Positions 1 to 39,885 of a stretch of 39,885 nt of DNA are shown here, in pieces. The DNA is from Euryarchaeota archaeon TMED99. GTDB lineage: Archaea > Thermoplasmatota > Poseidoniia > Poseidoniales > Poseidoniaceae. The translations under genes and the position numbers were made by a program. The notes under the pieces were generated by a model that searched no databases, had not been told where the DNA came from, and saw nothing but the letters and a program-made list of their open reading frames with translations. Position 1 is the first letter of the stretch, and the number at the start of each line of letters is the position of its first letter. The stretch spans positions 5,182 to 45,066 of the forward strand of contig NHFA02000018.1 in NCBI GenBank assembly GCA_002170315.2, read 5' to 3'.

Positions 1-260
1 AGACCTTGAGAACCTTCAGATAACGATTTGAGAACTTCAAGAACTGAACCTGTATGCTCGCCATCTATCGAATCCATCCAATCGAGGACTTCGGCTTCAC
101 AATCAATATCAAAAGCACGCTTTAGCCTTGAATCGTATGCGGGCCTCTGGCCTCGGAATGAGCCCTTTTCCATACCTTGGTAAAGCTGTTTCCATGATTG
201 ATGAAGAAGGTGTTTCAAACACGGTTCATCAACAAGAAGCAGAACCATGTCGATGCCCAT
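1..260 (-). CDS. Hypothetical protein, 5' part only (runs off left edge)
   Basis: An open frame runs from an ATG at 260 leftward to the window edge without a stop, giving about 86 residues beginning MGIDMVLLLVDEP. The composition is ordinary soluble protein, rich in Leu, Asp, Glu and Lys, with no membrane segment and no motif I recognise. The frame stays open upstream of the ATG to a TGA near 325, and that extra part (LHYLADDIKRHGLLDSI) also looks coding-like, so an upstream non-ATG start such as the TTG near 269 is possible. No Shine-Dalgarno motif precedes the ATG. The gene is divergent from the DRG GTPase at 393. Function unknown; that it is a gene at all rests on the open frame and plausible composition. 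Confidence 0.5.
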   Translation of the reverse strand, partial: MGIDMVLLLVDEPCLKHLLHQSWKQLYQGMEKGSFRGQRPAYDSRLKRAFDIDCEAEVLDWMDSIDGEHTGSVLEVLKSLSEGSQG

Positions 261-392
261 GATTGAATCCAAAAGGCCGTGTCGTTTGATGTCATCGGCG
301 AGGTAATGAAGATTTGAAAGCAGTCAATCTACTGATTCAAGAGAAGAGCATTCAAGAAGAACGGTTCACCCGAGGCACATGGAGGCTTTGTA

Positions 393-1508
393 ATGGCGAC
401 AATTAAGGAGCAGATCGAATTGATCCGCGCTGAAATTGACAAGACGCAAAAAAACAAGGCCACAAATGCCCACATTGGGAAACTCAAAGCAAAGATTGCA
501 CAGTTGAAAATTAAGGAAGAGAAGGCCCATGCGCACTCCAAAGCAAGTGGTGGCGGAAAAGGCTTCGAAGTAAAAAAATCAGGCGATGCTACCGTCGCTT
601 TGGTCGGTTTTCCATCCGTGGGTAAATCAACTTTAATTTCGAAAGTTACCGATGCCCACTCTGAAGCTGCTGGTTATGCATTTACAACGCTCACCTGTAT
701 TCCTGGAGTTATGGAACACCGTGGCGCTAAAATTCAGATTCTCGATTTACCTGGTCTCATCAAAGGTGCCGCAGAAGGCAAAGGAAGAGGAAGGGAAATT
801 CTCAATGTTATTCGAAGTGCAGATATGGTACTGTATATCGTCGACCCTTTCCAAGATGCACACTTCAATGTCCTGCATCGTGAATTACACAATGCAGGTT
901 TAAGACTCAATGAGACCAAACCTCCGGTATTCATCAAGCGAACTGAGCGAGGGGGAATCGATGTTCGAACAACGGTTGAACAAACGCACCTCAGTCATGA
1001 AGAAATGAGTGAAATTATCCGCTCCTTTGGATATACCTCGGCAATTGTTACACTTCGAAACGACACTACAGCAGAGCAAATTGTCGATTGCTTAGCAGAA
1101 AATAGAATCTATGAAAAAGCAGTTATTGCCATCAACAAAATCGATATTGCAACCGAGGAAGAACTCGTTCGCTCACGCAAGGCTCTTCCTGAGAATTGGC
1201 CAGTCATGCGCATTTCTGCGTTCAAGGACATCGGTCTTGATGAATTAAAGGATTTCATCTATGACAACCTTGGATTTATGAGAGTCTTTTTGAAGCCACA
1301 AGGCCAAGATGCAGATTTAGAAGAACCTCTGATTGTCAAGGATGACTCTACGGTTCAGCACATCTGTAACAAACTGCACAGAGACTTCGTGAGAAAGTTT
1401 CGATTTGCACGTGTCAAAGGCCCAAGTGCAAAGTTTGATTGGCAGCGGGTTGGATTAGACCATCTGCTCAAAGATGGAGATTTACTCACCATCGTTGTTC
1501 GACGCTGA
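393..1508 (+). CDS. DRG-family (OBG-type) TGS-domain GTPase
   Basis: A translation-associated GTPase of the developmentally regulated GTP-binding (DRG/Rbg) family, universal in archaea and eukaryotes. Residues 1-60 form a charged helical N-terminus. The G domain shows G1 GFPSVGKST at 72-80, G3 DLPG at 118-121 followed by the glycine- and basic-rich stretch typical of OBG proteins, and G4 NKID at 248-251. A TGS domain occupies roughly 295-371. The length of 371 aa is usual for archaeal DRG. The start at 393 is supported by GGAGG a few bases upstream. Family members bind GTP and associate with ribosomes; no DFRP-like partner gene is adjacent. The gene ends directly against the convergent SufT-like gene. 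Family assignment is secure; the physiological role is less so. Confidence 0.95.
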   Translation: MATIKEQIELIRAEIDKTQKNKATNAHIGKLKAKIAQLKIKEEKAHAHSKASGGGKGFEVKKSGDATVALVGFPSVGKSTLISKVTDAHSEAAGYAFTTLTCIPGVMEHRGAKIQILDLPGLIKGAAEGKGRGREILNVIRSADMVLYIVDPFQDAHFNVLHRELHNAGLRLNETKPPVFIKRTERGGIDVRTTVEQTHLSHEEMSEIIRSFGYTSAIVTLRNDTTAEQIVDCLAENRIYEKAVIAINKIDIATEEELVRSRKALPENWPVMRISAFKDIGLDELKDFIYDNLGFMRVFLKPQGQDADLEEPLIVKDDSTVQHICNKLHRDFVRKFRFARVKGPSAKFDWQRVGLDHLLKDGDLLTIVVRR

Positions 1509-1826
1509 TCAATCCCAAATACCCATATCCATTCGAGCATCTTCTGTTGCATGGATTTTCGGGTCCCAGCGAGGCGCCCAAACCAAATTGATATGGACGC
1601 TTTCAAGACCTTCAGTTTGAAGCGCTGCCCGGTGGGCTGCAGCCATAATTTCAGGTGCAGCAGGACAACCTGGGGATGTGAGTGTCAAATCGATTTCAGC
1701 ATGAAGGAGTTCATCTTTGGTTTCAAAACGGACATCGTACACAAGACCAAGTTCGACGATGGATAATTCCAATTCAGGGTCTTCAACTTCATCCAACTGC
1801 GTCATCACATCTTCTTTTTTCACCAT
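1509..1826 (-). CDS. MIP18/SufT-like (DUF59) Fe-S assembly factor
   Basis: A 105-aa protein that is essentially one DUF59 (MIP18/PaaD/SufT-like) domain. Visible family features are DPELELSIVELGLVYDV at 16-32 and the loop LTSPGCPAAPEI with the conserved Cys54. Members act late in Fe-S cluster assembly or transfer, in bacteria as SufT and in eukaryotes as CIAO2. Here it is the last gene of the suf operon, 9 bases after sufE, which supports that role by context. The start ATG at 1826 makes a full-length domain. Its stop lies immediately next to the stop of the convergent DRG gene, leaving no room for an independent terminator. The precise target proteins cannot be inferred. Confidence 0.9.
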   Translation of the reverse strand: MVKKEDVMTQLDEVEDPELELSIVELGLVYDVRFETKDELLHAEIDLTLTSPGCPAAPEIMAAAHRAALQTEGLESVHINLVWAPRWDPKIHATEDARMDMGIWD

Positions 1827-1835
1827 TCAAACACC

Positions 1836-2246
1836 TCATACGAAATTGCGAATCTCTCCCATGACTTTGTCGAACATATTTCTGAAACCATTCGAACGAC
1901 TTGGAGAGAGTGAATTGAGAACACCCATCTCTTCAGCGAAATCGGGTGATAAGAGTAAGGCTTGGGCAGGAGCACTGCCATTGATGGCAAGCGTCAAAAT
2001 CCCCATGAGTCCTTGAACGAGTTTTGCATCTGCTCCTGAAAGCAAAAGAACTTTGCCATCCTGTAAATCAACATGGACATGGGCTTCAGATTGGCAGCCC
2101 TGAACCTTGGTTTGCGAGGTCCACTGGTCATGAGGAAAAGGAACAACCTCATCAGCCATATCAAAGACCATTTCAAGGCGTTCCATTTTATCATCGACTT
2201 CTTGAAATTCTTCGATTAATTCAGTTAAGGCCTCTGGATACGTCAT
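1836..2246 (-). CDS. sufE: SufE-like cysteine desulfuration protein
   Basis: A 136-aa SufE-family protein. SufE accepts persulfide sulfur from the desulfurase SufS and carries it to the SufBCD scaffold. The acceptor cysteine is visible in VQGCQSEAHV at Cys51, the same position as in the E. coli protein. The N-terminal helical segment and the C-terminal part with SPSRSNGF also match the family. The ATG at 2246 overlaps the sufS stop as ATGA, so translation is probably coupled to SufS, its direct partner. SufE is typical of bacterial SUF systems and less common in archaea, where minimal SufBC predominates. Assignment is secure from sequence and context. Confidence 0.93.
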   Translation of the reverse strand: MTYPEALTELIEEFQEVDDKMERLEMVFDMADEVVPFPHDQWTSQTKVQGCQSEAHVHVDLQDGKVLLLSGADAKLVQGLMGILTLAINGSAPAQALLLSPDFAEEMGVLNSLSPSRSNGFRNMFDKVMGEIRNFV

Positions 2247-3445
2247 CCGAACCTCTCCGTGATTTCTTTGAGTTGAGCAACGAAATTCTCTGCCTCTTCC
2301 ATGGTATTATACAAGTAAAACGAAGCGCGAACCGTTCCGTTAATACCAAGCCGATGGAGCAAAGGTTGTGCACAATGGTGGCCTGTTCGAACGGCAAATC
2401 CACGAGAATCCAACAGGTGGGCTAAATCTTCGCTGTGGATAGAGGGATGAAGAAAAGAAACGACTGCACTGTCTTTTTCCTCATGGCGGCCGTAAACAGG
2501 GATATTCATCTCTCGTAATTGTTCAGCGACCCAACGTGCAATATCGATTAACCTCTTATGCTCCTTTTCCAAATCAAGTTCTGCCATCCAATCAAATGCA
2601 GCACACCAGCCAATAGCTTCAGCGATTCGAGGAGTACCTGCTTCGAATTTGTGTTCATTGGTTTGATAGGTTGACCCTGTGGTCGTAACAGTCTCGATCA
2701 TATCTCCTCCACCCATGAATGGCTGCATCGTTTCAAACACTTCAGCATCGACAAGCAGAGCTCCAATTCCAGTTGGACCGCACATTTTGTGAGCGGAAAA
2801 AGCCATGAAATCAGCACCTGAATCTATGAAATCGATGCGTTCATGAGGCACGCCTTGAGCAGCATCAATCAAGACCAATGCCCCGTTTGAATGAGCCAAT
2901 TGAATAATATCTTCTAATGGATTGCGAACGCCTAAAACATTGGAAGTATGAACAACACAAACGAGTTTCGCCCCCTCAAGTGATGCAGCATATACATCCA
3001 TGTCAAGGGTGAAATCCTCCATAACAGGAACATACCTCAACTCAACCTTACGTTCATCTGCTAACATTTGCCAAGGCACGATATCGGAATGGTGTTCCAT
3101 TTCTGTGAGAACAATCACATCACCTTCGACAAGGTTTGCCCGACCCCATGCATGAGCGACCAAATTAATCGCTTCAGTGGTGCCACTTGTAAGAACGGCG
3201 CGTTCTGCATTGAACCAATGTTTCAATCGTTGGCGGCACGACTCATAGCCTTCAGTCGCTTCACCAGCGAGTGTATGGACTGCTCTGTGGACATTGGCAT
3301 TGGAAGAGGTATAGTAGTCATTCATCGCATCTAAGACAACCTGAGGTTTCTGAGTTGTCGCAGCATTATCCAAATAAATCAAGGGAAATCCATTGACTTC
3401 ACGCTTGAGGATTGGAAAATCATCACGTATTGCCACTTTGTTCAC
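2243..3445 (-). CDS. sufS: Cysteine desulfurase SufS
   Basis: A 400-aa PLP-dependent class V aminotransferase-fold enzyme that removes sulfur from L-cysteine as an enzyme-bound persulfide, giving alanine. The PLP lysine is K220 in FSAHKMCGPTG, and the catalytic cysteine is C358 in RTGHHCAQP, the form found in SufS (group II) rather than IscS. YLDNAATTQKP near residue 24 is the usual N-terminal signature. The start is a GTG overlapping the sufD stop as GTGA. The gene sits between sufD and sufE, matching sulfur flow SufS to SufE to SufB. Length and all key residues are normal. Confidence 0.96.
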   Translation of the reverse strand: MNKVAIRDDFPILKREVNGFPLIYLDNAATTQKPQVVLDAMNDYYTSSNANVHRAVHTLAGEATEGYESCRQRLKHWFNAERAVLTSGTTEAINLVAHAWGRANLVEGDVIVLTEMEHHSDIVPWQMLADERKVELRYVPVMEDFTLDMDVYAASLEGAKLVCVVHTSNVLGVRNPLEDIIQLAHSNGALVLIDAAQGVPHERIDFIDSGADFMAFSAHKMCGPTGIGALLVDAEVFETMQPFMGGGDMIETVTTTGSTYQTNEHKFEAGTPRIAEAIGWCAAFDWMAELDLEKEHKRLIDIARWVAEQLREMNIPVYGRHEEKDSAVVSFLHPSIHSEDLAHLLDSRGFAVRTGHHCAQPLLHRLGINGTVRASFYLYNTMEEAENFVAQLKEITERFG

Positions 3446-4482
3446 CTCTTCAATTCACATTCAAGGTGAACAGTGAGCCTGGTCCTCATTTCTTCTGTAA
3501 GGTACTTATTTGAAATATTCGAAAACGCATTGAGTAAAAATCCGTTGACAATAAGGGCTTTGGATTCGTCCGGATTTAGCCCTCTTGACATCAAATAATG
3601 CATTTGATTGAGATCAACCGGAGCGCTTGCAGCTCCATGTGCAGCAGACACATCATCTGCGAGAACTTCGAGTTCAGGTATTGCTTCTGCTCTCGCTTTT
3701 TCTGAAAGAAGGAGATTACGGAAAACTTGAGACGCATCGGATTTATTGGCACCTTCAGCGATGGTAAGCAATCCGGTTCCGATGAAGTGACTGTTCCCTG
3801 AACAAGCAGAATTCATGACTAAATCGGAATTGGTGTGGCCGTGAAGGTGGTGGATTTCGACATGCTCATCGTCATGTCGAGAGCCTACTGCATTGACTGT
3901 AACGGACTGACGAATAGTTGAACCAGTACCGTTGAGAGTACTTCTCAAGTCGGATTTACAACGGAATCCACCAATTGAAAGGGTGGCATGTTCAAGTTCA
4001 GCGTCTCTTTCAACGGTCCAATCTTCACAACGAAGGAATTTGGTATTCGAATCAAGTTCATTGATGAATCCGAAGGAAAGTTGAGTATTCGGATGGACTT
4101 TACCTGTCAAGTGAATACCAACCCATTCAGGCTCGCCCGAAAGATGAATGATAACAATGCCAGATGCTTTCACGTCAAGGTGTAAGTGTCCAACAGCAAT
4201 ATGACCGGATGCTCGAGCATCGATATGAATCGGCTCGGAACTTTCTGTGATGACTAAACGGTTGCATGAGCCACCTGCTGATTGCAAAAAAGCCCGAGCG
4301 ATATCGTCATGTGAATCTTTGGAATGCGGTATTGTCTCGAGGTTGTGGGCGCCGTTAAGAGTGAAAATCACATCATCGGCATCCGGAACATCCGCAACAG
4401 AACTAGGGTGGATTCGAGGCCAAGGAGTGTAGCGCCACAAATGTTCTGAACGAGGTGGGATTGCCATCTGCTGATAGTTCAT
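3442..4482 (-). CDS. sufD: SufD, Fe-S scaffold complex subunit
   Basis: A 346-aa SufB/SufD-family protein, shorter than SufB, placed between sufB and sufS. The C-terminal segment [20 protein letters not shown] and the following [11 protein letters not shown] correspond to the SufD signature, including the HGA histidine region. The middle is the expected beta-helix with many short hydrophobic strands. SufD partners SufB, and the dimer is driven by SufC to build Fe-S clusters. The N-terminal part is short compared with bacterial SufD. Its ATG at 4482 overlaps the sufB stop (ATGA) and follows GGAGGG. The SufB/SufD distinction rests on operon order and length. Confidence 0.92.
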
Positions 4483-5885
4483 CCAATGGAGCCCTCCATT
4501 TCCAATTCGAGTAATTTATTCAATTCAACGGCGTATTCCATCGGGAGTTCTCTGGTAAAGGGTTCAAAGAATCCATTGACAATCAAGCCCATTGCTTCAT
4601 CTTCGGTAAATCCACGACTCATCAGGTAGAACAGTTGCCCGCTGGATACTTTGGATACGCTCGCTTCATGCTCCAAATCCGATGTTGAATTACCAATTTC
4701 CATCGTTGGATAGGTGTCTGAGCGCGAGTCTTCATCGAGAATGAGTGCGTCGCAGACAACTTTTGAACGGCATCCAGTTGACTTCGGTGTGACTTGGAGT
4801 AGCCCACGGTATGAAGATCGACCTCCATCTTTCGAAATAGATTTTGAGAGAATGTTCGAAGTCGTATTCGAGGCGAGGTGGTGAACTTTCGCACCTGTGT
4901 CTTGGTGTTGTCCTTTTCCAGCATAGGCGACTGAGATGACTTCAGCATGGGCACCTTCGCCTTTGAGAAGAACCGATGGATATTTCATGGTTAATTTCGA
5001 ACCAATGTTTCCGTCAACCCACTCAACGGTAGCGTTTTTGTGAGCAACCGCACGCTTGGTAACGAGGTTGTAGACATTGCTTGACCAATTTTGAACGGTC
5101 GAGTAACGAATCTTCGCACCTTCCATTGCAATGAGTTCAACAACTGCTGAATGCAATGAATCGGTGGAATAACTTGGCGCAGTACAGCCTTCAACGTAAT
5201 GAACAGTACTGCCTTCATCAGCGATGATGAGTGTTCGTTCAAATTGACCCATGTTCTTCGCATTGATGCGGAAATATGCCTGAACTGGCATCTCGACACT
5301 TACACCCTTTGGAATGTAGAGGAAAGAGCCTCCGGACCAAACAGCGGTATTGAGAGCAGAAAATTTGTTATCACTGTGCGGAATGACTGTACCGAAGTAT
5401 TTTTTGACAAGTTCAGGATACTGCTTGAGACCTGAATCCATATCCAAGAAAATAACGCCTTGTTCTTCGAGGTCTTCACGTATCGAGTGATAGACGGCTT
5501 CCGACTCATACTGAGCGGTAACTCCACCGAGCCATTTCTGCTCAGCTTCAGGAATTCCCAATCTGTCAAAAGTATTTTTGATATCGTCTGGAACTTCATC
5601 CCAAGATTTCTCAGTCTTGTCGGAAGAACGCAAGAAATAAGTGATATTCTCGAAATCAATCATGTTAAGCAGGTCACAGTTCCCCCACTCTGGCATAACT
5701 CTATCAGCAAAGTGTCGAAAAGCCTTGACTCGGATTTCAGTCATCCATTCCGGCTCATCTTTGAGTTCCGAAATATCACGGACCACTTGTTCTGAAAGAC
5801 CTTTGTCGAATCGAATGGTCGAGTTTTCAGGGTCATGGAATCCATAGCGATAATCACCAATGAGTTCTTGCGTTTCATCCGACAT
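4479..5885 (-). CDS. sufB: SufB, Fe-S cluster scaffold
   Basis: A 468-aa SufB, the main scaffold of the SufBCD complex on which clusters are assembled. Strong family segments include the C-terminal [20 protein letters not shown], the following [13 protein letters not shown], and the terminal EMEGSIG, all close to the Gram-positive/archaeal type of SufB. As in those proteins, the site equivalent to E. coli Cys405 reads MEIGNS rather than ECRNN. The frame stays open to a TTG at 5900, but the ATG at 5885 is chosen because it is preceded by GAGGTG at a 7-base spacing, and the family N-terminus ([20 protein letters not shown]) begins there. The Shine-Dalgarno overlaps the sufC stop. Confidence 0.96.
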
Positions 5886-5896
5886 ATCTACACACC

Positions 5897-6652
5897 TCAA
5901 GCAGCAACATCAAGCCATTCATATCCTTTATCTTCGAGACGAAGAGCGAGTTCAGGTCCACCTGTTTTAACGATTACACCATCAATCATGGCGTGAACAA
6001 AGTCGGGCTTGACAAGATCAAGCAGTCGTTGATAGTGTGTAATGATGAGGCACCCCGAATTGACAGCAACTTCATTGATTCCTTGGGCGACAATTCGCAG
6101 AGCATCGATGTCTAAACCAGAGTCTGTTTCATCAAGCAGTGCAAGATGAGGCTGAAGTAAAAGCATCTGCAAAATCTCAAGGCGCTTCTTTTCTCCCCCA
6201 CTGAATCCATCGTTTACATAACGAGAAAGAAAACTCTTATCCATCGATAATTGCTCCATAGCAGCTGTTAATTCTTTACGGAAAGCACGGCCCTTTGGAG
6301 GCTCTTCACGCACAGATGCAACAGATTTTTTGAGGAAAGTTCCGACTTGAACCCCCGGTATTGATGCAGGGTATTGAAATGACAGAAACATACCGGCTCT
6401 GGCTCGCTCAAAAACTTCGAGTTCTTCCAAAGGTTGGCCTTGGTAAAAGATGCGCCCCTCGGTGATTTCATAGGCCGGATGACCCATGACCACGTTGGCT
6501 AAAGTTGACTTTCCAGCACCGTTTCGGCCCATTACAGCGTGAATCTCTCCTCGATTGATGGTAAGGTTTACTCCTTTGAGAATTGGAGTTCCTTCAACTT
6601 GGACATGGAGATTTTCGACGCGTAAGATTTCGTCTACCATACCCTCACCCAT
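5897..6652 (-). CDS. sufC: SufC, ABC-type ATPase of the SUF scaffold
   Basis: The ATPase of the SufBCD complex, a soluble ABC protein whose ATP-driven dimerisation reshapes SufB/SufD. Walker [10 protein letters not shown], the signature [10 protein letters not shown] and Walker B plus D-loop [12 protein letters not shown] are all present; the LDETDSGLD form is characteristic of SufC. The frame opens with a TTG at 6679, but the ATG at 6652 follows GAGGGG and gives 251 aa, the usual size. A further ATG at 6640 is possible. A TTGATAAA stretch at about 6672-6679 lies roughly 26 bases upstream of the ATG and could be a TATA box. It is the first gene of the operon and divergent from the NifU-like gene. 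Confidence 0.95.
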
Positions 6653-6723
6653 ATACCCCTCGCGTAACTCCTTTATCAAGTGGTGTAATCATGCCCCACA
6701 CAGATACACTGAACTGCACGACC

Positions 6724-6739
6724 TGAATACTAGTATTCA
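6724..6739. promoter_or_regulatory. Perfect 16-bp palindrome between divergent sufC and NifU-like genes
   Basis: TGAATACTAGTATTCA is identical to its reverse complement over all 16 bases. It lies 72 bases upstream of the chosen sufC start and 25 bases upstream of the NifU-like ATG, in the only intergenic gap between the two Fe-S assembly units. Size and symmetry fit a site for a dimeric regulator, and the position would allow repression of the NifU-like promoter. That it controls iron-sulfur genes is inference from location. It does not match a DtxR or IscR consensus I can recall. Confidence 0.5.
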
Positions 6740-6764
6740 AGAAGAAGAGGAGGGAGCGTTGAGC

Positions 6765-7223
6765 ATGACCGACGATGAACTGGTTGCCAAATATGCTGCC
6801 GAAGCAAAAGCAGCGATGTCAACTGAAGCAAAGCGTCGAATTGACGAGTTAACCGACCCGGTAGAAGAGCAACGCCTTCGTTCTACTTCTCTCCTCAACA
6901 TGATAGGAACCAACGAGTTTGTGCCTGCACTTCTTGCCCGTTTAGGGGATGTCCGTGCAGCGCTTGATGGGCACGGTGGCGGCATTGCGGTTTCTTCTCT
7001 TGATTGGGGTGAATCCAATGCTTCTGAACTGGATTTAGTTCTGGATTTAACCGGTGCTTGCCTTTCATGTGGAGCGGCTCCTGGAACCCTCGAGGGTGTG
7101 AAAACGGACTTGGAGGCAGATGAAGAAATCTGCCGGATCCGATTTTCCTCTGCTTTACTCGATACGTTTGATGAGTTAGGACGAGAATTTATTCTTGCCC
7201 ATGGTGCTGTAGAATTTGTGTAA
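6765..7223 (+). CDS. NifU C-terminal-domain-like Fe-S scaffold protein
   Basis: A 152-aa protein. Residues 1-50 are a charged helical N-terminus, and roughly 52-130 resemble the NifU C-terminal (Nfu) domain: an opening helix with LLARLGDVRAALDGHGGGIA, then LDLTGACLSCGAAPGTLEGV with the CxxC pair C99/C102. In Nfu proteins this pair binds a [4Fe-4S] cluster for delivery to apoproteins. The start ATG at 6765 follows GGAGGGA; the open frame extends further upstream across sufC but lacks signals. It is transcribed away from sufC, so the two units could share one regulator. The next gene, archaeosine TGT, lies close downstream; a functional link is not evident. The long N-terminus is unusual for the family. 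Confidence 0.82.
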   Translation: MTDDELVAKYAAEAKAAMSTEAKRRIDELTDPVEEQRLRSTSLLNMIGTNEFVPALLARLGDVRAALDGHGGGIAVSSLDWGESNASELDLVLDLTGACLSCGAAPGTLEGVKTDLEADEEICRIRFSSALLDTFDELGREFILAHGAVEFV

Positions 7224-7277
7224 AGATGAATCCTTTGAATGGATGGTTTGAAAGACACGGATGAAGGGGTTGATACT

Positions 7278-9548
7278 ATGGGAGCATGGACTGATGGGCC
7301 TCGAGATGACCCGATTCCATGTCGCGAGACTGACAAAGGGCTTTTTGAAATCGTTTCTCGAGATGGACGAGGGCGATTAGGGCGGCTACACACGGCTCAT
7401 GGCATTCTTGAAACTCCAGCCTTGTTGCCCGTAATCAATCCAAACATTCGAACGATTGAGCCGCGTGAAATGTGGGACAGATATGGCATCGGGGCATTGA
7501 TTACCAATTCATACATCATCTGGAAGCATGAAGGTCTCAAAGAAGTTGCCACAAAAGAAGGCGTTCACACGCTCTTGGATTACCCGGGTGTTGTGATGAC
7601 TGATTCAGGAACGTTTCAAGCCTACATTTACGGAGATGTAGAAGTCGGAGTCGAAGAAATTGTCGAGTTTCAGAAAAGTATAGGCGTTGATATCGCAACG
7701 ATGCTCGATGTATTTTCACGTCCTGACATGACTGAAGAACAAGTCGCACAATGTGTTCAAGAAACGATTCAACGCGCCCCTGCAAGCCTAGCTGCTGCTG
7801 GTGACACTATGCTCAATGGCCCAATTCAAGGTGGATTGTTCAAACATCTCCGTACCCAATCGGCTCAAGGAATGGGAGAATTTGATTTTGCAATCCACCC
7901 GATTGGCGGTATTGTTCCCGTTATGGAACGACACATGTACAAGGACTATGCCAAGATTATGTTGGCATCTCTTCCTCATCTGCCGCCGAATCGACCAGTC
8001 CATATGTTTGGATGTGGACATCCAATGTTGTTCCCGATGTCGATTGCGTTAGGTGCAGACTTGTTTGATTCGGCTGCTTACGCGCTTTTTGCTCGTGATG
8101 GGCGTTTGTTAACGCCTTGGGGCACACAGAAAATAGCGACTCTGGTTGAATGGCCTGAACGTATGCCATGTGTTTGCGCACACACTCCTGAAGAGGTTCG
8201 AGCAATGCCCAAGGATGAGAAAACGGCGTTACTTGCACGCTATAATCTTGAAGTGACATTATCCGAACTCGACCGTTGTAAGCAAGCAATTCGTGACGGA
8301 ACCCTTTGGCGATTAGCAGAGCGCCGAAGCCATCAACATCCTGCACTTCGTGAAGCGTTCCTGTGGATTTCCACAAGCCCTCACAACCAAAAACTCGATC
8401 TCCAATTTTTAGATGAACTTATTCTCGATGACAGAGATGCAGCCCGTGACCGAGACCAGGATGCAGGAAAATGGGAATATGCATGGAATTGGATTGTTGA
8501 ATCTCAAGAATCACCACGGAAGGGCGGAGAGCCTTGGGGCGGCGAAGATACTCATGTCCGCCCCCACATTAATGCGGCAAAAAAAGCCTTGAAAAGTCAT
8601 TGGAAACCTCAAAACAATCCTGGAAAGGGCTCCCAAGAAGTCTTGGTTGCCTACGGCTCATCTGGACCTTGGAGAGAGCGTTTAAGCGACCTTATGGTTC
8701 GATTAGAACATCATTGTCCGGGTTTGGAAGTGATGATTCAAACACCGATTGGCTTGCTCCCATATTCTCTTGAAGACTTGAATCCATTCACTCATATTGA
8801 CGGGCCTCAGTGGCTTTGGCGACGTCGACCAAATCCTCTTTCGATACGTGAGGAACTTGAACACTATGGAATGGGTGAACGTAGAATAATTCTGGTTGAT
8901 TTACTCGGAGATGGCATCCAATCTCGCGCTATCACTGCTCTTGAACAAGCAGGAGTTTTGCAAAGCAATGGAGATGTGAAAACACATACAGAGCCAATGG
9001 AAAAGGAACAACGGGATGAGGCAAAACTATTCCTTCAACGCCGCCATGTTGCTGACAAAATGACCTTACTGCTCAATATGGACTCGAAAGATGTGCAAAC
9101 TCTTTTGGTCGATTCGACATTCGTTGTCAATCGATTAGGACGCGTGAAAAATGCGTTATTAGCCGACGGAACTCACATCGTAAGCCCGCGTCTTACCGAT
9201 GGTGGCTTGTCAATAACCGATGGTGGAGCAAAGCATATCCACGCTCTTCGAGAAATTCCTATGCCGAACGGTTTTGACAACAGTGCCGTTGAAAATTATC
9301 TCTCCAAAGGACCGGCTTGGGTTGTTGTTAACGATGATGCGGAACCCTTTGTCCGACAAGGTCGAAATGTATTCCATGGGTTTATCCTCGGCTGTGACAG
9401 TTGGATTTCACCTGGTGAAAGTTGCCTGCTCGTGAACCAAAAAGGAGAACTTATCGGTCATGGAATATCTCAATGCACATCCCGAGACATGAAGCATTTC
9501 CAAAAAGGTGTGGCAGTCAAAACGCGTGGTGGATTGAAAGAAAAATAA
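7278..9548 (+). CDS. tgtA: Archaeosine-type tRNA-guanine transglycosylase with PUA domain
   Basis: The enzyme swaps guanine 15 in the D-loop of archaeal tRNAs for preQ0, the first step to archaeosine. The N-terminal TIM barrel has TDSGTFQAY (Asp109, general base region) and GADLFDSAAY with the predicted nucleophile Asp264. The C-terminal 150 residues carry a PUA domain around VVVNDDAEPFVRQGR, so this is the full-length, one-chain form of about 756 aa. The zinc site looks degraded: only the first two cysteines (C298, C300 in MPCVCAHTPEE) are present, the third is missing with a short deletion, and the usual His is Tyr in LARYNLEVT. The start ATG at 7278 follows GAAGGGG; an earlier ATG at 7239 has no such signal. 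No ArcS partner is adjacent. Confidence 0.93.
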   Translation: MGAWTDGPRDDPIPCRETDKGLFEIVSRDGRGRLGRLHTAHGILETPALLPVINPNIRTIEPREMWDRYGIGALITNSYIIWKHEGLKEVATKEGVHTLLDYPGVVMTDSGTFQAYIYGDVEVGVEEIVEFQKSIGVDIATMLDVFSRPDMTEEQVAQCVQETIQRAPASLAAAGDTMLNGPIQGGLFKHLRTQSAQGMGEFDFAIHPIGGIVPVMERHMYKDYAKIMLASLPHLPPNRPVHMFGCGHPMLFPMSIALGADLFDSAAYALFARDGRLLTPWGTQKIATLVEWPERMPCVCAHTPEEVRAMPKDEKTALLARYNLEVTLSELDRCKQAIRDGTLWRLAERRSHQHPALREAFLWISTSPHNQKLDLQFLDELILDDRDAARDRDQDAGKWEYAWNWIVESQESPRKGGEPWGGEDTHVRPHINAAKKALKSHWKPQNNPGKGSQEVLVAYGSSGPWRERLSDLMVRLEHHCPGLEVMIQTPIGLLPYSLEDLNPFTHIDGPQWLWRRRPNPLSIREELEHYGMGERRIILVDLLGDGIQSRAITALEQAGVLQSNGDVKTHTEPMEKEQRDEAKLFLQRRHVADKMTLLLNMDSKDVQTLLVDSTFVVNRLGRVKNALLADGTHIVSPRLTDGGLSITDGGAKHIHALREIPMPNGFDNSAVENYLSKGPAWVVVNDDAEPFVRQGRNVFHGFILGCDSWISPGESCLLVNQKGELIGHGISQCTSRDMKHFQKGVAVKTRGGLKEK

Positions 9549-9622
9549 ACTCGAGGAGTTACACAAAAACGTGGTGTACTTCAAGGAGCGTCTTGGACCT
9601 CTCGGAATTGAGGGGGAGTTCA

Positions 9623-10633
9623 GTGCAAGACGACCTTATCATCAAAACTACAAATTTGACCAAATCATACGGTCCACATGTAGCACTGAGTAAACTCAAC
9701 CTTTCCGTTCCTCAAGGAGCAACCGGCCTGCTCGGACCGAATGGGGCCGGGAAATCGACCTTCCTGAAAACCATCCTCGGATTGATTCAAACAACAGAAG
9801 GTGAAGGAACTGTACTCGGCCTTGATATTCGCACTCAAGGTGATGAAATCCGTTCACGTATTGGCTATATGCCTGAATATGACGCACTCAATCCGGAAAT
9901 GGAAGCAATTCATCAAGTGCGATATTCAGGGGAATTACTTGGAATGAATCCAACCATTGCTCTTGCCCGGGCACATGAAACCTTGCAATATGTGGGGCTG
10001 GGTGAACAGCGCTACCGAAACATAGGGAGTTACTCAACCGGAATGAAGCAAGCAACGAAACTTGCTTGTGCTCTCATCCATGACCCCGAACTTATTATTG
10101 CGGACGAACCATCAAACGGCCTTGACATCGCTGCTCGTGATTACATGATTGAAACGTTGACAAACACCGTTCAATCAGGTAACCGTTCCGTGTTGATGGC
10201 ATCACATTTGATGGATGATGTTGAACGGGTTTGTGACAACTTTATTCTCTTGCACAAAGGTAAACTTGCTGCTCAAGGACGCATAGAGGACCTCAAAGCA
10301 TTTGATCGAGAAATCGAGATCCATGTTTGGGGCGGTGCGTCGCGATTGGAAGAGGCGATGACTGCAAAAGGAATGAGTGTCCGCAGAGAAGGGCGCGTCA
10401 TGAGAATTCTTCACGAGCAAGAGGATACAACCTCACTCATCCTAGGTTGCGCTGCTGAGGTCGGAGCACAAATCCGTAGAATGCATGAATATGAGGCGTC
10501 TTTGGAAGATTTATTCCTCTCCATAATGGAAAACTTAGGATACGAAGTGAAATCCAGTGAAGATTTACTCGGATCTTCCGCTCAGGCTCGAAAGGTCGAT
10601 GCACCTGAACACATGGGTGGTGGTTCTGCTTGA
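9623..10633 (+). CDS. ABC transporter ATP-binding protein (ABC-2 type, first of pair)
   Basis: A cytoplasmic ATPase subunit of about 336 aa. Walker A is GPNGAGKST at 38-46, the signature is STGMKQ, and Walker B reads LIIADEPSNGLD; SHLMDDVERV supplies the H-loop. The C-terminal 100 residues are the extension common in NatA/CcmA-like subunits that pair with ABC-2 permeases. The open frame begins at 9422, overlapping tgtA in another frame, but the GTG at 9623 with AGGGGGAG just upstream gives the normal N-terminus. It is first of five tightly packed genes and its stop overlaps the start of the permease gene. The substrate cannot be told. Confidence 0.92.
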   Translation: MQDDLIIKTTNLTKSYGPHVALSKLNLSVPQGATGLLGPNGAGKSTFLKTILGLIQTTEGEGTVLGLDIRTQGDEIRSRIGYMPEYDALNPEMEAIHQVRYSGELLGMNPTIALARAHETLQYVGLGEQRYRNIGSYSTGMKQATKLACALIHDPELIIADEPSNGLDIAARDYMIETLTNTVQSGNRSVLMASHLMDDVERVCDNFILLHKGKLAAQGRIEDLKAFDREIEIHVWGGASRLEEAMTAKGMSVRREGRVMRILHEQEDTTSLILGCAAEVGAQIRRMHEYEASLEDLFLSIMENLGYEVKSSEDLLGSSAQARKVDAPEHMGGGSA

Positions 10634-11667
10634 ATGATGAAGAAACCTCCATTCCTCAATCTGTTGAGTTCGCAGCAGAAGCTCCTGTGACGGGTAAAGT
10701 TCGTCTGGAGGCGGCATGGGGTTCGACAGAAGGGGATGAAGACCTCACCGAAACCACAAGTCAGGAACCGAAAGCAGATGGACACATTTTCAAACAACAA
10801 TACAAACCTTGGAACGGTGAACTCAATCCACGGTGGATGCGAAATTGGGCAATCCTCCGACACCATTTACTTGGCGTTTTCAAGAAAGGTCATCGCCCGT
10901 GGGGTGTTCCAATACGGTTGTATCTCTTGGTCGTCTTTGTCGCCTCGTTATCCGATGTTGGCATGACATTGGTATCCGGACTTATTGGTGATTCAGGACT
11001 GCATTCTGTTTGGGGAGTGAGTCGAGATAACCTCTACGCTCACGTTCTAGGTTTCTTCCCACGTAATATGCTCTATTACCCTGTAGTGGCTGCTCTTTTA
11101 GTTGGAGGCGTCATTTCAGAAGATCGACAACATGGAACATCTGCACTTTACTTTTCAAGACCAATTACCCGATTTGATTATGTCGGGATGAAATTCATTT
11201 CTGTCGCTATGATTCAAGGGCTGCTCATTTTGGTCACATTAGCGCTCTACTATTTCGCTGAAATAGCAACCATGGGCAGAGGCTGGGCGTGGATTATTGA
11301 CACGTTCCCTATGTTCCTTGCAACGGTGTTTAGTGCACTCCTGCTCATTTTCACCTATACCAGTATTGGACTCTCCTTGTCCAGTGTTTCTAAGGGGAAG
11401 TTTTTCCCAGGTATTGCCTTGCTCTCAATTATTCTAGGAACCAAAGTGTTAGCCTTCATTGTCTCCAATCTTTTTGACCGTGAAATACTCTATCTCCTCT
11501 CTCCATACGACTGTTTAGCCCATGTTGGTCAAGCGATAATTGGAACCCAACCAACCTATGACCAATATTCATGGACATGGTCACTGGCATCGCTCGTAGC
11601 GATGAACGGAATCGCATTGTATGTTTTGAGCACGCGTGTTTCTTCGATGGAGGTGACACGTGAATGA
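10630..11667 (+). CDS. ABC-2 type permease subunit
   Basis: A 345-aa integral membrane protein with a polar N-terminus of about 95 residues and then some six hydrophobic segments. Between the second and third lies GTSALYFSRPITRFDYVG, the loop pattern of ABC-2 permeases, where a short stretch containing GT and a proline precedes the next helix. It begins with a TTG that overlaps the ATPase stop (TTGA), with GGTGG upstream; no in-frame ATG occurs before the membrane region. It most likely forms a transporter with the flanking ATPase genes. Direction (export is usual for ABC-2) and substrate are unknown. The long cytoplasmic N-terminal tail is unusual. Confidence 0.85.
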   Translation: MNDEETSIPQSVEFAAEAPVTGKVRLEAAWGSTEGDEDLTETTSQEPKADGHIFKQQYKPWNGELNPRWMRNWAILRHHLLGVFKKGHRPWGVPIRLYLLVVFVASLSDVGMTLVSGLIGDSGLHSVWGVSRDNLYAHVLGFFPRNMLYYPVVAALLVGGVISEDRQHGTSALYFSRPITRFDYVGMKFISVAMIQGLLILVTLALYYFAEIATMGRGWAWIIDTFPMFLATVFSALLLIFTYTSIGLSLSSVSKGKFFPGIALLSIILGTKVLAFIVSNLFDREILYLLSPYDCLAHVGQAIIGTQPTYDQYSWTWSLASLVAMNGIALYVLSTRVSSMEVTRE

Positions 11668-12656
11668 TTCCTGATTTTGACCAACAAGGTAAAGCACAAA
11701 CAAAGGAATGGGTTCCTGAAGTGAGCGCACCTGCAATTCTCTTGGAGAATGTTTCGAAAAGTTACGGCCGGATTTTTGCATTATCAAACATCACTTTAGC
11801 ATTAAACGGCGGAGTCACTGGCGTTTTGGGAATGAATGGCGCAGGAAAATCAACTCTGTTTAATCTCCTCATGGGTAAATTGAAAGTAAGCCAGGGAAGC
11901 GTCAAGCTGTTTGGAACTGACCCCTGGAAAAATCCAGCGCCCTATGCACGCGTTGGATTTGTGCCTGAACATGAAAAGATGTATGATTGGATGACTGGGC
12001 ATGAGTTCGTTTCTACATTTGCAAGATTGAATGGTCTCACACGAGATGAAGCAAAGTCAGAAGCCAACAGGGTATTGGAGTTCGTTAGTTTAAGCGATGT
12101 TGCTCACAAAAAAATAGGTCAGTACTCCAAGGGCATGCGTCAACGTGTGAAAATTGCTCATGCACTTGTCAATGATCCCGAATTGATTATTCTCGATGAG
12201 CCCCTTCAAGGCTGTGACCCACTCGCTCGTACAACCATCATGAATGTCATTCGAGAACTCGGGAGAATGGGCCGAACCGTTCTGGTTAGCAGCCATATCT
12301 TGCAAGAGATTGAGCGGATAACTGAACAAATTATTATCCTGCATCAAGGTCGATTACTCGCACTCGGAAATCTCCATTCGATTCGGGAGCGACTGGATAA
12401 AATCCCCCATCGAATTTCCATTCAAACTGAAGACCCCAAAGCATTGGCAAAAGATGTCATCGATATTGATGAAGTCTTTGGAATCTCATTCCCTGATGGC
12501 GAAAATCTTTCCATCCAGACTCATAACCTTGGTGCGATACATTCTCGACTTCCTCAAATAATTGTGGAAAATAATCACAAAGTGAAAACGATCGATAATC
12601 CGGATGATGACCTTGCATCGATTTTGGGATATCTGACTTCTGGAGGAGGAATCTGA
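11664..12656 (+). CDS. ABC transporter ATP-binding protein (second of pair)
   Basis: A 330-aa ATPase paralogous to the one two genes upstream. Walker A is GMNGAGKST, the signature region is YSKGMRQRVKIAHAL, and Walker B with D-loop is LIILDEPLQGCDP, where the usual GLD is GCD. SSHILQEIERI gives the H-loop. The ATG overlaps the preceding permease stop and is preceded by GGAGGTGA, a near-perfect ribosome-binding site. With the next gene it makes a second ATPase/permease pair, so the operon could encode either two transporters or one heteromeric complex with two different ATPases and two different permeases. Confidence 0.92.
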   Translation: MIPDFDQQGKAQTKEWVPEVSAPAILLENVSKSYGRIFALSNITLALNGGVTGVLGMNGAGKSTLFNLLMGKLKVSQGSVKLFGTDPWKNPAPYARVGFVPEHEKMYDWMTGHEFVSTFARLNGLTRDEAKSEANRVLEFVSLSDVAHKKIGQYSKGMRQRVKIAHALVNDPELIILDEPLQGCDPLARTTIMNVIRELGRMGRTVLVSSHILQEIERITEQIIILHQGRLLALGNLHSIRERLDKIPHRISIQTEDPKALAKDVIDIDEVFGISFPDGENLSIQTHNLGAIHSRLPQIIVENNHKVKTIDNPDDDLASILGYLTSGGGI

Positions 12657-13987
12657 TGTCAACAAAACCAGATTCTATCTATCGCTCACTGGACCGAAAG
12701 GCATCGGCTATCATCGAATTCACACTCCGTCAATATCGGACAAAAAAATCGACTTGGGTCGTCTTGGGTGTCGGATTTACCGCTCTATCACTCATATTCC
12801 TGATTTACATCGATGTAATGGCATCCGAGTTTGAATCAATCGATAATGATGGAGATTCGACAGATTATGACAACGATGGATATCCAAGAGGACAGGAAAT
12901 CCGACTTGGAACGGACCCGTGGGACGGTGAATCCCACCCTGGATTATTTGATCCGCCGATTGAACCAGATCCAAAGTCAATGTACATCAATGAAGACGGT
13001 TTTGATTGGGATGTTGCCGTACGCATCGGAGAGCAATCAACTGGATATGATGATGATGGAGATTGTATGGATTCAAACAAGACTGCATCGCAAAAAGATA
13101 CCAATGATAACGGAATCCCATGCGACATCATTGTTGAATACTATCGGATGTCTGACGGTGAACTCTATGTAAACATCGAAGCTGATTCAGGCGTCGATGA
13201 AGATCCTGATGAAGATGCATATTCAAGAGAAGCGATTCACCTCGCATTTGTACTCTCCATCGGAAAACTTGGATTCGTGCTCCTGCTTGGTATATTTTTA
13301 CCGCTGTTTATGGCCACAGGACTGATTCGTGATGAAATGAATTCAGGAACTATGCACTTCATGCTCGCCAAACCAATCGCTCGCTCTGAAGTCTTTTTGT
13401 ATCGAACTTTAGGTTATCTCGGAATCGTTTGGCCATACGTAATTGTTCTGGGAATATTAGGTGCTGTAGTTTCGGGTTTTGCGGGTTCTGGAGACAGTTT
13501 CTTCCGGTTTGCTGACTTAGGAGTATGGTTAGCAATCATCTTTGCAACCATGATGGCAACGCTCGTGTATGGGATGCTTTTTAACGCACTTGGAGTGCTG
13601 TGGAAATATGGAATCATCCTCGCTATACCCTTTGCAGCATGGGAATTAGGAATGGCATTGTTATCGATGGGAGCCCCAGATGCAACACTGCTTCGATTCT
13701 CAATTATTGGGTGGGCTTTGATGATTATTGATGCTGCGGCAATGCTGGTGTGGCCTAATCTGGATTTGTTTATTGTTATGGGCAACTGGGGTGGAGGTGG
13801 AGGCTCGAATTGGAATTTCGATACGTCACTCGAAGGGTCAGGACCATTGGGCTTCTTTTCATCGAAACCAGGCCTCGGACTTTCTGCTTTTACAGCAATG
13901 ATTGTTTCAACACTCGTCTTGCTTTTCCAAGCAGCAATATTCTGGTTTATTGGTGGGGCTCTGTTCAAAAGTAAGGAGATTCAATAA
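12656..13987 (+). CDS. ABC-2 type permease with acidic, calcium-binding-like external loop
   Basis: A 443-aa membrane protein. A first hydrophobic helix at about 34-56 is followed by a polar insertion to about 195, then five or six further helices. The segment EMNSGTMHFMLAKPIARSEV after the second helix is the ABC-2 permease pattern. The insertion is very acidic: DNDGDSTDYDNDG at 63-75 then LGTDPWD at 84-90 resemble thrombospondin type 3 repeats, and DDDGDCMDS at 132-140 plus DTNDNGIPCD at 148-157 resemble an Excalibur-type calcium motif with two cysteines. If topology follows the family, this loop is outside the cell. The ATG overlaps the ATPase stop by one base and follows GGAGGAGG. Confidence 0.85.
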   Translation: MSTKPDSIYRSLDRKASAIIEFTLRQYRTKKSTWVVLGVGFTALSLIFLIYIDVMASEFESIDNDGDSTDYDNDGYPRGQEIRLGTDPWDGESHPGLFDPPIEPDPKSMYINEDGFDWDVAVRIGEQSTGYDDDGDCMDSNKTASQKDTNDNGIPCDIIVEYYRMSDGELYVNIEADSGVDEDPDEDAYSREAIHLAFVLSIGKLGFVLLLGIFLPLFMATGLIRDEMNSGTMHFMLAKPIARSEVFLYRTLGYLGIVWPYVIVLGILGAVVSGFAGSGDSFFRFADLGVWLAIIFATMMATLVYGMLFNALGVLWKYGIILAIPFAAWELGMALLSMGAPDATLLRFSIIGWALMIIDAAAMLVWPNLDLFIVMGNWGGGGGSNWNFDTSLEGSGPLGFFSSKPGLGLSAFTAMIVSTLVLLFQAAIFWFIGGALFKSKEIQ

Positions 13988-15189
13988 TGCCGGAAATGAA
14001 AGCATTCACTGGAGACCTTTCCAAGATGTGGTCTCTACAGGACCGACCTCCTCTCCACCATCTCACATGGGATTGGTGGTGGTGGCTCGTCATGCTCGAT
14101 GACCCTGAAGGTCGTCCAAGTGGTCGGCAATTGATGGTCCTCTGGTCAACAAAAGACAATCCGTTGGTCGAAGTGAACGGTATGCCATGGACGCCCGCAG
14201 GTCGACCAGGATTTGATGAAGAAAGGGGGATGGCCTTAGATGGCATGGTGTGTGCTTGGTGGTTTGATGGTAAACAGATGCATGAACCGGTCATTCAGCA
14301 GATTTGTCGAATGATTTCCTTGCCAGATACGCATTCACGTTGGCCACAAAAATCAGGTCAAACTGGAAAAGGCGGAGGAGCAGTTGTGCCTCTGCTTGAT
14401 GAAGATCTGTCCATGGGACTAAAGAGTGATTTGAGTTCCTTTTGGATACAATTAACCACTGATGAAGAAGCATCACATCCAATGGTACCGAAAAAATTTG
14501 ATCTCGAACTCACTCCTTGGAATTCAGCCTTATCCACAGCCCGTCAAGCAAATGCAACCTATGCTGCAAACATGGGCTATGACATCCTGCGTTTGCATGG
14601 AACTCGAGTTAACGGCAAGCTCGATGACCAAGAAGTTTCAGGCACTGCTTATTTTCAAAAAGTCTGTGTCCAAGCACCCTCAGTACCATGGTATTGGGGC
14701 ATGCTTCACCTCAATGATGGATCTTATATTGACTGGTTCCTACCTCATGTATCGTTCACAGTTAGCGCTCGAGACAATCGGCCTTGGAAGCGTCGAGATA
14801 CTGGCCATCTTGGACTTTCGCAAGGAGGCCTCTTTCACGATCCTATCAACAACCGCTCTGAGCGTTTTAGCAATGTCCGTGTTCGAAAATTAGCATCAGA
14901 TTTAACTGAAGGTGAACATGGGCAAACCCCTGGTGCTCCACTCCCTATTTTTGAGATTAAAATGTGGAATGAAAGAACTACTATCGAACTTAAAGTCCAA
15001 GCTATTGAACGAGCTCATTGGGCATTCAATCAACCAACTCGCGGCGGAATTAAATCCCATCTCACTTACAATGAATACCCATTGAGATTGGAATATCTAA
15101 GAATTAAAGATGAGTTTGGTATGCGAAAAGAAACTGATTATGAATGGGCAAGAGGAAACGCAGAACATTCATGGGGCTTGCTGCACTAA
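13987..15189 (+). CDS. Unknown protein, possibly AttH/CrtC lipocalin-like, in ABC operon
   Basis: A 400-aa soluble protein without signal peptide or membrane helix, rich in Trp (DWWWW near residue 29). The segment VSGTAYFQKVCVQAPSVPWY and the following WGMLHLNDGSYIDWF recall the AttH/CrtC family of double lipocalin-like domains, in which a tyrosine/tryptophan strand is followed by an acidic, glycine turn. AttH-type genes in bacteria are often next to ABC transporter genes, which fits this position. The match is from motif shape only and should be treated as tentative. The start ATG overlaps the permease stop (TAATG) and follows AAGGAG, so it is almost certainly part of the same transcript. 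Confidence 0.6.
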   Translation: MPEMKAFTGDLSKMWSLQDRPPLHHLTWDWWWWLVMLDDPEGRPSGRQLMVLWSTKDNPLVEVNGMPWTPAGRPGFDEERGMALDGMVCAWWFDGKQMHEPVIQQICRMISLPDTHSRWPQKSGQTGKGGGAVVPLLDEDLSMGLKSDLSSFWIQLTTDEEASHPMVPKKFDLELTPWNSALSTARQANATYAANMGYDILRLHGTRVNGKLDDQEVSGTAYFQKVCVQAPSVPWYWGMLHLNDGSYIDWFLPHVSFTVSARDNRPWKRRDTGHLGLSQGGLFHDPINNRSERFSNVRVRKLASDLTEGEHGQTPGAPLPIFEIKMWNERTTIELKVQAIERAHWAFNQPTRGGIKSHLTYNEYPLRLEYLRIKDEFGMRKETDYEWARGNAEHSWGLLH

Positions 15190-15222
15190 TATTGTAAAAC
15201 CAATTTTTTGGTTCACGTCATT

Positions 15223-15291
15223 ATGATGATGCGGAGTGCAAGGTATTATGTGCGTGGAGTGATAGACAAGGTAGAGGAGAGATTGCTATGA
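15223..15291 (+). CDS. Possible 22-codon leader ORF before the PH-like gene
   Basis: ATG at 15223 opens a frame of 22 codons (MMMRSARYYVRGVIDKVEERLL) whose TGA at 15289-15291 overlaps the ATG of the next gene as ATGA. Such overlap would allow translational coupling. No clear ribosome-binding site precedes it, and short frames of this size arise often by chance, so this is only a candidate. The rest of the 98-base gap holds a weak inverted repeat and the AGGAGAG site used by the downstream gene. Confidence 0.2.
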   Translation: MMMRSARYYVRGVIDKVEERLL

Positions 15292-16331
15292 GCGAAGAAT
15301 CCGATGCCGCAGACGATGTAAAAGACGACGTTCAAACGACTGATGAGGCGAAAAAAGAAGCCGAACAGGCCCGCTTAGCCAAGACTTTTCGCCTTATCAG
15401 CGGTGAAGAGGTACTGCTCACAAAGCGACCGAGTGGTTTTGCGTTCTTGGGAATGTATTTACTTGGAATCTTAGTCCTTGCAATTCACTTTATCTTCGAT
15501 AATGCACATCAACTCACTTCTGACGATTCAAGTGGCTTCATGAAAGTTGCATTGACCATAATTGACATAACTGGCGGCGAAAAGTGGCCGTTTGGATTTG
15601 TCTTTGTTATGCTCTTCATCACATGGATGAACCGTTTAGTCAATGTGTCAACATCTGGCCGGTGGGTTACTATCGGACTACTTATCATTACACTCACTCC
15701 AGTTCTTATTCAACTGGATGACATTTTGTTTTGGGTTACCGACCTTTTCATGGATGAGCCTATTGGAGATTTCATCCCCCTTGACAACTACAACTACGTC
15801 ATATTCGGACTGGGCTATGTCGGAATTTACATGGCCTTAACTTTCTATTATCAGCGAAGTTTCCACTATGCTGTGACATCGGATGCAGTGATTTTTGAAC
15901 ACAGTTTCTTACTTTCTCGCTCTCACCGAAGAATACTCTTCGACCGTATTTCTGAAGTGATGGTTGAACGCACACCTGTTGGAACACTACTTGGCTTTGC
16001 AACCGTAACTATACTCACCGATTCAGGTGTTGGAATTGTTGAGGAAAACACTGGCTCTGCAATTGCAGGCGCAATACCTGGCACAACTGAGAAAGAAGGT
16101 GATTCGACCGCAGAAAAAGCTGGTAAAGGAATTTTACGCTCAGTTATTGGATTGCTCACCTATCAGCGGACAATTCGAGTTGTCCGTCCAGATCCTAAGC
16201 ATTGCATGTATAACATTCGCAACTGGGAAAGTGCCAAGGCACTTCTCAACGAAAAGCACAAGGAACACAGTCAATCGAACCTCCTTAAAGATTTGAAAGA
16301 CACCATTGTTGCTTCAGGCGACGAAGACTGA
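15288..16331 (+). CDS. Membrane protein with PH-like (bPH2/DUF304-type) domain
   Basis: A 347-aa protein. The N-terminal 35 residues are acidic and soluble. Four hydrophobic segments follow between about 50 and 190. A PH-like domain of the YdbS/DUF304 type then begins at FHYAVTSDAVIFEHSFLLSR, with DRISEVMVERTPVGTLLGFA as the usual second half. The C-terminus is polar. Such proteins are membrane-associated and of unknown biochemical role. The ATG at 15288 is preceded by AGGAGAG. A 98-base gap separates it from the ABC operon, so it probably has its own promoter; the TPR-like and truA genes follow on the same strand. Confidence 0.8.
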   Translation: MSEESDAADDVKDDVQTTDEAKKEAEQARLAKTFRLISGEEVLLTKRPSGFAFLGMYLLGILVLAIHFIFDNAHQLTSDDSSGFMKVALTIIDITGGEKWPFGFVFVMLFITWMNRLVNVSTSGRWVTIGLLIITLTPVLIQLDDILFWVTDLFMDEPIGDFIPLDNYNYVIFGLGYVGIYMALTFYYQRSFHYAVTSDAVIFEHSFLLSRSHRRILFDRISEVMVERTPVGTLLGFATVTILTDSGVGIVEENTGSAIAGAIPGTTEKEGDSTAEKAGKGILRSVIGLLTYQRTIRVVRPDPKHCMYNIRNWESAKALLNEKHKEHSQSNLLKDLKDTIVASGDED

Positions 16332-16397
16332 TTTGGAAAACACACCAACGAGTGTTTCAAAAACTGAATACCACCGCGTAAAGATTGAGGCGATACG

Positions 16398-16919
16398 ATG
16401 AGCGATGACAAAGTACTCCAAGGACCAATTGAAAAACTACGTAACGGCGACCTTGACGGAGCTATTGCGGAACTCGATGATTTGATGAGTTCGAATAAAA
16501 CCAATGCCGAAGTTCATCACATGTTTGCTGAGTTTGCGAACATGAAAAACGCTGATGCCCAAGATGATGTCATCCCTGGAGGTAAAATCATGATGGCTTA
16601 CAAGAAAGCCATGCAACTCGATGAAGAGAACATGGAATACATTGGCGACTTTGCCACATTTGCCCTTGAATGCCGCCGTATACCTGTTGCTGTGAAAGAA
16701 TTCCAACGCTATGCTCGCCGCCTCGAACTTGAAGACATCCCTGTCGATGAGGTCTTGTTCACTGCCAGTAGAAACATTGTCGATGCCATTGAAGTAATGG
16801 ACCCTTCGAAACAAAATCCGATGGTTCAACCTTGGCTCAAGCAGGCACTCATTTGGTCTGTTGGTGGACTTGGTTATTCACCTGAAGACGCCATAGAAAT
16901 GCTTCAACGCGAAGATTGA
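16398..16919 (+). CDS. TPR-like helical protein
   Basis: A 173-aa soluble, acidic, almost entirely helical protein. Residues 8-50 (LRNGDLDGAIAELDDLMSSN) and 65-115 (AYKKAMQLDEEN, then AVKEFQRYARRLEL) show the spacing of small and large residues expected of degenerate tetratricopeptide repeats. No catalytic motif is visible, so a protein-binding role is the most that can be inferred. The start is preceded by GAGGCGAT, close to the perfect ribosome-binding site, and the gene stands only 9 bases before truA. Co-transcription with truA is likely; a shared function is not implied. Confidence 0.75.
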   Translation: MSDDKVLQGPIEKLRNGDLDGAIAELDDLMSSNKTNAEVHHMFAEFANMKNADAQDDVIPGGKIMMAYKKAMQLDEENMEYIGDFATFALECRRIPVAVKEFQRYARRLELEDIPVDEVLFTASRNIVDAIEVMDPSKQNPMVQPWLKQALIWSVGGLGYSPEDAIEMLQRED

Positions 16920-16928
16920 GGTGATTGC

Positions 16929-17852
16929 ATGACGGACCAGAGCGTTCGTCTCGGTTTCAGAATTGGCTATCTTGGTGATGGATACCATGGCAGTCAAATT
17001 CAACCTGATGTCAAAACAGTTCAGGGTGAATTAATTCGAGTCTTTCGGAGTCTCAAGTGGCTTGATCGTTCCGCAAATGAGCATAATCTCGTCTTATCCA
17101 GCAGAACCGATGCAGGAGTTCATGTTCGTCTCAATGGAGGAACAGTTCACATCAGTAGAGATTTGTGGAATGCGCTCACACCACGGAAAATGGTTCGAGC
17201 ACTGGATGACAGGCTGCCAGAAGATATTGCTTTTCTCGATGTTCAAGAAGTCGATGAACAATGGAATCCGAGAATGGCGAATTATAGAGTCTATCGCTAC
17301 CGCCTTGAAGGAATTGAGTTTTGGAAATATCCGGGTGAAAAATTTACAAATTGGTTGAAAATGTTTGAAGGAACGTACAATGCAACCAATTTTGCACGAC
17401 TTGAAGAAGGTAAAAATCCGATTCGCACAATACATTCCTGTACGCCTTGGGTCGTTGAAGGCAGGACAATAGGTTTCGAGATTGTCGGTGAGGCTTTCCT
17501 TTGGAATCAAGTTCGAAGAACTGCTATGGCATTGCATCGGTTGTCTATAGGAGAGATTGCACCTGAAGAAGTAAAACGTGCCATTGAACATCCCGAAATC
17601 GAATGTGACTTTGGTGTCGCACCTCCTGACTGGCTCATACTTTGGGGAGTTGATTGGGATCTGATGCCTTTACCGAACAGGAGTGATGAGAAGAGGAGAG
17701 TTCTCACCGCACCACCATCAGGGCCTGCAGTTGAGAGAACAATGAGGAAAAGATGGAGACAAGGTGCCCGTCATGAGTTGAAAAATCTCTTGTACCAAGA
17801 GTGGGCGGAACTCGGAGAATTACCGATTGTTAAACACCGAACTGTCAATTGA
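16929..17852 (+). CDS. truA: tRNA pseudouridine synthase TruA
   Basis: The enzyme converts uridines in the anticodon stem-loop region of tRNAs (positions 38-40 in the bacterial enzyme) to pseudouridine. The catalytic motif SSRTDAGVHV with the active Asp lies near residue 62, and the later segments VYRYRLEG and FLWNQVRRTAMAL match the second half of the TruA fold. At 307 aa it is slightly longer than bacterial TruA, with a basic C-terminal tail (about residues 255-307). The ATG follows GAGGTGAT, a perfect Shine-Dalgarno. Its 3' end overlaps the convergent riboflavin kinase gene by 8 bases. Confidence 0.93.
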   Translation: MTDQSVRLGFRIGYLGDGYHGSQIQPDVKTVQGELIRVFRSLKWLDRSANEHNLVLSSRTDAGVHVRLNGGTVHISRDLWNALTPRKMVRALDDRLPEDIAFLDVQEVDEQWNPRMANYRVYRYRLEGIEFWKYPGEKFTNWLKMFEGTYNATNFARLEEGKNPIRTIHSCTPWVVEGRTIGFEIVGEAFLWNQVRRTAMALHRLSIGEIAPEEVKRAIEHPEIECDFGVAPPDWLILWGVDWDLMPLPNRSDEKRRVLTAPPSGPAVERTMRKRWRQGARHELKNLLYQEWAELGELPIVKHRTVN

Positions 17853-18372
17853 CCTGAATGGAAACGATATCATCGTCTTGAAGTGAGAGTTTTTCGCGCA
17901 AGAAAGCGCATGCAATGACTTCTACGACATCTGTATGTCGAGTCAAATCTGGGATGAGAATCGCACATTCTGTCGTTTGTCCACCTGATTCAAGTAATGC
18001 AGAAAAAGCGGTAGCGCCTCCAAAAGAGACTCCGTCTCTCAAAAAGCCTCGAATTCGGTGGGCCTCGTGCATTGATACATCGATTTGTGATGCAGAGGAA
18101 CGGTCTTCATCCGAGGCGTCTAAAGTATCGATGCCCGATTTTTTCCGCAATGCAATGTAATTGACCAAATCCTGCCCCTCAATGGCAAGATTGAGTGTTC
18201 CAGGCCATGCAGCCCCTCCAAGTAACGTTTTGAATTGTTCTTGGTAATGAGGTTGAGCCATGAAAATGTGTGCGCGACCCAACCCACTGCTTACGGTTCC
18301 AGTCAGGCGCATACCACGCCCAACAGCGCCCCCTTTTTGAGTGCATGTGTAGAGAAGGTTGGTTTCATCCAC
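17845..18372 (-). CDS. ribK: CTP-dependent riboflavin kinase (archaeal RibK, DUF120)
   Basis: The archaeal enzyme makes FMN from riboflavin using CTP rather than ATP. The motif MRLTGTVSSGLGRAHIFMA and the following AAWPGTLNLAI match the DUF120/RibK fold (M. jannaschii MJ0056 family), and the C-terminal VVEVIACAFLREKLSLQDDD corresponds to the conserved end. A roughly 25-residue Ser/Asp-rich insertion sits in the middle. The reported start is a GTG at 18372; an ATG at 18312 begins exactly at the conserved MRLTGTV and would give 155 aa. Neither has a strong ribosome-binding site. It is convergent with truA and divergent from the oxoamine synthase gene. Confidence 0.88.
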   Translation of the reverse strand: MDETNLLYTCTQKGGAVGRGMRLTGTVSSGLGRAHIFMAQPHYQEQFKTLLGGAAWPGTLNLAIEGQDLVNYIALRKKSGIDTLDASDEDRSSASQIDVSMHEAHRIRGFLRDGVSFGGATAFSALLESGGQTTECAILIPDLTRHTDVVEVIACAFLREKLSLQDDDIVSIQVN

Positions 18373-18426
18373 TCAAGCCCGAAAGAACTTGAACGGTGAA
18401 GCAGTGCGTGGGTATGAGGGGAACAA

Positions 18427-19608
18427 ATGCCAGGTGACATGTCATGGATGAAAACTCGATTTGATGAACTTTCGGAAAAATCTCTCCTTTGGGAACCCCC
18501 CACTTTGGAAAGCCCAAATCAGCCTCGATGTCGTATGGATGGAAAGCCAACAATCATGCTTTCAGCGAATAATTATCTCAACCTTACCACGCATCCAAAA
18601 GTCAAGCAAGCCATGCTCGATGCGACGATGAAATACGGTGCAGGAAGTGGAAGTGTTCGAGCAATTGCTGGAACGATGGACATTCATTTAGAAGCAGAAA
18701 AAAAAGTTGCTGAATTCAAAGGAGTTGAAGCCTCACTCATCTATTCTGCCGGCTACACCGTTAATGTTGGACTTATTCCTACTTTGGTAACTGGCCCTCA
18801 AGACGTCATCATAAGCGATTCACTCAATCATGGTTCGATTATTGACGGGGTTCGATTGACAAAAGCGAGTCGCGGCGTCTATGCACACAATGACATGGGA
18901 GAATTGGAAGCGGTTCTCAAAGCTCATGAAGGGGCAGGTCGAAAGTTGATCATTACCGATGGCGTCTTTTCGATGGATGGAGATATCGCACCCCTTGATG
19001 AAGTGACAAAATTAGCCGAAGAATACGGTGCTATGGTCTATGTTGACGATTGTCATGGAGAAGGTGTTTTGGGCGAAAAAGGTGCGGGAATCGTCGACCA
19101 TTTCAACCTCCAAGGCAAGGTTGATTTTGAAACAGGGTCCTTTTCCAAGGCCCTTGGAGTTCAAGGTGGGATTCTTGCTGGTAGTGAAATGACGCGAAAT
19201 CACGCTCTCAACCATTCACGTTCATGGCTGCTTTCAGGTTCACAACCTCCTGGTGTAGCTGCGGCTCAGAAAGCTGCAATTGAAGTTTTGATGGATGAAC
19301 CTGAACATCACGCACGACTTTGGGAGAATACCAATTACTTCAGAAAAGAGTTGCAATCTCTCGGATTTGATACGGGGGATTCTGTCACTCCAATCATTCC
19401 AGTCATGTGCGGTGATTCAAGCGTTGCAAAAGCGATGACAAAATCTCTGGGTGAAGAAGGTGTTATGGCGGGAGCAATCGTGTTCCCAATGGTAGCACGT
19501 GACAAAGCCAGAATCCGTACTCAAATGTCTTCAGGACTTCAGAGAGATGACTTGGACGAAGTACTTCGTCTGTTTGAAAAGGTCGGACCAACACTTGGTT
19601 TGATCTGA
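18427..19608 (+). CDS. Alpha-oxoamine synthase (glycine C-acetyltransferase/KBL-like)
   Basis: A 393-aa PLP enzyme of the family that condenses an amino acid with an acyl-CoA and releases CO2. The PLP lysine is in ETGSFSKALGVQGG; other family marks are NNYLNLTTHPKV, YGAGSGSVRAIAGT, DSLNHGSIIDG and YVDDCHGEGVLG. It most resembles 2-amino-3-ketobutyrate CoA ligase, but serine palmitoyltransferase and 8-amino-7-oxononanoate synthase share these motifs. No threonine dehydrogenase or biotin gene is adjacent to settle the substrate. The start at 18427 follows GAGGGG at good spacing; nearby in-frame ATGs at 18439 and 18448 lack one. Its stop is directly followed by the convergent membrane-protein gene. 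Confidence 0.85.
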   Translation: MPGDMSWMKTRFDELSEKSLLWEPPTLESPNQPRCRMDGKPTIMLSANNYLNLTTHPKVKQAMLDATMKYGAGSGSVRAIAGTMDIHLEAEKKVAEFKGVEASLIYSAGYTVNVGLIPTLVTGPQDVIISDSLNHGSIIDGVRLTKASRGVYAHNDMGELEAVLKAHEGAGRKLIITDGVFSMDGDIAPLDEVTKLAEEYGAMVYVDDCHGEGVLGEKGAGIVDHFNLQGKVDFETGSFSKALGVQGGILAGSEMTRNHALNHSRSWLLSGSQPPGVAAAQKAAIEVLMDEPEHHARLWENTNYFRKELQSLGFDTGDSVTPIIPVMCGDSSVAKAMTKSLGEEGVMAGAIVFPMVARDKARIRTQMSSGLQRDDLDEVLRLFEKVGPTLGLI

Positions 19609-20220
19609 TCATTCCGATTCAAGTGCGTTGACAACCGAGAGCAACTCCTCATCGCCATCTGTAATCTCTTCGATGTCATTCGATTCCTCATACAGGGGTA
19701 AGTCCAATGCTTCGAATGGATTGATACCATCTTCAAGTTGGCACAGTAATCTCCAACGGGGAGCCCATGAAAGATGGACATACATTGGGCCGGGTAATAG
19801 CAAAAGAAGCCAGATGAGACTTGCTGGGAAAGATACCATTTCAGTTTGAGAAATAGTTAACAAACCAAATCCAACAAAGGGCATTGGATAGAGAATGTAT
19901 CGAGGAGGGGTCACGGGGAACCGCTTTGAAATGCTTACAATAATCAAAGAAAACATCCCGAGAAGCAAGCAAGCAACCATGATGAGTGCAGAATGGAAGA
20001 TCCAATTACTGAACCAACTTGCCGAATCATTTCCAAATCGATAGGGTAGGAGCAGAGCAAGAGAAATCAAAAAACCGTAAAATGCGGCGATATTCGATGG
20101 ATGGGAAAGCCAAAGAGGCAATCGAGTGAAACGTCGAGAAAGTGAAGTTCCTAAGAGCGTCTCTCGTTCTTTCGAACCAAGAGCGTCAAGGTGACCTTGC
20201 CATCTTCGAGGAGATTCCAC
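19609..20220 (-). CDS. Unknown membrane protein, four hydrophobic segments
   Basis: A 203-aa protein not recognised as any family. Hydrophobic stretches lie near residues 43-60, 76-98, 107-124 and 130-147, followed by an acidic cytoplasm-like tail ending NALESE. The start is a GTG at 20220 with GGAGA just upstream. It lies 57 bases after the other unknown membrane-protein gene on the same strand, and both have acidic, Glu-rich C-termini, so they probably form one transcript and may act together. Its stop is immediately adjacent to the stop of the convergent oxoamine synthase. No function is proposed. Confidence 0.7.
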   Translation of the reverse strand: MESPRRWQGHLDALGSKERETLLGTSLSRRFTRLPLWLSHPSNIAAFYGFLISLALLLPYRFGNDSASWFSNWIFHSALIMVACLLLGMFSLIIVSISKRFPVTPPRYILYPMPFVGFGLLTISQTEMVSFPASLIWLLLLLPGPMYVHLSWAPRWRLLCQLEDGINPFEALDLPLYEESNDIEEITDGDEELLSVVNALESE

Positions 20221-20277
20221 ATTCTCCGGTAGAGGTGCAGCCTTTCAATGTAAAGGCTGAAATCGATAAAGAATCAC

Positions 20278-20928
20278 TTATTCTCGACGAAGTTTACTAA
20301 GAATGCCATCAGGTTCGATTTCAATCGATTGTTCTTCTTCAAACCACGATCGTTCAAGGAGACCTGAATCGTTCTTTTCTCGCTCCCGCGCCGATTCTAT
20401 CGAATCTTCATCTCCGTTTACCGCATCACGCAATGCAATGGCTTGATTGATTAAAATCACATATCTTTTGAGTGCCGGATGGTTTTGAGGTAAATGGCTA
20501 AAGTGCCCAAGAACCGCATAGGTGTCATCATCACGAATAAGCAGTGAGCCGCCCATCAATTCATCCGCAGTCAAGCGTACTCGACCCTCTCCAACATCCC
20601 CCCATAAACCATCAGAGAATTGAACCATAACAACGGCTTGGCCAAGTTCAAGATCGCCCATAAATGGATGATTCAAATTCACTGCTAAAGGAACTCTGAG
20701 AAGGGGTGATTGTCGATAGAGAAATACGCCTCCCAGAACTCCGAGAATGAACAGCGAAAGAGAGAATAATAAACTGGCGTTAATGGAGATAAAAAACCAT
20801 ACTCCTCCAACTAAAAGAGCCTCGAAAAGAACAAGCATTACGAAAAAACGATACAGGAAAGGGCGAGCGATTTCAAGTGAAATAAAACGTCGCATTTCGA
20901 CCGACAATTCACCTCGCTCTTCGGCCAT
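20278..20928 (-). CDS. Unknown membrane protein with two hydrophobic segments
   Basis: A 216-aa protein of no recognised family. Two hydrophobic helices at about 27-47 and 50-69 form an N-terminal hairpin, followed by a polar domain of mixed strands and helices (SDGLWGDVGEGRVRLTADEL) and a charged C-terminus ending SKLRRE. The topology suggests membrane anchoring with most of the chain on one side. The ATG at 20928 begins MAEERGELS. It is divergent from the DUF835 gene across 164 bases, which probably contain promoters for both. Co-transcribed with the 203-aa membrane protein by position. Confidence 0.7.
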   Translation of the reverse strand: MAEERGELSVEMRRFISLEIARPFLYRFFVMLVLFEALLVGGVWFFISINASLLFSLSLFILGVLGGVFLYRQSPLLRVPLAVNLNHPFMGDLELGQAVVMVQFSDGLWGDVGEGRVRLTADELMGGSLLIRDDDTYAVLGHFSHLPQNHPALKRYVILINQAIALRDAVNGDEDSIESAREREKNDSGLLERSWFEEEQSIEIEPDGILSKLRRE

Positions 20929-21069
20929 ACTGAACCATAGACTTGTCGTCTTTGAACTTCACGGTGCAGACTCAACAAGGCAAATGGCATACGGCTCAAA
21001 CAATCGACCTCCGAAACCCTCGTTCTCAGTTCATTCGAGCCGCACCTTTCAAGAAGTGTTCCGTAAGCA

Positions 21070-21086
21070 TCACCCCGTAGGGGTGA
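21070..21086 (+). promoter_or_regulatory. Hairpin enclosing the Shine-Dalgarno of the DUF835 gene
   Basis: TCACCCC-GTA-GGGGTGA is a perfect 7-bp inverted repeat with a 3-base loop. Its right arm, GGGGTGA, is the only good ribosome-binding site for the ATG at 21093, 6 bases away. In mRNA the site could be locked in a five-GC stem, so translation of this gene and the two coupled to it may depend on opening the hairpin, for example by temperature, an RNA-binding protein or a helicase. The structure is seen; the regulation is inference. Confidence 0.55.
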
Positions 21087-21092
21087 GAGAAA

Positions 21093-23105
21093 ATGGTAGA
21101 ACTGCCGCAGGGAGATGTGACAGAAGTTCGTCGAGGCGGCCCTGAATCTTTACGATTACTTTCTACAGATATGGCCCGTTTGGGGACCTCGGGATACATC
21201 CGTATTGAGCGAAGACCAAAGGAACAGATGCCCCGAATAGGTCACATCGCATTCTTGGAAGGAAAACCTATGTTCGCATTGCATGAAGCCGATGCAATCT
21301 CAATGTCTCTGGAAGCATTGCTGGATATTGAAAACGATGCTGCACTTCTCGATGCTTTACTCGCCATTCACGAATTATCCTTGCCTGACACATCTAACAT
21401 CCTTACCCTCTATCCTGAGGCACACTTTCAGATGGATGATGCTTCTGAAGCCAATGAAGAGAATCACCAGTGGTGGTCAAAAACCAATATTCGAACGAGC
21501 TCTTGGAAACGTGACGAACGATTACCCGAACTCGAAGCAGTGATTGAAGCACCCGAAGCGATACGACAGCGAAGTAAAGCACTCATGCAACGCCATGACG
21601 GTCTTGAAAAAATGTTGAGACCTGGTGATGCCTATTTCTTCGACTCTAACAATCCGGCTCCTCTGTTTAATCTCGCAGGCCACTTAGCGGTTCATGGGCG
21701 GCCACTGTTCGTTCTGGCACGGCACGATATCGAGGCACTCAACGTCGAGCATAACATTCCAATCGCATCAAGTTCATGGCTATCGCAAAACGGTGACGCG
21801 CGTTCAACGGACCCAGCACTGGAAACGATTCGACGACGTATTGATGCTTTCCTATGGGAAAACCTCCGAGCTGTTGTCGTCCTTGAAGGAATTGAATATT
21901 TGGCAAGCCTTCATGGAGATGCGAAAGTGGTCAATTTCCTGCGAGACATTGTCGACGGAGTTCGTCTTGAAGACCACCTGTTTCTGGCAACTGCCGACTT
22001 CAATGCATTCCCACTGACGACTAGAGAACATTTGTCGCGCTACATGTCGAATCTTGAGCCTTCTGTTCTTGAACACTGGAATCTCGAACCAGATCTCATA
22101 CTCGATCACCCGCTGTGTGCTCCACCAAGTGAAGAGGAAGGGAAGTGGATTGAACAACAATTGCAGCAAGCCATTTCCCCTTCAACATATGAGGAAATCT
22201 CGCCACAAGCTACTGTCTTTGGAACCATGGAAGGGGGAGTTGAATCTCCAGACTCCGACATTATTCTTGCTGCAACAGAGAATCTTGAAACAGTTGCTCG
22301 AGAATGGAGCCAACCGAATCCGAACCAATCTTTTGAACCCTCGACTCATGAAAATGAAGTTGAACCTCAAGCGGGCGAAGTTGCCGCTGAAACTGATGAT
22401 GACCTACCTGAGCATAAGGAAGAAATGACAGAACAACAAACTGAAAACGTTGACATGAATGATGCCTTACTTGAAGATACAACGTTTTCAGAAGAGCCTA
22501 CCTCAGAGGAATCGAAAGATGAGCCGGAGTCTCAGCGCACCAGTGAACCTGAGAAAAAAAGTGCACCACGTCCGGCTCAACGTGTTCGTCGAAAGAGAAA
22601 AAACGCTGGTGTTCGAAGAACTGCTCGTAATCAACAAGCCATTCAGGCTGCAGTTTTACATGCTGTTGAAGCAAAAGAGTTGAGTGAGATAGAAAGCCTT
22701 CGCTCAAGCCCTGTGGGCACATTTGCAAACTCACTTGAAGCATACGCTCAACGTCAAGATCAGGCGATTGAAAACATGCGCGCTCAATCTTCACCTCAAA
22801 GTGATTCTTCTCTGAACAACTCATCGATACAACTGAAGGACATTCAAGACATCGGAGTGAGAAAAGCACCGGCCCAAAAAGGTTCAATTGAATCGGTGAA
22901 AGGTCGGCGTCCAGTTCATACAGAAACACCACTCACCCCCCTTAGTGCCCGACCTGGCACTGCAAAGTCGGTTGAATCTAAACCCCTAAACCGTGAATCC
23001 GCTTCAAGAAAACAATCTGAACCTTCAATTGAAAACAAACTCAGCATTTGGGAAATCGAAGACCTTGAACGATTGAGAAAAGAGTTGGAGGAGGGGAAGA
23101 AATGA
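21093..23105 (+). CDS. DUF835-domain protein with long charged C-terminal region
   Basis: A 670-aa soluble protein. Residues 10-115 form a small domain (SGYIRIERR, then RIGHIAFLEGKPMFALHEAD) reminiscent of DUF4388/PatA-like sensory modules. Residues about 175-320 fit the archaeal DUF835 domain: LRPGDAYFF, RPLFVLARHDIE, SWLSQNG, then AVVVLEGIEYLASLHGDAKV and TREHLSRYM. The remaining half is low-complexity, strongly acidic around 390-480, then a basic patch PAQRVRRKRKNAGVRRTA near 488-505, and a final helical end. DUF835 has no established biochemical role. It heads a three-gene set in which each stop overlaps the next ATG, so it probably acts with the DnaA-like ATPase. Confidence 0.75.
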   Translation: MVELPQGDVTEVRRGGPESLRLLSTDMARLGTSGYIRIERRPKEQMPRIGHIAFLEGKPMFALHEADAISMSLEALLDIENDAALLDALLAIHELSLPDTSNILTLYPEAHFQMDDASEANEENHQWWSKTNIRTSSWKRDERLPELEAVIEAPEAIRQRSKALMQRHDGLEKMLRPGDAYFFDSNNPAPLFNLAGHLAVHGRPLFVLARHDIEALNVEHNIPIASSSWLSQNGDARSTDPALETIRRRIDAFLWENLRAVVVLEGIEYLASLHGDAKVVNFLRDIVDGVRLEDHLFLATADFNAFPLTTREHLSRYMSNLEPSVLEHWNLEPDLILDHPLCAPPSEEEGKWIEQQLQQAISPSTYEEISPQATVFGTMEGGVESPDSDIILAATENLETVAREWSQPNPNQSFEPSTHENEVEPQAGEVAAETDDDLPEHKEEMTEQQTENVDMNDALLEDTTFSEEPTSEESKDEPESQRTSEPEKKSAPRPAQRVRRKRKNAGVRRTARNQQAIQAAVLHAVEAKELSEIESLRSSPVGTFANSLEAYAQRQDQAIENMRAQSSPQSDSSLNNSSIQLKDIQDIGVRKAPAQKGSIESVKGRRPVHTETPLTPLSARPGTAKSVESKPLNRESASRKQSEPSIENKLSIWEIEDLERLRKELEEGKK

Positions 23106-25135
23106 ATGCTCGTCGAGAGAAGTTAGCCCTTGCCCTTGAATTGGCAAAGCAGCGACTTCATCAATCAGGCACAGGTATTGAACGGGTCCCAACACCTGCG
23201 AAGAAAGAAAAATCTCGGTCAAAATCAAAGATGAACAGATTACTTGGAAAGGATGTTCAAGACCAACGTCAAGGAACTCTCCTGCAGCGAACTGGAGTGG
23301 CTGAGCGGCCAACTTTTGATTTGGTAGCAGACAAAGTATTGGGTAAAGAGAGTAAACGAAGAACTCCAGCTCTCGATTTACAATCCAATGGAGATTCACT
23401 TTCAGACATTGCTGCACGAAGAATACGTTCCTTACGACAACGTACTTATGAGCAAATCGAAGATGTTATCGAGGAAGAAGAAAGTGGATTTTTAGGACTC
23501 GAAGAAGATGGACGACCTGTCTGGGAACGTATTTTGGATGAACAACGAGGGCGAGTAAGTCACGCATTAGCACCCGAAATAGCGCCCGTTGAAAGTTCAT
23601 CTCCATACCACCATGAAACCGTTCTACCTCTCGAAAATCAATGGCCGTCACGCTTGCGCTCGGACATCCGAATGAGTTTCAAACAATGGTTCACGACTGA
23701 AGAAAACATTCGTGCAACTCAGGCTGCAGAAGCAATCGTTGATTCACCCGGAGGACATCTCAATCCAATGCTCTTTATTGGGGCCTCAGAAACTGGACGG
23801 TCTCATCTTCTTCATGCAATTTCTCAAGCCATACTTCGACGCCAGGAAGGCGGCGTTTACTTACTCTCAGCAACTGATTTTTCAGGCATGAATACGTTAC
23901 CAAATGGTTGGCAAGATACACTCGTGAATGCACGGCTGTTGGCCATTGATGACATTCATGAATGTGCAGATAATGCAGACCTTGCTCATGAAATTGGAAC
24001 GATGCTTGACTACGCAGTTAACATGGGAGTTCACGTTTTGCTTTCCTCGAGTTCCGAACCCGACACATGGCCAACATCACGATTGTGGGAATTAACTCGC
24101 CATGCCGCAGCAGTTCATATCGGTGCTCCAAAAATCGCAAGTATGATTCTCTATGCACGGAATTTAGCTCAAAAGAAAGGGTTCATCTTTGATGATACAC
24201 AACTGAAAAGTATTGTTTTGCAAGATGACATCGGATGGCGGGCAACCAAAGCAAACTTCGATTTGGTCGCACTTGCGCTCAACTCAGGTCGTGAAATTCT
24301 TGACGGCCAAGATGTCCATTCGTTGCTCTCAAATCAATCAACCGAAGAGACAGAGGTCACTCCAATAGTTCGAGAAAAGGTAGAGGATATCGCAACTCGG
24401 TTGATTTCGACCGCCGTCGATACTGTTTACAGCGATACAGTTCATGGTGGAATCGATTTGTATTCCGAACTTCCGGAGATTGGAGATGATTCCTATCAGC
24501 CACCGGAGTTTGATGTCGAATCCATGAAGAAGCAAGCAGATGACCGGTACGCTGCTCATCTCAAGTTTGCTCTTGAAGACACGGCTCCAGCCGCACCTTC
24601 TGTTCTCGCATTGCACGAGCGAGACGAACATCTTATCACGCGCAAAGGCAAGATAGAGGAACGTGACTACGGAATTGCCGCAGACGTACTTACCGAATTA
24701 GACGAAGCCTTTGATTCTCAAATCAACGCCTTTGAAAAGGAACTACGAGAAAGTTCATTGCAACTGGCAAATATTGAAAATAAATTGGTGAATCTATCTG
24801 AGCGTACTCCTGATGCATCGATGGATGAATTGATTTCAATTGCTGATGAACTGCGTTCAATGGAACACAGTCTAACTGAATTTGACCCTGAACGCGAACC
24901 ATGGCCAGAAATGGAACCCGATGAAAGTTCCAAGAAGAATCGCCGTAAAGTAGGTCGTCGTAAGGCAAATTCAGCAGACAAAGCACTTGAAAGTCACGAA
25001 CCACAAGGCGAATGGAACATTGATGCACAGAGCGTTGATATGCTGGATCTACTGGAATCAGAAGAAGAAACCCGGTTGATTCGACTCGGGCGAATAAATC
25101 CAATTACAAAACTCGTCCTAGGTGAAGAAGAATGA
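23102..25135 (+). CDS. DnaA/Hda-like AAA+ protein with altered Walker A
   Basis: A 677-aa protein. Residues 1-185 are charged and mostly disordered. Residues 190-400 align by eye with the DnaA AAA+ core: F..W at 193-196, NPMLFIGASETGRSHLLHAI at 221-240 against DnaA NPL..GG.G.GKTHL.HAI, Walker B LLAIDDIHE at 279-287, a Sensor I-like LLSSSSEP at 313-320, an Arg-containing box II segment, and Sensor II arginine R380 in GWRATKANF. The Walker A lysine is Arg233. No DnaA domain IV DNA-binding motif is visible; instead there is a long acidic C-terminus with a coiled coil at about 530-600. The ATG overlaps the DUF835 gene stop and follows GGAGGAGGGG. DnaA is not the usual archaeal initiator, so a replication role should not be assumed. 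Confidence 0.78.
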   Translation: MNARREKLALALELAKQRLHQSGTGIERVPTPAKKEKSRSKSKMNRLLGKDVQDQRQGTLLQRTGVAERPTFDLVADKVLGKESKRRTPALDLQSNGDSLSDIAARRIRSLRQRTYEQIEDVIEEEESGFLGLEEDGRPVWERILDEQRGRVSHALAPEIAPVESSSPYHHETVLPLENQWPSRLRSDIRMSFKQWFTTEENIRATQAAEAIVDSPGGHLNPMLFIGASETGRSHLLHAISQAILRRQEGGVYLLSATDFSGMNTLPNGWQDTLVNARLLAIDDIHECADNADLAHEIGTMLDYAVNMGVHVLLSSSSEPDTWPTSRLWELTRHAAAVHIGAPKIASMILYARNLAQKKGFIFDDTQLKSIVLQDDIGWRATKANFDLVALALNSGREILDGQDVHSLLSNQSTEETEVTPIVREKVEDIATRLISTAVDTVYSDTVHGGIDLYSELPEIGDDSYQPPEFDVESMKKQADDRYAAHLKFALEDTAPAAPSVLALHERDEHLITRKGKIEERDYGIAADVLTELDEAFDSQINAFEKELRESSLQLANIENKLVNLSERTPDASMDELISIADELRSMEHSLTEFDPEREPWPEMEPDESSKKNRRKVGRRKANSADKALESHEPQGEWNIDAQSVDMLDLLESEEETRLIRLGRINPITKLVLGEEE

Positions 25136-25599
25136 GAGGACCATGGTGGATGAAAGGCGTCGGTTTTTCCTGCCAAGAAGGCTGTGGAAGATGTTGCGAT
25201 GAGCCAGGTGGAATTGTCTATCTCTCACCGAAGGATGCAGAACGAATTGCTCAAAGCAATGACATGAGTGTCGAGGATTGGCTGGAGAGGGATTGTCGAC
25301 AAACGCTCGATGGTCGGTACGTATTGAAAAGCCGTCCAGTTGATGATGTTTGTATCTATCTTGATGAGAACAAGCAGTGCTCGATTTATTCAGTCCGTCC
25401 ACAACAATGTGCGGCATTCCCTTGGTGGGGTGAAAATTTAGCAACCGAACGTGCATGGAAAAAGGTCAAAGAAGAATGCCCTGGGCTTACTGCCGACGAT
25501 GCAATTCTTATCGATGGAGAAACGATTCGAATCCATGTATTTGCCGACCGTGAGTCGACAAAAGGGTTCCGTTCATGGCCCGCATGGAACCGAAATTAA
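25132..25599 (+). CDS. YkgJ-family Cys-rich (zinc/iron-chelating) protein
   Basis: A 155-aa protein with the YkgJ/Fe-S-oxidoreductase-like cysteine pattern: FSCQEGCGRCCDEPGG near residue 11 and later CSIYSVRPQQCAAFPWW near 83. Such proteins bind zinc or an Fe-S cluster through these cysteines; their biochemical role is generally unknown, though some are linked to protein methylation or flagellar genes in bacteria. The ATG overlaps the DnaA-like gene stop as ATGA, so it is the third member of the DUF835 set. Whether it acts with the ATPase or is only co-transcribed cannot be decided. Confidence 0.85.
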   Translation: MRGPWWMKGVGFSCQEGCGRCCDEPGGIVYLSPKDAERIAQSNDMSVEDWLERDCRQTLDGRYVLKSRPVDDVCIYLDENKQCSIYSVRPQQCAAFPWWGENLATERAWKKVKEECPGLTADDAILIDGETIRIHVFADRESTKGFRSWPAWNRN

Positions 25600-25661
25600 G
25601 TCAAAACCGTCTCTAAAAAAGTCGAAACGGGCCCGAATGTATTGATTATAGAAGAGCCGCC

Positions 25662-25668
25662 TTTATAC
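25662..25668 (+). promoter_or_regulatory. Candidate TATA box for citrate synthase
   Basis: TTTATAC lies about 38 bases before the ATG at 25704. A transcription start 25 bases downstream would leave a short leader containing GGCGGGGA, the ribosome-binding site of that ATG, and would place the earlier ATG at 25674 outside the transcript. The fit with archaeal promoter spacing is by eye only. Confidence 0.4.
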
Positions 25669-25703
25669 GAAAGATGTATGTGGGTGAAATCGGCGGGGAT
25701 TCT

Positions 25704-26870
25704 ATGACCAAGAACGAGGTGCTTTTGGAGGTGACAGAAAATCACCTCAACACTGGCCTTCGCGGCATCCCAGTCGGCACCTGTCGCACCTCGTTTGTCA
25801 CACCTTCTGAAGGCGTTCACTACTGCGGATATCCAATTGCTGAGTTAGCTGCTTTTGAACCGGAAGACATCGTGTATCTCTTGTTCAACAAAGAATTACC
25901 AAATGCAGAGCAGTCTGCAGCAATTCGCCAAGACCTTGCCGCACGTGCTGCGGTTCCTGGCGACCTTGAATCGGTTCTCAAAACTCTCCCGAAGTTTGGC
26001 CATCCAATGGATTGGCTAAGTGTTGGAATCCATACTCTTGGTATGATGGAAACCACCAACGATTGGAAGGATGATGCTCTCAACCTTATTGCTCGAATGC
26101 CTCGTTTGATGGGTCTCATCTTTAGAATCCGAGAAGGTCGTGAAGAAAACATCCCCGCTGATGATACCTCCCTCTCCATGGTTGAACGGTTTATTCGATG
26201 TCTTGATTTGCATGACGCGAATACGGAAAAAATGAAGAGAATTATTTCCACCTATCTTGTCCTTCATATGGATCACGGTGGTGGAAACCTTTCGACCTTT
26301 GCAGGTAAAGCGATTGCGTCAAGTAAAGCCACAGTCTATTCGGCAATGGCTGGAGCAATGAATGCCCTGTCCGGACCACTGCATGGACGAGCAAACCAAT
26401 CGTGTTTAGAATTCGTCTTGAAAGTCGGTACCAGCGATCCGGCTGAAGTCGAAGCATTTGTTCGAGCAGAATTAGCAGCCAATCGCCCAATCTTCGGATT
26501 TGGGCATGCTGTTCTTCGCTCTGAAGACCCTCGAGCAACCGTACAATTTGAACTGGGTTCTCAAATCTGCCCAGACGATGAAAACTTCAAAATCATTACA
26601 ACTCTACGAGAAGTTGCACCTCGCGTTCTGTCTGAAAATCCTAAAATTAGCAATCCAAATGCCAATGTCGACATCGCAAGTGGCGCTCTTCTGCACCATG
26701 CTGGTTTGACTGACCCGACCTACTACACCACATTCTTTGGATGGGCACGTGTTGCTGGAATTGGCGCTCAAATTGTTGATGAAAGAACGGTATTCCGTGG
26801 TGGAAAAGGCCTTCCAATCTACCGACCAAAATACATCGCAGAAGGACAAACTCTTCGCCATGTTGAGTGA
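25704..26870 (+). CDS. Citrate synthase
   Basis: Condenses oxaloacetate and acetyl-CoA to citrate, the entry step of the TCA cycle. Catalytic residues are visible: His in ALSGPLHGRANQ, His in FGFGHAVLRSEDPRA, and Asp in NPNANVDIASGALL. The 388-aa length fits the type I archaeal/Gram-positive enzymes. The closely related 2-methylcitrate synthase cannot be excluded by motifs. The frame begins at ATG 25674, but 25704 is chosen because GGCGGGGA precedes it and a TATA-like box lies at the right distance. It stands alone, convergent with the phosphodiesterase gene. Confidence 0.93.
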   Translation: MTKNEVLLEVTENHLNTGLRGIPVGTCRTSFVTPSEGVHYCGYPIAELAAFEPEDIVYLLFNKELPNAEQSAAIRQDLAARAAVPGDLESVLKTLPKFGHPMDWLSVGIHTLGMMETTNDWKDDALNLIARMPRLMGLIFRIREGREENIPADDTSLSMVERFIRCLDLHDANTEKMKRIISTYLVLHMDHGGGNLSTFAGKAIASSKATVYSAMAGAMNALSGPLHGRANQSCLEFVLKVGTSDPAEVEAFVRAELAANRPIFGFGHAVLRSEDPRATVQFELGSQICPDDENFKIITTLREVAPRVLSENPKISNPNANVDIASGALLHHAGLTDPTYYTTFFGWARVAGIGAQIVDERTVFRGGKGLPIYRPKYIAEGQTLRHVE

Positions 26871-26873
26871 TGT

Positions 26874-28022
26874 TCATTTGAACACAGGACGAGACGTTTT
26901 CCCTGAACCTCGATGACCGATAAGGCGTATTGATTCCCATGGAGGAGATGCACCAGTTGACTGCTGGAGAATCGAATTCCTCGGATTCTCCCATTGCCAT
27001 TTTTTCCTCCACAATGTGACAAGTTCCCTTCTACGTTCATCATCACATTCTGCCCAAGGGCAAGTTTCCATCTTGAGTTCGCGCAGAATCTCAAGATGAT
27101 TTTCATGAGTGGCTTGGTCGAGTTTCTGCTGTTGGACTGCATCCAACGGACGCGTAGCTGGTTGAGTCCAGCGTGCATGGCCTGAAGGGAGCCAAGTTGT
27201 ATTGGGGTCGGAACAATCGGTCAATCCAGTAAGTCCAGCAGAAAGTAAATCATGTTCGATACGAAGTTCAGTTGGCCAGACATAGATGGGGAATCCTCGT
27301 TGCAAGGCACTCAAACGTGCCGCTTTTGCACCGTATAATCCACCAGAATATCCCAATGGAATCAAACTCTGTGGAGGCAAGAAATATTCAACTGCGCAAG
27401 GAGACATCGATGCTCCAGATCGGCGATGTGATTTAATGAGGCGTGAAAGAGAAGTCAAGAAGAATTGGGTTCCAGATCTCATTCTTTTGGTGTAGTAATT
27501 GCCGAAAGGAGGTACATAGGGTACCAATTCAGCCCAAGGACGTTGAACTTTGGATGAATGAATGGAAGATTTCATCCCTGTATGAAAGGAATAATACACC
27601 GTGTTTTCAGACGGAACCTCGAATTCTTTCAGAATTGATTCCGTTTTTTCCATCATCGTTGCAACATGGGATATATGTTGTTTTTTACCAAAAAATCCAC
27701 CACCATACAAAGCACGAGGATGGGGTCTTTTGAACTCAATACAGCCCATCTTCCCATGTTCGACCCATTCAGAACGCAGTTGAGCATCTTCCAGCATCGA
27801 GCGAAAAGAAATGAAACCGAGTGATGTCAATTCTTCAAGGGTGTGATTTTCAGTCCACGAAAAGGAATGCGGTTGCATTTCTTTTGGAACCGAAACTTTA
27901 CCGTCGTGATGAATGACAAGTTCTTGGTCTTGAGTAAGACGCACATCGAACTCGATACCGTCGTTATGCTGGATGGCATGACGGAGGCTTTCGAGCGTAT
28001 TCTCGGGCGCCTGCTCCCACAT
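26874..28022 (-). CDS. Glycerophosphodiester phosphodiesterase-like, apparently circularly permuted
   Basis: A 382-aa GDPD-family protein that would cleave glycerophosphodiesters to an alcohol and glycerol phosphate. It begins MWEQAPENTLESLRHAIQ, then IEFDVRLTQDQELVIHHD with the metal ligands Glu, Asp and His; CIEFKRPHP supplies the later Glu/Lys. In ordinary GDPDs the first strand carries HRG just before ENT. Here that strand, RLIGHRGSGKTSRP, lies at the very C-terminus, about 10 residues before the stop, and is absent from the N-terminus. All catalytic motifs are thus present in permuted order. The start ATG at 28022 follows GGTGA; an in-frame TGA further upstream excludes an N-terminal extension with HRG. 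It is divergent from a PAP2-like gene. Confidence 0.82.
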   Translation of the reverse strand: MWEQAPENTLESLRHAIQHNDGIEFDVRLTQDQELVIHHDGKVSVPKEMQPHSFSWTENHTLEELTSLGFISFRSMLEDAQLRSEWVEHGKMGCIEFKRPHPRALYGGGFFGKKQHISHVATMMEKTESILKEFEVPSENTVYYSFHTGMKSSIHSSKVQRPWAELVPYVPPFGNYYTKRMRSGTQFFLTSLSRLIKSHRRSGASMSPCAVEYFLPPQSLIPLGYSGGLYGAKAARLSALQRGFPIYVWPTELRIEHDLLSAGLTGLTDCSDPNTTWLPSGHARWTQPATRPLDAVQQQKLDQATHENHLEILRELKMETCPWAECDDERRRELVTLWRKKWQWENPRNSILQQSTGASPPWESIRLIGHRGSGKTSRPVFK

Positions 28023-28115
28023 CGATGTCACCAAGTCGACCCATGGAGCGCTCCCTTCTAAGGCCTGTCATTTGGAAAGGACGCTTTCTGTTCAAAAGGA
28101 ATCATACTGGCTTAT

Positions 28116-29573
28116 ATGGCTTATCTGTTCCCCGCAAATATGGACCCGTATCAAATCATGATGGGGCTCATCTTACTTCTCACTCCGTTCATATGCTGGG
28201 TTTTTACACTCCATGACACTTCAATGCGAACTCCGTTCAAGAAATGGTTACAAGTGATTCATGACCAACGGTTCTATTTTCACGCCATGGGATACATTGT
28301 TATTATTCGATGGAAGGCACTCACGGATAAATTGAATGAACCGATAAAAAACCAGACTGGGCACTGGACTGAAACGGTGTATGCGCTTGAGGGAGAACTT
28401 ACTTTTCAAATTCAACAATTCTTTCTCAACGATTCACTCACCGCCTTCCTCAACTTCCATTATTTGTTCATTTACCTGTTTTTGATTTACGTAACAACGG
28501 TGTATTTCGCCTATACAGGTGATAGAGATATGACGGATAAAGTCACGCTGAATTATTTACTCATTTATGCTCTTGCAGTCCCTTATTATCTGTTTTTCAA
28601 TGTCGAAGTGACTTCTTCATGGATACCTGGTATGGAATCTCTCCTTTACCACGAAGGGTGGTATAGTGTCTTTTATGCGACTCACGATCCTTTAGACAAT
28701 GCAGTTCCTTCACTTCACGTAGCGATTCCGTTTGGAATACTGCTCCTCAATTACTTACACGTAAAGGAAAAAGGTATCACTCTGAAGGAATGGCGTCATT
28801 ATCGCTATCATATGTTTATTCTTGCCAATACCATTCTTTTTACATTCACGATATTGTACCTCGGAATACATTGGCTCATCGACATACCATTGGGAATGCT
28901 TGTTGGGGGAATTGGTGCATTGTTCATTCATCACTTACAACCTCGACTGAGAAATGACCATGGGGGTTTCTTCAAGGGATTTACTCCTCAAAAAATCCGA
29001 CAGCACTTGTTGGTTGAGGGCGTCATTACCTTACTCATGCTCACAACCATTCTCATGGCGGTTCAAGTTCAAACTGAAACGGTGAATGAACGAGTTTCTT
29101 TCCAACTTGGACCAGAGGATTCAATGTTTGAAATTATTCAGAGCATCGAACCTGGAATGCAAGTTCATTCGAATGTCACAAATCTTGATGACACACTTAC
29201 CATGGAAGTTGTTGTCATCATGGTCGACCTTGCGCCTCCAATAATGGAGGACGGTTCAATCGACTGGAGTATTGCCCGTAGCCTCGGTGACGCCTATACT
29301 GTTGAACCGGAATCGACACTGCAGTTAGTTATCGATTCACCAAAAGTTTTCCACTACATTATGATGCACAATCCCAGCGATTCAGATACTGGGGATGTCA
29401 TACAAGTTCGTATCTTAAACGACTATCATGAGGACATGATGGGTCAAGCCATATTCCTCTCATTAGCATCTTTGTGGATGACGGGTTTTGTGTTCAATCG
29501 TATTCGAAGATTGAAGAAATACAATCGAAGTTTCTACGACTCAACCCCCTCACATCTTTGGGAACAAGAGTGA
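28116..29573 (+). CDS. PAP2-like membrane phosphatase/phosphotransferase with external domain
   Basis: A 485-aa membrane protein of the PAP2/Aur1 type. Motif 2, AVPSLHVAIPFG near residue 203, and motif 3, YLGIHWLIDIPLGMLVGG near 253, carry the two catalytic histidines and the Asp. Motif 1 (KxxxxxxRP) is not evident. Roughly six helices are followed by a polar, beta-rich region at about 320-450 and a last hydrophobic helix before a basic tail, so that region is probably outside the cell. Relatives act on lipid phosphates or transfer phospho-head groups. The start lacks a ribosome-binding site; ATG at 28140 is an alternative. A divergent GDPD gene suggests a loose link with lipid metabolism. 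Confidence 0.75.
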   Translation: MAYLFPANMDPYQIMMGLILLLTPFICWVFTLHDTSMRTPFKKWLQVIHDQRFYFHAMGYIVIIRWKALTDKLNEPIKNQTGHWTETVYALEGELTFQIQQFFLNDSLTAFLNFHYLFIYLFLIYVTTVYFAYTGDRDMTDKVTLNYLLIYALAVPYYLFFNVEVTSSWIPGMESLLYHEGWYSVFYATHDPLDNAVPSLHVAIPFGILLLNYLHVKEKGITLKEWRHYRYHMFILANTILFTFTILYLGIHWLIDIPLGMLVGGIGALFIHHLQPRLRNDHGGFFKGFTPQKIRQHLLVEGVITLLMLTTILMAVQVQTETVNERVSFQLGPEDSMFEIIQSIEPGMQVHSNVTNLDDTLTMEVVVIMVDLAPPIMEDGSIDWSIARSLGDAYTVEPESTLQLVIDSPKVFHYIMMHNPSDSDTGDVIQVRILNDYHEDMMGQAIFLSLASLWMTGFVFNRIRRLKKYNRSFYDSTPSHLWEQE

Positions 29574-29594
29574 CATTGTCAATGAGTGCGTGTT

Positions 29595-30419
29595 ATGAGG
29601 GTCAGCCCTCTGCACACACTAATGGCAGAAGCAGATGGCTTGGTCAATGCAGTTGACGAACTGTTTGATTCACCTGGTGGTGAGATTCTAGCATCTTTCC
29701 GTTCTTACCTCAGAAAAAGGGTAAAGATGCTTGCCGTCGTATTTTGTATCGGTTTTATGGCCACCTTTCCCTTGACAAAAAGATTCATCTCTTGGCTTAT
29801 CGATCCGGCTCGATTACCTGAGAATGTCGATATCATCGTCATCAGTCCAGTCGAGTTTATCCTGCTTCAAGTACAACTTGCTGCTCAAGTTGGTTTACTC
29901 TGCATGGTTATCGTGTTCGTGACTGAAGGTGGGTGGAGAGCAAGTAAGAACCTCGCAATTCGACAACGCTTGGCTGAACTCAAAGTGCAATCACCGCGCC
30001 CAAACAGTACGCTTCTCGCCACCTTACTCGTTGCAGTAGTACTCTTGACGTGTGGAGTCACATATGCTTGGAATTGGCTCATACCAATGCTTCTCGAGTA
30101 CTTGACAAATGATGCGCAGGCTGCAGGATTGTCAACGGAATGGAGACTTACCAGCTATACTGGGTTCATTGCGAATCTCGCCGTAGCCTCTGGAATCGGT
30201 TTTCAAGCACCTTTGGTCACGCTCCTTATCCTAAGAATGGAAATCGTGCCAAGAACAACTGTTCGTTCGTATCGTAGACACATATGGTTCAGCGCTTTTC
30301 TACTCGGTGCTCTACTCTCGCCACCAGATCCGCTCTCACTGTTCTTGGTGGCAATGCCCGTCATCGTTTTGTTCGAAATTGCCCTTGTTCTTGACACGCT
30401 CACGCGTCAAGAGCGTTGA
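29595..30419 (+). CDS. tatC: Sec-independent protein translocase TatC
   Basis: The core receptor of the twin-arginine pathway, which exports folded proteins. Hydrophobic segments begin at about residues 48, 88, 142 and 194. The end SPPDPLSLFLVAMPVIVLFE matches the conserved TatC C-terminal part (a PPD loop then a helix ending in Glu). The N-terminal SFRSYLRKRV corresponds to the cytoplasmic helix before the first membrane segment, where most TatC proteins have H/ELRxR. The ATG at 29595 is chosen; a GTG at 29586 and ATG at 29622 are alternatives. No TatA gene is adjacent. Its 3' end overlaps the convergent PHP gene by 20 bases. Confidence 0.88.
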   Translation: MRVSPLHTLMAEADGLVNAVDELFDSPGGEILASFRSYLRKRVKMLAVVFCIGFMATFPLTKRFISWLIDPARLPENVDIIVISPVEFILLQVQLAAQVGLLCMVIVFVTEGGWRASKNLAIRQRLAELKVQSPRPNSTLLATLLVAVVLLTCGVTYAWNWLIPMLLEYLTNDAQAAGLSTEWRLTSYTGFIANLAVASGIGFQAPLVTLLILRMEIVPRTTVRSYRRHIWFSAFLLGALLSPPDPLSLFLVAMPVIVLFEIALVLDTLTRQER

Positions 30420-31299
30420 GTACGTTTTTCAATTGTGAAGGCAGTGTGTTGGTTGGAACCGCCATACGTCCAGGACTTTGGTTATACATCATCCCATGAA
30501 AATCAGAGCCACACGTCGTGCTAAGAGAGGAGGCTTTGACGGCTGATAACAATTGGAAACGGTAGGAGTCGCGATGACTGCGATGGAAACATTCGATGGC
30601 ATCGACTCCTGAATCGAGACAAAAACGAACTAATTTGTCTGTATCTACACAGTAATACAGCGGATGAGCGAGTGAAGTGATTCCACCTGCTGCATGCACC
30701 GCTTCGCATGCTTCAACGATACTGGGTTTCGTGCGAGAAATATGAACTGGCTTTCCATCACCAATCCACTTGTCAAAGGCTTCTTGTCGCGTTTCAACAT
30801 ATCCCTGCTTCACCATCTCATCTGCTAGATGAGGGCGACCGACTGAATCTCCTGCTCGAGAAAGTACTGCTTGTAGGTCGATTTTCATTCCAAGTTCACC
30901 TAACTTCTCAACCATAGTCATCATCCGAGGCACCCTCCCTTCACCCAGCGGAGCGAGCCATTTTTTGAAGCGCTGATGAGATTTACTTTGAAACTCAATC
31001 TCAGGAAAATAAGCCAAAAGATGCCATGAGTCCGAGGCACGCTCACGTTGGTGCTCTTCCATGACCTTCTCATCAGGTTCGAGTCCAGGCATACATGTCA
31101 ACTCGACTCCTGGAATAAAGACGATGCCATTTGATTGAGCAGCGGTTTTCGCACTTTCCCATCCAGAGATGGTATCATGGTCGGTAAGTGACCAAAAACG
31201 GACATTTGACTCTGCCATCATCTGTGCAACATCGTCGACAGAATGCTGGCCATCGCTGTTTGTCGAATGGCTGTGAAGGTCAAACAGTTCCGTCCACAT
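30400..31299 (-). CDS. PHP-domain metal-dependent phosphoesterase
   Basis: A 299-aa PHP-domain hydrolase. Metal-binding motifs in order are DLHSHSTNSDG near residue 7, LTDHDT near 38, IPGVELTC near 62, SLAHPLYY near 193 and TCGSDFHG near 265. This is the architecture of YciV/TrpH-type proteins, some of which remove phosphate from 3',5'-nucleoside bisphosphates and short RNA 5' ends; the substrate here is not established. The open frame begins with a TTG at 31311, but the ATG at 31299 starts directly before the domain. It is the last gene of the minus-strand set that begins at the tRNA, 44 bases after the membrane-anchored protein gene. Confidence 0.88.
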   Translation of the reverse strand: MWTELFDLHSHSTNSDGQHSVDDVAQMMAESNVRFWSLTDHDTISGWESAKTAAQSNGIVFIPGVELTCMPGLEPDEKVMEEHQRERASDSWHLLAYFPEIEFQSKSHQRFKKWLAPLGEGRVPRMMTMVEKLGELGMKIDLQAVLSRAGDSVGRPHLADEMVKQGYVETRQEAFDKWIGDGKPVHISRTKPSIVEACEAVHAAGGITSLAHPLYYCVDTDKLVRFCLDSGVDAIECFHRSHRDSYRFQLLSAVKASSLSTTCGSDFHGMMYNQSPGRMAVPTNTLPSQLKNVLNALDA

Positions 31300-31343
31300 G
31301 TGATGACCCAAGAGTCCAACCTCTATTGAACTATGGAGTTCAA

Positions 31344-32141
31344 CTAGAACAAGTCATCAAGGTTGGGAAGGACGGGTGCTGAAGGAACTTGAACTGCTGA
31401 AGGAGTGGCCTCATGAAACAAATCATCGAGGTCAGGCATAGAGGGTACATCGTCCACCAATACTTCGGTTTGAGGTTGTTTTGGAGATTCACCAGGCAAA
31501 GGTATGTGGGCAATCCCTGAAGTTTGAAACTCACGGTCCGGTTGTTGCCAAGGCAAATCTGGTGATTGCTTTGCTTCTTCCATCCCGGGAAGTGGGATGT
31601 TTTCGACTTTTATTCTTTCAAAACTATCTTTGGACGTGTTGGATGCTTTGAAGACTTCACGGAATTGTGTTGTTTGCGCATGGGGTGCTGGATTACTTTG
31701 AGCCGTTTTCGAAGCTAATTTTCCAGATTCTCCTGACGAAAGTGCGGCCATTGCCGAACTGATATCTTCAGCATCCGTTTGTTCTCTTTTACCTAAAATA
31801 GAAGCAATGACTGCCTGAGAATTTGTTGATGTTTGAGGAGTTTCAAATCCAAATTTATCGGTCTGCGTTGAGGAACCACTGAATTTTGTAGGAAGAGATT
31901 CGATTGCAGCAAACTGTTCTTCAACAGAAAGAGTCTCAATCATTTGCATCTCTTCACGTGGCCGAGATGCTAAAAAAGAGATCAAGAAAAAGATGCTACC
32001 AATGACTGTGAGAAGAACTTCTTCATTGCCATATCCATCTTCAAGTCCAAGATTAAGCGTGAAACTGACAACCGCTAATATCCAAGTTATGGCGCCCAAA
32101 ACCAAAGACGCTGTAGCAATTCGAGGTGCTTTCGGGTCCAT
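31344..32141 (-). CDS. Membrane-anchored protein with disordered tail and repeated LDDLF motif
   Basis: A 265-aa protein not assigned to a family. Two hydrophobic helices at about 10-31 and 42-59 form a hairpin close to the N-terminus. The remaining 200 residues are polar, Ser/Pro/Glu-rich and probably disordered. Short motifs recur in it: IPLPGMEEA and IPLPGESPK, then MPDLDDLF at 235-242 and LPNLDDLF at 258-265, the second being the exact C-terminus. This looks like a membrane tether that presents short binding motifs to a partner. It lies 38 bases after folD and before the PHP gene. No ribosome-binding site is evident at the ATG. Confidence 0.7.
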   Translation of the reverse strand: MDPKAPRIATASLVLGAITWILAVVSFTLNLGLEDGYGNEEVLLTVIGSIFFLISFLASRPREEMQMIETLSVEEQFAAIESLPTKFSGSSTQTDKFGFETPQTSTNSQAVIASILGKREQTDAEDISSAMAALSSGESGKLASKTAQSNPAPHAQTTQFREVFKASNTSKDSFERIKVENIPLPGMEEAKQSPDLPWQQPDREFQTSGIAHIPLPGESPKQPQTEVLVDDVPSMPDLDDLFHEATPSAVQVPSAPVLPNLDDLF

Positions 32142-32179
32142 GATATTCTTTCGTAGAAGTCAAGGACCTAAGAGTTTTT

Positions 32180-33058
32180 TCAAGAATCGATTGTTTGCTC
32201 AGCGGCTCGAACGGTATTTTCCATCAACATTGCGATGGTCATCGGGCCAACTCCGCCAGGAACAGGGGAAAGCCATGAGGCTTTGTTCGCAACATCAGGG
32301 TGAACATCACCTGCAAGGCGCCAACCGCGCTCTCGGGTGCTGTCATCAACACGATTAATTCCGACATCAACAACAACTGCTCCTTCCTTGACCCAGTCTT
32401 CAGTAACCATTTCGGGCTTGCCAACTGCGGCGATAATGATGTCTGCATTTGCACACAGTTCAGCAGTATCTTTGGTTCGAGAGTGAGCAACTGTTACGGT
32501 TGAGTCAACTCCTTTGGAACCCAAGAGAAGAGATTGTGGCATACCGACTATTCGGGAGCGGCCAAGGATGATTGCAGTTTTTCCTTCTGTTTCAATTCCA
32601 GCCCATGCCAGCATGCGCATCACTCCACTGGGTGTACACGGAAGCATACCGTCCATTCTTCCTTGAACCAAACGACCGAGGTTTTGTGGGTGGAAACCAT
32701 CAACATCTTTCACCGGATGAATCAAATCGGTAAGTGCTTCTTCATCCATGTGAGAGGGGAGTGGAGATTGAACGAGAATTCCATGAAGACCGTTTTGTTC
32801 ATTGAGTGAAGCAATGGTGGTTCGAACGTCGTCTTCACTTGAAGTGGCTGGTAATTCGACATGAGTACTCTTGATTCCTAATCGCTCACATGCTTTGACT
32901 TTGGATTTAACATAAACATGACTTGCTGGGTCATCTCCAACAATCACTACTGCCAAATGAGGTTCAACGCCCTTTTCTTTACAGGCACGTATTCGAGAGA
33001 GAAGTTCCTTCTCGACTTCGGCAGCACATGCTTTGCCATCCAATCGCTGGGCCACCAT
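32180..33058 (-). CDS. folD: FolD, methylenetetrahydrofolate dehydrogenase/cyclohydrolase
   Basis: The bifunctional enzyme interconverts 5,10-methylene-, methenyl- and 10-formyl-tetrahydrofolate with NADP. Catalytic YVKSKVKACERLGI (Tyr and Lys) is near residue 53, VQSPLPSH and PVKDVDGFHP follow, and the nucleotide site is IILGRSRIVGMP. At 292 aa it is full length. The open frame continues upstream to 33490, but that part overlaps the VOC gene in another frame and is not protein-like; the ATG at 33058 is preceded by GGAGG. FolD is bacterial in distribution and patchy in archaea, so horizontal origin in the lineage is plausible. Confidence 0.95.
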   Translation of the reverse strand: MVAQRLDGKACAAEVEKELLSRIRACKEKGVEPHLAVVIVGDDPASHVYVKSKVKACERLGIKSTHVELPATSSEDDVRTTIASLNEQNGLHGILVQSPLPSHMDEEALTDLIHPVKDVDGFHPQNLGRLVQGRMDGMLPCTPSGVMRMLAWAGIETEGKTAIILGRSRIVGMPQSLLLGSKGVDSTVTVAHSRTKDTAELCANADIIIAAVGKPEMVTEDWVKEGAVVVDVGINRVDDSTRERGWRLAGDVHPDVANKASWLSPVPGGVGPMTIAMLMENTVRAAEQTIDS

Positions 33059-33077
33059 GAACCTCCGACTGGATTCT

Positions 33078-33548
33078 TCACTTTGAGGATTCGCTTTGCA
33101 ATACGCCGCCACCATCGATATGCTCTTGCCCCTCGACAGTGGCAAACAATCTCTTATCATCCTTGAACGACTTAAATTCAAGAGCATTCCCCGATGGGTC
33201 ATTGAGGAACATAGTCGCCTGCTCTCCAACTTTACCGGGATAGCGGACGTGAGGTTTGAGACGAAATTCGACACCTTTGGACTCCAACTCGTCGCGGAAA
33301 GTGTGCCATTGCGTGTATTCCATAACCAATCCAAAGTGAAAAGGTGGCACTTTCTGACCATCGACACGGCCATTATCGGTCTGGTCAGGCATTGTGTTAA
33401 CCAGATGAGCAACGATTTGATGACCATGAAAATTGAAATTAATCGAACGCTCGGTGCGACGCCCAATCGAGCAACCCAAGACATTGACATAGAAAAATTC
33501 AGTATCGGCTAAATTGTCAACTGGAAATGCGAGATGGAATGGACGCAT
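33078..33548 (-). CDS. VOC (glyoxalase/dioxygenase) superfamily protein
   Basis: A 156-aa protein with two beta-alpha-beta-beta-beta modules of the vicinal oxygen chelate superfamily. Metal-ligand positions are suggested by FHLAFPVDNLADTEFFYVN at the N-terminus (His), FHFGLVME in the middle (His) and FLNDPSGNALEFKSF near the C-terminus (Glu). The substrate is unknown; glyoxalase, bleomycin-resistance-like and ring-cleaving dioxygenase activities all use this fold. The open frame continues upstream to 33659 across the tRNA gene, which is not credible; the ATG at 33548 with GAAGGA upstream fits the domain start. It lies 19 bases before folD. Confidence 0.85.
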   Translation of the reverse strand: MRPFHLAFPVDNLADTEFFYVNVLGCSIGRRTERSINFNFHGHQIVAHLVNTMPDQTDNGRVDGQKVPPFHFGLVMEYTQWHTFRDELESKGVEFRLKPHVRYPGKVGEQATMFLNDPSGNALEFKSFKDDKRLFATVEGQEHIDGGGVLQSESSK

Positions 33549-33604
33549 AAAGAGTCCTTCAACACGGAGGTTATCGGACTTATCGCATGATTGCGACTCT
33601 GGTA

Positions 33605-33680
33605 TGGAGCCTGCGGAGGGACTCGAACCCCCGACCTTCGGATTACAAATCCGATGCACTACCAGCTATGCTACACAGGC
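33605..33680 (-). tRNA. tRNA-Thr (anticodon TGT)
   Basis: Read on the minus strand, all arms fold: acceptor GCCTGTG pairs with CGCAGGC (one G-T), D arm GCAT/GTGC with an AGCTGGTA loop, anticodon arm TCGGA/TCCGA with loop TTTGTAA, variable loop AGGTC, and T arm GGGGG-TTCGAGT-CCCTC. The anticodon TGT reads threonine codons ACA/ACG. The discriminator is T (U73), as expected for archaeal tRNA-Thr. A CCA end is encoded at 33607-33605. No intron. The VOC gene starts about 56 bases downstream on the same strand. Confidence 0.96.
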
Positions 33681-33806
33681 GCTAAACTGCCCGAGACACT
33701 TACCCTTGATGAATGAAACGGATGGAAAACAAGGGCAAAGAGGTATTCAAAAAGAAAAATATTGAACAAAACCAAGAGACAAGTCAAAGAACAACGCCGC
33801 ATTCGG

Positions 33807-35099
33807 ATGGCTATGGACCCAGATGCTGGTGCGGGATTACTCAACCCCTATGCACAGACGAAGGTTGGAAATGACACTATTTTCGGATGGTGGGCCCGTT
33901 ACCAAGATGCGGTAAAAGAAGGGAAGGACGCCGTCAACGGAACGATTGGAGCACTGCTCGAAGATGACGGGTCACTGGCGATTAACCAAGTGGTCGATGA
34001 AGCAATTCGAGTTGCACCCGCTGTCGAGATTGCCGCTTACGCTCCCTTGAAAGGACTCCCTGCCTTTTTGGATCTGGCTAAAACGCTCGCCATGGGAGAG
34101 CATCGCGAGTCACTGGAAGAACTCGGTATCGCCATGACTGCGACAGCAACACCTGGTGGTTCAGGTGCACTCTATCTTGCGGCTGCGAACTTTGCCAACC
34201 GTGGTGATAAGGTATTACTTCGTGACCGTCATTGGGGACCATACAAAGGATTCATCACGGGATGCGGTCTTGAGTTTACCACGTATCCATTGCTTCCAAC
34301 ATCCAAGGAAACGCAGTATCCATTTGTCGATATTGAAAGTTTCAAAGCAGAACTTGCAGCACTTTGTTCAACCCAAGATAAGGTCATGATTTGGTTAAAT
34401 GACCCCGCTCACAATCCGACAGGCGTCTCGTTAACCGCTGATGGAAGAATGGCATTTTTGGAAGCCGTAATGGAAAGTGCTTCTTCAAACGAACACGTAG
34501 GCCACACCTTGCTCATTGATGCAGCGTATCATTTGTATGCTGAAGAACCTCATGGATGGGGAGAAACAATCCGAGATGCGGTGGAAGAAGGTTGGCCATG
34601 GACTGAAAATTTACTTTTGACGTTCGCCATTTCCATGTCGAAATCACATACGGTCTACGGTTTGAGAACCGGTGCTCTTGTCAGCATCCACCCTGATGCA
34701 GAAGTCACAGAAAAAATTGGCACAGTCATGGGAGTTACCGGCCGACAAACATGGTCTGCTGCTCCGAGAGTGGCTCAATTTACCATCAGTGAAATGCATT
34801 CGACGCATGAAGGTGGAGAGGCGTGGGGCAAAGAGCGAGACCGTTTGAAAGACCTGCTCGTCACTCGTCGAAATCTGTTAAAGGAATGTTGTGAACAACA
34901 CGGTGTGCCATTAAATCCAACTCATGATGGATTCTTTGCTTGGCTTGAACACAGTGAACCAGAAGCAATTGCTGAAAAATGTGCGCAGCAAAATGTCTTC
35001 CTCGTCCCACTCACCGGAGGAGTCCGAATTGGATTGTGTGCCGTTCCTTTGGAACAGATTCCCCGTGTTGCTGAAGCATTAGCAAATGCGCTCAAGTGA
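33807..35099 (+). CDS. Class I aminotransferase (aspartate/aromatic type)
   Basis: A PLP-dependent aminotransferase of about 430 aa. Visible are ATPGGSGALYLAA, the NPTG-type turn NDPAHNPTGVSL, LLIDAAYHLYA (Asp and Tyr contacting PLP), the Schiff-base lysine in SMSKSHTVYGLRTG, and the substrate-carboxylate Arg in GGVRIGLCAVP. The WNDPAHNPTG and SKSH patterns recall the aspartate/aromatic Ia subgroup; substrate is uncertain. The open frame begins at a TTG at 33762, but the ATGs at 33807 and 33813 are better starts. No clear ribosome-binding site is seen; an AT-rich stretch at 33749-33765 may hold the promoter. It is divergent from the tRNA gene. Confidence 0.88.
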   Translation: MAMDPDAGAGLLNPYAQTKVGNDTIFGWWARYQDAVKEGKDAVNGTIGALLEDDGSLAINQVVDEAIRVAPAVEIAAYAPLKGLPAFLDLAKTLAMGEHRESLEELGIAMTATATPGGSGALYLAAANFANRGDKVLLRDRHWGPYKGFITGCGLEFTTYPLLPTSKETQYPFVDIESFKAELAALCSTQDKVMIWLNDPAHNPTGVSLTADGRMAFLEAVMESASSNEHVGHTLLIDAAYHLYAEEPHGWGETIRDAVEEGWPWTENLLLTFAISMSKSHTVYGLRTGALVSIHPDAEVTEKIGTVMGVTGRQTWSAAPRVAQFTISEMHSTHEGGEAWGKERDRLKDLLVTRRNLLKECCEQHGVPLNPTHDGFFAWLEHSEPEAIAEKCAQQNVFLVPLTGGVRIGLCAVPLEQIPRVAEALANALK

Positions 35100-35108
35100 G
35101 GCGATCGT

Positions 35109-35483
35109 ATGCAGAAAGTCCGCGAAAATTTCCTCATTGCAAGTGTGATATGTATCACAGCGGGGGGATTTTTTAGCGTTGCGAATCTCATGTCGCTTGC
35201 TGCCACAATTGGCTTGAGCGGTGTCGTTCTCTTTGTTCTTGGAATGAGTATGAAATCCAATCAGGGTTTATCTCAAGAAGAGATTTTGAACTGGACTCCA
35301 GAATCAAGCCAATTACCAGATGCTGGAAGGGTAATGTATCGTGTTGATGTCACATTGGATGAGCCGAAAAAGTGTACGGTTTTATGCGGACCATGTGGCC
35401 ATGTGGAAACACTTGATTCAGACCGGCCGACCGAATATGTCTGTCCTGCTTGCTCTGTTCAGCTCTGGGATGAAGAGGAATAA
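35109..35483 (+). CDS. Small membrane protein with C-terminal zinc-ribbon-like domain
   Basis: A 124-aa protein with two hydrophobic helices (about 9-28 and 30-47) followed by a soluble domain. The last 40 residues hold LCGPCGHVE and YVCPACSVQ, two CxxC pairs about 20 residues apart, the pattern of a zinc ribbon or rubredoxin-like knuckle. The second ribbon half is followed by an acidic end. The start is preceded by GAGGCGAT, 9 bases after the aminotransferase stop, so the two are co-transcribed. No function is recognised. Confidence 0.8.
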   Translation: MQKVRENFLIASVICITAGGFFSVANLMSLAATIGLSGVVLFVLGMSMKSNQGLSQEEILNWTPESSQLPDAGRVMYRVDVTLDEPKKCTVLCGPCGHVETLDSDRPTEYVCPACSVQLWDEEE

Positions 35484-35569
35484 CTGGCAAAAAGGTTCGG
35501 AAAAGAAAAGGCCGCTCTTGCACACTCATGTTCCACAGAATTGAAGGGCATGAATCATTACGAAGCAAC

Positions 35570-37054
35570 ATGGACGCAGATGCTTTGCTCAACCCAGAGC
35601 GTAGAATGTTGCGCGTTATGCAGTCCAAAGGCCATCACGAATGGACGCTTACAGAAATACTCACCCAGTGCAATTGGAAGGACCAAGCGGTTGCTGTTGG
35701 TGCAGGCCATGGCTTGACCAACGCTGGTTTTGCAAAAACGAATGAAACAAATTCCGAAATCATTCGACTTGCAGAGGAAGGACGAAAAGCCATTGAAAAC
35801 GGATTGCTTGAAGCACGCCTATGGAAGTGGATTTCAGAATCCCAATCGCCGAAAATGAGTGATCTTCAATCTCAGTTTGAACGTCATGAAGCCGGCCCAG
35901 GTGTTGGGCTGCTCAAGCGACTTGGCGTTCAACTTGAAGGCGGTGTTTTTGTTTCAGAAAATCCGTCTTTGGTTTCTTCCGAAATCGCTTCGCGCAAATC
36001 TTTCCTCGATGAATTACCTGCAGCACCCGAAGCACTTGATTCAGAGATGCTTCAACATTTCAAATCACGACGTGGCCTCATTGAGTCAGTCATATCAACA
36101 ACCCGTACATGGTCGATAACCAAAGATGGTAAAGCAATCGAATCGAACGCACTTATCGAAAAGCAATCCGTCAGTGAAATCACAACTGAATTGCTTCAAT
36201 CGGATGCGTGGAAAGATGCCGAGTTCCGTCCCTTTGATGTCACACTCGAATCTGCTACACCTCGAACCGGTCGCAGCCATCCAATGCAGGCTCTCATCGA
36301 ACGAGTGAGAAGTATCTTCTTGGAGATGGGCTTTTCTGAACTGGTCGACGATTATGTTCAGACAGCTGGATGGAACATGGACGCCTTATTCATACCACAA
36401 GACCACCCTGCGCGAGAAATGCAGGATACTTTTTACCTTGAGAATCCACAATCAATCGACTTGCCTGAGCATCTTACCGATGCTTGGGGCGCTATCCACG
36501 AGCATGGTGGCGAGACCGGTTCGGTTGGATGGGGCGGTTCTTTTTCAGCCGAGACTTCAAAGAAAGGTTTGTTGCGAACGCACACGACTGTCAATACGAT
36601 TCAGTATTTGGCTGCAAACCCTACAGCAGCCTGTCGCGTCTTTTCGGTTGACCGTGTCTTTCGAAAGGAAGCCATTGATCGAACACATTTACCTGAATTT
36701 CATCAAATTGAAGGCATCATCATGGAGGAAGGTGCAAACTTGCAAATGCTAGTAACAACGCTCAAGACTTTCTATGCAAAGATGGGCTATCCTGAAGTTC
36801 GTGTCCGACCTGCGTATTTCCCATACACTGAACCAAGTCTTGAAATTGAAGTTAAATGGCGAGGAAAGTGGCTGGAGTTGGGTGGAGCTGGTATTTTCCG
36901 ACCGGAAGTAACTGAACCTCTTGGCATTTCATCACCGGTATTAGCATGGGGCATGGGACTTGAGCGATTAGCAATGTTAGTTCTTGGACTTGACGATATT
37001 CGACAACTCTACATTTCGGATTTAGAATGGCTAAGAAACCAACCGATTCTTTGA
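35570..37054 (+). CDS. pheS: Phenylalanine-tRNA ligase alpha subunit
   Basis: The catalytic subunit of the (alpha-beta)2 class II synthetase charging tRNA-Phe. The N-terminal 200 residues are winged-helix-like DNA/tRNA-binding modules as in archaeal and eukaryotic PheS. Motif 2 is seen in CRVFSVDRVFRKEAIDRTH followed by LPEFHQIEG, and motif 3 in AWGMGLERLAMLVLGLDDIR. Length is about 494 aa. An ATG at 35528 is an alternative start; neither has a clear ribosome-binding site, and the family N-terminus (LNPERRMLRVM) fits the later one. The beta-subunit gene pheT is not next to it in this window. Confidence 0.94.
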   Translation: MDADALLNPERRMLRVMQSKGHHEWTLTEILTQCNWKDQAVAVGAGHGLTNAGFAKTNETNSEIIRLAEEGRKAIENGLLEARLWKWISESQSPKMSDLQSQFERHEAGPGVGLLKRLGVQLEGGVFVSENPSLVSSEIASRKSFLDELPAAPEALDSEMLQHFKSRRGLIESVISTTRTWSITKDGKAIESNALIEKQSVSEITTELLQSDAWKDAEFRPFDVTLESATPRTGRSHPMQALIERVRSIFLEMGFSELVDDYVQTAGWNMDALFIPQDHPAREMQDTFYLENPQSIDLPEHLTDAWGAIHEHGGETGSVGWGGSFSAETSKKGLLRTHTTVNTIQYLAANPTAACRVFSVDRVFRKEAIDRTHLPEFHQIEGIIMEEGANLQMLVTTLKTFYAKMGYPEVRVRPAYFPYTEPSLEIEVKWRGKWLELGGAGIFRPEVTEPLGISSPVLAWGMGLERLAMLVLGLDDIRQLYISDLEWLRNQPIL

Positions 37055-37191
37055 ACGGCGTTGCAAGTCAAAGGCGAGACCGGCACTTCACCTCTCCTTT
37101 CATCAATCGGGTATTTAGGCAAAGAGAATTGAGGTCTGCTTGTAGTCAACTGCAATTCTATGTAATCGACTCATAATGGAATAGGATTTCA

Positions 37192-38553
37192 ATGTCAGAC
37201 TTTCAATCACTTGGACTATCAAACACCTTACTTCGCGCTGTCGAGGCGGAAGGCTATACGACACCAACACCCGTTCAACAACAATCCATTCCTCCTTTGC
37301 TTGAAGGACGCGATGTGTTGGGTGTTGCCCAAACCGGAACGGGTAAAACCGCTGCATTCGCCTTGCCAGTTCTACAAATTATGAATCGAAAAAAGCCACA
37401 AGGGAAGCGATTTATTCGTGCACTCATCCTCTCTCCAACACGAGAACTCGCTGCTCAGATTGACGAGCGATTTGCGGCATACAGTGAACACATGGATCTC
37501 AGGCATCGTGTTATTTTTGGTGGAGTCAACCAAAACCCCCAAGTTCGAGCCCTGCAAAAGGGGTTGGATATTCTGGTTGCAACACCCGGTCGCTTATTGG
37601 ACCTCATCGGACAAGGCCACATTGACATCACGCGGGTTGAATTTTTCGTACTTGATGAGGCCGACAGAATGCTCGATATGGGGTTCATTCGAGACATTGA
37701 GAAAGTCATCAAACTGCTCCCAAAGCAGCGCCAAAATCTACTCTTCAGTGCAACCATGCCCAAGTCCATTGCGAAACTTGCAGGAACGTTCCTCAACAAT
37801 GCAGTCATGGTGGATGTGAGTCCAAAAGAAATGACTGTTGATCGAATCGAGCAGAAAATTATGTTCTTAAGAAAAGCTGACAAGCGGCGTTTGCTCGTCC
37901 AACTCATCAAGGAGGAACGGGTTCAATGCGGGATTGTGTTTACGCGTACAAAACACGGTGCAAACCGATTGGTCAAACAACTCGACCAAAGCAACATTAC
38001 TGCTGCTGCAATTCATGGAAATAAAAGTCAAGGAGCTCGAACAAAGGCTTTAGCGGGTTTCAAAAATGGAACCATTCCGATTCTTGTTGCTACAGACATA
38101 GCAAGCCGCGGGATTGATGTTGATGGAATTACCCACGTGTTCAATTATGATTTACCCAATGAGCCGGAAAGTTATGTCCATCGAATCGGTCGAACTGCTC
38201 GAGCAGGTCGAAGTGGAATTGCATATGCCTTTTGTGATGACACCGAAAGCGGCTATCTTGTTGGCATTCAACAATTGATTGGAAAGGAGATTCCAGTCAA
38301 CAGTAATCATCCGTTCCACTTTATCGGAGCAATCCCCAAGCCGGGACAAAAACCAGGTAAAATCAAGGATAAATCGGGGGCTAAAAAGCGCCCTCGGAAC
38401 AACAATCGAAACCATCAAAACCGTGGCAATTCCAATAGAGGTTCACACTCTCAAAACAGAGAGAGTCGTGGAGGAAGAGCAAACAATTCCAACTCACGAA
38501 GGAATCGTAATTCAAGGAACAATCGAAACAGAAACAATTCGAAACAGGATTAG
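37192..38553 (+). CDS. DEAD-box RNA helicase (RhlE/CshA-like)
   Basis: An ATP-dependent RNA helicase of 453 aa. Motifs in order: Q motif YTTPTPVQQQ, I AQTGTGKT, Ia SPTRELAAQI, Ib ATPGRLLDL, II VLDEADRMLDMGF, III FSATMP, IV VFTRTK, V ATDIASRGIDVD, VI HRIGRTARAGR. The last 75 residues are a low-complexity tail made mostly of Arg, Asn, Ser, Gly and Lys, typical of RNA-binding tails in RhlE/CshA/CsdA-type helicases that assist ribosome assembly and cold growth. A 137-base gap precedes the gene with no Shine-Dalgarno at the ATG, so leaderless initiation is possible. It overlaps the convergent DUF805 gene by 4 bases. Confidence 0.95.
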   Translation: MSDFQSLGLSNTLLRAVEAEGYTTPTPVQQQSIPPLLEGRDVLGVAQTGTGKTAAFALPVLQIMNRKKPQGKRFIRALILSPTRELAAQIDERFAAYSEHMDLRHRVIFGGVNQNPQVRALQKGLDILVATPGRLLDLIGQGHIDITRVEFFVLDEADRMLDMGFIRDIEKVIKLLPKQRQNLLFSATMPKSIAKLAGTFLNNAVMVDVSPKEMTVDRIEQKIMFLRKADKRRLLVQLIKEERVQCGIVFTRTKHGANRLVKQLDQSNITAAAIHGNKSQGARTKALAGFKNGTIPILVATDIASRGIDVDGITHVFNYDLPNEPESYVHRIGRTARAGRSGIAYAFCDDTESGYLVGIQQLIGKEIPVNSNHPFHFIGAIPKPGQKPGKIKDKSGAKKRPRNNNRNHQNRGNSNRGSHSQNRESRGGRANNSNSRRNRNSRNNRNRNNSKQD

Positions 38554-39008
38554 ACATCATTCTCCGGCAATCTACCGTAGGAATTGATGGTTGTTTCACC
38601 TTCATCAGCATACGCTCTGATCAAGAAGAACCATCCAAGAAGCGGAATGAGACCGATGAACAAAAACCAACCGGATTTGCCTACATCATGAAGGCGACGG
38701 GAACTTACAGAGAGAAGCGGTATTAGAAAGAGGATGGTGACAATGAACGAAAGTGTGGACGAGATGAGGCCACCCCAGGTTCCAAAGAGAGAACCAACGT
38801 AAAGAAGGACGGTATTGATAATTGAAGCAAACAGGAGATTGAACATCAAAAAGAACCAAAATTCAGAACGAGAGGAGCGGCCACTGAAATCAAAATACTT
38901 CTCTTGAAAACAAATCTCAACCGCAGTTGAAGGTTTCATCATGCTTTTTGGACGGGATTGAGTAGACTTCACTGGGAATTTTGACAAATAGCCCGATTCT
39001 CTAGCCAT
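38550..39008 (-). CDS. DUF805 family membrane protein
   Basis: A 152-aa protein whose main part is a DUF805 domain: KYFDFSGRSSRSEFWFF, three or four hydrophobic helices, and SSRRLHDVGKSGWFLFIG, the two conserved polar signatures of the family. Function is unknown; such proteins are small integral inner-membrane proteins. The frame opens with a TTG at 39068, but the ATG at 39008 follows GAGAGG at 7 bases and a TATA-like AAAAAT lies about 26 bases upstream; ATG at 38939 is a third choice closer to the domain. A cluster of TTGA/TCAA palindromes sits just upstream. Confidence 0.82.
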   Translation of the reverse strand: MARESGYLSKFPVKSTQSRPKSMMKPSTAVEICFQEKYFDFSGRSSRSEFWFFLMFNLLFASIINTVLLYVGSLFGTWGGLISSTLSFIVTILFLIPLLSVSSRRLHDVGKSGWFLFIGLIPLLGWFFLIRAYADEGETTINSYGRLPENDV

Positions 39009-39038
39009 GGCTACGCCTCTCAAAAGGGGTATTTTTAA

Positions 39039-39081
39039 TTGACTCAATGAAGAGTAAAACCCACTCAATTGAGTGACTCAA
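39039..39081. promoter_or_regulatory. Cluster of overlapping TTGAGTCAA-type palindromes upstream of DUF805 gene
   Basis: Within 43 bases occur TTGACTCAA (39039-39047), the perfect 14-bp palindrome CACTCAATTGAGTG (39062-39075) and the hyphenated palindrome TTGAGTGACTCAA (39069-39081). They lie directly upstream of the TATA-like stretch of the DUF805 gene. Two or more similar half-sites in an intergenic region suggest operators for a dimeric regulator. This is a visual call with no identified regulator. Confidence 0.4.
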
Positions 39082-39095
39082 AGGAGTAAATCGCT

Positions 39096-39359
39096 TCACT
39101 TCGATGAGATAACAAGTCCGTTTCCATCTTTGAAAGAACCAGTTGCGATCATAATGACGTCAATAAGCCACCAGATTCCACATCCTCCGAAGGTGATGAG
39201 TTTGAGGATTCCGAGTCCAATGCTTCCTGCGTAAAATCGGTCGACTCCTAGACTACCAAGTACGATCGAAAGGATAAGAAGAGTTGTCCAGTCCTTATCT
39301 GACGCCATTGGCATTCCTTGTGCTTGCATTCCTTGTGCTTGCATTCCTTGTGGTTGCAT
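39096..39359 (-). CDS. TM2-domain protein
   Basis: An 87-aa membrane protein. Residues 22-80 form a TM2 domain: WTTLLILSIVLGSLGVDRFY with the characteristic G.DRFY, a short loop, then GILKLITFGGCGIWWLID with the conserved G..WW.D. The N-terminus is a repeat QPQGM-QAQGM-QAQGM encoded by three 15-bp units. Function of TM2 proteins in prokaryotes is unknown. The ATG follows AGGGGGA. It lies 87 bases upstream of the DUF805 gene on the same strand and is divergent from the DUF2752 gene. Confidence 0.88.
   Translation of the reverse strand: MQPQGMQAQGMQAQGMPMASDKDWTTLLILSIVLGSLGVDRFYAGSIGLGILKLITFGGCGIWWLIDVIMIATGSFKDGNGLVISSK
39312..39356 (+). repeat. Three tandem 15-bp repeats inside the TM2 gene
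   Basis: The unit CATTCCTTGTGCTTG occurs twice in a row and a third time with one change (GTGGTTG). The unit length is a multiple of three, so copy number can vary without shifting the frame; each unit encodes QAQGM or QPQGM at the protein's N-terminus. Confidence 0.9.
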
Positions 39360-39435
39360 GGTCCCCCTAGCGGTGCTGATGTTATAGTCGTTATGCCAGC
39401 AAAAAGGACATTAACCGTGAATAGTAGCGATATTC

Positions 39436-39834
39436 ATGAGGCCCTTCAAGATGAATTCAGCCTCAATCACTGCCGCTGTGACTGGTGGAGCATTGGCAGT
39501 ATCTGCGATTTTACCTCATGGCGGAGTTGATGGACTGAAACTTTGCCCTTGGTATCACTTATCTGGGCATCCATGTCCTTTTTGCGGGATGACACGAGCC
39601 TTTGTTGCCATTACGCATTTTGACATACAAGCAGCTATGGATTTCAATCCAGGTTCTCCGTTGATTTATGGAGCGTTTGTCTACATGCTCTGGGCATCCA
39701 TATCGGCTCTTCGTAGACGTGAAGAAGTGATTCCACCTCCAAACAAAATCGTTTACAACAGTTGGATTACCCTCACTGTAGGCATTTTTGCATGGTTGTT
39801 TTATGAACGGATTCTTCGTCTGATTTTCTTTTGA
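39436..39834 (+). CDS. DUF2752 membrane protein
   Basis: A 132-aa membrane protein with the DUF2752 signature: LCPWYHLSGHPCPFCGMTRA, in which the CPxCGxTRA element is diagnostic, then FVAITHFDIQAAMDFNPGSP. Three hydrophobic segments are visible at about 11-27, 74-90 and 108-126. The family has no known function. The ATG at 39436 lacks a ribosome-binding site; an ATG at 39451 has GAGG about 11 bases upstream and may be the true start. The gene is divergent from the TM2 gene. The remaining 51 bases to the window edge contain nothing recognised. Confidence 0.85.
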   Translation: MRPFKMNSASITAAVTGGALAVSAILPHGGVDGLKLCPWYHLSGHPCPFCGMTRAFVAITHFDIQAAMDFNPGSPLIYGAFVYMLWASISALRRREEVIPPPNKIVYNSWITLTVGIFAWLFYERILRLIFF

Positions 39835-39885
39835 GAACAACTCAATAATCTCGGTTTATTTTCGAAGCAATCAAAATTCTTCGTT

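Follow-up and report, generated by a model that had tools for sequence, protein, structure and literature searches.

Replication initiation in archaea uses Orc1/Cdc6. KaiC-family ATPases have been proposed as archaeal signaling hubs (Makarova et al., 2017, as cited in PMC5847659), and DUF835 has been described as an inactivated KaiC domain (iKaiC) that occurs in archaeal response regulators, the REC-DUF835 proteins (PMC5847659). We analyzed a window, i.e., the whole stretch of 39,885 nucleotides from Euryarchaeota archaeon TMED99, in which a DUF835 protein (gene 1, product G1) is encoded beside an AAA+ protein of the DnaA type (gene 2, product G2). The joining of a sensor-like domain, a DnaA-type AAA+ module and a dead KaiC domain offers a concrete candidate for signal entry or exit at the KaiC hubs, and we favor, with slightly better than even confidence, the reading that G1 and G2 are the two halves of a single KaiC-network signaling complex. 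The locus also presents a DnaA core in archaea apparently serving a purpose other than initiation. No description of the combination of this N-domain with a DnaA-type AAA+ and DUF835 was found in the open-licence literature.

Gene 1 (21093-23105, + strand, 670 aa), gene 2 (23102-25135, +, 677 aa) and gene 3 (25132-25599, +, 155 aa) overlap by 4 bases at both junctions (23102-23105 and 25132-25135). An earlier sequence-only reading of this DNA had described these overlaps and assigned DUF835, DnaA-like and YkgJ-type domains to the three products; the ORFs and Pfam searches confirmed all of this, with gene 3 scoring 45.1 bits against a cut-off of 23 for the CxxCxxCC family (PF03692). The same reading took the genes to be a translationally linked trio. 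We compared the locus with 39 fetched loci, 25 from family f1 and 14 from family f2 of the order, a bacterial contaminant being excluded. The genes do adjoin in these related loci: the gene 1-gene 2 order is unchanged across all 39, and their 4-base overlap recurs in 29 of them. In nearly all loci that are long enough, TM216 adjoins the pair, and gene 3 and a citrate synthase gene follow it. The overlap between genes 2 and 3 is confined to f1 and a single f2 locus. Gene 3 lies on the strand of the pair in every f1 locus where it was detected, and is inverted in 11 of the 12 f2 loci where it was detected, being co-directional in the remaining one. Given this inversion in the majority of f2 loci, the trio is unsupported as a unit; the conserved core is the gene 1-gene 2 pair, and gene 3 is probably a hitchhiking neighbor.

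Upstream of the pair lies the divergent gene TM216 (20278-20928, -), which encodes a two-helix membrane hairpin. The hydrophobic hairpin is present in nearly all TM216 orthologs, and the gene is missing together with the pair (see below), so that TM216 may be considered a candidate membrane partner of G1 and G2. A neighboring gene, TM203 (19609-20220 of the window, -), has no Pfam match and is retained in some genera from which genes 1 and 2 were lost.

G1 consists of an N-domain, a DUF835 domain with the inactivated KaiC fold, a disordered tail and a C-terminal helix. The N-domain (residues 1-112; 21093-21428, +) was modeled by AF2, using close-relative sequences only, with a pLDDT of about 90, and a profile built from it recovers the N-terminal parts of the fused proteins described below with E-values down to 7e-18; model and profile together indicate a genuine conserved domain, which probably serves in sensing or docking. 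The DUF4388-like sensor module suggested earlier was not recovered: no Pfam DUF4388 (PATAN) match was obtained for the N-domain up to E=10 within the filters of HMMER, and one fused relative gave a weak, below-cut-off match to DUF2226 (20.1 bits). REC and PAS domains were likewise not found in G1 by Pfam. The DUF835/iKaiC domain (residues 175-337; 21615-22103, +) scored 36.6 bits against a Pfam cut-off of 33.1, and DUF835 was matched in 27 of 31 gene-1 orthologs at E<=0.01. The best PDB fold matches of G1 in Foldseek were FlaH/ArlH from S. acidocaldarius (4yds), followed by KaiC and RecA, all with modest TM-scores. Together with the published description of DUF835 (PMC5847659), these ArlH and KaiC matches strongly support the assignment of an inactivated KaiC-type domain. 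Inspection of the alignment showed no GxxxxGK[ST] Walker A motif at G1 residues 175-200, which makes ATPase activity of its own unlikely; judging from the sequence, the domain is probably not an ATPase by itself.

The remainder of G1 is less ordered. An acidic tail (residues 410-485; 22320-22547, +) is predicted to be disordered, with a pLDDT below 50 and a column identity of about 0.22. It is followed by a basic motif with the consensus GPRxxxxxKRRK (residues 490-503; 22560-22601, +), where column identity rises to 0.41 compared with 0.22-0.24 in the flanks. A C-terminal helix (residues 646-669; 23028-23099, +) is predicted by AF2.

G2 carries a DnaA-type AAA+ core and lid (residues 190-410; 23669-24331, +) between long N- and C-terminal extensions. 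Bac_DnaA was matched at 45 bits against a cut-off of 23 (residues 190-322) and in 31 of 31 gene-2 orthologs, and the DNA-binding domain IV (Bac_DnaA_C) was not found by Pfam in G2 or in any of these 31. The best Foldseek match of the core was DnaA domain III (8bv3, TM 0.82 on the target), with Hda next. The G2 profile scored 103 bits on E. coli DnaA, 24 on Hda and 25 on DnaC; of the Orc1/Cdc6 proteins encoded in the same genome, it gave -1 bit on one and did not match the other. The AAA+ profile of the fused relatives behaved in the same manner (268 bits on E. coli DnaA, 58 on Hda, 35 on DnaC, and 7 and -0.2 on these two Orc1/Cdc6 proteins), and the NCBIfam Hda model scored G2 at 44 bits against a cut-off of 195. 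In a domain tree, G2 is monophyletic on a long branch; because the deep nodes are weakly supported, its placement relative to bacterial DnaA was taken from the profile scores. The results strongly support a AAA+ of the DnaA type, rather than of the Hda, DnaC or Orc1/Cdc6 type. The DnaA-type core without domain IV, as first read from the sequence, is thus borne out by Pfam, Foldseek and profile scores alike, and does not group with Orc1/Cdc6 by profile; the Hda-like part of that reading is not upheld.

The catalytic motifs of G2 were assessed in two alignments, A1 (n = 31) and A5 (n = 52). The Walker A motif is degenerate (GASETGRS, residues 227-234; 23780-23803, +), with Arg at the Lys position; the Lys is kept in 20 of 31 sequences of A1 and 13 of 52 of A5, and is otherwise replaced by Arg or Cys (by Gly once, in A5). 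The Walker B Asp-Asp (residues 283-284; 23948-23953, +) is present in 52 of 52 sequences of A5. The arginine finger, at the position of R285 in E. coli, is replaced by V, L, A, I or S in 31 of 31 G2 sequences, and the domain alignment is gapped in the initiator-specific segment, i.e., this segment is shortened. Beyond the core, the AF2 model contains a helical hairpin of two long helices (residues 520-594; 24659-24883, +; pLDDT mostly above 80), and a conserved stretch at PQGEWNIDAQSVDMLDLL (residues 633-651; 24998-25054, +) stands out within the disordered C-terminal tail, with a column identity of 0.35 versus 0.22 just upstream and a proline that is about 90% conserved.

In other Thermoplasmatota, the same parts occur in one chain. 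A profile built from the AAA+ and DUF835 portions of these fused proteins (A7) matches nearly end-to-end in approximately 26 proteins from 17 families, a count that includes one stop-split pair. The order of domains is a G1-like N-domain, the DnaA AAA+ and DUF835, and the N-terminal domain is matched by the profile of G1 residues 1-112 in most of these proteins. Loci L148 and L157 carry the parts in adjacent genes. In the operon-like set of L157 (4452-7954, -), a KaiC ATPase gene (PF06745, 128 bits) lies between the gene for the DnaA-type AAA+ and a 7TM-DUF835 gene (100 bits), with a 12-base gap and a 1-base overlap as spacing. At most fused-protein loci examined, the neighbors are unrelated housekeeping genes, a point against the signaling reading. 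Since single fused proteins exist elsewhere, this Rosetta-stone evidence indicates that G1 and G2 very probably act together, and the pairing of a DnaA-like ATPase with a DUF835 protein, pointed out in the sequence-only reading, recurs as a conserved pair and as fusions. The Walker motifs of the fused proteins are nearly always intact, and they keep the arginine finger in 14 of 17 and the sensor-II arginine in 15 of 17; Poseidoniales G2, in contrast, has lost the arginine finger and, in the window, the Walker-A lysine. The sequence-only reading mentioned neither the fusions nor the loss of the finger. The wide occurrence of the fused form makes the reading testable beyond the uncultured Poseidoniales. 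A group of long proteins of about 1,210-1,290 aa (L145:3270-7004, -; L149:4976-8860, -; L155:664-4416, +; also L146 and L160) was also observed, in which long helical repeats precede a DnaA-type AAA+ located close to the C-terminus; Pfam scans of L145, L149 and L155 also gave zinc-ribbon matches at the end of the protein.

We surveyed 194 genomes of the marine archaeal order Poseidoniales with the gene-1 and gene-2 profiles. Matches to the gene-2 profile were found in all ten f1 genera and in the f2 genera g14, g16, g18 and g21, and matches to the gene-1 profile fall in the same genera. Two other candidates were rejected. The contig that bears the g19 match (genome G091, L069:1-7722) is bacterial and encodes genuine GyrB, DnaN and DnaA; it is probably assembly contamination, and the match was discarded. 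A weak match in g11 (G167, E 8e-4) was taken to reflect general AAA+ similarity. The flanks are intact in 11 genomes from g11, g12, g13, g15, g17, g19 and g20, and no match to TM216 or to gene 1, 2 or 3 lies between them. Gene 3 was detected in all 4 controls but in none of the 23 pair-less genomes tested. In a tree of the two flanking enzymes, the pair-less genera form one clade, and therefore one loss event is enough; the branch of pair loss is that of genome shrinkage. A scan of viral contigs with alignment A3 revealed no relative, and a viral origin was rejected on this basis. Poseidoniales also have another DUF835 protein, approximately 300 aa long, which is encoded in a conserved neighborhood of its own (L177:6293-7207, -; also L178, L183, L187 and L188).

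The distribution of the pair was compared with that of KaiC. Strong KaiC matches (E below 1e-40) were found in the pair-bearing Poseidoniales genera, whereas the pair-less genera have weak ones only; the pair-bearing genera are exactly those with true KaiC, a pattern that amounts to approximately one evolutionary (loss) event. In f2, by hand-compiled lists, strong KaiC was found in 25 genomes, gene 1 or 2 in 25, and both in 24, with one of the 25 gene-bearing genomes (G030) counted only via a shorter DUF835 paralog. Other genes could mirror this pattern, which traces to about one loss on the branch of the shrinking genomes. Elsewhere in the phylum, the 26 fusion-bearing genomes contain 8-35 KaiC matches (median 20) versus 2-17 (median 5) in 40 hand-chosen genomes without the fusion, and KaiC at E<1e-30 was detected in 26 of 26 versus 18 of these 40. 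The excess is significant at the family level (Mann-Whitney p=6e-6), with negatives chosen by hand and without full phylogenetic correction, and a general richness of the fusion-bearing genomes in signaling genes may account for it. Overall, the results strongly support that the pair tracks true KaiC ATPases, not the archaellum. The genome of the window has a KaiC cluster at L179:5285-8660 (+), where a lamin-tail-domain protein, a KaiC ATPase at 6450-7238 and a protein of 201 aa are encoded together with a KaiC-like ATPase that is matched more weakly.

In the proposed signaling complex, the N-domain of G1 would receive a signal. The AAA+ of the fused proteins would work as a nucleotide-dependent oligomerization switch; that of Poseidoniales, with its arginine finger gone, would be mainly a nucleotide-binding or scaffold module. 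The iKaiC domain would dock on active KaiC-family ATPases and relay the state, and TM216 may anchor the complex to the membrane. A more specific version, in which a DnaA-type AAA+ would be united with KaiC-type ATPases in one archaeal signaling machine, the AAA+ assembling on the signal of the N-domain and the iKaiC domain capping or gating active KaiC hexamers, seems doubtful; if true, it would mean that a DnaA core is used outside DNA replication. The sequence-only reading had proposed signaling or positioning instead of initiation. A role apart from initiation is retained, because the genome of the window carries two separate Orc1/Cdc6 genes, and signaling is the likelier field given the inactivated KaiC nature of DUF835 (PMC5847659).

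Two alternatives concern replication or transcription. A replication regulator, for instance an Hda-like brake or an Orc1/Cdc6 helper whose DnaA-type AAA+ acts on DNA or on the initiator, would suit a core that is DnaA domain III, and ATP-driven DNA assembly might be possible in the fused relatives, which mostly keep the Walker motifs, the arginine finger and the sensor-II arginine. We nevertheless consider such a regulator unlikely: domain IV is missing, the G2 profile reaches only 24 bits on Hda, all 31 G2 sequences have lost the arginine finger and the initiator-specific segment is shortened, one entire clade within the order lacks the pair, and no replication gene adjoins it within the window. 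The shortened segment also argues against DNA- or nucleoid-linked transcription control, in which the N-domain and iKaiC would sense state and a AAA+ oligomer would hold single-stranded DNA close to promoters; no known DNA-binding domain was found in G1 or G2 by Pfam, and we regard this possibility as quite improbable, even though the fused AAA+ cores keep DnaA-like motifs and double zinc ribbons terminate the related long proteins.

Two other alternatives were considered. Positioning or regulation of an archaellum or another type IV pilus-like machine via the ArlH-like DUF835 is suggested by the best fold match of G1, and flagellins accompany the pair in every f1 genus. However, flagellins occur without the pair in g13 and g20, and the pair occurs without a flagellin match in g16, with none seen in g21; the archaellum link was rejected on this mismatch with the flagellin distribution, and we give the positioning or regulation of such machines little credence. 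That genes 1 and 2 are unrelated neighbors, their co-loss with KaiC being a by-product of genome reduction, would agree with the single loss event that accounts for the distribution within the order and with the loss of the seemingly unrelated gene 3 at the same place. Chance does not, however, explain why the same domains share one chain in approximately 26 proteins of 17 other families and adjoin elsewhere, which renders mere neighborhood very improbable.

Among known systems, gene 3 is an ordinary member of the YkgJ/CxxCxxCC family, and strand conservation does not support its membership in the system. G2 resembles bacterial DnaA domain III (PF00308, TIGR00362) in fold and sequence, and differs from bacterial DnaA in having neither domain IV nor the arginine finger, in its shortened initiator-specific segment and in its new N- and C-terminal extensions, as well as in the fusion of its relatives' AAA+ to DUF835. 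Hda is likewise a DnaA-family AAA+ without domain IV, but is only poorly matched by the G2 profile. KaiC and ArlH (FlaH) share the fold class of the G1 DUF835 domain, which differs from them by lacking Walker A. G1 resembles the DUF835/iKaiC (PF05763) output domains of archaeal response regulators, residues 197-308 scoring over the Pfam cut-off; compared with the REC-DUF835 proteins, G1 joins this domain to a different N-domain and has a DnaA-type AAA+ as its partner.
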